Shown here: piece after piece, positions 1-64,000 of the stretch
Layout: every line of letters begins with the position of its first letter
Position numbering within the stretch: the stretch's first letter is position 1
The notes under the pieces: model-generated
Database searches by the model: none
Told to the model about the DNA's origin: nothing
The model's input: the letters and a program-made list of their open reading frames with translations, nothing else
Made by a program: the position numbers and the translations under genes
Source of the DNA: Quercus robur
Taxonomy: Eukaryota > Streptophyta > Magnoliopsida > Fagales > Fagaceae
DNA length: 64,000 bases
Assembly: GCF_932294415.1 (NCBI RefSeq)
Contig: NC_065542.1
Location: forward strand, 44,233,942-44,297,941
Direction: 5' to 3'

Positions 1-325
1 TCAAGTTGAGAGAAGTGAGACTTTTTAGCCATTGCAAGTCATCTGAGATACTACCACTGAGATTCAAGTGAGAGAGATCTAGCTTTTCAACAGCTCCATT
101 GGAGTTGCACCACACTCCAGTCCAGTTACAATGAGTTGCATTCCCTCCTGCTGCATTGTCCGGCAATTTCCAATTCTGGAGGCTATCTAATGGATCAATA
201 AAACCCGCTTTTATTGAAAGTAGAACATTTACTTCATCATCAACTGCAGCAGCAAGGCCAATAACATAACAACCAATGTAACAGTACAAAAAGAACAATG
301 AAAACAACTGGGTTTTCAGTTGCAT
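1..325 (-). CDS. LRR receptor-like kinase, MIK1/PXL type, N-terminal 108 codons (partial)
   Basis: Reading leftward from the ATG at 325-323, the frame stays open to the window edge for about 108 codons. It starts with a hydrophobic signal peptide (about residues 1-26: MQLKTQLFSLFFLYCYIGCY, then VIGLAAA). An LRRNT-type cap follows, with LLSIKAGFIDPLDSLQNWKL and the paired-cysteine motif HCNWTGVWCNSNGAVEKLDL, then the first leucine-rich repeats (LNLSGSISDDLQWLKSLTSL). This cap matches my memory of the PXY-like/MDIS1-interacting receptor kinase 1 group (Arabidopsis At4g28650 and PXL relatives), which are plasma-membrane receptor kinases. The kinase domain and the rest of the LRRs lie left of the window, so the exact orthologue cannot be fixed. 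No break is seen in the visible part. Confidence 0.85.
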   Translation of the reverse strand, partial: MQLKTQLFSLFFLYCYIGCYVIGLAAAVDDEVNVLLSIKAGFIDPLDSLQNWKLPDNAAGGNATHCNWTGVWCNSNGAVEKLDLSHLNLSGSISDDLQWLKSLTSLNL

Positions 326-1989
326 CTTGTTATTCCTTATTTTTCTTTCTTAATGTCTCAGTTTACCACCATTTTCCACTAGCTGACTGAAACAGCTAGA
401 ATGAAAGATGGATGATTTGGGAAAAAAAGAAAAACTGAGTTAGAGAGTGAGTGTTGGTGTTTGTTTTATGAAGAAGTAGTAGTGCAAGGAAGATTGACTA
501 ATATCATATGTGTTGGTATATAAATACTAATAAATTTGAATGATTAGTTTCCATTTTTATTTTTTGAGTGACTCGTGAGGTCTTGGGTACTGTAACAGCT
601 GTTAATCAGCAAGTAATGACGGGGAAGGTTTGGACTTATTGGAACCTTCTCCGACACTAAACATGGGGAAGGAATGTGTTCTTACAATTCATGCATTGTT
701 TCTTCTTTAACTGTTTCTGCTATGATAGTCAACTTGAGTGAGTCGTCATAATTCATAATGTGCTTACTGGTTTATCTTATTATTTTCTTCCACTAATAAT
801 TTCAGTTTAACAGTACTCTTATTAGTTTCAGAAAATTATTACCAATATAGATTAAACAATTATAGAGTATTAAGTATACTGTATATATGTGGTGTCCCAT
901 GGAGTAAGTTGAGTTTCATGTGCCATTCCACTCCACTTGCTGATCAAAAGAAAATAAAGTTTTTTTTTTGGGAATGGATTAACTTATGACTAATGTTAGA
1001 GTCACAATATTTTTCATAACTGCTAATATGGGTTATGATTGGAAACATCACTTTTATCGGTCTTTACAAAAATCATTTTTATTAAGTATCAATCACAACA
1101 AGTTACGTCAACAGTTACAAAAAATGTGGTGTTAATCATGTCCTGAATATACTTGGTTCTATCTAGCTAGAGTGTTGTTGGTTTTCACTTTTCAGCTCTT
1201 ATTTGGTGGGAAGATATAATATAATTTCTATGTAAAAAAACCTTATGGCTAGTACATGGAATAGATTATAGATAAAAGCTTGGATTATTTTTACAATCTT
1301 TAGGGGCTTTACACGGGTGTGCAAGTGGAACCCAAAGCCTGAAGCTCAAATCATTTAGATTTCATCTTAAGACTTTTCCACAGGTATAGGGTAACTTCTA
1401 AGTATGACAAAGATTCAGAATGATGCATAACATGGACCCATATAAGCATAGAGAATATAAATTAAAGGTGGGGAACCTCCAACAGAGGACATTGATGTAC
1501 ATGTGATCAAACCTGGCATCAAATACGAACCCATGTGATTTTGGGAATTATTTTCCCTAAATTAGCCAAAAGAAACCATATAACTCAAATTTATATTACA
1601 CAATTAAAGGGGGAAAAGAAAAAAAGAAAATAAAATTTTGTAAACATGTTACTTGGAAAAGTACATAAGGTTTTGGAAATATTTTAAGAGCACCACCAGA
1701 TCTTACACATCACCCACTTAGCCTTTAATGCTTAATTAGACTTGATAGTTCAATCAGCAGGTTAGCTATTCACAATGATTAGGTGTGAAGGAATCTTTCC
1801 ATGTTATGGCATGAAGCAAACATAAAAACAAACCTCTCTTATTTAAATCCTATTTTGTCAAAAGAAAAAAGAAGAAGAAGAAGAGGATAATTTGATATGG
1901 GCCACACACCAAATGTTGATTTGAGAGGTATCCTTAAAATTCTAATATTAGCCATGAAAGTTCTTTATTCCTTTTCCTTTTTTTTGTTT

Positions 1990-2042
1990 TTTTTTTTTTG
2001 TTTTTGGTTTTGGTTTTGATTTTGGTTTTGGTTTTGGTTTTC
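1990..2042 (+). repeat. TTTTGG-type microsatellite
   Basis: A T-rich tract resolves into repeated GGTTTT hexamers (about six, with one GATTTT variant). It differs from the plant telomere repeat TTTAGGG, so it is best read as a local microsatellite. Confidence 0.7.
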
Positions 2043-2201
2043 CAATTAAATGAAAGATTTCATTTACCTTATATCAACGCTCTTGCAAAATTTTCTTTTC
2101 ACTATTGAGAACCATTACAAGAAAGGAGAAAAATAAAGTGACAAACTTGACCTTTTAATTGAGGGGCATGCGATTCTCAAAAAAAAAAAAAAAAAGAAAG
2201 A

Positions 2202-2204
<3 letters not shown>

Positions 2205-2238
<34 letters not shown>
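2205..2238 (+). repeat. GA dinucleotide microsatellite
   Basis: An uninterrupted GA run follows an A-rich tract. A similar AG run lies at about 2,590-2,610. The apparent minus-strand serine/leucine ORF over it is a by-product of the dinucleotide repeat. Confidence 0.8.
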
Positions 2239-2240
<2 letters not shown>

Positions 2241-3928
2241 AGGGGCAGACAAAAAGGGAGTGCACAAATCAAATGCAAAATAAAATAAAGAAAGGCCTTA
2301 GTAGCAGCAAAGAGAAGCAAATGGTTAGAAAGTGATTCACATAATAAATCATGGTCTGAGCCCACCAACCGCCATTTCTCTCACTTACAATTCTACTTTT
2401 TTTCCTCTCCTTTGTACTTACACATGCACACATGTGGACCTGCTGGATTAAATGTTTAAAAAAGAGAGTAATTGATGCACTTTTAAATTAATATTAGAAA
2501 CTAGAATAGTGCTAATGTGGAAGTAGAATGGGAAGCCATGTGAAACAGTAGCTTCCTTGGGAGTTACCTCCTTCCCTGCCCTATTATTTGAGAGAGAGAG
2601 AGAGAGAGATTTTTAATAAAATTTCTTTTTAAGTGGAAAAATGGATGTAAAATAGATGCTAAACTACTACTTGGATGGATAACCAGCGAGTATAATAATA
2701 GTTTACATCATACTTCTCTTATCATGGATTGCATTACTTTCATTAGCCAAATTCTTCAAATGAAAATAAGTCACTGTTTTTGTAAAGTGAAAAAGTGTGT
2801 TCATATTTTGACTAGGAGAGACTCAACTTTTGATCAAGATATGATGTTTTTTGATAGTCTATTTGTGGAGCTTATCAATATTAATATTTTTTTTAATAAT
2901 AATTTGGGCTTATACCATGAGAGGCCTTGTCTTCTGAGTGTTGCTATAGTTGTTTGCGTTAGTTAATACAATTCAATTTTACCAAAAAAGTAAAAAAAAA
3001 AAGATTTGAAATAATTTTAATTGAAAACAGGAAGATATATTATTTTATTTAAATATAATGGTTAGAGATCATCTATTTTAATTTATAATATGGGAATCCA
3101 TTCATGCATTGAGAGGGGAAGAAATTTTATGTGCGTCCACATGGTTTTATGCCAGGCCACACCTATAATCACTCTTTCAAAATTATAAGAAGATTGGGAG
3201 AGAGAAATAGTGAAAATGGGATCATAGTGGTAGTGATTGCACATGTCCCACATGGATGAAGTTTGGGCCATCATAGGGCACTCACATTATTGAGACAAAT
3301 CTGATCTACAATACTTTTCTTTTCATTATTTTATTTTATTTTTTGATCATTTGGTCGGGTTGATTCTTGGGCCATGGGCTTGGGCCCAATGGAGGATAAT
3401 TTTCTGGGCTCATTATCTCAAGATTATTGGGGCAGAGACACTAGACTTTAGAATCAATTAGTTAGTGTCACAAGGGGATCTCGAGCCTGGAATGGTGGAA
3501 TGTGATGCTAAGCAATTTCATTATTATTATTATTATGAAATGCACATTACACCTTCTAAATTTGGGAAATCAGTTCCTCCACTTTCAAAATTTACAATTT
3601 ACACCCATAATTATTTTAATAATTTCAATGTATTTATTCCTTTATGGTCTGTTATATTATTTTGGTTAAACTGCCTAAAAACCGAGATTGTTTTTATATA
3701 TGTAGGACCATTTTTTTGGTGGGCTCACAAGTCACAACAAGATTTTAACAGATGTTAACAGAAGAGGCACATTAATATTGATATAGTACTTGATGATGTA
3801 AATTGTTTCCTAAAAAAAAATTGATGTAAATTGTTAGTTTTCATAATTAAGAGACAATCTGTAATACTTTTTTTTATTATTTAAACGTCACACTAAAAAC
3901 TAAGAGTTTTATAACTCAATCGACGTTT

Positions 3929-4136
3929 CCAACAGGGGCTTGGCTGAGTGGGTAAGGCTCGGGCGCTTCGTGCACCACACCTAGGTTTGAGTCCCGCTGC
4001 CCGCAGGTTTCCGTTGGTGGGCATCCTAAATGGGAGTTGACCCTCCCGCACGTCGGTTAATTCAGGTGGCGCCCTGCTCGAGGGTGTAATATAACCATAA
4101 ATCCTCCCATTTTTTTTTACCAAAAAAAAAAAAAAA
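3929..4136 (+). mobile_element. tRNA-derived SINE with 16-bp target-site duplication
   Basis: The body starts with a tRNA-like head. Box A-like GGCTGAGTGGGTAAGG is followed about 40 bp later by box B-like GGTTTGAGTCCC, then a tRNA-unrelated body and a tail of T-run, ACC and A-run. The 16 bases before it (3913-3928, AACTCAATCGACGTTT) recur after the tail (4137-4152) with one mismatch. This is the expected signature of LINE-machinery retrotransposition. At about 208 bp it is a normal full-length plant SINE. The nearly perfect flanking repeat suggests a fairly young insertion. It is not a functional tRNA gene, because the acceptor stem does not pair. Confidence 0.88.
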
Positions 4137-5224
4137 AACTCAACCGACGTTTTCTGCTATTTTCAAGATTCAAAACCCTCCTCTAATTATCAAATTATTA
4201 TTATTATTTTTAAGAATTAGAAAGGAGGCACACTAGAAATTGGAACTACACAATTACAATGTTCTTGAAGTATAATATATGTTCTAATTTCATTCTTAAA
4301 GTATAGTATATATTCTATTTCCGGTCCTAAATTTTTTTTTTTTATTTTTTGTTTGTCCTTCTATCTACTTTCATTACTTTCTTGTCAGTGTTCTATTAGG
4401 ATACATATTTTAGGAACGAAAATAGAACCTAAATTATATTTTTTGGACAATAAGGATATAGTTTACGTTCTTATTTTTTTTTTTTTCCATTAAATATTAT
4501 TTGGGTTTATTTTTTAATTGGTTAGAAATATTATTACATACAGGGGCAGAGCTAAACTTGTGCTTGGGGCAATGCCCGCCACCAAAAAAAAAAAAAAAAA
4601 AAAAAAAATTTTATTGCTTATAATTATTGAAAACATCAAAGATTTAGCTACCGAAATAGGAATTGGCACCCATATATTTGAGTTAGTCCAATGATACACT
4701 TAAAAAAAAAAATTGCCAATTAGTCTAGTAGTTATAGAGACAATGTAGTTTTTGTTTTCTAAATTTAGTTTTTGTAAAATTTGGATCATTCATGTCTTTG
4801 GAAACTTCAGTGGTCCCATTAATCTTTTTTATTCATTTTGGTAGATAATTTTGTAATTTATATTGAAAGTAAAAATGTTATAAATTTCACAATGAAAAGA
4901 TGAATTTTATTCTAAAAAAAAAAAAATCACCATTGAACATAATTTTTATAGGAGATACTAAGTTCTTTTTGTTGATATTTTTCGTACATATCTAATATCA
5001 TACAAGATATATTTTTTATAAACATTGGGGTTTAAAAGATGATAAGTTTTCCTAAAAAATTATCTCGTGAATATACATATGTCAAAGTTAATCATTTTGT
5101 ATACAATATATTTATAAATTATGACCTATGTTTATGCATGTGTGTGGGGGGTTTGTCTTGACTCTTGACTAACATATTTATACCAAAATTTGGCCTTCCC
5201 AAACAAAAAATTCTAACTAGGCCA

Positions 5225-5345
5225 TTGACTACTTAAATACCCCACCCCTTCCTCCTTGGGTTCAAACCGAGGCTCCCACGTTCCCCCATGTCTAGGGAGG
5301 CACCATCCAGCTCAACTCATCTAATGAGTTTTGTTTGTCTTTAAA
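5225..5345 (-). mobile_element. Possible SINE relic
   Basis: On the minus strand a box B-like GGTTTGAACCC lies downstream of a tRNA-like GAGTTGAGCTGGATGG segment, a spacing typical of tRNA-derived SINE heads. I could not find a convincing tail or flanking duplication, so this remains tentative. Confidence 0.35.
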
Positions 5346-5564
5346 ACTTAACAAAAGTGGACTTAAAGAGGAAATAGAAAATTTTAAAATTTCAGGCGAA
5401 AAAATGGGATTTTTAAATTTGAAGCACAAAAAAGGAACATGATCTGTATTTTATGGATGAAAATACTATTTTTTTTAAAGTAATAATAACAATAACAATG
5501 AATAAAAGGGTTTTTCTTAAGAAAAAAAATTAGATAAGATGGAATTTCAAGCCTATTACATTCA

Positions 5565-5690
5565 TTTAGTAATGATTGTTCTTTATCATTAGATCAAGAC
5601 ACCAATTGGTTTTTGTTGTAGACATGATTCAAACTCTATCTCTTATTTGAAGACAAGAAACTTTATCAGTTAAACTAATTAGAACCCATA
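5565..5690 (-). mobile_element. SINE relic, same family as the copy at 28.9 kb
   Basis: The reverse complement aligns along its length with the SINE at about 28,939-29,120. Shared pieces include the head, AATAAGAGAT, a degenerate box B, ACCAATTGGTGTCTTG and TCTAATGATAAA, in the same order. It is clearly more diverged in the box B region than its sister, which suggests an old copy. Confidence 0.7.
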
Positions 5691-7646
5691 AATAAACAAA
5701 GGGTTAATTACATAAGAAACCTCAACTTTGACCTTATTTATTTATAAATTAAACTCTGAATTTTTAAACTCATCAATCTCAACTTTATGGTATTAAAATT
5801 ATCACAATTAAATACTTTATAAGGCTCTTTGAACTAAAAATAACAAAACTCCACATAAACCCTACTTATTTGACCACCGAAAACATTTCATATAGTCTCT
5901 TATAGTATTTTGGTACTACAGTAAATCTACAAAACGACTTGAAAAATCGTAATAACTAAACACATTTTAATGAGAATACAATCAATTTGTGAGTTTTTTT
6001 TTTTGGCACTAAAATACGATATAGTGTTTTTGCAACAAATGTTTTAGTGTCTAGAAATGTAAGTTCAATTTTTTTCAGTTTCCATTACTTATTAAAAGTG
6101 ACTCGTTGAAAATGAGAATAGACAGCTTAGAAAGTTAAAAATTTTAATAGAAACTTTTAAAATTCAGAAATTGTTATAAAATCCTCCCTAAACCATAAAA
6201 TAAAAAGTAAAGGGGATAGAGATTGTGAACCATTAATCATGCAATGCCCTAGACAGCCTTTATTTAGCTTAGGGTGGCTAAGAAAACAATGCACGCTCTT
6301 AATCGCTGGAGCAATACCGACACTGGATTCATCAAAAACAATACCGACACTAGGAGGACCTAGTTTTGATTTCTGTCTCTTTCAGCCTTATCATTACCAT
6401 CTAGTCATTATAACTATTCTTGAATTTATACAAAGAAATTTCATTTTCATTTTGACTTATTATTATTATGTCTTTTGTAGTCCTATTGGAATTGTTGTTT
6501 TTTTTGGGTTAATGCAAGAGATTTGTGAAAGACTACCTTGTAGTGGGTTAGATGACAAAGTGTTCCGTTCCAATCAATTTTGAGATATAGCCATTTTTAT
6601 TGGTAAGTTGACATATTAGTGGCATTTTGAGGACTCTATTATCCTCCACCTCTTTTTATGGATGGGACTGGATGAGATTCAGAACTCATTGATGGAACAA
6701 GTCTTTACACGTGACAAGTTCTAGGTTGGATTTACTTTTACTTTGGCTCCTAGTAAGCTGGGGAGTCATCACAAGCCAATCAACTAGTCTCACGTGTTAT
6801 GACTACAACGTTAGATTGCTTTGTCTCCTGGGAACCTGGGGAGTCATCGCAACTCACAAGCCAATTAACTTGACCTTTTGTCATTGAACAGTGTCAAGTC
6901 AACTCCTCATCAACTCTTACAAATTGACCACCAAATACAGACTACCAACTCTCCTCTCATTAGCGAAGGAGTTCAAAGATTGAGCTTTAATTCTATTTTC
7001 CATTCAGGCTAAAAAATAACGCACTAGGAACTTGAGAACTCCAAATTTACATGTTCTTTAAGTCTATTTCATCCCACCACCCAAGTGTCCTGAAGGAACG
7101 AGTTCCCACTGATAACTCCAAACTCAATTACATAAATAATACCTGTAACTTATACTAGCGAACATTCAAGCCAGTTTGTGCATGTATATGCAATTATTAG
7201 GCTGTAGAGGAGCTTCAAAAATATTATAATTTACTAGCAACAATTTTCATAAATAAAGCATCTATTGACATAAAAACACATTAGACAAACAAATTGATAG
7301 ATCTCTGCCTCGAATTTAAGTTGCCACTGAAATCTTTATCGTGATGAACACGTTTGAAACTTCAAATTCACATATCAAATGACAAACATTGAAGAAAAAC
7401 TGAAGCTGAATACAGGAGATCAATCAAAAGAATAGACTGTATCTGACTCTAACTAACATTTTTTTACTCTAGTAAAATTTCTATATATTTCTGGGCGGCA
7501 GACCCTAAGAAAAAAAGAATGAGGGCTGACCCGTGGCCCTTAGTTAAAAATAGCCACCATTTGTACTCTATATATCCTACTGTGTAATGTATTTTCACTT
7601 GAGAGTTTTTCTAACGAGAAGACACAAGAGAGAAAGAGAGAGGTAC

Positions 7647-10600
7647 TTATGACCCCAAAATGAATGCATGTATCTCTGCCCAACTAGAGACTGTATAGAG
7701 AGTACCAGAGAGCCCTTTCCAATTACCGGAGCCATCTTCAACAAGTTCTCTCTGCTTCTTCACTAAACCAGAGAACAACGGGACAAAAGAAACACCAAAG
7801 TGATCTCCCAGTTTCCTTAGGCTTGAACTTGAACCAAATACAATGCCTACATCTGCTTGAAGCATACAAAGCAAGTCACCCACTGCGCCTCCAATGTAGA
7901 CAGTCAACTGCTTGCCTTTGCTGTTGCAGTTGTTTAGAATTTCATTGAAGCCTTGAAGCTTTTCCATGGGAGACTCCACCTTCTTATCAATGCCACCCGT
8001 AGTGACAGATTCTTCATAAGTAAGCTCATTCGAATGCACTTTTAACTCATCTAAGTCCCCTGCTTAGTAAAATAGAAAAGAAACTTAAATCATCTATGCC
8101 AACATTAAAGAAGACAAGGAAAAAGAGGAAAGGTACATTCATTCCCATCACCTCTAATATTGTTTCACGCATACTCTTAAAAAAAGTAAAAAGACATCTC
8201 ATTCAACATGAAACCCCATCAGTATAAGTATTATGATGTCAAATTAATCTAATTTACAAGGGAGTGGGTATCACCACCCAACCTCTAGTCCAGGTGGTAC
8301 CTCCGTTTCTCTCCCAAGGGGAAGAGTCTGAGTTGTGTCCCTCTGGGTGTGTGTCCTGTCTTTATTGTAGCAAAAAAAGTAGAAAGAAAAAAAGAGTGGC
8401 TATCAAGTTCAAGAATGTAATTCCACCATAAGACAGTGGACCAAACTTCAGAATTTGCAGATTTAGTGCATGAATCTGCATTCCAGAGCCATCCACAAAC
8501 TAGAAAGAAAGCAGCAAAGCCGCGCATTTAGATTAATGAAAGCAACTGAGACTGCCAATTATTCTCTAGCTACAAAATTGGAGTTCCGAAGCATGCCAAT
8601 CTAATCTAGTGCTGAGTAACGATTCAAGAACCATCTTTCAAATCAAGCTTGAAGCATCTCCATCTCCTTATCAACCAGATGATGTGTTAAACAAACTTGT
8701 AGAAAATCGATATTGCCAATGGTATGAATGTGTGTGTAGCAACAACTAATGAATCAATTACTTATTTAAGTTCAGCCCCCAATCAGAAAGCTTCACAAGG
8801 TCTGAGATAACATTTTGACTAGATCGTAACCAAACTGAACTTCATATCCCTACCTGGTTTCCCTCAGATAGCCCTCATTTTTCTGTATTTTAGTTAATTG
8901 ACCACTGTCTATGCTTCGCTTCAAACCAGGTCAGGGCTTCATATATCTGCATTCCTTCTATCATTTTTTAACTTTAATATCCAGGAAATATTTTGTGCTT
9001 TACAGTTGATCAATTGGTGATTAATCACAAACACATTATCTATCAAATATCATATTCCTCTTCTTTTATCTATCAAATATCACACTCTTCTTCGACTCAG
9101 CACATGTTTGTCAATCAGCAAAAAGTGCTCAAATACAAAACCACTACCATCATCATCACCATTCCTTCTCTAAACCTCAATGTTGATAAATCTAGATTTT
9201 ATCATTTTGATACCTAAATATATTTTCTTGTTATCAATCTCGAGTATGTTAAACAGCACATTATTGATAGAAGCAACATAGGCTGATTGACAGCCCTCAT
9301 ATACAAATGAATCTAGAAGAGTGAATCAAGAAGATTAGTAAATATTTTCTTTTTGACATTTGTTTGAAATATTTTTCTTAACTTACATAGAGATTTCTCT
9401 ACATAGTGATAATTTTACAGAAACACCACTCCCCCATGTGTGTGTGTGTATGTATGAAAATTATACCTGATGAAAAAGCTGACCTAATGAGATCACCACA
9501 CCAGCAGTATGAAAGCACATGAACATCAGTGTTCAGGGTATCATTTTTTACAATCTTTTGAAAGAAACTTCTACAACCATCTTGAAGAATGAGACGCTGG
9601 CCAGCCCGTTTCATATCCTCTAGATTTAAACCCTTGAGTACTCCTGACTCAATCACCCGTGTATTTGCTCTTTTCTCAAACTCTGCAACTTGTTCAAGGG
9701 CTTTATGCAGACCTTCATAATCGAATTTTTCCGCTGGAACAACACAAGTGTAGTCATTATATAGAAAATTCTCATCTGACTAACTTCTAAACTTTTCAGG
9801 ATATTAAACTCAAAGTACAAGCATAAATTTATTATTCTTTGATAAGTATAAAGAGAGAGGCAATCCAGTCAGTTAGCAAACCTCTTTTGCTATCCATCAT
9901 GCTATCTACGCATTGTTCAAACTCTTCAGTATACTGGGCAGAAAGAGCACCCCATGAGTTCCTCAAGTCGGCTGATGACATCCGAGCAAGTTGGGTTTCA
10001 GATACATCTGAATCGGCCTTTGGTGCTGTTATAATTGCCATCTCTGCTAATATCGCAGAGGAATCAAATGCAGTGCATGTTAAGTCGAAGTCACAAAATA
10101 TGGTAAGATGATGCTCTGCAGGGTCATGCACGCGAGCCAAAGGGACCACTGTTTTCTGAGAAATTGGTAGAGTACTGAAAAAATCAACTTCAAGTTTCAT
10201 AGCTTGATGGTAAAGCTTTTCTATGACCTCAAGCTCTTCACCTGTTAAAGAAATGCTTAGTTTATCCAGCATTTCTTCGGTTTGCAAAGCTGATGCCTGA
10301 ATTCAGAAAGAAGATTATTGAGTACTAACGACACATATTTCCCCTACAACTTCAACACATTTTTTTTAACACTTTAACACACAAAAGGTTTGAACAAAAG
10401 TGTATAGTAAACGCAACTGAAAATATGACGGACCTCAAAATTTTGAGAAGAATAGCTGTCAATCCATTTTTTGTACAGGTGATTGCTATCATCTGGTTTT
10501 AGAAGAGCCTGGATCTCACTACTAATATAGGCATAGAGCCTCATACAAGGTCCCAAAGCAGCAAGAGTATAAGCAGCAATTTTTGTCCTCTCAAAAGGAG

Positions 10601-12206
10601 TTGCAATTTTACCAGGAACTTTTTCTCCTTCAATTCTCCCCGAGGCCGCTGCCAGTAAGAAATCAGTGTATTTGACTGTTGCACTGATGGGAATGCTCTC
10701 ATCTGGGAGTTCAAAACCCCATTCCTGTATGATAATCCTGTAAGTATTATATTGATGATAAAAGCCAACAAGAGTACAAAATATAGGCATAAATTAATAA
10801 ACCCTACTAAATACTAATAACTTGTCTATAAGAAAAAAACAATCTCCTGAATACCCATGTTACAAATGTGAAAAAGGGGAGGGGCGGGGTCTCAGATTCT
10901 TAGGGTGCCCATAGAAACTGGCTAAACAACATAGAATTAATCTTACAAGAAACAAAACATCGTACCCAATATAAATATATATTTTTTGGGACACTGATTC
11001 CTGGAAAACTAATCTCACAAACATAAGGAAAATTTTCTCTCACCAATACCATCACCATAGTCAGAAAATAAAGGACAATGATTAGTTTTACGTTGATTGA
11101 TTAGCTAAAACAATCAATATAGCAGAGATCAATGCCAAAGTTACACTTCCATCCATTGATTAGTTTTTTTTAGTGATAAGTAAAAGATTGATTTTATTTA
11201 TAAAATAAAAATTACTCGAGTAAAAGATCAATCCGATACTTTACATGATCAACAAATAGAAAAAGAAAAAGAATGAAACTTGTCTAATCAATGCAATAAA
11301 CCATTGACTTAATTCTTAAAAAACGTACTTAGATGTCAAGACTCAAGATAATTCTTTTTTATTATTTATTAATCTGAACATGAATACAATGATGATAACA
11401 ATAATTCAGTTACATCCATGATTTCAGTAACAAAGATCAACACTAATATTAATTATTTTTTTAATACATAACGTTGCTTATCTTTCACGCAATCAGTAAC
11501 ATCCAAGAACCAAATATATAAATAATTAAAAAAAAAGATCAATTTGATATAATTCACTAAAGATTAAGCATCAAGAAAGACACAAGAAAAATTGAAATCT
11601 CCGATCGCTTTTCTAATCATCCAAAAAAAAAAAAAAAAAAACTTTAATTGTGAAATAATTATTTTTCTCAGGAGACAAACAGGACCTAATGAAAAAGTAA
11701 AGTAAAGAACTTTGCTTAGCTTACTTGGACAAGAGTAGGATGCGCTTTAAGCTTCTCGAGCACGCGTTTCCTCAAGCTCCGTATTGCGCTCTTGTCTTCA
11801 TCATCGTCTGCACAATTCTCCGCCATTTCATATCTACCAAAACAAAACAAAACAAACAAACAAAAAAACCAATTCACAAACCCTCAGATTTCCAGATTCA
11901 AGAAAAAAAAACACGCTTATATTACATATAGAGAGCGAGCGAAAGAGAGAGAGAGAGAGCGAAAACGTTTCGGTTTTGTACTCACGCTTGAGCGTAGGCT
12001 CTAAGGAAATGGACGTCCTGAGAGATGCAATGGCGAAACGTTTCCGGGAGCAAGTGACCGGAGGCCAAAGAAACGAAGAACGGCGAGTAGAGAACCGCAG
12101 CGGTGTCGTTTCGGACCTTGATCCAGAACCGCTTTCCCAATCCTCCTTCGTCAACCATCGCCACGACTGGTCCCACTCCGACTCCGACTCCGACTCCTCC
12201 TACCAT
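7647..12206 (-). CDS. TH2: Bifunctional TH2 protein (TenA-like domain plus HAD phosphatase), 6 exons
   Basis: Exons read from the sequence with GT-AG junctions: 12206-11986, 11833-11725, 10724-10434, 10296-9882, 9733-9467 and 8059-7647. The phases agree and give 571 codons plus stop. Residues about 15-230 form a TenA/THI-4-like helical domain (for example FRHCISQDVHFLRAYAQAYE). Residues about 270-571 form a HAD phosphatase with the nucleophile motif FCDFDLT near residue 276. Plant TH2 (Arabidopsis At5g32470) dephosphorylates thiamin monophosphate and carries an amino-HMP-type TenA activity, in thiamin synthesis and salvage. The ATG at 12206 is the first in-frame Met after an upstream stop. 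The product starts with a (VG)n stretch and lacks an obvious transit peptide, so a cytosolic form is likely unless another start exists. The domain order and length fit the family well. Confidence 0.93.
8266..8385 (+). mobile_element. Probable SINE inside TH2 intron 5
   Basis: A 120-bp segment has a box A-like TAGTCCAGGTGGTACC and, about 45 bp on, a box B-like GAGTTGTGTCCC. It ends in a GTAGC plus A-run tail. It lies wholly within the TH2 intron between 9466 and 8060, on the strand opposite to the gene. No clear flanking duplication was found. Confidence 0.5.
12156..12196 (+). repeat. CGACTC-type hexamer repeat within TH2 exon 1
   Basis: A short tandem of CCGACT/CCCACT hexamers lies in the first coding exon of TH2. 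Read on the gene strand it encodes alternating Val-Gly. Because the hexamer keeps frame, its length can vary without breaking the gene. Confidence 0.75.
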
Positions 12207-12428
12207 CGACGACGACGTCGTATCGGCGATCGCAGCGATGGCTTCGCTGCGATCTCCAAGAGATTCAAGAAAAAGAAAGAGAAAATGGACTTGTTAACTG
12301 ACTGGGCTCTCACACACTAGCACACTGTTTTAGAGAGAGAAAAAAAAATAATAATAACAACTGAAACAAAAACTGAAACAGAAAGAGACTCTGAGTTTGG
12401 TGAATTGGATTGTTATTCACGTTTTTTT

Positions 12429-12440
12429 ATATATATTTTT
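12429..12440 (-). promoter_or_regulatory. Candidate TATA box of TH2
   Basis: On the gene strand a TATATATA motif followed by A-run sits about 225 bp upstream of the TH2 start codon. A transcription start 30 bp downstream would leave a 5'UTR of about 190 bp. This is inferred from motif and position only. Confidence 0.4.
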
Positions 12441-14699
12441 TTTCTTTTCTTTTTATGTGCTTTTATACCAGTCCAATTTTGCGGGAAATATGTATTTTTA
12501 ATATATACGGAAAGAGAGAGAGAGAGAGAGAGCCGGCGGTCAACACAGCTAAAATGTGTATTGAGTAATTGACCAATGGCTGGACTCTTTTTGGAATAGA
12601 GTAAGGACATGGTTAACCTATATTTCTTAGTATTTTTAAGTGTAGTGTAACAAGTACTACAAGTTCTACCATTTTTAATCTAGTATTGACAGCAGCTACC
12701 GTGAGATAGGTTAAGTCGTGAATATAGGTAAGCAAATAAAATGAAACCCAAAAAATAACCCATATTAGATTACTAATCTGTTCCTATTTTTGAATTTAGC
12801 AATAGTGCTCCCTATATTTGGGGTTGCATTGTTCATTTCCCAAATTAGTATTTTGTTGTTCTTGTGTCTTAGTAACTATGATGAAATAAGTAGGTACTTT
12901 ACAAAGTGAGAATTAAAAAAAAAAAATGAATAAAAATGAATGTTTAAATGAAATAAGATTCAAGTTAAGAAATTTGATATGGTTGAATGGGAAAAGTAAG
13001 TTTTTATCTTAAAATAAGAAGACACATATTCCGGTAAGTTGATACTAATTGCTCATATAGCTCAAGTAGTTAGCACATTATAAATTAATACAAATCTTCT
13101 GTACCATTTATTGTGTTTCATTTTATACTCCATCAATCACAATTTGTCATATATTTGTTTAACTTTCCTTATAAAATAGCCAATGTTTAAAATAAAAAAA
13201 TAAATAAACACATGATAAGTTATGATTGATAGAACATAAAATGAAATAAAAAAAAATTATATAAATGATTTGAATCCCATCATAATGTCTACAAAATTCA
13301 AAATAATTATTGTTTTATTAAGAATTTTATAGCTTAACTGATTGATAACTCAATTATTTGATACCTTGTTATATTTTCAAAGTAAACATCAAAGTTTAAA
13401 TCTGTTACAACGGTGGGAATTACTCCCCAAAAAAGTGCAAGGGCATTGAGGGGCAGGGCTAAATTCGGTATTATACAAAAAGGGTGAGGGTATTTATGTA
13501 TGTAAAATATGCATTGTACAAAGACAGGGATGTTAGAGGCCACGTAGGATGACTGGGCGTGACTGCTGGCTTGGATAAAGTGCGTACGCCAGGGGTGCGC
13601 TTTGTCAACGCGCCTTACGTGGCTACCACGATTGATTGATTCATATTCAATTCAATTCAATTCTCAGTGCTTTTCCAAATCATACAACTCAACTCCCAAC
13701 AAAAAAAAGTGTCTTCTGCTTAATTAATTATTTGAACCATGAATTTGTACTCCCTAATTCTGTTAAAACGTTTCTCCAAAAAAAAAAAAAAAAAAATACT
13801 TCTATTAAAAAAATTATAGTAAATATATTGTCAGGAATTTTTTTTTATATATATTAAAACTTAAAACAAATATTTTTCTAAAATATTTTGCAACAATATA
13901 TGTTAAAATCATTTTGTTTTTTAGTGTTGTGTTGCGTTCATAAAAATATTTTGATAATCACTTTTTCAATGTTTGACTTGACATATAAAAAAACAAAGTT
14001 TCCTTCTTTTATATTTTTGGATGTTGTATATTCACAAACAAAACCCATTCCAGAACCTTTATAACATCCAAAAAGATCAAAACTTCTATCAATAATAATA
14101 ATAATAATAATAGATTGAGCTTTTTCAATCTCTACCAGCTATATATTCAAAATTTCATGACCCAAAAAATAGATTAATATGATTTTAAAATTTTAACGGT
14201 GAAATTATCCTAAAAAGATCTTCATCCGGCAAACTATATGCCATATACAAAATACTTCAAAAAAGAGAAGTTGGAGGAATAAAACAGAACTGAATATCTA
14301 AACTACAAACACAATAGAGTAAAAGGAAAAAATGTGATTTGTATCTTTCATCAGATAATAGAAGACGCAGGGATCGATAAACCCACAACATCACTATCTA
14401 AACTGCAGACAACCATCTATAAATTACAAATCACATTTAGCCAAAAAGAAAATGACAAACTAACTTTTGTGTTGGGTTGAACCTCTGGATCACTTTTTAT
14501 CCACCTATTAGAGAGATTGTAATTGCTAAACAAAAAAAAAATTAATAATTTTATTATTATTATTTGACGTAAGAGATGATGGCTATCCATGGGCGATGGC
14601 TTTGGGGACCCGCATCTAACCTAAGTAATTTTATACATATTCAATCACTTTAATGCTCCACTTGGTAACAAGCTAGCGTTATCAATAGCTCTTGTTAAA

Positions 14700-14728
14700 A
14701 ATAATAATAATAATAATAATAATAATAG
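14700..14728 (+). repeat. TAA trinucleotide microsatellite
   Basis: About nine uninterrupted ATA/TAA units. A shorter AAT run of the same kind lies at about 14,092-14,112. Confidence 0.85.
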
Positions 14729-16934
14729 AAATTACCTTCATGTTTTTAGTTTGAGAAAAATATGTAATTTTGTACTTTTTTTCCATAAGTAAATTTAGCC
14801 CCAAGAACACAGGGACTGAGGGTTTAAGATTGGTAGCCTTAACTTCAATAGATGCGATTAATAATATTTAATCAATTGAGTTATCCCATGAGATTAATAA
14901 TATTTAATTTTGAGTTTTCATATACATAAATAATAGTATAAATCAAACTTTTTTTGGGTCAGGAAAAGGTTAGAGAATAGTTAAAAGTGATCAAAGTATT
15001 GAGTGTTTCAGAACATTGAAGTCTAGACTCTAGAGTTCCTTAAGATCAAGGTTTAAGGATACTCAACAAAATAATGAAACAACTTCACAACCTTTTCTTC
15101 GTGCTGTAGTTTCAAGTTTCCTAAATCTAATTTTCTTTTTCTTGAAGTATTCGTAATCTAATTTATCCCAACTATCCGAAACTTATCCAAATTTCTCTCA
15201 ACAATAGACCAATGTACTGTGCCACCAGTTAAATCGCATAAACCTTGTTTTGGAACAAAATGTGTAACGGTGTCGAGTTTTGTACTGTTTATGCAATTAT
15301 TTGGTTTTAGACGGTGAAAAACAGCAAAAAGTACCGATTCACTTGTTGACATCTGGACAAAACACAATAAAAGAGAATTGACGAAAAGATATTTTACCTA
15401 ACTGTAATCCACAGTTTCTCCAAAAAAAAAAAAAAAAAAAAAAAAAAACTGTAATCACATAAAATAATTTTAAGTAAATTCACCAAACACTCGACCCTTC
15501 TAATATTAAGGGCATGTTTGGTAAATTGGATGAATATATATTTCTCCCCAAGATGAATGCAATAGATATTTTGTAAGAGGTGTAATTATTTTATTTTGTA
15601 AAGTTTGTATAACATTTTATATTTTTATGCAACAGTCATTATCTATTTGTCATTGTTTTTATAAAAATATTAAAAACTAAATAACAAAACTCAACCCACA
15701 TGCATTGTATTAATTATTGAATCAAAGACCCACACTCATCCATACGTATATAAATAATATACTATGTGTCTACTTATCCGATCAAATATTTGAAAAATCA
15801 CTAACTTTTATATTTTTTTTTAATCACTAACTTTATGACAAAATGTTATCATAACACCCTCTATATTTCCTAATTATTGAATTATATAAAGTTATATTAT
15901 ATATATGTATATTATACACGCACACATTCACACAGATAACATTATTAAAAAATAAATAAATAATGCTCATAATTAGTATCAGAAATACACTCATACAAAT
16001 ATATAAAATTTATATTAAAAAGAGATTCACTTACAACTCACAAACACTCACTATTTACTATATCATTAGTTAGATAGAGAAAAGAGATTCATGAGAAAGA
16101 GAGATCTATGATTTATGTTATTGGTTGGTTTTGGGATGGACTAATTTGTGTTGTTTAGTTTTGGGCTAAACTAATCTATGTCAGAGTGTGTAAGATTTAA
16201 GTCAGGATGTGCCAAAAATATTTTTAAAGGTAAATTAAAATAAAAAATAATATTTTATACATATAATTTTTTTTAATCAAGTCAGGGGGTTCATTTGAAC
16301 CCCTAAAGCATTAGTAACACCACCCTTGTTAATAATTTATTTTAGAGAACTTTTTATGGAAAATTGAAAAAATCATAAAAAAAGTTAGATATTTTTTTAT
16401 TTTCTCATAAAAGGTTTTTTAAAATGGTGTATTAATTGATGTCCTAAGGGTATTCATTAGTAAAATCCTTACAAATATACAAAATTTCCATATGTACATA
16501 ACAATTATAAAAATAAAAAACCATAAAAAAATAGCCTCTCTCTTGATTTTTAAAAAAAAAAAATATAATTGTTTAAGTAAGATATTTCATAAATATAAAA
16601 TTTAAGTTTTATTTTAATATTACAGCTTACAACCAAATTAATATATTTAATTATTTTATTACAACATTTTTTATTTAATAAAAATTACTATTTTTGTTCT
16701 AATACTCATTCAGAAATTACTGCCCCACTTACCTACTCCATTAGTCAATCACTTCAAAATTAGAGAATCTCTTACCAAAAAAAAAAAAAAAAAAAAAATT
16801 AGAGAATCATATTCACTTTATTCATTCACTTGTTGCTGCGCACATGAAAGAATCTCTCTTAACTAGTATTTTATATTGTCACTATTCAAGCCATTCAACC
16901 ACTATGTAGTACGTACTACCTATTCAAGTGCAAG

Positions 16935-17210
16935 TTTTTTATTTTTATTTTTTTGGATAAACATAAAATTTTATTAATAAGCTAAGAGAAACCAAACTAC
17001 AGAGACCGGCCTGCCTCATGCCTCACGCCTCACAACATAAACAAAACAAGGGGGCTATTGACATTAAAGCTAGGAACCAAAAAATTTACAACTTAAAGAT
17101 CATCTAGCTAGAGAGTGAGAAGCATAATTACATTGATTTTAGGCATCCAACAAACTAAGACGCTTTTAGGATTATTAAAATAAACTATTCAACAATTATT
17201 TTTAATTTTT
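16935..17210 (-). mobile_element. Possible 5'-truncated LINE 3' end
   Basis: A T-rich tract (the A-tail on the minus strand) is followed by moderately GC-rich sequence that includes TTTTATTAATAAGCTAAGAG. This resembles the 3' untranslated ends of plant LINEs inserted on the minus strand. There is no coding domain to confirm it, and no flanking duplication was established. Confidence 0.3.
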
Positions 17211-17350
17211 TGTGATTGATATATTTTATTTTTTGAGAAGAAAAAATATAGTTCAAGTTATTACAAAGAGAAATTCCTTGGGAGTGGCTCCAAGATGCTA
17301 GCAAGAGGTTTCGAACTCACGATCTCATAAATATCATAAGATCTTAGGAA

Positions 17351-17393
<43 letters not shown>
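17351..17393 (+). repeat. TA dinucleotide microsatellite
   Basis: An uninterrupted TA run of about 21 units. Other TA runs occur at about 23,446-23,472, 30,968-30,992 and 44,448-44,471. Confidence 0.9.
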
Positions 17394-17396
<3 letters not shown>

Positions 17397-19044
17397 CTAC
17401 AATTATGCATACCTCTATATATATTTATGTTAGATTTGTATATACTCTTTTTATATTAAGCTCTGTTATTGAATCAAATCAACGATATAAATATTTATAA
17501 TTAATCAAAAAAAATATAAAATTTATGTGTTTGAGGTTTTAAAAAAAAATATTTTTGGTTATAATTTTCATTAATGACATATTTTTATTATATTTTAATT
17601 ACTTTTTATAATTATAAAATATATTTTAGTTATTGCTTATGGTTTAGCCATAAGCAAAATTTGGCAACAAGACCACATACTTCTTCTTACTCAACAAAAT
17701 TGTATACGTCAATGAACAAATATATATCGTATGGGGTAGTGAAATGTGGAAAGGTTATGCCCCCAGTTACGTACTTAAATAGATTTGGTACCACACGGTT
17801 ACTTTCAAGATATGGGTTCATGATTAAAGTCCGAAGTTGACCTAAATTTGTTCATTCCTTTTCCATTACTATTAATAGTTCAACCACACTTCTCATTCAA
17901 ACATTTACCGATTAAGTTTTTTTTTTCAAAACAAGACACTTCATAAAGTCTTGTATAAAATCACATGATTCATTAAATTATTTAAATAAGTTATATGAAT
18001 ATTAAAATATTTTATGTAATTAAAATTATATGTAGATACACGTTTAAGTTGCCACATAATAAATTGGAGGAAAATTTCTTTCTAGGAAAACTCTGTCCAA
18101 AAACAGAGTTCCAGCTGGAGTGTGTGCATGTTAGTAACATGGTGTGCATGAGGTCAGGTTGTGGAGACCTAAGGTCAAGAATTGGACTGGTTTATATAGG
18201 AAATAGCTGTGAAAATAATTTGGTGTAGGAAAAGTTTCTGGATAAAACTAGGTTTAACTTAAGCACTCAGAATAAGAATCCATGCATATTAATTTGCAGT
18301 CCAAAAGTGGTGTCACTGGTTCCAAAAGAGAAATGCCCATTGGCCACCTAACCTATACATATGATCAATGCAGTATTCACCCAGCTCTTGCCACCTCAAA
18401 AGAGACTCATTCACATGGCAATCTCAAGTCAGGTTGTGCATTGATGTCACAATGGATGGTCAAATAAATAACTACAGACTTCAGTAAAGAAAATAGCAAT
18501 GGTTTTACTTTTATAGAATTGTTTATATATATAAAGAACTTCATGTAAAGAAAGAAAAGTATACTTTTTGGGTGTATAGAGCAGAAATTGAAAAGGAAAA
18601 AAGAAAAGAAAAGAAAAGAAAGAAGCTAACAAGCAAATTACTTTTCAGTTATCACTGCCTCTGTTACCATAAATCAACAGTATAGTTTCCCATCATATAA
18701 TAGCCATTTTTTATATGAATTTTGCTTCTTACTTTTATCATTCCAAACCAAGAAATAAATAAGAAGGTTATTGTACCTGGAATATGTTTTAAGTGATCAT
18801 ACAACTAGAATAAATAACATTCATTCATACAACTATAATATATAAAAGGTAGAAGATCCAATAGGATTATGGAGTCATAAATTTTTGAGACAAGCTTCAG
18901 AATTCCAAAAAAAAAAAAAAAAACCAACGATAAATTCAAATCCTTAACAAGGACTTAAAATAAGAACCAAGGTTAACAACAAAGTACATAAAAGCCAAAG
19001 TTAAACTAACTAGTCTAGAGTCCTAACCTTCGAGATTAGCAAAT

Positions 19045-20058
19045 CTAAATCATGGCATTCTTGTTCTTCATATCAAACTGGCTGATATCATATAACTCAT
19101 TCACTTGAAAGCTAGGTGTTTGAGATGAAATACTTGGCAGCATCGGATATGGCACATGTTGTGGAATACTGAATCGTTTGGTTAGGTCATAGTAATTCAT
19201 GGAGGCACTAGGATTGTTCAAGACTGTGTTCTCCAACATCCCAGGCATGATATTGTAATTAGACGTATCATTCAGTGGAGCATATGGAACAATATTATTA
19301 GAAGAAACTGTATTGAACTGAGTCCATTCAGCAGCATACAAAAGATTCATGAAAGAATTGTCCATATGATCACCATAATAACTCGTATTAATTGGTAACA
19401 TTTGAGATCCTTGGGGACTTTGGAACTGAGTTGGAAACTGAATATCAAGTGGCTTTATTGAAGAGTCTTGACACTGTAAAGCTTGCATTTGCAGACTATC
19501 ATAATGGTTTCTCATTAATTCAGGGTGATGAGGAACATGACCACCTAACATATTCCCTGATGTTGATGATTTCTCAATCATAAGGTGCTTTCCTTGCAAC
19601 ATTTTCATCGCCTTTGTCACAGCTTCAAACTTTGCATCCAAAACATCAAGAGCAACAGCTAGTTGATCCTCAGGCAATGTTTCAATGCGGTCATCACATG
19701 TTGGGTACTTGGCCTTGAAAATGTTCTTGCGTAGACTTAAAATCTCAATTTCAACCTTCTTGTTCCTCTCTATGAAAAAATCGGACAAAGTAGTGCTTCC
19801 CCTAGGACGTTTATGCACTAAATTTTCATTGTACCTTTTGATCCTTTCGACAACTTCGTCATGATTTTGGGGCCAAGTCTCAAGCTCCATTGGCCGTTCT
19901 TGAAATTTAGGACCATAGATAATCATACAAGTTTGAACTCCACAGAGGGTGGAGAACTCATAAGCCTTCTTCATTAGACCCTTCTTTCTCTTTTGAAAAG
20001 TCATGTTACGAGATTTCTCACTCTTAATGAGTTCCATTGGTAGTTTTCCACGTCCCAT
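19045..20058 (-). CDS. Type I MADS-box transcription factor (AGL82/AGL103-like)
   Basis: An intronless coding region of 337 codons starting MGRGKLPMELI. Residues 1-60 are a MADS domain with the KRKKGLMKKAYEFSTLCGV core and the MIIYGPK strand. WPQNHDEVVERIKRY follows, as in the type I (M-type) group around AGL82/AGL103. There is no K-box. The C-terminal half is rich in Gln, Asn, Met, Pro and Tyr. Type I MADS proteins are nuclear DNA-binding factors, mostly acting in female gametophyte and endosperm. I chose the Met at 20058, not the in-frame Met at 20073, because an intron acceptor (CAG) ends at 20062, just before it. Assignment to M-beta rather than M-gamma is uncertain. Confidence 0.88.
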   Translation of the reverse strand: MGRGKLPMELIKSEKSRNMTFQKRKKGLMKKAYEFSTLCGVQTCMIIYGPKFQERPMELETWPQNHDEVVERIKRYNENLVHKRPRGSTTLSDFFIERNKKVEIEILSLRKNIFKAKYPTCDDRIETLPEDQLAVALDVLDAKFEAVTKAMKMLQGKHLMIEKSSTSGNMLGGHVPHHPELMRNHYDSLQMQALQCQDSSIKPLDIQFPTQFQSPQGSQMLPINTSYYGDHMDNSFMNLLYAAEWTQFNTVSSNNIVPYAPLNDTSNYNIMPGMLENTVLNNPSASMNYYDLTKRFSIPQHVPYPMLPSISSQTPSFQVNELYDISQFDMKNKNAMI

Positions 20059-20945
20059 TTTCTGAACTAACAAACAAAGATTAGTGTATTTAGAATTTAG
20101 TACGGTTCTTAATTTTGGACATTAAAGAGCTAAAAATGATCAAGTTAAAGCATTAATAGTTTAAAATTGTAAATTTAAGTGAAAGAATAAAACTTATATA
20201 ATTGGCTTAAAGCATTCAATTCAAATTAGCAGCCGGGCAATTTATTTCGTTTTATTTTCTGTGTTTTTGTTTTTAGTCCAAATCTGTATTGGTGGTTTTT
20301 GCTGATTTTACTGCAATAGTCATAAATTGCAAATTTGAACTTAAAAAACTTAGCATAAAATTTTATTCAAGAAAAATCAAACAAAGTTTTATGGTTGAGT
20401 GGTACATCTTTTCTATTTAAGAAGAAAGTCCAAGTTCAACTTAATTAGTTTAGCAGACAATTTTTTTGAGAATACAGATAACATTAAAAATAAAAACCAA
20501 AACCAAGTCAAAATCCAAGAATAAACTAAGGAAAACTCTCCCAAATACCAAACTCACAGCTAGTTCTCTCTCTCTCTTTCCACACCACACAAATCCTTCC
20601 AGACTCTTTTCATGCCACAGTTTTATTATATATTGTTAAATAAAAGTCTTATTCTGGCATACATAAGCCTAAGAACTCAACAAATTATTTAACTTAAAAC
20701 CGGAAAAAAAATAAACTCTTTTAGAAAGAGAAAATATAACGGTTTCTACCAATTTAGAGGGAGACCTAAATGTAGTAAGGCAAACACAAAGTGCAACTTT
20801 CAATATTTAATAACCAAAAAAAAAAAAAACAATGAATTACATATAGGTTTTACTAATACAGAAGAGTATAATAAAAGAAAAACGTACCTAATTTTAATGG
20901 CTTCTCAGAGCTCTTTCTGAAGATGTAACGTACGCACAAATAATG
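20059..20945 (-). other. 5'UTR with probable intron of the MADS-box gene
   Basis: On the gene strand a consensus donor (TAG/GTACGT, exon end at 20888) and an acceptor (TTCAG, exon start at 20061) bracket an intron of about 826 bp. It lies wholly upstream of the start codon. The short leading exon would run from about 20,940 to 20,888. Inferred from splice motifs and the TATA position. Confidence 0.55.
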
Positions 20946-20966
20946 ATGGAGTTTTCCACGGGCTTG

Positions 20967-20980
20967 TTATATATAAAAAG
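20967..20980 (-). promoter_or_regulatory. TATA box of the MADS-box gene
   Basis: The gene strand reads CTTTTTATATATAA here. It is a strong TATA element placed about 30 bp before the start of the proposed 5'UTR exon, whose donor is at 20888. Confidence 0.55.
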
Positions 20981-23450
20981 GAGAAGGAGATCAACCTAAT
21001 TTTCAAATTACTGATCTTTATTCTCAGAGATCTGCCATAATAATTGCATTATTAATACAAAATCTTAGATTTTATTCACCCTAATTCTTGCTATATATAT
21101 TTCCAAAATTAAGTCAGAGGTGTAACACAATTATAGGGAAATAACAATTACTTTATGAGACAAAACATAGTCTAACAATTAGAGTGAATATTAACATCTT
21201 GATTCTCAAAAGAAAGAAAAAAAAAATATTGACACCTCATTATTGCATGGTTTACATTGTCAAGCAAGATATTCTTTACACGAAATATGTACGTAATCAA
21301 AAAAATTGAAATCTTATTGTTTGATTATGATTACACGTATTAAACTTAATTGGGACATAGGTCAACCCTTAATTTCTTCTTAAAAAAATAAAGTCAACCC
21401 TTAATAAAAATAAAAAACCATAAGGTTGAACCCGGTTTAGGTTTGCCTCCGGTATGCTATTCTATGGTCTCCTCAAGTTTATGACCATCTTATAATTAGT
21501 TGTTTGGACGACATAACAAATTGTCATAATATTAAGGTGTCAGTCTCTTATAAGTCAAAATAAAATTAAAAAAATAATAAAATATTAGATTGTTTTAATC
21601 TTGAGATAAAAATCTCACTTTAGCCTTAATCCAAATGTATGTGTGTGAAACTCCTTTTTATAGACTTGAACCCCAGTCCATACCCTTCACCCTACAAGAA
21701 TTTGAACTTATAGAGTGACCATTACATTAAAGGTATCCTAGACTTTCTCTAATATTATTAGACATGGATTGAGAGTTTGTTTCTCCCAAAAAAAAAAAAA
21801 AAAAAAAGGATTGAGAGTTGAGACTCATTTTCTCCATAAACAACAGGATATTGGATTTAGTATTTTAATATTTATTTTTGGCCATTCTTTTAAACTTCAA
21901 ACTTTTAGGTTATATATAACTAAAGTTTTCAATATTATATCAAAAGTCATTTCAGTTAAGTAAATCGAAGAAATATTTTGATACCAATTAACAGATGTAT
22001 TGTTTTGGAATTATCTTATGTACACACACTAGTTGCTATCGCACATAAATGCTATGAGGTTCACCCTAATATAATTTTAGGCTTAAAGCAATAATTTTAA
22101 GTGAAATTTTTTTAATATTTAATATAAATGAAATAATTTTTTATTTAACTTTCTATATTATATATGCATTTAAAAATAATAATTTTCTTGCCTTTTGCGA
22201 TTCAAAATTACTAAATAAGTTTTTGTATTTAGGTTCTATTAACATTTCTTTTATAATTGCTAATAGCTTATCCACTTAATCCTTTTAAAAAAAATCTTAT
22301 CCACTTAATCAACACACTCATAACAATTTTCTTTTAATGAAATAATTTTGGGTTTCAATTGGGTTGAATTTTTATTTACCCAATATTTTGGGGCCTTGTT
22401 GGAACTTGGAAGTGGAGGAAAGTCGGCTGCACTTCTTTTTTTTTTTTTTTTCCTTAAAAAAAAATTAAATTCCACTCTACTATTTTAAGACTTTTTTTTC
22501 TTCAATGGGCGGTGTTAGAGTCGTTTTATAAAATTTTGGGGGCATAGGGAACTTAGGAGTTAGGCCTAGGCCATAAGCGGACCCTGAATGCTATCAAATG
22601 TGAGATGTTAAAAAAAAATAAAAATTTATTAAGCACATATTATATCTGTTGAATATGTCTTTTTTTTTTTTTTTTTTTTGGTGTGGTTGTTTGGGAGATA
22701 AGATGATCCAGATAATAAATGGCGGTTTTAGGAATTATTTTTGGGTGGTCACTAAAAATCTTAAATTATACAAAATTTAATAAAGAAATAATTTGAATAT
22801 ATCAATATCATCAAAAAAAAAAAAACATAAATATACATGAAGTGTTACCATTTTTTTCTACTAACAAAGAGAGAGAGAGAGAGAAAAAAAAGGACAAAGA
22901 GAGAGAGAGAGAGAAAAAAAAGGATTGATAAGAGACAAAGTGAGAATTGAGAATGCTGAGATGATAATAATAAAGTAAAAGAATTGATATAATAATAAAG
23001 AATAGAAAGAAAAACGGGTGATGTTTGCTATAACTGTGAGCTGAGTAGCTAAGGAAAGCAACATTATTACCACCGCAAAACCAAAAAGAGCATAACTGCT
23101 GACATTGTCAATGAGAACTCTTGACTACAATATTTTTCTTAAGAGGCCAAAATTATTTTTGGAGTAATGTTCCATCTACTACATTTTTAAAACAAATCTT
23201 ACACAACAATTTGTTATTAATAGTTTAAAAAGTGATGTCAATATTGGACCTAAATTAAAATTAGTAACTGATTTTCACTTATCATGTAAGATTTGTTATA
23301 AAAGTATGTTGTGAAATAGTTTAAAAAGTGATGTCAATATTGTGAATGTAGCATAATTTTTATTTTTATTAAATCAAAATTCTTGTAATTTTCAATTCTG
23401 GTAGTCAAAATAGATTAGTTTAGTGTATATATATATTTTTTGCAAGTATA

Positions 23451-23481
<31 letters not shown>

Positions 23482-23693
23482 TTTTTGTGTGTGGCAAATC
23501 TGACCACCTGAGATACGTGTAGAGCCGCTCCTGATTCTGATCCGTATAGTTTAGCCAAAATATTTTGTATAAATATATGCATGAATTCGGAGTACACCGA
23601 ACCTGAAATTCAAAACTTACATTGGTATATGAGAAATTCCAAGTCATAAAGCCGGAGGGAAACGCAACCTAATTGTTATTCATTGACTGATTT
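20981..23693. other. AT-rich intergenic spacer
   Basis: No supported gene. It has poly(A/T) tracts (near 21,787, 22,437 and 22,661) and two direct copies of a GA block with A-tail (22,867-22,923). Around 23,225-23,340 a segment containing TAGTTTAAAAAGTGATGTCAA is repeated, giving a short direct duplication. A TA microsatellite sits at about 23,446-23,472. Confidence 0.5.
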
Positions 23694-25798
23694 TTAGTTG
23701 AGATTAAATTTAATAATACTTGATAATACTTGGCTGTTTAGTATAGTATTATCAGAACTTACTAAATCATCAACATCATGCATGGCTAGAAGCTCCACAT
23801 GAACCTTTTGTAGAGCTAGGTCAAGATGTTCATATTTCTTCATTGATTGTGACCCTACTTCTACAACTTCCAAAAAATGAAGCAATAAACTATTTCTCAT
23901 CAAAGTGGAAGATATTTGTGGCTCCACTTGTATGACATCACCAGATATGTCATGTATAATATTATTCTTGGCCTTGATTGTCCATCTTTCTAAAATATAA
24001 TATGGAGGAAGAAAGTTCACAAGAGATTTTTTCACAAAAACGGTTAGGATGTGCCTACAAAGAATTCCAACAAATTCAAACATATGGCATGTACAAATAG
24101 CTTTTTTCTTAGAAATTTCAAATAACACTTCATAAATTGGACTTTCTTTCCCATGAGGTGCCACTTTATATATTTTCTTCACTCCTTCTTCACGATATTT
24201 GGATGCCTTGTATTTTTGACTACAAAATAACTCTTCTTGAAATTTTATAAACATCTTTCTTGTATAAACTTTTGCCGCCTCTCCTTCCATCTTGTAACAT
24301 GTTTTCAAAATTGGCACTGAAGTTTTTGTCTTTACATCTTGCTGTTTCTCTTTCAGATAACGCGCATTTAAGGCTTTCTCATATTGATGCACAAAGTCAC
24401 TTATCATTGTACTTGAACGAACATAACCTTTAAAGAATTTATTCATGCTTTCACTCCTTTGAGTTGTAGACATCCCAGCACAAAAGCTCCTACGTAAATA
24501 AGCTGGAATCCATTTTTCACGTCGCATATAATGATTTATCAGCCAATCATTATCTCCCAACCCATACTTCTCTACAAGCTCACTCCATTCTAACTCAAAC
24601 TCTTCAATAGTGATTGTATCATGAATGCAATGATGAAATTTTCCTTGAAAAAGTGGATATTTATTATAGATATGAGCCAATTTTTCTGGAACTTTCTGTA
24701 AAATATGCCACATACATAATCTATGAATTGTATTCGGTAATATCTCTGCAATTACCTTACCCATAGCCTTGTCATCATCTGTGATAATTGTAGAAGGAGC
24801 ACGTCCAAGCATTGCCTCAAGCCAAGTCTTTAACAACCATGTATTCTGTTTCATTCACAAGCAGGGCACATCCAAACATGACAGATTGGTGATGGTGGTT
24901 AACCCCAGTAAAAGGAACAAAAGGCATCCCATAGCAATTTGTTAAGTAAGTAGCATCAAAAGTAATGACATCTCCAAAATGTTGGTATGCAGTTCTTGAC
25001 CTAGCATCTGCCCAAAAGCAATTTCCCATGCGCCCTTGTTCATCAACTTGAATTGCATATACAAAACCTGGATTTTTTAATTGACACTCAGTAAAATAGC
25101 TATACATTCTTTGTCATCTCCATCTTGAAGTAATTTTCTTCTTTTACTGCCTAAATAATTTTGAACATCAACCGCAACACACCAACATTATAGTCACCAC
25201 CAGATTCGTTATTCAACACTGACAGTATCTTCCTTGTAGGTACACCTAACTCATTGAGTGTATCTATAAGATTTTTTTTGGCACGTGATATCACTCTATG
25301 TCCTCGAAGCAAACTTGTACTCTTAGGAGTAAGAAGTTCATGATTATGATTGTCCACAAACTTAGTTACAATCCATGCTCCTTCTTTTTTCTTTAAACTC
25401 ATCATTGCTTTGCATCCCACTCTAGTTTTTGCAGGTTTTGGACCTTTTCTTTCTTTATTTTCATAACTTTTATGACGAAACCCTTCCCTCCAACAAACGT
25501 ATTCCACTCCAACCAATGATTTATCTTCTTTGGATGACCGTTTATGATTTATTCGAATGTTAAAACCCTTTCGCCTTGCATATGCTTTATAACATGCATG
25601 AGCATCTTCTGAGTCATTGAATACCATATCAAGACATGGTTCCAAAGGCCATTTAGATGCAAAAGATTGATTCAAATCATTCATAGGCAAGTCTACATCA
25701 TTTTGATTTTCTACTATTTCCGGCTCAACATGCACCAAGTCTTCTACCAAATCATCACAAAGAGAGATTATTTCAGGTTCTTCATTGCTCACACTCAT
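23694..25798 (-). pseudogene. FAR1-RELATED SEQUENCE (MULE-transposase-derived) pseudogene
   Basis: Reading leftward from 25798, the N-terminal part (to about 25,160) has a FAR1 DNA-binding domain: AYARRKGFNIRI, VCWREG, RVGCKAMM, and then VDNHNHEL. The middle piece (25107-24817) carries the start of the MULE transposase core (FGDVITFDATYLTN, first Asp). The last piece (24854-23694) carries the second Asp (STIITDDDKAM), the CMWHILQKVPEKL segment, and a SWIM zinc finger (CTCHMFEFVGILCRH). FAR1/FRS proteins are nuclear factors domesticated from Mutator-like transposases. The family-like reading changes frame about three times, near 25,165, 25,108 and 24,850, so the copy is almost certainly non-functional. 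It could be a dead FRS gene or the transposase of a decayed MULE. I did not find convincing terminal inverted repeats around it. Confidence 0.85.
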
Positions 25799-26281
25799 AT
25801 TTGCAATTTGAGTAAATATTTATTTTCAATGTAACCTAGAAAAAATAAAAGTTAAGAAAAATTCATAAGAATAGTTGAAGAGACATTCAAGATTTGTTCA
25901 ATTACAAAATGAAAATCTAAAACATAATAAAATTATCAAAGCTGACTTGGTCCCTTATAGGAGGCACTCTTATTTAATGTACATATTAAAACTGACTTAA
26001 TCCCTTACAAACTGATTAATGCTATTGGACACTTGTTTCTGATTAATTTGTTATTTTACATGGCTGTAGCTAATACTATTTCTTGGTACAAACTGATACT
26101 AATTGAATTACATCATTAAGCCTATTCAATTACACATTGGAAATTCATATTGATGAAGTTGGACAATTAAATGATGTTGAAGCATTTGTCACTTCATCAG
26201 ATACTTTCTAAGTTAAAGAGATAAATAACAAAAATAGAATAAAATAAGGATGGGTCCATGTCATGGAGTCCTTGTCCTAAA

Positions 26282-27731
26282 CATGGTTTTAAAAACTGGT
26301 ACGGTCAAAGAACCGGAAAATGAGTTAATTACCGGTTTTATGGTCGGACGGGATCCGACCGATGGTTGAACCGGTGATGTCATAAATAATTTAATTAATA
26401 TTTATTTAATTTATTTAAATTATATAAATAATTAATAATTTTTTAATTTACTAAAAACATGATTAGGCTCATGACTAGCCCATCACAGAGAGTTCACTGC
26501 CACACACATTTACAACATTTATCAACAGGTCACTGAAAGCCCATCATAAAATCCTCCTCCAATTACAGGGAAAAACACTAAAACAGTCAAGTAAAACAAA
26601 TATCCAATGGGAAGTTAGCAACAGTGTTCCTTATTGTTAAATAACAGAACTCCCACCAGAACAGTCAAGCCTTTGAAAAGCAAATACACATATTCTATTC
26701 AATAAACTCAACAATTTATACAAAAAGGTGACTTGGCTTATCATTCTCCCAGCTTTGCTTCAAATCCACCCAAGTTACCATCCAACCCCAACCACAAAAA
26801 TGTAGGACATCCAAACAAACTCAGAGAGTGTGCCGATGCTGGTGCTGGTGCCGCTGTGCGTGATGCAGAGAGTGTAGAGAGTGAGGGCGAGGGTGGGGTT
26901 GGAAAAAAGAAAGAAAAAAACTCAGCTTGACCGATCTGAGGGAGAGTGTGCCGGTGTTGGTGCTGGTGCCGCTGTGCATGATGCAGAGAGTGCAGAGAGT
27001 GAGGGCGAGGGCGAGGTTGGAAAAAAGAAAAAAAAAACTCAGCTTGACCGATCTGAGGGAGAGTGTGTCGGTGCTGCTGTGCGTGAAGCAGAGAGTGCAA
27101 AGAGTGAGTGCGAGGACAAAGGCGGGGGCGGGGTTGGAAAAAAGAAGAAAAAAACCTCAACTTGACCGATCTGAGGGTGAGTGTGCCGATGTCGGTGTCG
27201 GTGCCGCTGTGCGTGAAGTAGAGAGTGAGAGTGAGGGCGAGGGCGAGCTTGGAAAAAAGAAAAAACCTCAGCTTGACTGATCTGAGGGAGAGTGTGCCGG
27301 TGCCCGTGCCGGTGCCGCTGTGCGTGACGTAGAGAGAGCTTGACTGCTTGAGCTTGACTGATTGTGAGATGAGAGAGTTGAGATTTAAGAGCTTGGATAG
27401 TGATTCGTGAGGCTGAGGCAGAGTGATTGTGAGTGAGATGAGAGAGTCTGAGGGTGAGGACTTTAGGCTTAGGGTTAGTTTTTAGGACTTTAGTGGAAAT
27501 TCTAAAGACCAAAACGATGTAGCTTTCCCAGAAAAGTTAAAAAAAATCCTAACTGGTCATTAACCGGTTCAACCTCCAGTTTTTTCGGTTCTCAGGTTGA
27601 ACCGGACGGATTTTACTGTTTGTCGGTTTTTAAATTATTTCCGGTTTTATATCATAACCGAACCGAATTAGAGACCGGTTCCTGGTTGAAACGGTTAGAC
27701 TGGCCGGTCTGGTTCGATTTTTAAAACTATG
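26282..27731. mobile_element. Non-autonomous hAT-type DNA transposon
   Basis: The ends are inverted: the left end reads CATGGTTTTAAAAA and the right end, reverse-complemented, reads CATAGTTTTAAAAA. They are flanked by an 8-bp direct repeat, GTCCTAAA at 26274-26281 and GTCTTAAA at 27732-27739 (one mismatch). Short CA-starting inverted repeats with 8-bp duplications are diagnostic of the hAT superfamily. Both subterminal regions are dense in CCGGTT/AACCGG motifs in both orientations, as expected for transposase-binding repeats. There is no transposase. The 1,450-bp interior is mainly a GC-rich tandem repeat. The imperfect duplication suggests moderate age. Confidence 0.82.
26820..27345 (+). repeat. 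118-bp GC-rich minisatellite inside the hAT element
   Basis: About five units start near 26,823, 26,941, 27,059, 27,178 and 27,289. Each has a GAGAGTGTGCCGGTG-like start, GCCGCTGTGCGTGA, a GAGGGCGAGG block, TTGGAAAAAAG and CTTGACCGATCTGAG. The last unit is shortened. Several overlapping ORFs cross the array on both strands only because the repeat lacks stops. They encode low-complexity charged or Ser/His-rich peptides and are not called as genes. Confidence 0.85.
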
Positions 27732-28086
27732 GTCTTAAATACTCTAAATCTAAGCTCCATATAAGACTCACAATAGGATAAGTTGCACAACTAGCTAGAC
27801 AAGTTTGGTAAGAGGCATGCTCCTTGTCATCTCAACAATTTAAGAAATTTGGCTTCTTTACTAGCCTTTTTTTTTTTACTGATATTAAACCAGAACATAT
27901 ATTGCAGGTTTAATCCCAAAAATACAGTCTTCGTGTCACAAAAATATTTCTGTCAAACATTTTGACAAATAGCTTGTAAGTAGTTTCTCAAGAGGTCAAT
28001 CCTTAACCTATGTCTATCAATTTGAATTTCCATATATGCCTCAACACAGCCAAAGAATGGAAGAACTCAAATATAGCATGAACCAA

Positions 28087-28120
<34 letters not shown>

Positions 28121-28269
28121 TCGTCCCTACTAGGATCAAACCCATATCTGTCCTTATTTCAAAAGAGCAACATACCCAAACCACAAAGATATCAAAATAT
28201 AGCAATGGCCAAATCAATCAAAATATAGCAAAACCCAAAAAAAAATTGAGAATAAGAACAAATCACCTA

Positions 28270-28365
28270 GGTCTGGCGAGGTAGTGCGACGACAGATAGA
28301 GGTCCAGCAAGATAGTGCAGCGGCAAACAGAGGTTCGGTGCGGTAGTGCGGCGGCAAACGTCAGT
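28270..28365 (+). repeat. Three-unit 31-bp GC-rich minisatellite
   Basis: Three successive units share a GGT-(T/C)-(C/G)-GG head, TAGTGCGGCGGCAAAC-like middle and AGA end, with several substitutions between units. It stands out in AT-rich DNA. Its origin is unclear. Confidence 0.65.
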
Positions 28366-28938
28366 TCGGTGAGGATGGGCTGGAGACGCATGAGCTGAAA
28401 AGTGATATGAGATTCTAGGGAAACGTGAAATAAGTTTTAATTATTTGTTTGTTGAGATGTTATTAGGTGCATTAGGATGTATTGATTTTACAATGAATTT
28501 AAGTAAAAATCTGATGTGGCATTTACTTATTGGCTGGTGTAAACTAAAGGGTTTACACCCCATCCTTATTAAATTTAATCTCTTTTTAGTTATGGTCAAG
28601 AATAAATTGCCACGCCATTAATAGCCTGCCTTTGAGGACTAACATTCATATAAAATAAATCAGCAAATTCTTATAAATGTGAATCCGTGTAAACTAAATC
28701 ATCTCAACAATTTAAAAAATGTTGTGAATTTGCTGTGTTAGTCTTTGAGCATTCTTACTAGTTATTGTATAAGTTTCCACTTATTAATCATCTCATTTAG
28801 AAAATTTTTTTATTAAAAATTGAAAAAACTGTCAAAAAAATTAATTATTTTTTTATTTTCTCATAAAAAGTAGTAAAACTCATTGTATAAGGGTCCAATT
28901 AATGTATGCTCTAATTTATTTTAGCCAATCATTTATTG

Positions 28939-29120
28939 TGGGTTTTAGTTAGCTCAACTAGTAAAGTCTCTGATGGCTGAATAAGAGATCTGGGGTTCAA
29001 TTCCCGCCTACACCGAAAACCAATTGGTGTCTTGGTCTAATGATAAAAAGCTATCATTAGAAATGGACGCTATAAGTTAGAACTGGACGCTATAAGTTAG
29101 AACTCTCTAAAAAAAAAAAA
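28939..29120 (+). mobile_element. tRNA-derived SINE
   Basis: The head carries box A-like TAGCTCAACTAGTAAAG and box B-like GGGTTCAATTCCC, about 45 bp apart. The body includes ACCAATTGGTGTCTTGG and the element ends in a 12-base A-run. Near the tail a 20-bp segment (TGGACGCTATAAGTTAGAAC) is tandemly duplicated. The same family is present at 5,565-5,690 on the other strand. No certain flanking duplication was found. Confidence 0.75.
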
Positions 29121-29532
29121 GTTCAAAATTTACCATCACACAAAATTTTGTAAAATTATATGGTCACTATAATAATTATGTAAATTTATACTAATACTAT
29201 TCATTTGCACTTAATTTTTTTTATAAAAATTTTCCTTACATGAGAATAAATGAAGAAAGTAATTAATAGTTGTTGTGCATGAAGAAAAAGAAAATTAATA
29301 AATAAGAAAAATTAATATTTTAATAAAATATAATGTAAAATAAATTATTTGATGTTGAATGTTTTGAAAAGTGGTTATGGAAATAAAATAGAAAAGTAAT
29401 TCTTATGTTAAAATAAATATAAATTTTTGCAGCTGAAGCGAATGCTCTCATTGTAGCTAATAGAAAGTTATAGTAACAGTAAAGGATCAAGTGTCAAGCA
29501 ATATTTAGTGGGCTGGGGGCAACACTTTCATA

Positions 29533-29566
29533 GGGTTGGGCCAACCCATAACAGGTGCCACGTGTC
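29533..29566 (+). promoter_or_regulatory. Site II motif and G-box upstream of PSB28
   Basis: A TGGGCC site II-type motif sits at 29537-29542 inside a near-palindrome (29533-29547). A perfect G-box, CCACGTGTC with CACGTG at 29559-29564, follows. They lie about 220-250 bp before the PSB28 start codon. G-boxes bind bZIP and bHLH factors and are common in light-regulated photosynthesis genes. Function here is inferred from motif and position. Confidence 0.5.
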
Positions 29567-29621
29567 CTGTTGTAGTGAATTGCCAGACTCTGCATGGTGC
29601 ATACGAGAAAGAAACTCAAGT

Positions 29622-29647
29622 GTCTCTCTCTCTCTCTCTCTCTCTCT
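29622..29647 (+). repeat. TC microsatellite in the PSB28 5' region
   Basis: A TC run of about 13 units. A second pyrimidine tract of CTTTCT hexamers (29,750-29,780) abuts the start codon. CT-rich leaders are common in plant plastid-protein genes. Confidence 0.8.
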
Positions 29648-29783
29648 GACCAATCCATTTTGCAAAGCTAAGAATGTTTCCAAGTGAATGGCTGTCCTTT
29701 TTACACACCACACTCCCTACAAACCACACCAACTCTCTCTTTTTATAGCTTCTCTTTCTCTTTCTCTTTCTCTTTCTCTCACA

Positions 29784-32483
29784 ATGGCAACCCTGCATTC
29801 TCTTGCTTTGACCTCTCCAGTCTCACACCATTTGCTGCAGCCACGCTCTTCCTCAGGTACTCTTCTTCTTTCTCTCTTCAGAAATTTGTAACATTTTCTT
29901 TCTTGCTAGTTCATGTCAACTGAAAAGTAAGTGATCCTCACTTTTCAGCAAGTGGGTTTTATCAATGCTGGATTGTATGTTACTTCTCTACTTAAAATTT
30001 TGCTTTTTTATGCTATTTTCCTCATTTTTGTTGGAGGGATGGTGGAAGCCATAGGTGAAAGGATATTTATATGTGAAATGGGTATATGGGTTTACTTGAA
30101 ATTGTTCAAGAATTTGGTAGTATATAATTGTAGAAGAATGTAATATGGAAAATTAATGGTTTATGTAACATGGGTGGGTCCTTATGATTTTGAAAACTGT
30201 TTATTAATAAATGTTACTGGTTATTGGTAAATAGGAAGATGGTTGAACATCAATTTGAGTATGGCACTCAATTATTATAGTGAAATTGTGAATTTCTGGA
30301 ACATTTTAGATTGGTAGATTAGTGAATTCTGTTTCTGTGAAAAACAGTTACCAATTCTAAAGACCAAATCAGGAAGAAGGAACAATAATAATGGTGGATA
30401 TGACGTGGGATATATAATTGTTGTTGTTCTCTCCTTCTCATTCTTCTCCTTCTGTGAGAGGAAGTAAGGACTTCCACTATTCCTACATAAGACTTCTTTC
30501 TTTGACAAAATTTTTCTCATAGGCTTGGTAGAGGGTTCCGGATTCCTGAAACTACATTAGACAAAGGGAGTAATATGAAATTTCAAATGGGAAAATATCC
30601 AAATGAATTTATGATGCTAGATTGCTAGTACAATTTGAAAATAAGATGGTACTTTCTTTCTCCTTTTTTTTGGTGAATTATACCAACCTCCCTTACGGTT
30701 TATTGAAACGACACTCCCCCCCCCCCACACACACACAAAAACTTTTCATGAAATGACACTCTCCCCCTTGAGGTTTATTATATAAATGAAACAATTATTT
30801 TTTCATTACTAGAATATTCTCTATTTTTTTTAAATAAAAAAAATCCTATTAATTTATACATACCTAATAGAGGGGATGTTATTCATCCACAAACCTCAAG
30901 AAAGGGATTGTTGTTTTGTCCATAATTTTGGTAAGGATTTTTTTTTAAATGACATAACTTGGTAAGAATATATATATATATATATATATATATTAAATGG
31001 AACATTTTGTGAGTGAAACCACAATTTGAAAGGGCATGGACTTATTTGTTGCATTTATGAAAACCACAAAAGGGGAATGGGGGTTGTCATTTGTATGAAT
31101 GTTTGGGGGAAGTATATTTCAATAAACTCAAGGGAGGGTAATGTAATTTTACCATTTTTTAGTGGGGAGGGGGGGTGTGGTGGAGAGTATGGAAATTATA
31201 TTAAAGAGGAGTAGAAAGGACAATATTCGTTCTCCAAAATTAACGGTAGCATTTTGCAATGCCGAACAGTCGGAATTTAGTTCTCATACTCTCCCTTCTT
31301 TCCAAGACAAATCTTCCAAATGAAATGTAGAAAGGACAATATGCGTTCTCCAAAATTAACGGTAGCATTTTGCAATGCCAAACAGTTGGAATTTAGTTCT
31401 CATACTTTCCCTTCTTTCCAAGACAAATTGAAAAAAATGAAATATCATTTCATTTGGAAGATTTTTGCATTTAACAGGCTTGCAAATTTCATGGTAATAT
31501 TTGTTCTAAAGATTTTTGGTGTTTTGTATTTGTCTTAGTATACATGGAATGCACACATCACATAATTGTCTGGCTCTATATGTTGAGGTATCTATGTAAA
31601 AATACTTTGTAATGAACTTAACATTAAAATAACTATTACATGCAAAAGAAGAATGGACCTCTCTCATGGTAAGGACAAAATCCAAGGAACAAAGTTAGGA
31701 CTAGGACATAAAAGTTTCAAGGGGATTTAGGACCCTTCTATCAAACATTTTCAATATATGTAATTGATTGTGTCACGGTAATATGGTTGATCAGCCTTAT
31801 TGGGGAGCATCATTTACACCCAAATTTCATGTTTAACAATGAGCATTATCGTAATATCTCTTTGCCAGATCACTCTTTGGGCACAAATGCTGAGTAGGTT
31901 ATGACAATGTTTCAATTGAGAGATTCAGAGATGTCCTTAAAATGCTAGCATATATGAAATAATAGAGATGGCTATCCATGAATGATAAATTCCATACATG
32001 TTTGTTCTATTTTTAGGCATAGTATCTTGGGCTGCTGTCCATAGAAGTGCAAAGTCATTATTCAATGGCCTACCTCTTCACTTGCCTCGTCTGAGGGTAG
32101 CTCCGCTAAGACAGAACTCCCATGGATCCATTATAATGATGGTCAAACCAGCAATTCAGTTCATCCAAGGAACTGATGAACAGACAGTACCAGATGTGAG
32201 GCTAACCAAGTCCAGAGATGGCACAAATGGTATGGCTATCTTCAGGTTTGATCAGCCCTCAGTTTTTGATTCATCCGGTGAAGTTGGTGATATCACTGGT
32301 TTTTACATGATTGATGAGGAAGGGGTTCTTCAGTCAGTTGATGTAAATGCCAAATTTGTCAACGGAAAGCCTGCAGGAATTGAAGCTAAGTATGTGATGC
32401 GGACTCCTCGAGATTGGGACAGATTCATGAGATTCATGGAGAGATACTCCAATGCGAATGGCTTGCAATTCATAAAAAAATGA
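29784..32483 (+). CDS. PSB28: Photosystem II Psb28 protein, chloroplast precursor, 2 exons
   Basis: Exon 1 is 29784-29856 and exon 2 is 32017-32483, joined across a GT-AG intron of 2,160 bp in phase 1. Together they give 179 codons plus stop. Residues 1 to about 65 are a Ser/Leu/Arg-rich, acid-poor stretch typical of a chloroplast transit peptide. The mature part holds the family-defining [20 protein letters not shown], then [20 protein letters not shown] and [19 protein letters not shown]. Psb28 binds photosystem II assembly intermediates lacking CP43 and helps biogenesis in the thylakoid. It is not part of the finished complex. The length matches the family (about 180 in Arabidopsis). The reading is clean, so the gene looks intact. 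The intron contains a MITE-like element and a tandem duplication. Confidence 0.95.
30673..31155. mobile_element. MITE-like inverted-repeat element in the PSB28 intron
   Basis: The left arm (TACCAACCTCCCTTACGGTTT, then ATTGAA and a C-run) is matched by the right arm in reverse complement (TACCCTCCCTTGAGTTTATTG, then AAA and a C-run). The arms are imperfect, at roughly 45 bp. The interior has no coding capacity and includes a C-run followed by an AC run (30,715-30,737). It fits an old non-autonomous TIR element. The superfamily is not determined. Confidence 0.55.
31211..31432 (+). repeat. 116-bp tandem duplication in the PSB28 intron
   Basis: Two adjacent copies, starting at 31211 and 31327, share GTAGAAAGGACAATAT and GGTAGCATTTTGCAATGCC. 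They differ at only a few bases until the end of the second copy, so the duplication is fairly recent. Confidence 0.85.
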
Positions 32484-32880
32484 GTCAATATTTGTCTCTT
32501 GTTTTGCCCTTTCATCTGTCATGTTGGATTTTTGTAATTTAGTCAAGTGAAACTTTGGAAGACTTGGTTCATGTGAATATGACATACCACATGCTCCTTC
32601 TCATTCAATGAATGTGGCAATGTTTAATTCATTTATTGTTTCTTATACATGGGTTGGATATAGCACATGTTTCAAATTTAAGTAATCTGTTATAGCCTTT
32701 TATGTCAATGAAATGGTAGTTGTAAACCCTGTGTAGCTTGTTTAATGTGCTGCAGATTAAGCAACTGAATCAAAAAATTTATTGACAATCATCTTATACC
32801 TTCCAAATGCATCCCTGATGCTCAATATGTCAGCTTATATTTATATATATTGTCATTTTTTATATTTATATTTATATTTA

Positions 32881-32918
<38 letters not shown>

Positions 32919-33274
32919 TGTGTGTTTGTATGTGATGGAAAACAAAGATGATAGGAATAAATACATTTTAATTTTGCAGATTTCTGCAAGTTTATATCTG
33001 CCTCTTTGCTTAACTAGAAGAGAGGACAATAATCACAATAAAGAGATAATTAAAGTGAAAACATTCAAGTTCCAAACAATCTGTAGATTTTCAGAAGACT
33101 AGAAGTTTATATAATTAATTCATCTTTCCTTTTTGGGATGACAAAAAGGCATTTTAGATGTTGTTCTGAAAATTTCTACTCCAATTCAGAATACAATTCC
33201 AACAGCAAGTCTCTATGGTCCTGAGTGATAACAATACGTTATTCGACCTAAATGATCATAGCTATTGTAATCTA
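32484..33274. other. Spacer between convergent PSB28 and subtilase genes
   Basis: It holds the 3' ends of two convergent genes. There is an interrupted TTTATA tract, then a clean TTA trinucleotide microsatellite (about 32,884-32,918). No further gene is supported. Confidence 0.6.
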
Positions 33275-35590
33275 CTAGTACTCCTTACCCTTCCATGTGA
33301 CTGAAATGGGGCTCCTAACCCTATAAAAACTGTTGTTATGGTGCACCCATGTCAAATCCCCCTGTGCAAACCTCGTCGTCTCTGTTCCTGTGCTCTTCCG
33401 TGATATAAACCATACTTTATAACTCAGACTTTGGTTTATGTGTTTGAAAATAAGCCGATGAGGTTTAACCCTCACTTTAACACCCTCAGGTGCTGTCACT
33501 TCCAATGAGTAAATTGAATTAGGACTTCCCACGTTAGTTAGTCGCCTTTGGATCATCTTCATTCTCATTCCATGCTTAAAGGTCACAGAAATTGAGGGGT
33601 AGTTAAGGCTAAAACCTCTGTTCATCAGCAAAACTTCATGGCAGCTGACATTCCTGTGAGTGATGGAGAATATTTCTGTTGTTGTGTATCCAAGTGTGCA
33701 TAGATGAGTGATATACTCATCTGGCCTGATATCATAGATTAACCCTGGATCAATGGCCTTTCCAGGGTTCACATGTCCAGCTCCAGTAGCAAAAACTCCG
33801 GCTGGTATGTCCCCATCCATGATTGGTTTTCCTGAATGGTCAGTTATATCAGCAGTTGTCATTAGTGCTGATTTAATGGCAGCAGGGGTCCATTTGGGGT
33901 GAACTGAGTGGATAAGAGCAGCAATTCCACTGACATGGGGACAAGCCATTGAAGTCCCAGACATGATGGTGAAATTCACTCTTCTAGAATCCTCTGGAAG
34001 GCCAGTAGGACCTAAGTTTTGAGGCCAAGCAGCAATAATGTTGACCCCAGGAGCAATCACATCTGGTTTGAGGATTGAAGGGTTAGTAAAACTTGGCCCT
34101 CTTGATGAAAACTGAGCTACTGCTGGACCTCTGGATTTGCCTATCTCAGTTCCCTCAAATTCTATCCGAGCCATAGGCTTCATTGTAGAGTTTATGTATG
34201 CCTTCAAGCGAACTGATTCATCAAAACCGACTGATGTTGCAGGCAGAACATGGACATCAACTGAATCCTCCTCCAGGTTTAATGCTGTATTTGCCAATAT
34301 CATTGCAGCACCACCAGCTTCCTTCACAACTTGTCCTTTCTCTGCTCTTCCATTGACACCTCGGTCACAAATTACCAATTTACCACGAACTTTGTCTCTT
34401 GGGAGAGACCTTTTGAAGCAAAACTCACTTCCCCTATCCCCACCGGTCACATAAACCAGTTCAAGGTCTCTTCCAGTTGTCATGAAATGGTTCCCAGGGT
34501 ACACGGATTCCCCATAGACGGTTTGTCCATTACCCAGTCGAACTATAGCTGGAAATCTCCGGTCAAGCGTGCTTGCACCAATGGTAGAAATCCAAGGAGC
34601 TTCATTGGAAACTGAGCTTTCAATTGGACCGTTGTTTCCTGCTGCACATATAACTGATATTCCATGCTCCATTGCTCGAAAACTGCCAATTGCAATGCTA
34701 TCCTCATAAATTGGCAGTGGGAAGCCACCTAGAGAGAGGGAGAGGATGTCAACTCCATCGCGAATTGCAGCATCCATTGCAGCCATTATATCGGAGCTAT
34801 AGCAGCCACTGTACCAGCAAACTTTATACATGGCAATGTGGGCACCGGGAGCCATTCCTCGAGCCACACCAGCTCCATTACCAAACACACTTGCCATTGG
34901 AACTGAAGTTCCCCCAGCTGTTGATGATGTGTGAGTTCCATGCCCATGGGAATCCCTTGGGGACACATATTCCTGAACAATATTTGGTGCTGATGACTTG
35001 GAAGCCACTCGGTGACCCTCGGTAAAGAACCTTGCACCAATGAGTTTCCGGTTACAATTTGAGGAACTGAAGCTTTGCCCTTCTTGACAAATGCCTCTCC
35101 ATTTCTTGGGAACTGGAGGCATTCCATGATCAACAAAGCTTGGACTCTCGGGCCAAACTCCAGTGTCAAGGACCCCAATTATTGTTCCACGACCAAATCC
35201 AGACTTGTACCAAGCACCTCCTCTTGTGGGGTTTAGGCCTAAGAATTTGTAAGAATAGGTAGTGTGAATTTGGAGTCGCCGGTCAGGTCTTATTGCAATA
35301 ACATCAGGCAACTTTTTCAGGGACTTGACCTCGGCCTCAGATAGCTGAGCTGCAAAACCTTCCATGGCTGTATGGTACGAATAGAGAAGGCGAAGTGAAG
35401 GGTCTTCTTGAGAAGCAACAGTTTTTTCAAGAAATGAGAGATGCCAGTGAAGCTTGGAAGTGAACAAAGAGCTGGTCATACCATGTGGGTGGAGGTGAAC
35501 CATGTAGGTTTGGAGAGTGTTAGCATTGAGGCAAACTAGGCAGACAAAAAGGGTGGAGAAGAATAGCTGAGTTACGGTTATGAATTCCAT
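33275..35590 (-). CDS. Subtilisin-like protease SBT1.2 (SDD1-like)
   Basis: An intronless coding region of 771 codons. Residues 1-24 are a signal peptide. About 28-110 is an I9 propeptide (TYMVHLHPHGM start). The S8 peptidase domain follows with Asp142 (GVLDTGVWPES), His217 (DSHGHGTHTSSTAGG), Asn319 (CAAGNNGP) and Ser547 (SGTSMACPHVSG). A PA insert lies at about 370-470 and a C-terminal fibronectin III-like domain ends the protein. Length and motifs match SBT1.2/SDD1 (775 residues in Arabidopsis), a secreted serine protease that limits stomatal density. I chose the Met at 35590 because the signal peptide starts there. The in-frame Met at 35698 would add a low-complexity Leu/Ser leader. Orthology to SDD1 itself, as opposed to another SBT1 member, is likely but not proved. 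Confidence 0.93.
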   Translation of the reverse strand: MEFITVTQLFFSTLFVCLVCLNANTLQTYMVHLHPHGMTSSLFTSKLHWHLSFLEKTVASQEDPSLRLLYSYHTAMEGFAAQLSEAEVKSLKKLPDVIAIRPDRRLQIHTTYSYKFLGLNPTRGGAWYKSGFGRGTIIGVLDTGVWPESPSFVDHGMPPVPKKWRGICQEGQSFSSSNCNRKLIGARFFTEGHRVASKSSAPNIVQEYVSPRDSHGHGTHTSSTAGGTSVPMASVFGNGAGVARGMAPGAHIAMYKVCWYSGCYSSDIMAAMDAAIRDGVDILSLSLGGFPLPIYEDSIAIGSFRAMEHGISVICAAGNNGPIESSVSNEAPWISTIGASTLDRRFPAIVRLGNGQTVYGESVYPGNHFMTTGRDLELVYVTGGDRGSEFCFKRSLPRDKVRGKLVICDRGVNGRAEKGQVVKEAGGAAMILANTALNLEEDSVDVHVLPATSVGFDESVRLKAYINSTMKPMARIEFEGTEIGKSRGPAVAQFSSRGPSFTNPSILKPDVIAPGVNIIAAWPQNLGPTGLPEDSRRVNFTIMSGTSMACPHVSGIAALIHSVHPKWTPAAIKSALMTTADITDHSGKPIMDGDIPAGVFATGAGHVNPGKAIDPGLIYDIRPDEYITHLCTLGYTTTEIFSITHRNVSCHEVLLMNRGFSLNYPSISVTFKHGMRMKMIQRRLTNVGSPNSIYSLEVTAPEGVKVRVKPHRLIFKHINQSLSYKVWFISRKSTGTETTRFAQGDLTWVHHNNSFYRVRSPISVTWKGKEY

Positions 35591-37279
35591 AGTAAGAGAT
35601 AAGTAAGACAAAGACAAAGGTGGTTGGAGTTTGATGAAGGATTTTGTGGAAGAATTGTGAGGTATTTGAAGGAGAAGAAGAAGAAGAAGAGAATTCAAAA
35701 CTGGGTTTGAGTTTGAGAGGCATTTCTGAATTCTGAGTGTGAAATATGAAACTCGTGAAACTTAAGAGCTCTCCATCACGAGGATCCTTTGTTAAGAGAC
35801 GGACAGTGAGGCTCTCTGTGTGGTTCATTGGGAGAGCTAAAACTAATAGAACTTGCTCTTGCTCTAAGAAGCTTCACGAGATGTTTTGGTTAGATTTAAT
35901 ACATTTAACATAGTATAAATCCTTTAGATTCAAATTCTGTGAATCTTTGTTGGTTGTTTTTGGAATTTTTTTCAGATGGGTTTTCTTTTTCCTGATAAAG
36001 TGTACTAAGAAAGAGAGAATATAGTATAATGGTTGCATTCAATAAATGCATGGTTCTGAGTGAGTGCATTTATACACACGCTCTAAGTTTGCATCTTTAC
36101 TTCCCTTTCCTCGTGCGGCACTACTTGCCTTTAGTTTAGTCTTCACTCCACACGACCCCTTAATAATCTCAATTCTCAAGCTCCCCTGCAATCTGCTGGA
36201 GCCTAAAAGTATTACAAATTTTACTGTATAGAACTTACAAACTGATGTGTTATTTATTACACCAAAATAATAATAATAACAACAACATTTATTTATTAAA
36301 TAGTTGAAGCCTATCAATTATACTCATTGTCATATTAGTTTATAAGCTTTATGTGGTAAAGTTTGTATTTTTTTTTTTACCACTAAGTGCTCTCTGTCTC
36401 TAATAAGAAATCAAAATGTGGGACTAAACTTAGATACAAATTCCTTATGCACAATATATTAAGTTCCTAACAAATTATAACACATGGTGTGTTGACTAAT
36501 AAAGCAAACCCAATTTTTTCTTTTCCAAGAAAACTTAAATGCAAAGCAGACTTGTATTTGAATTTTATTGGGGAACTTAATGTATTGCATTTAAGGAATT
36601 GTACCTAAGTTTTACCTCAAAATGTTAGGGTGGTAATGTTTGATACAACCCTTGAACACGACATGAACATGACCCATGTTTTGGAGGGTTAGGGTTTAAC
36701 TTTAATAGGTTTGAGCGAAAATCAGGTCAACCCACAATTGACATGATAAGCAACGTGTTGCATGTTGACCTACAATTAACACAATTATACACAGAAATTT
36801 ATTCGTGTCAACATGAAATGACCCATTTTAATTGTATTATCCCAAAATAGGATTAGGATTCGGTGCAATTCATCCTACCATCTCTCACCAAAAAAAAAAA
36901 AAAAAAAACTTTTTACTACTCTTCATTTTTTTCTTAACTTTTTTAATTAATGGTTGAGATTGAAAGTTACTTTTTGCAATCATCAATCTCAACCATTCAT
37001 AGGAATTGTATCACTAGATATTGCACCTAATCTCAATCCCCCAAAATGAGGGCATCTAAGGGTTTTAATTAATTTTCTTTTTTGGGTAAACTAGAAAGCA
37101 ATTCTCTTCTCGGATAATTGTATCAACCCAGAATCTGGACACTTTGAAATTTTCTTTTTGATAAAAGAGTACCACATGAAAATTAAAAAAGAAAAAGAAA
37201 AAAAAAAAAGGCCTTTGAACACGCACTCAATAGGCTAGTATTAATTACTAACTAATTTTCCTTTATCTAACATGTTATT

Positions 37280-37560
37280 ATGTTATATTTTATTTTAAAT
37301 GTTTATATATTTAGTTATCTTTGTAGGTAAATTAACTTTATTTCTTATTTTACAAGTGACAGGTATACTTAAGGAGGTTGATAACTTCATATGATCAATG
37401 ACACCTAGTTTTTTTCCCTCAAAAATATGTTATATTTTATTTTTAAAAGTTCATATATTTAGTTATTTATTTCATATTTTATGCATGACAGGTACATTTT
37501 AGAAGGTTGATAACTTGATCTGGTCAACTGCATCTAGCTTTTCTTTTACCATTCTTTTGG
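37280..37560 (+). repeat. 147-bp tandem duplication
   Basis: Two copies begin with ATGTTATATTTTATTTT at 37280 and 37427. They share TATATTTAGTTAT, GACAGGTA and GGTTGATAACTT in the same order. Many differences between copies suggest an old duplication. Confidence 0.75.
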
Positions 37561-38589
37561 GGTGAAGGTGAAGATAAGATTAGTGAAACCTCTTATATGA
37601 TGGATGGTCGATGGCATCTGATAGACTGGTTTGACCCAATCTTCGTGTGATCTTTAAAGTTGGTCGCTAAGGCAATGAATTTTCTCTTCATTTGTTTTTG
37701 TTTTTTTTTTTTTTTTTAATTTTTTTTTATGGGTTGCTTTTGTTTTTGGCCACAAATAGTCACAGAATGCGCCATAGCAGAAGATAAAACACTTGCCTCA
37801 TATAGTCATATGAGTAATAATTAAATATGATACTTTAATTTAGACGTATCATTATAGAAGCGTGCAAATTGCAAGGCCAGCAATTTGGCATAGGGTAATT
37901 GCTGCCTGTTTTTGTAACACTTGAATAGCATAAGATAGTCTTGCACCCAACATGTAGAGTGTGATGTGTTTAAGCGAACTTTTCTCCATGCAATATCATC
38001 ACGAAATATCCTAACCTACTTGGACATGTCTCTGTAGCCATAGAGATTCAAATTGCACAGCCAGCAATTTTGCAGAGGGGCTAGAGCTTTAAGAACTAAG
38101 AACATCATTAGTGTGCAACTTATGAATTATGAAACTTAAAGAATCAGCTCCAGATCAACAGACAACAGATATGGAGTGATGGGGATAATACACAAAGTAA
38201 TGAAGGAAGAACAAGGATAACACAAAGACAAACAGAAGTGGATAACTTTTAGAGGCACAACATTGTTATCCTTAGACAATATCCCCCCCTCCCCCTCCCC
38301 CCCAACTCTTATTGCTAGAGGGTTATTGCAAACTTGTCTCCAAGATACAACCAAGTTATTGGGTTCTATAGATAACAATTTTGGAGAATGACCATAAAAT
38401 TTTGTGTGTTTTTCTCTAGCAATTCTGGAAAATGACCACAAGATTTCAAGTGAACATAAGTCTTTATTTATACCCATAGGGTTATATTTCATCAGAAAGC
38501 ATATATGGAGAGTCAAAATATTTCATATAACCGTTCACAAGGCTTGAAACTTTTTCAAACATTCAGAATAATAACCAAAAAATTCTACA

Positions 38590-38765
38590 GAAAACTCAGT
38601 TTTACGAGTTTCGATTGGTTGAGAGTTACTTTCAGTTGATCGAATGCTCTTTTCGAGCAATTGAACAAGAATCGAATAACGATTGAATTATCCAGAGACT
38701 CCAGGATAGATTTCCTTACCATTTCGATTGATCGAGCAAAAGTTTCAACCGATCGAAAATACTAA
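38590..38765. other. Segment with recurring TCGATTGATCGA-like motifs
   Basis: Several short motifs of the CGATTGGTTG, GTTGATCGAA, CGATTGATCGAGC and ACCGATCGAAA kind recur within about 170 bp. Such motif clusters are common in old plant dispersed repeats. I cannot assign a family, and no coding domain is present. Confidence 0.3.
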
Positions 38766-39665
38766 ATTTCAAATTTTCACTTAGAAAATTCCAAAACTTG
38801 AATTTTCACTTTATTGACTTTATGAAACAATATTTTGCAAACTCAAATATCATTATTACAACATATTCATGTATATACCTATGTATACAACATGAAGTAG
38901 TGTCAAAACTCATCATAAACTAGACAATATATATATGCTGGAGTAGTAAAGTATCGTAACACAAATAACTTGCATCCCTCAAATTGAGAAGGTTAGAATT
39001 TTCTCACTAAAAAATTTAAATGCATCAAACTTGTCTTTGCATTCATCTGCAGTTAATTTATTTCAGGTCACATCTGTGTTTTAATATGCTATATCAATAC
39101 TTTGTCTGATATCTATTAAATTTCTTGAATTACAGATGGACCGAAGACTGAAAGCAATATTTTCTAAAATTTCAGAATTGAGACCACAACTTACAAAAAT
39201 AAAACTTCAAACAAAATTTCAAGGATGAAATACGTAGTGGTGTAATTTAGGCTAAGATTATTGCATCCGGGTAAAGTTACAATCAAACCTCTAAATCCCT
39301 ATATTAAAACTTTGAAATGATCATTAATCACTCCTTACTATTTACTGTATGCATTGATGGGAAATTAACATAAAGTTGATAATATGATGAAACCTCAGCT
39401 TTACAAAGTATCACAAACAGATTCGAAATTGCAAAAAGTAAATGTCCTATAAAAAAACATATAAGCAGTGACTATGTCTTTGTTTTGGTCCTAAACAAGG
39501 ATATGGGCTGATAAACTTGACGATAAGCTCTACAATGGGTTCATGACAAGCCCTGAGAAGGGTTCATACCGGTAATCTTCCTGACTAGGTGGGCAGTGTT
39601 CTTCTAAGCTGCATTCTCTGTGCTTTAGACATTACCGTAATTATATTGACAGATCATTACCTCTT

Positions 39666-40630
39666 TCATGATTGAGATCTCCACTCATTCTTCCATGAAT
39701 TTTTTGTAGCTTGTGCAGATGCATCACTAGAACCCTCATTGCCATTATATGGCTTCAAAAGGAAAGGATCCCACCAATGAGGCCCCACTTCATGCTGCCC
39801 CCCTTCCAACAGAGCATATTTCCAACTTTTCTCCTCAATAAAATACCATCTGTATGACATTCAATGACGTCCCTCCTCAGCTTGGTAATTTTGTCAATGA
39901 CTGTTGTACAGAAACATCAAATGCATTATGCATCTATAAGAGTCTCCAATTTAGAGTGAGGATCTGCATACACCAGCCATGGAATAAGACATAACCTCCT
40001 CCCTCATGATTTTTACCTGCTCAAGAGAAATTTGAAGAAGCCTTTACTCTATGCTAACATTCCTCTTACGGATGCAATCCTTTGGAATGAACACCGAATA
40101 CTTTGTATAATTCCTTGGAAGAGGCTAAGTCTATTGTGTTGAAGAAGACAGATAAGAAACCAGCTAACATGGAGACAAGACTTAAAAGCTGATCTTCTAG
40201 CGTATGATTCAGCCTGAGGTTGCAGGCAGAAAAGAGGAGCTCAGTATGATCTGCATATCCTGCTTGGAGAATGACACTTTCTCTCCCCAAAATCACATTC
40301 CAACAGCTTGCAGCCATTGGAGTTCTTGCATTGATTAACAAATTGCTCTCTAATTGACTTGGCATTGGCAGGACTCAAGGCACCAACAAAGGAGAAGAGC
40401 CACTTCCTTTCTAATTTCCTCATCCGGTCTTGCCAAATGAACACTTCAAAGTCCTTTGCCAAATGTAAGTATGTGGGATATGGAATACCAAAATCAGTAG
40501 AATCCATGGATTAGATTCAACCACAAGCATGGACATATTCTTTGCAGAAGGCAAGAACAGAAGTCTGTTACCCAAGGATTAATATCAATGGATTCTATCG
40601 GATAAAGTAACTCAAAACAAGGGAAAATTG
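39666..40630 (-). pseudogene. MUR3/KATAMARI1-like xyloglucan galactosyltransferase (GT47) pseudogene, C-terminal half
   Basis: On the minus strand, pieces of a GT47 exostosin-type enzyme appear in family order. [15 protein letters not shown] lies near 40,540. [20 protein letters not shown] with [15 protein letters not shown] and [17 protein letters not shown] lies at 40507-40241. FCLQP/RRSAF-like remains follow (about 40,230-40,190), then IMREEV with LVYADPHSKLETLIDA (about 40,010-39,930). [22 protein letters not shown] lies at 39860-39666. The pieces are in different frames and are separated by stops, so the copy is dead. The N-terminal half (signal anchor and stem) is absent. Intact relatives are Golgi type II membrane enzymes that add galactose to xyloglucan. 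It ends only about 30 bp from the mTERF gene's stop codon. Confidence 0.85.
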
Positions 40631-40657
40631 ATTCATAATGTGAGCTATAGCCTATAA

Positions 40658-41866
40658 TTATTTCATCCCGCTCCTTGACCGATACATATTTTGTTTTGTA
40701 GTCATTTTTGAAAGATCCAATTTTTCCTTGTATAGCTTCAACAGGTCAGACACTTCCTCCCTATATGGTGTCACGAACTTCTGCAGGAATGACTTCTCTG
40801 AAGACTGAAAAATTGTAGGAAAGTATATATTCTTCTTCACCACCAAACCTTTTGATAGCAAAACTTCAATGACCGAAGCCCTAGGAATAAGTCGCTTTTC
40901 CAAGCTATTAGAAACGAGTTCTGGGCGTTTGACAATAAGGGAAGCCTCCAGACCCATCTTGTTGACTAAAAAATCCATTATCCGCGTGATCTTATCCTCA
41001 GATGCTAGAATACAGTGGGGGCTCGTTCTAAATGCTAAGAGAATCTCTTCCTCAGACAAACCCCACCTCTTATAAGCTTTTATCTTCCTCTCCCATTTGG
41101 ATTTATTCACTCCCACCATCGCATAAACAGCATGAACGAAACGAAACTTCAAAGGATTGAATCCTATTTCCTTTACTTTCTCTAAAATTTCTTTCAATCG
41201 ATATGACACAATAACTCTAGGATTCTGTTTAAGTAAGGCCCGTATATTCGATTCAGGAACTCCATTTTCTCGCAGAAGATTGACATTATGAACCACACAA
41301 GTATCAAGTTTCGTGATTAAAATAGCCGGACAACGTTTAATAGCTATGCTACTGTTCTGAACAGTTCCAAGCCAATTCGTAAGGAAATCAAAAGAAGGGA
41401 TTATGTGGTTTTTCAAGCTCCGTTTCAATATTTGTGGTTGTCCACACAAGACTGTAGCAATGTCAGAGCTTGTAAAGCCTTTGGATTGAAAAAACAGCAA
41501 TTTGGGCAAAAGGGTCTTGTGAGGATCAGATACCAGAACTGGAGGGTGTCCAGTGATGATTTTTGAGATTTGAGATTGTGAGTAACCATGTTTCTTGAAA
41601 AAGCTAACGACTAAGTCTGCTTTATCTGGGTTTTCGAAATTAACATATTTAGAGGCTGAAACAGCAGCTTCCAATGAGAACCCACATGATTTTATGAGGT
41701 ATGAGAGTGTGAATGAGTGTTGGTTTGAATTTGAAGTGCTTGAAATTGAAATGCATCTAACTAATAATGCTTCGTGGGTTTCTAAAGTATACAAGTTCTG
41801 ATGGGCTTTGCCTCTAATCGTACAACTAGTTCCATGGATGATAGCTTTATAGAGAAAATTAAACAT
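40658..41866 (-). CDS. mTERF family protein, organellar
   Basis: An intronless coding region of 402 codons. Residues 1 to about 50 resemble an organelle-targeting peptide (basic and Ser-rich, few acids). The rest is a series of about 30-residue mTERF helical repeats with the usual Pro in the loops. Examples are SKIITGHPPVLVSDPHKTLL, IATVLCGQPQILKRSL and IRALLKQNPRVIVSYRL, then IFQSSEKSFLQKFVTPY and a basic C-terminus. Such proteins bind nucleic acid in mitochondria or plastids and affect organellar transcription or RNA processing. This one resembles the large, often tandemly amplified, plant group around At5g07900/At1g21150. Specific function and organelle cannot be read from the sequence. 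No frame breaks. Confidence 0.92.
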   Translation of the reverse strand: MFNFLYKAIIHGTSCTIRGKAHQNLYTLETHEALLVRCISISSTSNSNQHSFTLSYLIKSCGFSLEAAVSASKYVNFENPDKADLVVSFFKKHGYSQSQISKIITGHPPVLVSDPHKTLLPKLLFFQSKGFTSSDIATVLCGQPQILKRSLKNHIIPSFDFLTNWLGTVQNSSIAIKRCPAILITKLDTCVVHNVNLLRENGVPESNIRALLKQNPRVIVSYRLKEILEKVKEIGFNPLKFRFVHAVYAMVGVNKSKWERKIKAYKRWGLSEEEILLAFRTSPHCILASEDKITRIMDFLVNKMGLEASLIVKRPELVSNSLEKRLIPRASVIEVLLSKGLVVKKNIYFPTIFQSSEKSFLQKFVTPYREEVSDLLKLYKEKLDLSKMTTKQNMYRSRSGMK

Positions 41867-42607
41867 ATTAAGCTGTGCTGAAATGAAAGAAATTACTCAC
41901 TTTATAAAAGAGAATCTCAGCTGTGAACATGAGCAAGATGCTGAAAATCTCAGGTGCTCGCTGCCTTTGGGGTTCTCTTTCACTCTAGACCCTCCTTTCT
42001 GCCCAGGTGTACCGTTTTGATATCTTCTGCTATTCTATTTGTTGGCCACCTTCGGTCAAGTTATGTAGGGACAAAAAAATCTTTGGGTTACAGTGAAGCT
42101 ATAATCTATCTGCCAGCCTTTAAGGTTTAATGTTATAATTTTCCTCATTCTCAAAAAAAAAAAAAAAAAAAATGTTATAATTTTCCTAAAATGAATTAGT
42201 GTTACAATTTTTCCAAAATTTTAATTCAAGTTTTACATGTTTGTCCAATAATATTGGATTTATGAATATTGCTGTTACATTTTTCATTTGAATTCTAACA
42301 CTGTAACACCCACGTAGAGTTAGAGTTCTCTAAAATTTTAGTTCAAAATTTTAAGAGAAATGCTATATTTATGTTCACAATATTTTCATAACAAATTTTA
42401 TGTGCCAGTTTATTACTTGCTATTATTAGTGGGTAAGAAAGTAATTTCAGTTGTGAATTCAAATTAAAAACCTGTATTAACTTGCCAATTAAAATTTGTT
42501 GTGAAAATGTTATGGACGTAGCACTTCTCAATTTTTAATATCACATTTTTTTTTTTTTTTTGAGATAGACTCTATGTTTAACACCCACAATTATATATGA
42601 TTTTTTA

Positions 42608-42917
42608 AGTAAAATCCTATTTTGGTCTTTAAACTTTACCAAAAATTTGTTTTTCATTCATAAACCTTGTAAACAATTTTTAAAATAATTTAGAGACAAA
42701 AATGGGGATGGGGAAGAAAAAAAACTTTTTTCTATAGTTTAGGCAGGAAAAAAAGATAATTCTTAAAGTTTAAGGGCAAAAAGTAAAACATTTCCAATAA
42801 TTTATGAACGAAAGATGAATTTTTCAATAATTTAAGGACAAAACACAAATTTTTTAAAGTTTAGAGTCGAAAAACAAACTTTTAGTTAAGTTTAGAGGCT
42901 AAGTTAGTATTTTAGCT
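42608..42917. mobile_element. MITE-like element with long imperfect inverted repeats
   Basis: The left arm includes TCTTTAAACTTTACCAAAAA and TTTGTTTTTCATTC. The right arm, reverse-complemented, includes CTCTAAACTTAACTAAAAG and TTTGTTTTTCGACTC, over about 60 bp at roughly 75% match. No coding capacity. Superfamily and target duplication not determined. Confidence 0.6.
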
Positions 42918-43039
42918 AGAGTTATTTTATTTTTTTCATTTCCCTCCTCCAACTCCCCAAACCTCCCCACAAAATTTTTACCAAAGGTCTTTTTGATGGT
43001 GACACAATATCACCCATTTGAAAAAAGAGCATTTCACCA

Positions 43040-43205
43040 CCGCACACCCTTGATGCGATGGTTACTCCACAAGTATAAGTGCTTGTAGGATGTGGGGGAC
43101 AAGGACCGGGGTTCAAGTCTTCAGTAGGGAGCTTTCACACACATATACACTTAGATTAGGCTAGAGTAGAATTTCTATCTTGTATTAAAAAAAAAGAAAA
43201 AAGGT
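43040..43205 (+). mobile_element. tRNA-derived SINE
   Basis: Head with box A-like TTGATGCGATGGTTACTCC and box B-like GGGGTTCAAGTC about 45 bp apart. The body is GGGAGCTTTCACAC with TTAGATTAGGCTAGAGTAGA, and the tail is TTGTATT plus A-run. This head/body style is typical of plant SINEs. No clear flanking duplication. Confidence 0.7.
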
Positions 43206-46200
43206 AAGGGTTTACAATGGGCACGAGCTATTTCATTTTTACTTCTTTATTTTTAATTTTTAATTTTATTTATTATTTATTTTTAAGCTTCAATATTTAT
43301 AGGTCAATGATGGAAAACCCCAACTCATGACTTCACCCTTGAACAATACCCATTTTATCTTTAGTAGGTTAGACTATAGGACTGGGCCTAATTCTCTTTT
43401 AATGAGCTACCCATGAGCTTTTTTAATGGGCTTTTGATGACCTTATAAATTAAATAAAAAATTTATAAAAATAATTTTATCATTTTATCATTTGTCTATC
43501 ATTTGCAATTCTCAATCCATGTGTATTTGAGTATCAAATAATTTAATCTTAAAACAATGAAATAACTTGTTACATAAATTTCGCAACTAATGTTAATTGT
43601 TATCTTCAAAAGTGGTGGACTGTTCAGTATCCTTTGTATTTTATACTTATATTTGTATAAATACAATTAACTAAAAATATAAAATTATTATTCTATAAAT
43701 ATTACTATAAGAAAGAGAAAAAATAATGAGGGATAATATAAGTTTAGAGACCTTGGGAATTGAGTTTGAATTTGAGAGAGTTCTCTCCAATTAGCCAAAT
43801 ATGCGACACGTTCATTTAATTTTTTAAATATCACATGTCTTACATCTAAATAAAACTTAAAGAGAATTGGAGGATTCAATGAGAGGGGATCTTGTCCCAA
43901 TTTGTTAAACAATAATTTTCAAAAAGTTTGATATGTCTTGGTATTAGACCATGACTTAAATTAGAGGTCATATTTTAGGGGTACATATGTGTAAAATGGC
44001 AAGCTACATAATATTTTGTTAAACATTTTGTGAATTCTGTAGGCTTACTCAGTATTTAATTATCAATGGTCATTAAAATTATTTTGTATATGATCCATAG
44101 TTTATTAATGAATATTAATAAATAAATAAATAAAATTGAGAATTAGAACAAAATAGCATAACTAATTTAATTGTATTTGGTTTAGAGAATATTATATTGG
44201 TTTCTCATTCGACTAGTAAGAGTTTAATTCTTAATAACAAAGAATTGTCACATCATTTAAAAGGTTGTCATGTCATTGCTTCATTAGTAATGTAGACATG
44301 AAGATTAATAGTAGTTAAAAGGAAATATAACACTTATTTTTGAAATGAAAAATTCTTAGTTTACATTGTATTAATAATGTAGACTTATATTATAGACACA
44401 CAAAATGTGTATAATATTGTACACATCAATATAAATATAAATATTTATATATATATATATATATATATATAAAAGCAGAGATCCTATGCGAGAGAGTATA
44501 AGGTTCTGCCTTGTGGCGCATTCTATGAAAAGAATTGAGATACCCTTAAGTCATATTAAAGATAAGAACAAATTTAAAAGTAGAAACTCTTTATTTCCTT
44601 TGGCTCAAATGTTTCAAGACTAATTTTTGTTACATTTTGTATTCAATGTTTTAAGACTACTATTTATTTCATTTCATTCAATGTTTCAAGACCTTCCATC
44701 TCTCACACACACAAAAAACTCTTTGCATTTCCATTCATCATTTTTACTTTTACTTTTTTTTATACACATGTCCATAGCCTTTCATATCATCCTATCTCAA
44801 ATACACTTAGAAAAAAATGATGTCAATTTAGTTTCAACCTTTCAATGACACCTACATAACTCCAACATTACAGTATCATTTGATTATAACCCGTATGAGT
44901 AGGCTATAAACAAGAAAAGGAGCTTGGGTTTTTTATTCAATGACGGTAGCTTACGGTTTTGATGTTGAAGTTAGACATTGTAGATTTTGTGAAGGTTATG
45001 ATTCGCTTGGAGTATTTGGGTGTTTGAGATTTTGGTTTGAGAAAATTATAAATGTATTTTATTTTAGAACTAAAGAAAAAAAACATTCTAATTGATTATT
45101 TATGAAGTTTTTTTTTTTTTTTTTAATAATAAATTTTGTGTTAGAATTCATAATTTGTAGATTTCTTTGTATGTAGCCATAGTGGTAAAAACAAAAATCG
45201 ATGGTGACTTAAAATTATTTTTCACTTTTTTTTAAAGGACACAAAAGCCCAACTAAAGCCAATTGAATTTTGATAAATGAATGTGTTTTTAGTAAATTTC
45301 TCTTTGTTTAATCACGTTCTCTTTATGTTGACACTTACAAATGATTGCCTTAATTCCATTGAGATAATTAATTGGGTGTTTATGATCAAGGTCTCCATAT
45401 TTGGTTGTGAGAATAAAGTGATTGAGAAAGTGTTTGGTAGGTTGCTTAAATCTATGTAATTTTAGGATATAAAAGTATTTTATATTTTGAATTCTTATTT
45501 GTTGATTTCAAAATCATTTAATCAGTTTGAAAAATAAAATATACTTTTAATGGTAAATATTATAATATATTATAATCTTACAATGTTAAACAATTTTTTT
45601 AAAATAAATTATGAATTAAAAAAAAATCAAGTTTCAAAGTATTTAACAATATTGCGGACAAACATAAATATTATACAACAAAATAAGTATTAAGTATTAT
45701 ATGTAGATTTTAATATATATAAAAATGATTTCAAATGAAATTGTAAAGTAGTTTGCGCATCACGTGGGATATCATTTAGTTTGCAAACAACATTACAACC
45801 AACATGATAGAATAGCCACTCTACACTAAATCACTAATCTCCAAAGATGCTTTCTTCAAGAAAACTTTCCAGTCCTCTCAATGATGTCCAAAGACAAATA
45901 GACTAGACATGAATTTAGAAGCATTGTACACATTTTGTGTGCCTGCGATGTAAGTTTATATTGCAAATATAATACCTATAAAGTCCTTTTAAAATTTCAA
46001 ATGGATACTATAAAGCCCTTCTTAAATTTCAAATGGGCGAAAGCGCCTATTTCGCAAACTTTAGAGAACAATAGGTTTTTTTTTTTTTTTTTTGAGAATC
46101 ACTTTTGAGACAAAGTTGGTAGTTTAGCACAAAGTCACTACACTATCTCCAAAGATGTCTTCTACAAGGAAATTTTCTAGTCCTTTCAATAATGTCCAAA

Positions 46201-46754
46201 AACAAACAGATTAAACCTGAATTTTAAAACATTGTATACATTTTGTGTGTCTATAATGTAAGTTTACATTTCTAATATAATGTAAACTTATAAAAGTTTT
46301 CAAATGGACTCTATAAAAACCCTTTTTAAATTTCATATGGACGAAAGCGCACATTTCACAAACTTTAGAGAACAATAGGTTTTGTTTTTTTGTTTTTGTT
46401 TTTGAGAATCACTTTTGAGACAAAGTTGGTAGTTTAGCGCAAAGTCATTACACTATCTCCAAAGATGCCTTCTTCAAGGAAATTTTCTAGTCCTTTCAAT
46501 AACGTCCAAAAACAAACAGATTATACCTGAACTTAGAAACGTTGTATACATTTTGTGTGTCTACAATGTAAGTTTACGTTGTTAAAATAATGTAAACCAA
46601 TAAAAATTTTCAAATGGACTCTATAAAAGCCCTTTTTAAATTTCAAATGGACGAAAGCGCACATTTCACAAACTTTAGAGAACAATAGGTTTTGTTTTTG
46701 TTTTTGAGAATCACTTTTGAGACAAAGTTGGTAGTTTAGCACAAAGTCACTACA

Positions 46755-49210
46755 CTATCTCCAAAGATGTCTTCTACAAGGAAATTTTCTAGTCCTTTCA
46801 ATAATGTCCAAAAACAAACAGATTAAACCTGAATTTTAAAACATTGTATACATTTTGTGTGTCTATAATGTAAGTTTACATTTCTAATATAATGTAAACT
46901 TATAAAAGTTTTCAAATGGACTCTATAAAAACCCTTTTTAAATTTCATATGGACGAAAGCGCACATTTCACAAACTTTAGAGAACAATAGGTTTTGTTTT
47001 TTTGTTTTTGTTTTTGAGAATCACTTTTGAGACAAAGTTGGTAGTTTAGCGCAAAGTCATTACACTATCTCCAAAGATGCCTTCTTCAAGGAAATTTTCT
47101 AGTCCTTTCAATAACGTCCAAAAACAAACAGATTATACCTGAACTTAGAAACGTTGTATACATTTTGTGTGTCTACAATGTAAGTTTACGTTGTTAAAAT
47201 AATGTAAACCAATAAAAATTTTCAAATGGACTCTATAAAAGCCCTTTTTAAATTTCAAATGGACAAAAGCGCACATTTCACAAACTTTAGAGAACAATAT
47301 TTTTTGTTTTTGTTTTTGAGAATCACTTTTGAGACAAAGTTGGTAGTTTAGCACAAAGTCACTACACTATCTCCAAAGATGTCTTCTACAAGGAAATTTT
47401 CTAGTCCTTTCAATAATGTCCAAAAACAAACAGATTAAACCTGAATTTTAAAACATTGTATACATTTTGTGTGTCTATAATGTAAGTTTACATTTCTAAT
47501 ATAATGTAAACTTATAAAAGTTTTCAAATGGACTCTATAAAAACCCTTTTTAAATTTCATATGGACGAAAGCGCACATTTCACAAACTTTAGAGAACAAT
47601 AGGTTTTGTTTTTTTGTTTTTGTTTTTGAGAATCACTTTTGAGACAAAGTTGGTAGTTTAGCGCAAAGTCATTACACTATCTCCAAAGATGCCTTCTTCA
47701 AGGAAATTTTCTAGTCCTTTCAATAACGTCCAAAAACAAACAGATTATACCTGAACTTAGAAACGTTGTATACATTTTGTGTGTCTACAATGTAAGTTTA
47801 CGTTGTTAAAATAATGTAAACCAATAAAAATTTTCAAATGGACTCTATAAAAGCCCTTTTTAAATTTCAAATGGACGAAAGCGCACATTTCACAAACTTT
47901 AGAGAACAATAGGTTTTGTTTTTGTTTTTGAGAATCACTTTTGAGACAAAGTTGGTAGTTTAGCACAAAGTCACTACACTATCTCCAAAGATGTCTTCTA
48001 CAAGGAAATTTTCTAGTCCTTTCAATAATGTCCAAAAACAAACAGATTAAACCTGAATTTTAAAACATTGTATACATTTTGTGTGTCTATAATGTAAGTT
48101 TACATTTCTAATATAATGTAAACTTATAAAAGTTTTCAAATGGACTCTATAAAAACCCTTTTTAAATTTCATATGGACGAAAGCGCACATTTCACAAACT
48201 TTAGAGAACAATAGGTTTTGTTTTTTTGTTTTTGTTTTTGAGAATCACTTTTGAGACAAAGTTGGTAGTTTAGCGCAAAGTCATTACACTATCTCCAAAG
48301 ATGCCTTCTTCAAGGAAATTTTCTAGTCCTTTCAATAACGTCCAAAAACAAACAGATTATACCTGAACTTAGAAACGTTGTATACATTTTGTGTGTCTAC
48401 AATGTAAGTTTACGTTGTTAAAATAATGTAAACCAATAAAAATTTTCAAATGGACTCTATAAAAGCCCTTTTTAAATTTCAAATGGACGAAAGCGCACAT
48501 CTCACAAACTTTAGAGAACAATAGGTTTTGTTTTTGTTTTTGAGAATCACTTTTGAGACAAAGTTGGTAGTTTAGCACAAAGTCACTACACTATCTCCAA
48601 AGATGTCTTCTACAAGGAAATTTTCTAGTCCTTTCAATAATGTCCAAAAACAAACAGATTAAACCTGAATTTTAAAACATTGTATACATTTTGTTTGTTT
48701 ATAATGTAAGTTTACATTTCTAATATAATGTAAACTTATAAAAGTTGTCAAATGGACTCTATAAAAGCCCTTTTTAAATTTCATATGGACGAAAGCGCAC
48801 ATTTCACAAATTTTAGAGAACAATAGGTTTTGTTTTTTTGTTTTTGTTTTTGAGAATCACTTTTGAGACAAAGTTGGTAGTTTAGCGCAAAGTCATTACA
48901 CTATCTCCAAAGATGCCTTCTTCAAGGAAATTTTTTAGTCCTTTCAATAACGTCCAAAAACAAACAGATTATACCTGAACTTAGAAACGTTGTATACATT
49001 TTGTGTGTCTACAATGTAAGTTTACGTTGTTAAAATAATGTAAACCAATAAAAATTTTCAAATTGACTCTATAAAAGCCCTTTTTAAATTTCAAATGGAC
49101 GAAAGCGCACATCTCACAAACTTTAGAGAACAATAGGTTTTGTTTCTTTGTTTTTGTTTCTGAGAATCACTTTTGAGACAAAGTTGGTAGTTTAGCACAA
49201 AGTCACTACA
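46755..49210 (+). repeat. Four-dimer block of the satellite, source-like copy
   Basis: Four successive dimers carry a diagnostic order of variants. The first B monomer has AACAATATTTTTTG in place of AACAATAGGTTTTG. Two plain dimers follow, the second with ACATCTCAC. The fourth dimer has AAAGTTGTCAA, TTTTTTAGTCC, CAAATTGACTC and GTTTCTTTG. The same order recurs in the next block. Confidence 0.75.
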
Positions 49211-52200
49211 CTATCTCCAAAGATGTCTTCTACAAGGAAATTTTCTAGTCCTTTCAATAATGTCCAAAAACAAACAGATTAAACCTGAATTTTAAAACAT
49301 TGTATACATTTTGTGTGTCTATAATGTAAGTTTACATTTCTAATATAATGTAAACTTATAAAAGTTTTCAAATGGACTCTATAAAAACCCTTTTTAAATT
49401 TCATATGGACGAAAGCGCACATTTCACAAACTTTAGAGAACAATAGGTTTTGTTTTTTTGTTTTTGTTTTTGAGAATCACTTTTGAGACAAAGTTGGTAG
49501 TTTAGCGCAAAGTCATTACACTATCTCCAAAGATGCCTTCTTCAAGGAAATTTTCTAGTCCTTTCAATAACGTCCAAAAACAAACAGATTATACCTGAAC
49601 TTAGAAACGTTGTATACATTTTGTGTGTCTACAATGTAAGTTTACGTTGTTAAAATAATGTAAACCAATAAAAATTTTCAAATGGACTCTATAAAAGCCC
49701 TTTTTAAATTTCAAATGGACGAAAGCGCACATTTCACAAACTTTAGAGAACAATATTTTTTGTTTTTGTTTTTGAGAATCACTTTTGAGACAAAGTTGGT
49801 AGTTTAGCACAAAGTCACTACACTATCTCCAAAGATGTCTTCTACAAGGAAATTTTCTAGTCCTTTCAATAATGTCCAAAAACAAACAGATTAAACCTGA
49901 ATTTTAAAACATTGTATACATTTTGTGTGTCTATAATGTAAGTTTACATTTCTAATATAATGTAAACTTATAAAAGTTTTCAAATGGACTCTATAAAAAC
50001 CCTTTTTAAATTTCATATGGACGAAAGCGCACATTTCACAAACTTTAGAGAACAATAGGTTTTGTTTTTTTGTTTTTGTTTTTGAGAATCACTTTTGAGA
50101 CAAAGTTGGTAGTTTAGCGCAAAGTCATTACACTATCTCCAAAGATGCCTTCTTCAAGGAAATTTTCTAGTCCTTTCAATAACGTCCAAAAACAAACAGA
50201 TTATACCTGAACTTAGAAACGTTGTATACATTTTGTGTGTCTACAATGTAAGTTTACGTTGTTAAAATAATGTAAACCAATAAAAATTTTCAAATGGACT
50301 CTATAAAAGCCCTTTTTAAATTTCAAATGGACGAAAGCGCACATTTCACAAACTTTAGAGAACAATAGGTTTTGTTTTTGTTTTTGAGAATCACTTTTGA
50401 GACAAAGTTGGTAGTTTAGCACAAAGTCACTACACTATCTCCAAAGATGTCTTCTACAAGGAAATTTTCTAGTCCTTTCAATAATGTCCAAAAACAAACA
50501 GATTAAACCTGAATTTTAAAACATTGTATACATTTTGTGTGTCTATAATGTAAGTTTACATTTCTAATATAATGTAAACTTATAAAAGTTTTCAAATGGA
50601 CTCTATAAAAACCCTTTTTAAATTTCATATGGACGAAAGCGCACATTTCACAAACTTTAGAGAACAATAGGTTTTGTTTTTTTGTTTTTGTTTTTGAGAA
50701 TCACTTTTGAGACAAAGTTGGTAGTTTAGCGCAAAGTCATTACACTATCTCCAAAGATGCCTTCTTCAAGGAAATTTTCTAGTCCTTTCAATAACGTCCA
50801 AAAACAAACAGATTATACCTGAACTTAGAAACGTTGTATACATTTTGTGTGTCTACAATGTAAGTTTACGTTGTTAAAATAATGTAAACCAATAAAAATT
50901 TTCAAATGGACTCTATAAAAGCCCTTTTTAAATTTCAAATGGACGAAAGCGCACATCTCACAAACTTTAGAGAACAATAGGTTTTGTTTTTGTTTTTGAG
51001 AATCACTTTTGAGACAAAGTTGGTAGTTTAGCACAAAGTCACTACACTATCTCCAAAGATGTCTTCTACAAGGAAATTTTCTAGTCCTTTCAATAATGTC
51101 CAAAAAACAAACAGATTAAACCTGAATTTTAAAACATTGTATACATTTTGTGTGTCTATAATGTAAGTTTACATTTCTAATATAATGTAAACTTATAAAA
51201 GTTTTCAAATGGACTCTATAAAAACCCTTTTTAAATTTCATATGGACGAAAGCGCACATTTCACAAACTTTAGAGAACAATAGGTTTTGTTTTTTTGTTT
51301 TTGTTTTTGAGAATCACTTTTGAGACAAAGTTGGTAGTTTAGCGCAAAGTCATTACACTATCTCCAAAGATGCCTTCTTCAAGGAAATTTTCTAGTCCTT
51401 TCAATAACGTCCAAAAACAAACAGATTATACCTGAACTTAGAAACGTTGTATACATTTTGTGTGTCTACAATGTAAGTTTACGTTGTTAAAATAATGTAA
51501 ACCAATAAAAATTTTCAAATGGACTCTATAAAAGCCCTTTTTAAATTTCAAATGGACGAAAGCGCACATCTCACAAACTTTAGAGAACAATAGGTTTTGT
51601 TTTTGTTTTTGAGAATCACTTTTGAGACAAAGTTGGTAGTTTAGCACAAAGTCACTACACTATCTCCAAAGATGTCTTCTACAAGGAAATTTTCTAGTCC
51701 TTTCAATAATGTCCAAAAACAAACAGATTAAACCTGAATTTTAAAACATTGTATACATTTTGTGTGTCTATAATGTAAGTTTACATTTCTAATATAATGT
51801 AAACTTATAAAAGTTGTCAAATGGACTCTATAAAAGCCCTTTTTAAATTTCATATGGACGAAAGCGCACATTTCACAAATTTTAGAGAACAATAGGTTTT
51901 GTTTTTTTGTTTTTGTTTTTGAGAATCACTTTTGAGACAAAGTTGGTAGTTTAGCGCAAAGTCATTACACTATCTCCAAAGATGCCTTCTTCAAGGAAAT
52001 TTTTTAGTCCTTTCAATAACGTCCAAAAACAAACAGATTATACCTGAACTTAGAAACGTTGTATACATTTTGTGTGTCTACAATGTAAGTTTACGTTGTT
52101 AAAATAATGTAAACCAATAAAAATTTTCAAATTGACTCTATAAAAGCCCTTTTTAAATTTCAAATGGACGAAAGCGCACATCTCACAAACTTTAGAGAAC

Positions 52201-52279
52201 AATAGGTTTTGTTTCTTTGTTTTTGTTTCTGAGAATCACTTTTGAGACAAAGTTGGTAGTTTAGCACAAAGTCACTACA
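49211..52279 (+). repeat. Five-dimer block repeating the variant order of the preceding block
   Basis: The AATATTTTTTG variant recurs in the first dimer (near 49,752), then plain dimers, then the AAAGTTGTCAA/TTTTTTAGTCC/CAAATTGACTC/GTTTCTTTG dimer (near 51,825-52,230). The block has one extra ACATCTCAC-type dimer. This points to a single multi-dimer duplication followed by, or including, a one-dimer gain. Confidence 0.75.
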
Positions 52280-53953
52280 CTATCTCCAAAGATGTCTTCT
52301 ACAAGGAAATTTTCTAGTCCTTTCAATAATGTCCAAAAACAAACAGATTAAACCTGAATTTTAAAACATTGTATACATTTTGTGTGTCTATAATGTAAGT
52401 TTACATTTCTAATATAATGTAAACTTATAAAAGTTGTCAAATGGACTCTATAAAAGCCCTTTTTTAATTTCATATCGACGAAAGCGCACATTTCACAAAC
52501 TTTAGAGAACAATAGGTTTTGTTTTTTTGTTTTTGTTTTTGAGAATCACTTTTGAGACAAAGTTGGTAGTTTAGCGCAAAGTCATTACACTATCTCCAAA
52601 GATGCCTTCTTCAAGGAAATTTTCTAGTCCTTTCAATAACGTCCAAAAACAAACTGATTATACCTGAACTTAGAAACGTTGTATACATTTTGTGTGTCTA
52701 CAATGTAAGTTTACGTTGTTAAAATAATGTAAACCAATAAAAATTTTCAAATGGACTCTATAAAAGCCCTTTTTAAATTTCAAATGGACGAAAGCGCACA
52801 TCTCACAAACTTTAGAGAACAATAGGTTTTGTTTTTTTGTTTTTGTTTTTGAGAATCACTTTTGAGACAAAGTTGGTAGTTTAGCACAAAGTCACTACAC
52901 TATCTCCAAAGATGTCTTCTACAAGGAAATTTTCTAGTCCTTTCAATAATGTCAAAAAACAAACAGATTAAACCTGAATTTTAAAACATTGTATACATTT
53001 TGTGTGTCTATAATTTAAGTTTACATTTCTAATATAATGTAAACTTATAAAAGTTGTGAAATGGACTCTATAAAAGCCCTTTTTAAATTTCATATGGACG
53101 AAAGCGCACATTTCACAAATTTTAGAGAACAATAGGTTTTGTTTTTTTGTTTTTGTTTTTGAGAATCACTTTTGAGACAAAGTTGGTAGTTTAGCGCAAA
53201 GTCACTGCACTATCTCCAAAGATGTCTTCTTCAAGAAAATTTTCTAGTGCTTTCAATAATGTCCAAAAACAAATAGATTAAACCTGAATTTTAAAATATT
53301 GTATACATTTTGTGTGTCTATTATGTAAGTTTACATTAAGTTTACTTTGCTAATGTAATGTAAACTTATAAAAGTTGTCAAATGGACTCTATAAAAACCC
53401 TTTTTAAATTTCAAATGGGTGAAAGCCCCCATTTCACAAACTTTAGAAAACAATAGGTTTTGTTTTTTTGTTTTTATTTTTTGAGAATCACTTTTGAGAT
53501 GAAATTGGTAGTCTAGTGCAAAGCCACTCTACACTAATCTCCAAAGAAGCCTTCATCAACGAAATTTCCCAGTCCTCTCAACGATGTCCAAGACAAACAG
53601 ACTAGACAGGAACGCAGAAATCATGCGATAAGAACACTTTAAATCTTTGTTTTTTTTAATTTGATAATTAAGAATACTTTATATCTGATAGTTGTAAACA
53701 GCACCTTCAAAGGCAAACAAGACGTTGAAACCAAAGCTGATTGATGAAAAACTACAGCACCACGTAACTTGGGAAGACAAGAACAAACTTAAAAAATAAA
53801 AGAACCTCACTTTCTGAGAGTAAAGAATAATAATTTATTAGTTATTTGGTTTCAACTTTCAAGTTTTAGCTTCAACGCATAGATATCTTATTCTTATATA
53901 TTATTCTTCAAATCCTGCAAGGAATCTTAAAGCTTCCAAGTACCAAGATACTC

Positions 53954-54224
53954 ATGAAGATACCTACCAGCAGAAATGCTTTTTCTCTTTTCCTTTTCTT
54001 CATTATTCTTTCCGAAACTAATTTCTTGGCCAAGACACAAAACACGACAATCCCAGTTAATGTGGGTGTCATTCTTAACGATGATACATGGAATGGGAAG
54101 ATGGGTTTCAGTTGCATCAACATGTCCCTTGAAGACTTCTATGCCTCCAATAGTCACTACAGAACCAGGGTAGTTCTTAACTCAAGGGACTCCAAAAGTG
54201 ATGTTGTTGGAGCAGTTGCTGCAG
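53954..54224 (+). CDS. Glutamate receptor-like (GLR clade 2 type) first exon, partial
   Basis: The start codon opens a signal peptide (about residues 1-29, FSLFLFFIILSETNFLAKTQ). The start of the amino-terminal ligand-binding region follows: VNVGVILNDDTWNGKMGFSC, INMSLEDFYASN and TRVVLNSRDSKSDVVGAVAA. The exon ends at a donor (GCAG/GTTATC) in phase 1 at 54224. Plant GLRs are plasma-membrane, amino-acid-gated cation channels of about 900 residues. This exon holds only the first 90. I saw no matching second exon (the expected LDLIKN-type start) between 54,225 and 58,022. The gene is therefore either a fragment or has its first intron enlarged past the window edge by the LTR retrotransposon. The exon itself shows no break. 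Confidence 0.8.
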
Positions 54225-54721
54225 GTTATCTCTCTCTCTCTCTCTCTCTACCTTATTCTTCTTTGCTGTGAATTCATTCCAGACTGTAGTTAAGTCTCGT
54301 GGTAGATGATAAGTCTCGTTTTCTATTTCTTTATTCTATCATTCACTCTCCAATATTTTCCTCTTAGCCCTTCGAAATTGTAGCTATGGGCCGGGATTAT
54401 CGGATTAAGTGATTAACAATACTATAAAAATCTGATTTTGAGCTCAATAAAATAAGTAGCGGATTAATGAATTTATTGTGATCGAATCATTGATTAAGTG
54501 TGCGTTTGATACCAACTTATTTAGCATTTTGTTAAAAATTTGTTAAAATATATTTGTGTTTTGAAAAGGTGAAAAAAATTATAGTTTTAAAAAACTATAC
54601 ATAATTGCTAAAAACTAAAAACTAACAAAATAAGTTGGACAAATAGACACTAAGCTATGAGTTAAGGACTTTGCATGACTTAAAAACTCAGAATTTTCAA
54701 GGCATATACCATTCATTAAAT
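54225..54721. other. GLR first intron start or spacer
   Basis: A CT microsatellite directly follows the donor (54,229-54,250). The rest is AT-rich with no coding signal. Confidence 0.5.
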
Positions 54722-55063
54722 TTAGGCCAAAATACCATATTGTTTCCTAAAGTTTACTTCGTAAGCGATTTTCATCCCTCAAGTTTCAAATAATGGTCCC
54801 TGAATTTTAAAAAATGAGGGCTATTAATACTTTCATTGATTTCTGTTAGTTTTTTTTTTTTGAGAAGGAACTTCTGTTAGTTTCTTTGCCTATGTATCTA
54901 ATGGAGCAATGATGTGGCAAAATTTTTGTTAAAAAATATTGGGGAAAAAAAACTTTCCCCTTTTATGTTTGGGATAGTTTTCAATTCTCCTCCTTATCTT
55001 TGAAACCAACCAATTTTCCCCCATTATGTTTTGGAAATGGGCAAATACCCCAAATCTGTTACA

Positions 55064-55106
<43 letters not shown>

Positions 55107-55604
55107 CCCAGTTAAATCCAATGAAACCTTTAAAAAGTTGAGAATTGCATTATTATTTTTTTGGATTGCATTTGTAATCATTTTGATTCCATTAGATTTA
55201 ATTATAAAAGTATAGGATTGAGGGAATTTGCTCATTTTCCAAACATAAATGAGGAAATTAGTTGGTTTCAAAGATAAGAGGGAGAATTGTGAACTACCCC
55301 AAATATAAAGGGGGAAAAAAAAACTTTTTCCCCAACAAAATTACACATGTGATCTAGACCCAAACCCATTTCTTTTTTCCAAATTCAAACCCAAATCTAG
55401 AAAACATTCATACTTTCCCAAATTTAAACCCATACCCGTTTGAGAGAGAGACCATTGTTCTTCTCCAAAATGAACATTTTGTTTACTTATTTTTTAAAAA
55501 ATGGTTAATTGATAGTGCTCATTTGAAACTTAAGGAAAATTAACACCCATTAAATAAACTTTAACTAGCTAAACTTTATTAATTAATAGTGTATTTTGGC
55601 CTAA
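54722..55604. mobile_element. MITE-like TIR element carrying a nested inverted-repeat element
   Basis: The left end TTAGGCCAAAATAC (54722-54735) is exactly inverted at the right end (55591-55604). Subterminal CTAAAGTTTA and AAACTTTA segments continue the symmetry imperfectly. No coding capacity. It is interrupted by another inverted-repeat element (54,939-55,335). Target duplication and superfamily not determined. Confidence 0.65.
54939..55335. mobile_element. Nested MITE with about 120-bp inverted arms
   Basis: The left arm starts TTGGGGAAAAAAA and continues with TTATCTTTGAAACCAACCAA. The right arm, reverse-complemented, starts TTGGGGAAAAAG and continues with TTATCTTTGAAACCAACTAA. The arms match over about 120 bp. 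The two arms therefore encode similar short peptides starting MKPTNF on opposite strands, which are not genes. A long T-run (about 55,067-55,106) lies between them. Confidence 0.72.
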
Positions 55605-58022
55605 TAGTAATCTACCATTTAGAGTAAACAAGTGTGCATATGCTAAAATGAAAATCACAATACATACATGACTTTTATATATTGACCATATCAATAATAT
55701 TCTCATTTACCTTAAATTAATCTTACATTAACACTATCCAAATTTCTCCACAACAAAACTTTCTCCTAAGAGTTATCTTCATGTTCATGCTCATTATTTA
55801 AACTTGTTTATGGTAAGAATGACGTCATAGCAAAAGAAGGAAGAGTCGTCACGGCTCAAACATACTCTTTGTTAGGGGGATAACATCTTGGGGAGCTTTC
55901 AATTGAGTAGTTAATATAACATATTAGGACACCACTAATATTTGAAAAGAAAGAAATATACCAATTTCAATGGCAGCATCGCTTTTGTCTTCTCCTAATT
56001 AATCTTATTTATTGGATAAATTTAAGAATTTATCAAAGGAAAAAAAAAAAAAAAAAAAAAACAACAACAACAACAATGCAAAAAAGGAAAGAAGTAGTTA
56101 ATAATAGGCAATTAAAATTGAAGAATATATTACCTAAAAAATTTCGAAGACTATGAATGGGAATTGAAATTCTTAAAAGAAACTGGACAATTGTACATAG
56201 AGTCATGAAGCATGGGAAGAAGAAAAATTTCAAAAGTGATACTGAATTCAAGCCCATAAAGCCATTCAATGGCTTCAGAACAACAACTATTTCTCTCCCC
56301 CCACCTCAAACTCTCACCTTATTCTTCATCTATGCCGTAGAAGTTACCAATTGTCACTTTGATACTGCATTGTATGCAACCAAAAATGAAAATACACAAT
56401 TCCTTGAAATTTTTAAATGTAAACGTGGTATAAATTTGTGTAGCCACGTGGTGTAATTAGAAGATGTTAATAAAAAGTTAAACATTTCGTTTATTATTAT
56501 TATTATATATAGATATATGTGTGTGAAGGTGCACGCGCTTGCGTGTGCATGTGAGAGTGTCTGATGTTGAATGTGTGTGTTATAATTTGTTTATTTTCAT
56601 TATAACATTATTTTTGTGAATTGTGATGTGTGTGAATATGTGCATGTATAGTATAAATATAATATAACTTTATATAATTTAATAATTAGGAAATATAAAG
56701 TGTTTGTTACATGTGTGTCCATTGTTATCATGTTATAATAACTTTTTGTTAAATAGTTAGTGATTAAAGAAAAAGAATAGTAAACTTAGTCATTGTTCAA
56801 ACATTTGATTGGTTAAATAAACACTTAGACTGTAATAGAAAATTTAGTCATTGTTCAAACATTTGGTAGATTGTAATAGACACGGTAATATAATAGTTAT
56901 TTTTATGATTTAGCTATTTAGTAGTTTAGTTATGTTTTTATTACAAGGAATAATCATTCTTTATGAATTGCTATTCTTTAAAATGAGGAATAACTATTCA
57001 TTTTTAAAAGGGTTGTAATAACTATTTCTTAGTGAGTGCATTAATTCGTAAAATTAATATATTTCCAAATAAACAAACTTTCCACATGCACATAACAATT
57101 ATGAAAATTAAAAATCATAAAAAGAAATAACTAAGTTCTCTTTCAAATTTTTTTTTAAAAAAAATTATTTCTTAGGAAATATAATTATATGAGTAAGATA
57201 TTTCCTAAAATATATTTTAAGTTTGATTTAAAATGCTTTCATTCCGTTGTCTTCGGGGTTCTATTATTCTGCTATCACCAAACAAATGAATAGTAATAAG
57301 TATTACATTACAACATCTTGTATTCCTTGTAACACCTATTCCTATTCCTATGTAATTACCATTACAGTCTACCAAACGTGCCCTTAGTGTATTATCTATG
57401 TATTGATGAGTGTAGTTAATACAGTGCAAGTATGTTGAGTTTTGTCATTTAATTTAAAATAGCTTTATAAAAAAAATAGCAAATAGACAATAACGAATGC
57501 ATAAAAATATAAATTTTAGACAAACTTAACAAAATAAAATGGTCACAGCCACCCACATTGACAATAGATAATGCAAACTGATAACAAACTATTATATATG
57601 TAATGATTTCAAAATATGAAAGCTAGTAGAAAGAAATTGTAAGACTTCATGTATTTGATTCTTTTTTTTTTTTGATAACTTGATATATTGAAGTCTTTTT
57701 TTATTAATTTTTTAAAAAAATTAAATTTCTTAATAATGCATCTGAAAAACATTCTTGGACCCACCATTGTTTGGACCCACCACTGATAGAACCTTTTCCT
57801 TCTCAATAATAATTTCCACATAGGACTTCTTGTGAAATTATTATAAAAAATAATGTTGTCTCTCTAGAATTTCTCTAAAGTTGAGAGAAAATCCAATTAT
57901 ATTAAATTAATTTATTAATTTTGGTGCAAGTATTTATCACTTATTACATATTAAAATGTGGCACCACTTTTAATAAGAACTATTTCTTTTTTAAATATAA
58001 GAATTCTATAGCATATTGAAAT
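55605..58022. other. AT-rich spacer before the LTR retrotransposon
   Basis: No supported gene. It contains an A-run with CAA repeats (56,039-56,076) and GT/TG-rich sequence near 56,515-56,580. The ORF at 56,157-56,456 (+) has no recognisable domain. Confidence 0.5.
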
Positions 58023-58560
58023 TGTAGGGACTGGCTTTGGTTCCTAAGCCCAAAAGATGAATGGGTTAAAGCCCAAGGAGTCCAATACAATGAATTTATA
58101 GAGAGTGGTCTTAAAAGCTAGATTTCAATGGATCAAACAACACGCACAGTGAATCAAAGATAGCAAGAAAGTAAAGGAAAACAAGTATTGTACTAAGAAA
58201 ACCTTCCTCGGCTAAATTCGAGGAGAGTGGTCCTTATATATATCACTCTTAAACCTGGGTACAATTTCAGTTCTTGTTGCTATAGTGTTTTCTCTATAAA
58301 TGTTTCGATGCATTAAATGTGGAGAAGACCCTTGAACAGTGTAGGATGTATTAAATGTGGAGGCAGCCACCATTTCCTCAGTCATGTCAGGGCTAATCCC
58401 CTTTCCATAGCTCCTTCTCAATGGTAGGACCTCCTTTGGCAACATGCCATTGACAGGGCCTTACTGTCTGAGGGTGTGATCTCCTCGGAATGGCATTGGC
58501 CTCCTCAGCTTTAGGTATGACACGTGGCAACACCACTTCGTCAAATTTCTACACTCCACA
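58023..58560 (-). repeat. 3' LTR of the Ty3/gypsy element
   Basis: In element orientation the LTR starts TGTGGAGTGTAG and ends CCCTACA, giving the canonical TG...CA ends over 538 bp. It directly follows a purine-rich tract (ACTTTTGAGGGGCTAT on the minus strand, 58576-58561). The bases beyond (GAAAT, 58018-58022) would be one half of a 5-bp target duplication, whose partner lies outside the window. Confidence 0.75.
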
Positions 58561-59038
58561 ATAGCCCCTCAAAAGTCTGGTTTTTTCTCTCTCATCGGAG
58601 GAGGAAAGTGGGGTTTTGACCCTAGACAATTAATTCCACACGCTTCATTGAATTCCACACGTGAGAACGTCACTTCATGTGCCTCGTAACCGTTCTAGTG
58701 CTTCGAAGTCTGCAACGTCTTCATTAAATGCTCCAGACGACGCTTTGTTCCCCATGTCCTGCAGTGAGATGGAGATCCTACGGCTGGCATCTCTCCTCAA
58801 ATTTTAGGCAGGATAACTCCCACTCAATTGCGCCTCCTGTATAAGGCGCCTGAGGGATTTATTTCCCCCACTTTCAAAATCTTTGCACTCTCAAGGCTTC
58901 TCAAATCCTCCATCTTTTAAGACTTCACAAACCTCAAACTTTCAAGAAGCTTCAAAAGTGACCCTTGTCTTTACTCCTCGGCCTTCTACTTTTTGTTTCT
59001 TCTTCACAAATACCTCCTTCACTTCTCTCTAGTCTGCT

Positions 59039-61720
59039 TTGATGGGTAGGTTCACTCATTTAGTTGACACCCTCGCATGTATGGAAGGGTTTAGGGCCTT
59101 GTACCACATTCCCCGGGGCGTTTCCCTACGATACTACTCTCCAGGCGAGTGGTTTACCCACAGAAGGGAAGGGGAGGTTGTCATTCTCATGATAGCCTTC
59201 GTAGAAGGGGGAATAAGGTTTCCCATAGGTAGCGTGACTAGGGACTATCTAATCACCCATAGGCTGTGCCCCCACCAATGTGCGCCTAACTTGTTTAGGG
59301 TCTTAGGTAGTGTAGATGCTCTCAATGAACAAATGAGGTTGAAGCTCACCTAGCACGACGTCGTCTGGATGTACGAGTGCCATCTGCTCGCAGGTTTGGG
59401 GTATTACCTTATGTCTAGGTCTTTTGTCGTTAGGCTCGTTTCGTGTCTCCCCAAATCCAACAAATGCATGAAAGACGAGTACCTAATCGCCTCCGGTGAA
59501 TGGCATGACAATCTTCACTACCCAACCCAAGAGGGGGAACCAGGTGGGGTGCCCTAGGTTTGGGTCCTTTGACACAGGGCTCAGCTCTGTGGTCCGCCCT
59601 CTTTTCATTTTCTTTTTCTTTTTCTTTTTCTGGTTCCTTTACACTTTTGTTTTCTTCTGACTGGGGGTTCGTCTTTCTAATCGTGATTTTGCTTCTCAGC
59701 AGTTTTTGCAGATAAGAGACACGTGGCTCCCAACTTGAACTTTGTCAACGTCTCTGATCTTAACAAGGTGCTGAGGTCCGAGGTGTTCGTGAGCGAGGAC
59801 AGACAGCTACGAGCCGTTTATCTCATCCTCGACTTCAAGCCTTTGTCTGAAAAATTTTAGGACGTGGGCAACGCGATCAAAGCGGGTGACCTCTGGTTAG
59901 CACGAATTGATGTCTCGGTGCTTGGATTCTTGGCCCGAGAAGACATTGTGCCCGTTGAGTTGCCCTCCAATCGCGCTCCCCTCGAAGTGGCAGTTCCGAA
60001 AGAAGAGATAGCTTCTTCGCGTTTGTCACTTGAGGTGGAGATAGGCCAGTTTCGTCTCGAGGAAGAGGGAAAGGAGCAAGAAGAGCCTGTGATTCAGGTC
60101 TCTGATTCGGAGGGCGAGCTTAATAGGCCCCCCATCCTTCGTTCCCCCAAGTTCATAATTGCCCGAGTGGACGACAGCTTCGAGGAGGAAGAAGAAATGG
60201 CCCTGAATAGGAAGAAAGGCCGAAAGAGCTCCTTGCGGAAAGGAATAAGGGGCCCCTTGTGGAAAAGAATAAGGGGCCGGCGCCCAAGGACACCTTAGGG
60301 TCCCAGCCTCTTCCTGCTCTCCCCTCCCCCTCCTCCTCCCATGGTAAACCCATTTGTCATTGCCAATCTGAAGAAGAAAAGGAAGGAGAAGGAGGTGGCC
60401 GAGAAAGGGGAGGTGGTCCCCCAAAAGGAGCCCAAGTAGCAGAAGATGGCCAAGGGCCAGGGGAGGGCCTCCTCAGTTGAAAGTAAGGAGGCCGAGCACT
60501 CTACTGACGTGGGCCTCTAAAATCCTGCATGGGGCCCTCGGCTGGAGCTAGGCGAGGCAGCCATTCCATGGAACTCCACCATCAGGGAGTTCCAGAAAGG
60601 GCACGCCCACTACCTGGCTGAGGCCTTAAAGCCTCTCCTTCTACCAAAGGACATGGCTGCGTTGAAGAATATGAGGCAACCAGACCTCTTTCTGTCCTTG
60701 AAGAGGGATCTGGCCTTGGTAAGTTCCTCGGCATGCCTTACTAATATCATGTCAGGTCATTTTTCTCTTATTTAATAACATACTCATCTGTCGTTTTTGT
60801 GCAGGCCATCCAAGAGGTGTTTACAGTCGAGGAATGGGTGAGGGTATTCCAAAATGAGATTAGGGTCGAGGCCAACCCCCGTGCTAGACCAACAAGGCCC
60901 TAGGCGTCGCTGAACAAAAGAAAAAGGAGCTCATGGCGAAGTTGACAATTGAGGAAAGGGAGCGAAGAGCACTGAGGCTGGCCTGAAGAATTCTTAGGAC
61001 CAAGCTGAGGAGTAGCACAAAAGGCTTCACTATGCTGAAATAGAGTTGGCCAATGCCAGACAGCAGGTCTTGGAGCTGAAGGCAGATTTAGAGAAGGCCA
61101 AGTAGGTTGCTCGGACGGCCAAGGAAGCTGCAAGGGCTTCGGAGTAGGCATCCTATGACCGTGGGGTGCAGGAAACCGAGGTCCATTTGGCAGAGGAGTT
61201 GGCGGAGGCCTGTAGGGACTATTACCAAGAAGTGTGGGCAGAGGCGCTCAACCTGGCAGGTGTCCTTGCTGCTTCCGAGTGAAGGAAGGCTGAGAACATT
61301 TATTACCTTACAGACATCTATGAAGTTCCAACTGCAGTCCCTCCTCTCGCTGCCCTTACACCAACCTCCTCTGAGCAGCCCTTCATCACCTAGGCCTCTC
61401 TTCCTCCTACTGAGGTCTCCAAAGGACCTGACAAGGCTAGTGACCAAGGCTAGGGGGCTGAGGTGGCTAAAGGTAAAAGGGTTGGCCAGGGTGGTTCTTG
61501 GCCAGAGGACAAGGGTAAGGACAAGGAGGTCAAGCCCTTGCCAGAGGTCAAGGGTCCAGAAGCTACCCTCAAGCTCAAGGATGCCGCTCCCAAGGCCAAG
61601 AATGTTGTTCCCAAGGTAAAGGAGCCTAATCCCCAATCCAAGGAAGTTGATCCCAAGGCCACCAATCCTCCTGTCTCCCAGCCGGGAAGCAAAGATGACC
61701 CTTCTCCAACCAAGGCATAG
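59039..61720 (+). other. Antisense ORF region of the Tat-type element
   Basis: GC content and codon texture rise sharply here, and coding character lies on the plus strand, opposite to the integrase. The early part is Trp/Tyr/Arg-rich (MGRFTHLVDTLACMEGFRAL, then FPIGSVTRDYLITH). The later part is Glu/Lys/Pro-rich with charged repeats (EVKPLPEVKGPEATLKLKDA). It is interrupted in several places and treated as a fossil. The protein's role in the family is unknown. Confidence 0.55.
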
Positions 61721-62371
61721 CTTTAGGATCTTTTCCTTTTACTTATTGTTATTTTTTCCTTTTCTTTGTATATAATTTTCCTTTGTTATGGCAGTTTTCC
61801 ATGTTTGAGATGTAACTCCTTTCTTAATCAATGAAAAGACATAGACTTTTGCTTTTGTGGGACTTTGTTTTTCTTGCAATATTTGTCTTTGGTTGGCTGT
61901 AGTTATTTTTTTGCTCCTTGCTGAGGCTTTAGATTAATGTTGCTTCTAAGGGTGAATACCCATACTTTAACAAAAGCTAATAGTAATGAATTTTTGCTAA
62001 GTCAAATGAATTAAACCCGTGTAAATAGTGAAAAGGATGACCATCACCTTGACTAAGATATATTCTGACCCCTTAAGTTAATAGTTAGTCATGCAATTAA
62101 CAGTCCAACTATTGTCTTTCATGTGATTAGCAGTGTGGTTGGACAGCTTTACCTTATTCAGGGCATTTGGCACCTAGTAACTCAACTTTAAGAAACAAAC
62201 TCTGTGTACCCCAGGTAAATAGTTCAAAGGATGAAGGGTACTTTTGGATTTACTCCTTAACCTCAAATGATAATGAAGCTCATGCCTATTCAAGGTACAT
62301 AATCCAGGAAGGCCCTTATACTTATAATTTCACTTAGCACTTCATTCCATAGGGGGCTTGTATAAGTACAA

Positions 62372-63015
62372 GTGTTAATTTACCCAAGGTATGTGGTCCG
62401 AGGAGTCAGGCATGACCAATGTTCTGTTTAACACTTAAACAAATAATGGAGAGTATTAATTTACCCAAGGCATGTGGTTTGAGGAACCAGTCATAACCAA
62501 GGTTCTGTTTAACATTTAAATAAATAATGGGAAGTATTAATTTACCCAAGGTATATGGTCCAAAGGGCCAGACATGACCAAGATTTTGTTTAATACTTAG
62601 AGAAATTATGGGAAGTATTAATTTACCTAAGGTATGTGGTCCAAGGAGCAAGGTATGACCAAATTTCTGTTTAATACTTAGAGAAATAATGGGAAGTATT
62701 AATTTAACCAAGGTATGTGGTTCAAGGGGCCCAGGCATAACCAAGATTCTGTTTAATACTGAGAGAAATAATGGGAAGTTTTAATTTACCCAAGGTATGT
62801 GGTTCGAGGAGCCAGGCATGACTAAGATTTTGTTTAATATCCACTTTAAGTAACTAGGAATATTAATTTACCCAAGGTATGTGATCTGAGGAGCCAGACA
62901 TGTCCAAGGTTCTATTTAATATTCCTACAGGTAATCAAGAATATTAATTTACCCGAGATATGTGGTCCGAGGAGCCAGACATAACCAAGGTTTCATTTAA
63001 TATTCATACAGGTAA
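62372..63015 (+). repeat. About 80-bp tandem repeat, 8 copies, inside the retrotransposon
   Basis: GTATTAATTTACCCAAGGTA and TGTGGTCCGAGG-like starts recur near 62,372, 62,453, 62,536, 62,615, 62,695, 62,778, 62,859 and 62,941. Each is followed by CAGGCATGACCAAGGTTCTG-like and TTTAATA parts. Such arrays are frequent in the pol-to-3'LTR spacer of Tat/Ogre elements. Confidence 0.85.
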
Positions 63016-63066
63016 TTGATGCAACACATAATGTCATAAATGGAAACATGGCAGAGTTACCTTTCA

Positions 63067-64000
63067 CTAATAATAGTACCTTCGCAGGTTATTTACATTC
63101 CAAGGTCGCGGTACAACTTTTTCGTCCAAATCTTCTAGGAAGTACACACCTATGCTTGTCACCAAGGTGTATGACCCTTCCCAATTGGGCCCTAACTTCC
63201 CCCATGCTGGGTTTTTTGCAGTATCCACAACCTTTCTTAGTACCAAGTCCCCAGGGGCCAATGGCCTTAACTTTACACTTGAATCATACCCCTGTTTGAG
63301 CTTCTGCTGATAGTATGCTAATTGAACTATGGCACTTTCTCTCCGCTCCTCGACTAGATCTAGGCTCTTTTCTAGTAGGTGGTCGTTGTTGTCTGGAGCG
63401 AATAAGCTAGTCCTCAGCGTTGGGAATCCAGTCTCTAGAGGAGTCACAGCCTCGGCCCCGTAAGTCATTGAAAAGGGTGTCTCCCCCGTCGACCTACGAG
63501 GGGTAACCTGATATGTCCAGAGGACATGTAGAAGCTTATCCACCCATTTGGCCTTTGCATCATCCAATCTCTTTTTAAGTCCATTCACTATGACCTTATT
63601 GATAGCCTTGGCTTGCCCGTTCTCCTAGGGATAAGCTGGAGTGGAATATCTATTTATAATACTAATTCATAACAGTATCTTCTGAAAGCTTTGCTATCAA
63701 ATTGAAGTTTGTTGTTTAAGATGAGGGTGTGAGGAATCCCAAACCCAGTGACAATGTTCTTCCACACAAACCTTTTGGCATCCACGTCCCTAATGTTCGC
63801 CAGCAACTCAGCTTCAATCCACTCAGTAAAGTAATCAATGCCGACCAAAAGCCATTGCTTATTTCCTGCTACTTTGGGGAAAGGCCCTAAAATGTCCAAG
63901 CCCCACTGAGCAAAAGGCTAGGGACTAGATAGAGGATTAAGAATGCCCCCTGGCTGGTGAATGTTGGAAGCGAATCTCTAACATTGGTAACACTTCTTCA
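63067..64000 (-). other. Integrase region of the Ty3/gypsy element
   Basis: The core part shows MDILGPFPKVAGNKQWLLVG followed by DYFTEWIEAE, the usual gypsy integrase signature. The C-terminal part shows RRSTGETPFSMTYGAEAV, LAPGDLVLRKV and LGPNWEGSY (GPY-like motif). This identifies Ty3/gypsy. The region appears broken and continues past the window edge. Confidence 0.85.

What the first reader, a model, noticed from the sequence alone, without database searches (positions are those of the whole stretch)
45814..53620. Three-level hierarchical satellite in what looks like a gene-bearing region
Monomers of about 306 bp alternate as A and B types to form 612-bp dimers. Variant bases show that a four-dimer block (46,755-49,210) and the following five-dimer block (49,211-52,279) carry the same order of private variants. 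The minus-strand 69-codon ORF repeats this: its KQKQK variant occurs only in the first dimer of each block, and the ORF is lost in the last dimer of each block. Higher-order structure of this kind is usually described for centromeric satellites. Here it lies between ordinary genes.
Basis: seen in the sequence. Interest (0 to 1): 0.72.

Follow-up and report, generated by a model that had tools for sequence, protein, structure and literature searches.

The report
Young single-locus satellite beside glutamate-receptor gene
Just in front of a plant glutamate-receptor-like gene, a roughly 300-base unit that carries one end of a small transposon has been copied head to tail about 25 times, first as pairs and then as a block of pairs; this looks like ordinary recent unequal exchange at one place in the genome and not like a centromere.

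Summary
The array is real: 25 full monomers plus a partial one (45,832 to about 53,610), alternating A and B. The 4-dimer and 5-dimer blocks share private variants in the same order (3 substitutions in 2,456 bp, extra dimer set aside). The third level is one two-copy duplication, not a repeating period.

Searches of the plant's own 786-Mb assembly indicate a private family. The two parts of the monomer outside a transposon-derived segment each match 29 times: 25 here, 4 in an inverted duplicate of the region 37 kb away. That duplicate has only 4 monomers plus a partial one. Monomer A is mosaic: left half like the right-edge type, right half like B, which points to unequal exchange. About 70 bp of each full monomer resembles one end of a dispersed MITE.

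The array ends about 340 bp before the start codon of a GLR gene whose later exons were found. The minus-strand ORF shows no coding pattern. Distribution argues against a centromeric satellite. A regulatory effect is possible but untested. An assembly error in the block duplication is not excluded, because no reads were available.

The parts
43776..55218 (+). Arm of an inverted segmental duplication; the other arm is C38:44323286-44328277, minus strand; the two arrays lie 37 kb apart
   Evidence: 141 substitutions in 3,553 aligned flank bases (4.0%), array excluded
44358..44421 (-). Separate end fragment of the same MITE family, present in both arms of the duplication
   Evidence: 86% over 64 bp; C38:44278299-44278362 and C38:44327632-44327695
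45832..46140 (+). Monomer 0, diverged left-edge copy; counterpart c2_0 in the inverted arm
   Evidence: (21 substitutions and 3 gaps from c2_0)
46141..46752 (+). Dimer 0 (A+B), identical to dimers 2 and 6
46225..46297 (+). MITE-end segment inside monomer A, positions about 85-157; recurs in the other full monomers
   Evidence: dispersed family
46753..49208 (+). Block 1, dimers 1-4
49209..52277 (+). Block 2, dimers 5-9; dimer 8 (51045-51657) equals dimer 7 but for a 1-base insertion
52278..52897 (+). Dimer 10, further from the inner dimers
52898..53207 (+). Monomer 23, last A-type copy (8 substitutions from m01)
53208..53531 (+). Monomer 24, diverged right-edge copy; counterpart c2_3 in the inverted arm
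   Evidence: 10 substitutions, 1 gap
53532..53610 (+). Partial monomer 25; by eye, similarity ends about where the MITE segment starts in full monomers
   Evidence: sequence printed
53954..54226 (+). Exon 1 of a glutamate-receptor-like (GLR) gene; later coding frames at C38:44305785-44311240
   Evidence: exon 1 alone had no Pfam match
46533..46742 (-). Example of the 69-codon ORF; judged non-coding

Best explanation
A private, single-locus satellite (a large minisatellite or VNTR) in the 5' region of a GLR gene, grown by repeated unequal exchange, with no function needed to explain its structure. Steps supported by sequence: (1) the unit contains one end of a MITE; (2) a short array with three monomer types (left edge, B, right edge) existed before the region was duplicated in inverted orientation; (3) in the window's arm, an exchange between a right-edge-type monomer and a B monomer made the hybrid A; (4) A and B then multiplied together as a dimer; (5) one recent duplication of four dimers, plus a gain or loss of one dimer, made the third level. 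Inferred: the direction of step 3, that the exchange was meiotic or sister-chromatid crossing-over and not replication slippage or gene conversion, and that the array is neutral.
For: The two monomer parts outside the MITE segment each gave 29 matches in the own genome, 25 in the window and 4 in the inverted arm (29 of 29 candidates scored in each). The inverted arm holds left-edge, B-like, B-like, right-edge and partial monomers in that order and no A. A is mosaic: left half 6/173 differences from c2_3 against 16/173 from B; right half 4/129 from B against 17/137 from c2_3. One breakpoint explains 23 of 24 informative substitutions, reached in 2 of 100,000 shuffles. Edge monomers are the most diverged and seven inner A copies are identical. 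The blocks differ by 3 in 2,456 (0.12%) while the flanks of the inverted arms differ by 4.0%, so the block duplication looks much the younger event. MITE: 9 distinct elements with both ends recognised among 30 distinct loci (28 elsewhere, 2 the local fragments of both arms), 6 of the 9 with flanking 9-mers matching at 8 or 9 positions, ends allowed to move by 3 bases; random end pairs in the same loci under the same rule reach 8 or more in 391 of 20,000 (2.0%).
Against: Direction of the mosaic is not proven: monomer 24 could be the hybrid, or the inverted arm could have lost A. The order statistics for the third level are modest (0.7% and 3.8%), because only 11 dimers exist. Copy number and block order rest on one assembly without reads. 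Monomer 0 differs from its counterpart more (21 substitutions, about 7%) than the flanks do (4.0%). Gene conversion could make the blocks look younger than they are. The genome search skips very common words, so strongly diverged copies elsewhere could be missed (notes). In 3 of the 9 MITE elements the flanking 9-mers matched at only 6 or 7 positions under the script; in one of these (L014) the outer ends, which the script had not paired, match at 9 of 9.
Confidence: 0.83

Rival explanations
1. Cis-regulatory tandem array: the repeats next to the GLR promoter act as an enhancer or as a target of RNA-directed DNA methylation, so copy number tunes the gene, in the manner of the maize b1 and pl1 repeats.
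For: The array ends about 340 bp before the GLR start codon. In maize, tandem repeats near genes act as enhancers and take part in paramutation, with copy number correlating with strength, and proximal P1-rr repeats promote transcription in reporter assays (PMC11166354, passages read). The inverted arm repeats promoter and exon 1 and could feed double-stranded RNA (inference).
Against: No methylation, small-RNA or expression data. CpG observed/expected is higher in the array (0.58) than in the 4-kb flanks (0.37 and 0.43), and 4 of 20 A/B substitutions are transitions at CpG, so there is no clear mark of long heavy methylation; a young array could hide it.
Confidence: 0.12
2. Assembly artefact for the third level only: the 4-dimer and 5-dimer blocks are the two haplotypes of one array, joined in series.
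For: The blocks differ by only 3 substitutions and one dimer, a size of difference that two alleles could show; the join would lie inside near-identical repeats.
Against: No direct evidence; a short array of the same family exists independently in the inverted arm, and a real unequal exchange between alleles gives the same sequence.
Confidence: 0.12
3. A centromeric or pericentromeric satellite lying among genes.
For: Alternating monomers and a nested block resemble centromeric higher-order repeats.
Against: Found at one locus and its inverted duplicate only; 7.8 kb long; genes around it.
Confidence: 0.02
4. A repeated protein-coding gene on the minus strand.
For: Frames of 50 to 69 codons recur in the A and B monomers.
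Against: The listed frames of 50 codons or more begin with GTG or TTG. A/B differences fall 5, 4, 5 on codon positions 1, 2, 3. The other seven pairs tested gave 1,2,2; 2,3,2; 8,4,5; 11,8,8; 12,5,12; 4,0,3; 9,2,5: none has most changes at position 3, though two (4,0,3 and 9,2,5) have few at position 2.
Confidence: 0.01

Closest known systems
Locus-specific VNTR or minisatellite arrays with higher-order structure (human 61-bp VNTR at Xp22.33; PMC2588610, passages read)
   Same: single locus, outside the centromere, nested repeat units
   Different: longer unit (about 306 bp), plant, MITE end inside the unit, inverted duplicate with a short array
Satellites that arise from DNA transposons or MITEs (review PMC12628747, passages read)
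   Same: transposon-end sequence inside the monomers
   Different: only about 70 of 310 bp is MITE-like; the rest had no match elsewhere in the genome
Maize b1 hepta-repeat and pl1 penta-repeat (PMC11166354, passages read)
   Same: tandem copies of a unit near a plant gene
   Different: b1 repeats lie about 100 kb 5' and the pl1 repeats about 14 kb 3' of their genes, with reported regulatory roles; here the array is promoter-proximal and untested
Centromeric higher-order satellites (recalled)
   Same: alternating monomer types, a larger repeated block, homogenised inner copies with diverged edges
   Different: one 7.8-kb locus among genes, third level present only twice

Membership tests
Locus-specific satellite or VNTR | Head-to-tail copies of one unit | tested here: met
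Locus-specific satellite or VNTR | Confined to one locus | tested here: met
   29 of 29 matches in each lie at this locus or its inverted duplicate; very diverged copies could be missed
Locus-specific satellite or VNTR | Copy number varies between individuals | not testable with these tools
   one assembly only; the two arms of the duplication differ (25 against 4 full monomers)
Centromeric satellite | Large arrays on many chromosomes | tested here: not met
Centromeric satellite | CENH3 binding | not testable with these tools
   no ChIP data
Higher-order repeat | A multi-monomer unit repeated as a whole | tested here: met
   dimer level; block level: two copies only
MITE with 9-bp target-site duplication (Mutator-like, recalled) | Terminal inverted repeats and target-site duplication in dispersed copies | tested here: met
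   6 of 9 elements match at 8 or 9 of 9 bases; null 391 of 20,000
MITE with 9-bp target-site duplication (Mutator-like, recalled) | Complete element within the monomer | tested here: not met
   only one end is present
Regulatory or paramutation-type tandem repeats | Repeats close to a gene | tested here: met
Regulatory or paramutation-type tandem repeats | Small RNAs, methylation and expression change with repeats | not testable with these tools
   no such data

The most novel reading that the evidence does not exclude
The array and its inverted short-array duplicate form a natural copy-number switch for the GLR gene: the promoter-side repeats expand and contract quickly by unequal exchange, the inverted arm supplies matching RNA, and the gene's silencing state follows array length, giving the plant a fast heritable source of variation in a signalling channel.
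Probability: 0.05. Interest if true: 0.65.

Novelty: new member of a known kind. Interest (0 to 1): 0.27.

Why it matters
It shows that three-level repeat hierarchy can arise at a single locus in gene space without a centromere, and it preserves the steps: a short array in one arm of an inverted duplication, a long one in the other, and a traceable mosaic monomer at the origin of the dimer. That makes it a small, relatively dated example of how higher-order repeats begin. Its place in front of a GLR gene makes a regulatory test cheap.

Tried and rejected
Centromere reading: rejected on the genome searches. Coding reading of the minus-strand ORF: rejected on codon positions. Methylation-decay signature: looked for and not found. 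Relatives in public collections: exact 27-base and 22-base monomer patterns gave 0 matches in viral contigs and 0 in genome contigs, as expected for a plant repeat; no collection of plant genomes other than the own assembly could be searched. Species: a search for papers with matching oak chromosome lengths gave 0 papers, and (8 of 44 papers listed, none opened) gave no match that I could confirm, so I do not name the species. That it is a plant rests on the gene set. A search for GLR, tandem repeat, promoter and Quercus together gave 0 papers; I make no wider claim that this locus is unreported. Whether other GLR genes lie beyond the DNA examined did not complete, nor was the search with monomer 0 (not repeated).

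Full report
Observation. The array spans 45,832 to about 53,610 and holds 25 full monomers and one partial monomer. A monomers are 310 bp (one is 311); B monomers are 302 bp, or 310 bp in three copies (m10, m20, m22). A and B differ by 20 substitutions and one 8-bp gap; seven A copies are identical. Block 1 (46,753-49,208) and block 2 (49,209-52,277) match dimer by dimer with 3 substitutions in 2,456 bp after the extra dimer of block 2 is removed. Private variants tie dimer 1 to dimer 5 and dimer 4 to dimer 9. Dimers 0, 2 and 6 are identical to each other, as are dimers 3 and 7, so those pairs are consistent but not specific. Two shuffles of dimer order gave 0.7% (1,357 of 200,000) and 3.8% (762 of 20,000). 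The first used types that I assigned after seeing the order, so it leans towards the observation. The third level is real in the assembly but is one duplication, seen once.

Genome context. The window lies at C38:44,233,942-44,297,941 of a 786-Mb assembly in 42 contigs. A dimer query gave 61 match rows (40 of 101 candidates scored): 13 in the window's array, 3 in an inverted locus 37 kb downstream, and 45 that cover only a segment of about 70 bp; 2 of these 45 are the local fragments beside the two arrays, the rest lie elsewhere. The monomer parts on either side of that segment gave 29 matches each, with 29 of 29 candidates scored: 25 in the window and 4 in the inverted locus. The satellite is therefore private to this region at the sensitivity of that search, which skips very common words.

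The inverted duplicate. Window 43,776-45,800 and 53,621-55,218 match C38:44,323,286-44,328,277 on the minus strand with 141 substitutions in 3,553 aligned bases. The duplicate has exon 1 of the GLR gene (95.6% identical protein), but no further exons on its strand were found within the DNA examined (window and L009-L013). Its array has four full monomers and a partial one: a left-edge copy, two B-like copies and a right-edge copy, with no A. The pairs m24/c2_3 and B/c2_2 differ by about 3%, near the flanks' 4%, so these monomer types probably predate the inverted duplication. The pair m00/c2_0 differs more, by about 7%.

Origin of the dimer. A is a mosaic. Its left part (up to about position 156) follows the right-edge type and its right part (from about position 201) follows B: 23 of 24 informative substitutions fit one breakpoint, reached in 2 of 100,000 shuffles. 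Informative here means that m02 and c2_2 agree with each other, m24 and c2_3 agree with each other, the two pairs differ, and A matches one of them without a gap. Per-half differences are 6/173 from c2_3 on the left and 4/129 from B on the right, against 16/173 (left, from B) and 17/137 (right, from c2_3) for the opposite pairing. An out-of-register exchange in an array like that of the duplicate would make such a hybrid next to a B monomer, that is, a dimer. The reverse reading, in which the right-edge monomer is the hybrid, is not excluded.

The MITE segment. The segment of about 70 bp is one end of a dispersed element of roughly 110-280 bp with imperfect terminal inverted repeats. Among 30 distinct loci examined (34 loci, 4 of them fetched twice; 28 elsewhere and 2 the local fragments), 9 had both ends recognised by the script, and 6 of these 9 had flanking 9-mers matching at 8 or 9 positions, with the ends allowed to move by up to 3 bases. 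Random end pairs in the same loci under the same rule reached 8 or more in 391 of 20,000. The other three scored 6, 7 and 7; one of them (L014) has a 9-of-9 match at its outer ends, which I found by eye. A 9-bp duplication suggests a Mutator-like family; that link is recalled and comes from no call. A separate fragment of the family lies at 44,358-44,421 and in the other arm. By eye, partial monomer 25 loses similarity about where the MITE segment begins in full monomers (sequences printed); I have no firm explanation for this.

The neighbouring gene. Exon 1 begins at 53,954, about 340 bp after the array. Later coding frames lie at C38:44,305,785-44,311,240. They match ANF_receptor and Lig_chan in Pfam, and the first of them matches glutamate receptor 3.4 best among solved structures (places). 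Exon 1 alone had no Pfam match; its assignment rests on position, frame and resemblance to GLR N-termini (by eye). Intron 1 is about 17.6 kb and holds a frame with a reverse-transcriptase match (RVT_1). Expression of the gene was not tested, and I did not build a full gene model.

Function. Nothing in the sequence requires one. The minus-strand ORF shows no coding pattern: A/B differences fall 5, 4 and 5 on codon positions 1, 2 and 3, and none of the seven other pairs tested has most changes at position 3, although two have few at position 2 (4,0,3 and 9,2,5). CpG is not depleted relative to the flanks. The regulatory reading rests on position and on analogy with the maize repeats (PMC11166354, passages read).

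Comparison with known kinds. Higher-order structure outside centromeres is in print (PMC2588610, passages read), and satellites formed from transposon ends are reviewed in PMC12628747 (passages read). Other papers were seen only as listings. Within 60 kb of the array, an 81-bp tandem repeat at three retroelement-like places also shows a 162- or 163-bp dimer period; the retroelement label there is by eye, and one neighbouring frame had no Pfam match. The finding is a new member of a known kind, with an unusually readable history.

Noticed in passing
window 62370-63004; L011:1864-2690; L013:2333-3315: An 81-bp tandem repeat at three retroelement-like places, with about 8, 10 and 12 copies; a 162- or 163-bp dimer period scores slightly higher. 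The window's neighbouring frame at 63067-63624 looks integrase-like by eye but had no Pfam match.
   Followed up: partly
C38:44323286-44328277 (L011, L012): Inverted partial duplicate of the GLR promoter and exon 1, tail to tail with the gene, without further exons on its strand in the DNA examined.
   Followed up: yes
window 26824-27336: A second tandem array, 118-bp unit with 4.4 copies, with open frames of over 100 codons on both strands.
   Followed up: no
window 31211-31428: Near-perfect repeat of a 116-bp unit, 1.9 copies (96%), about 560 bp before the Psb28 frame at 31989.
   Followed up: no
L013:8643-9214: Two-copy 286-bp tandem repeat at 93%.
   Followed up: no
window 53590-53620: By eye, the right end of the array coincides with the start of the MITE segment in full monomers; the reason is not known.
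   Followed up: partly
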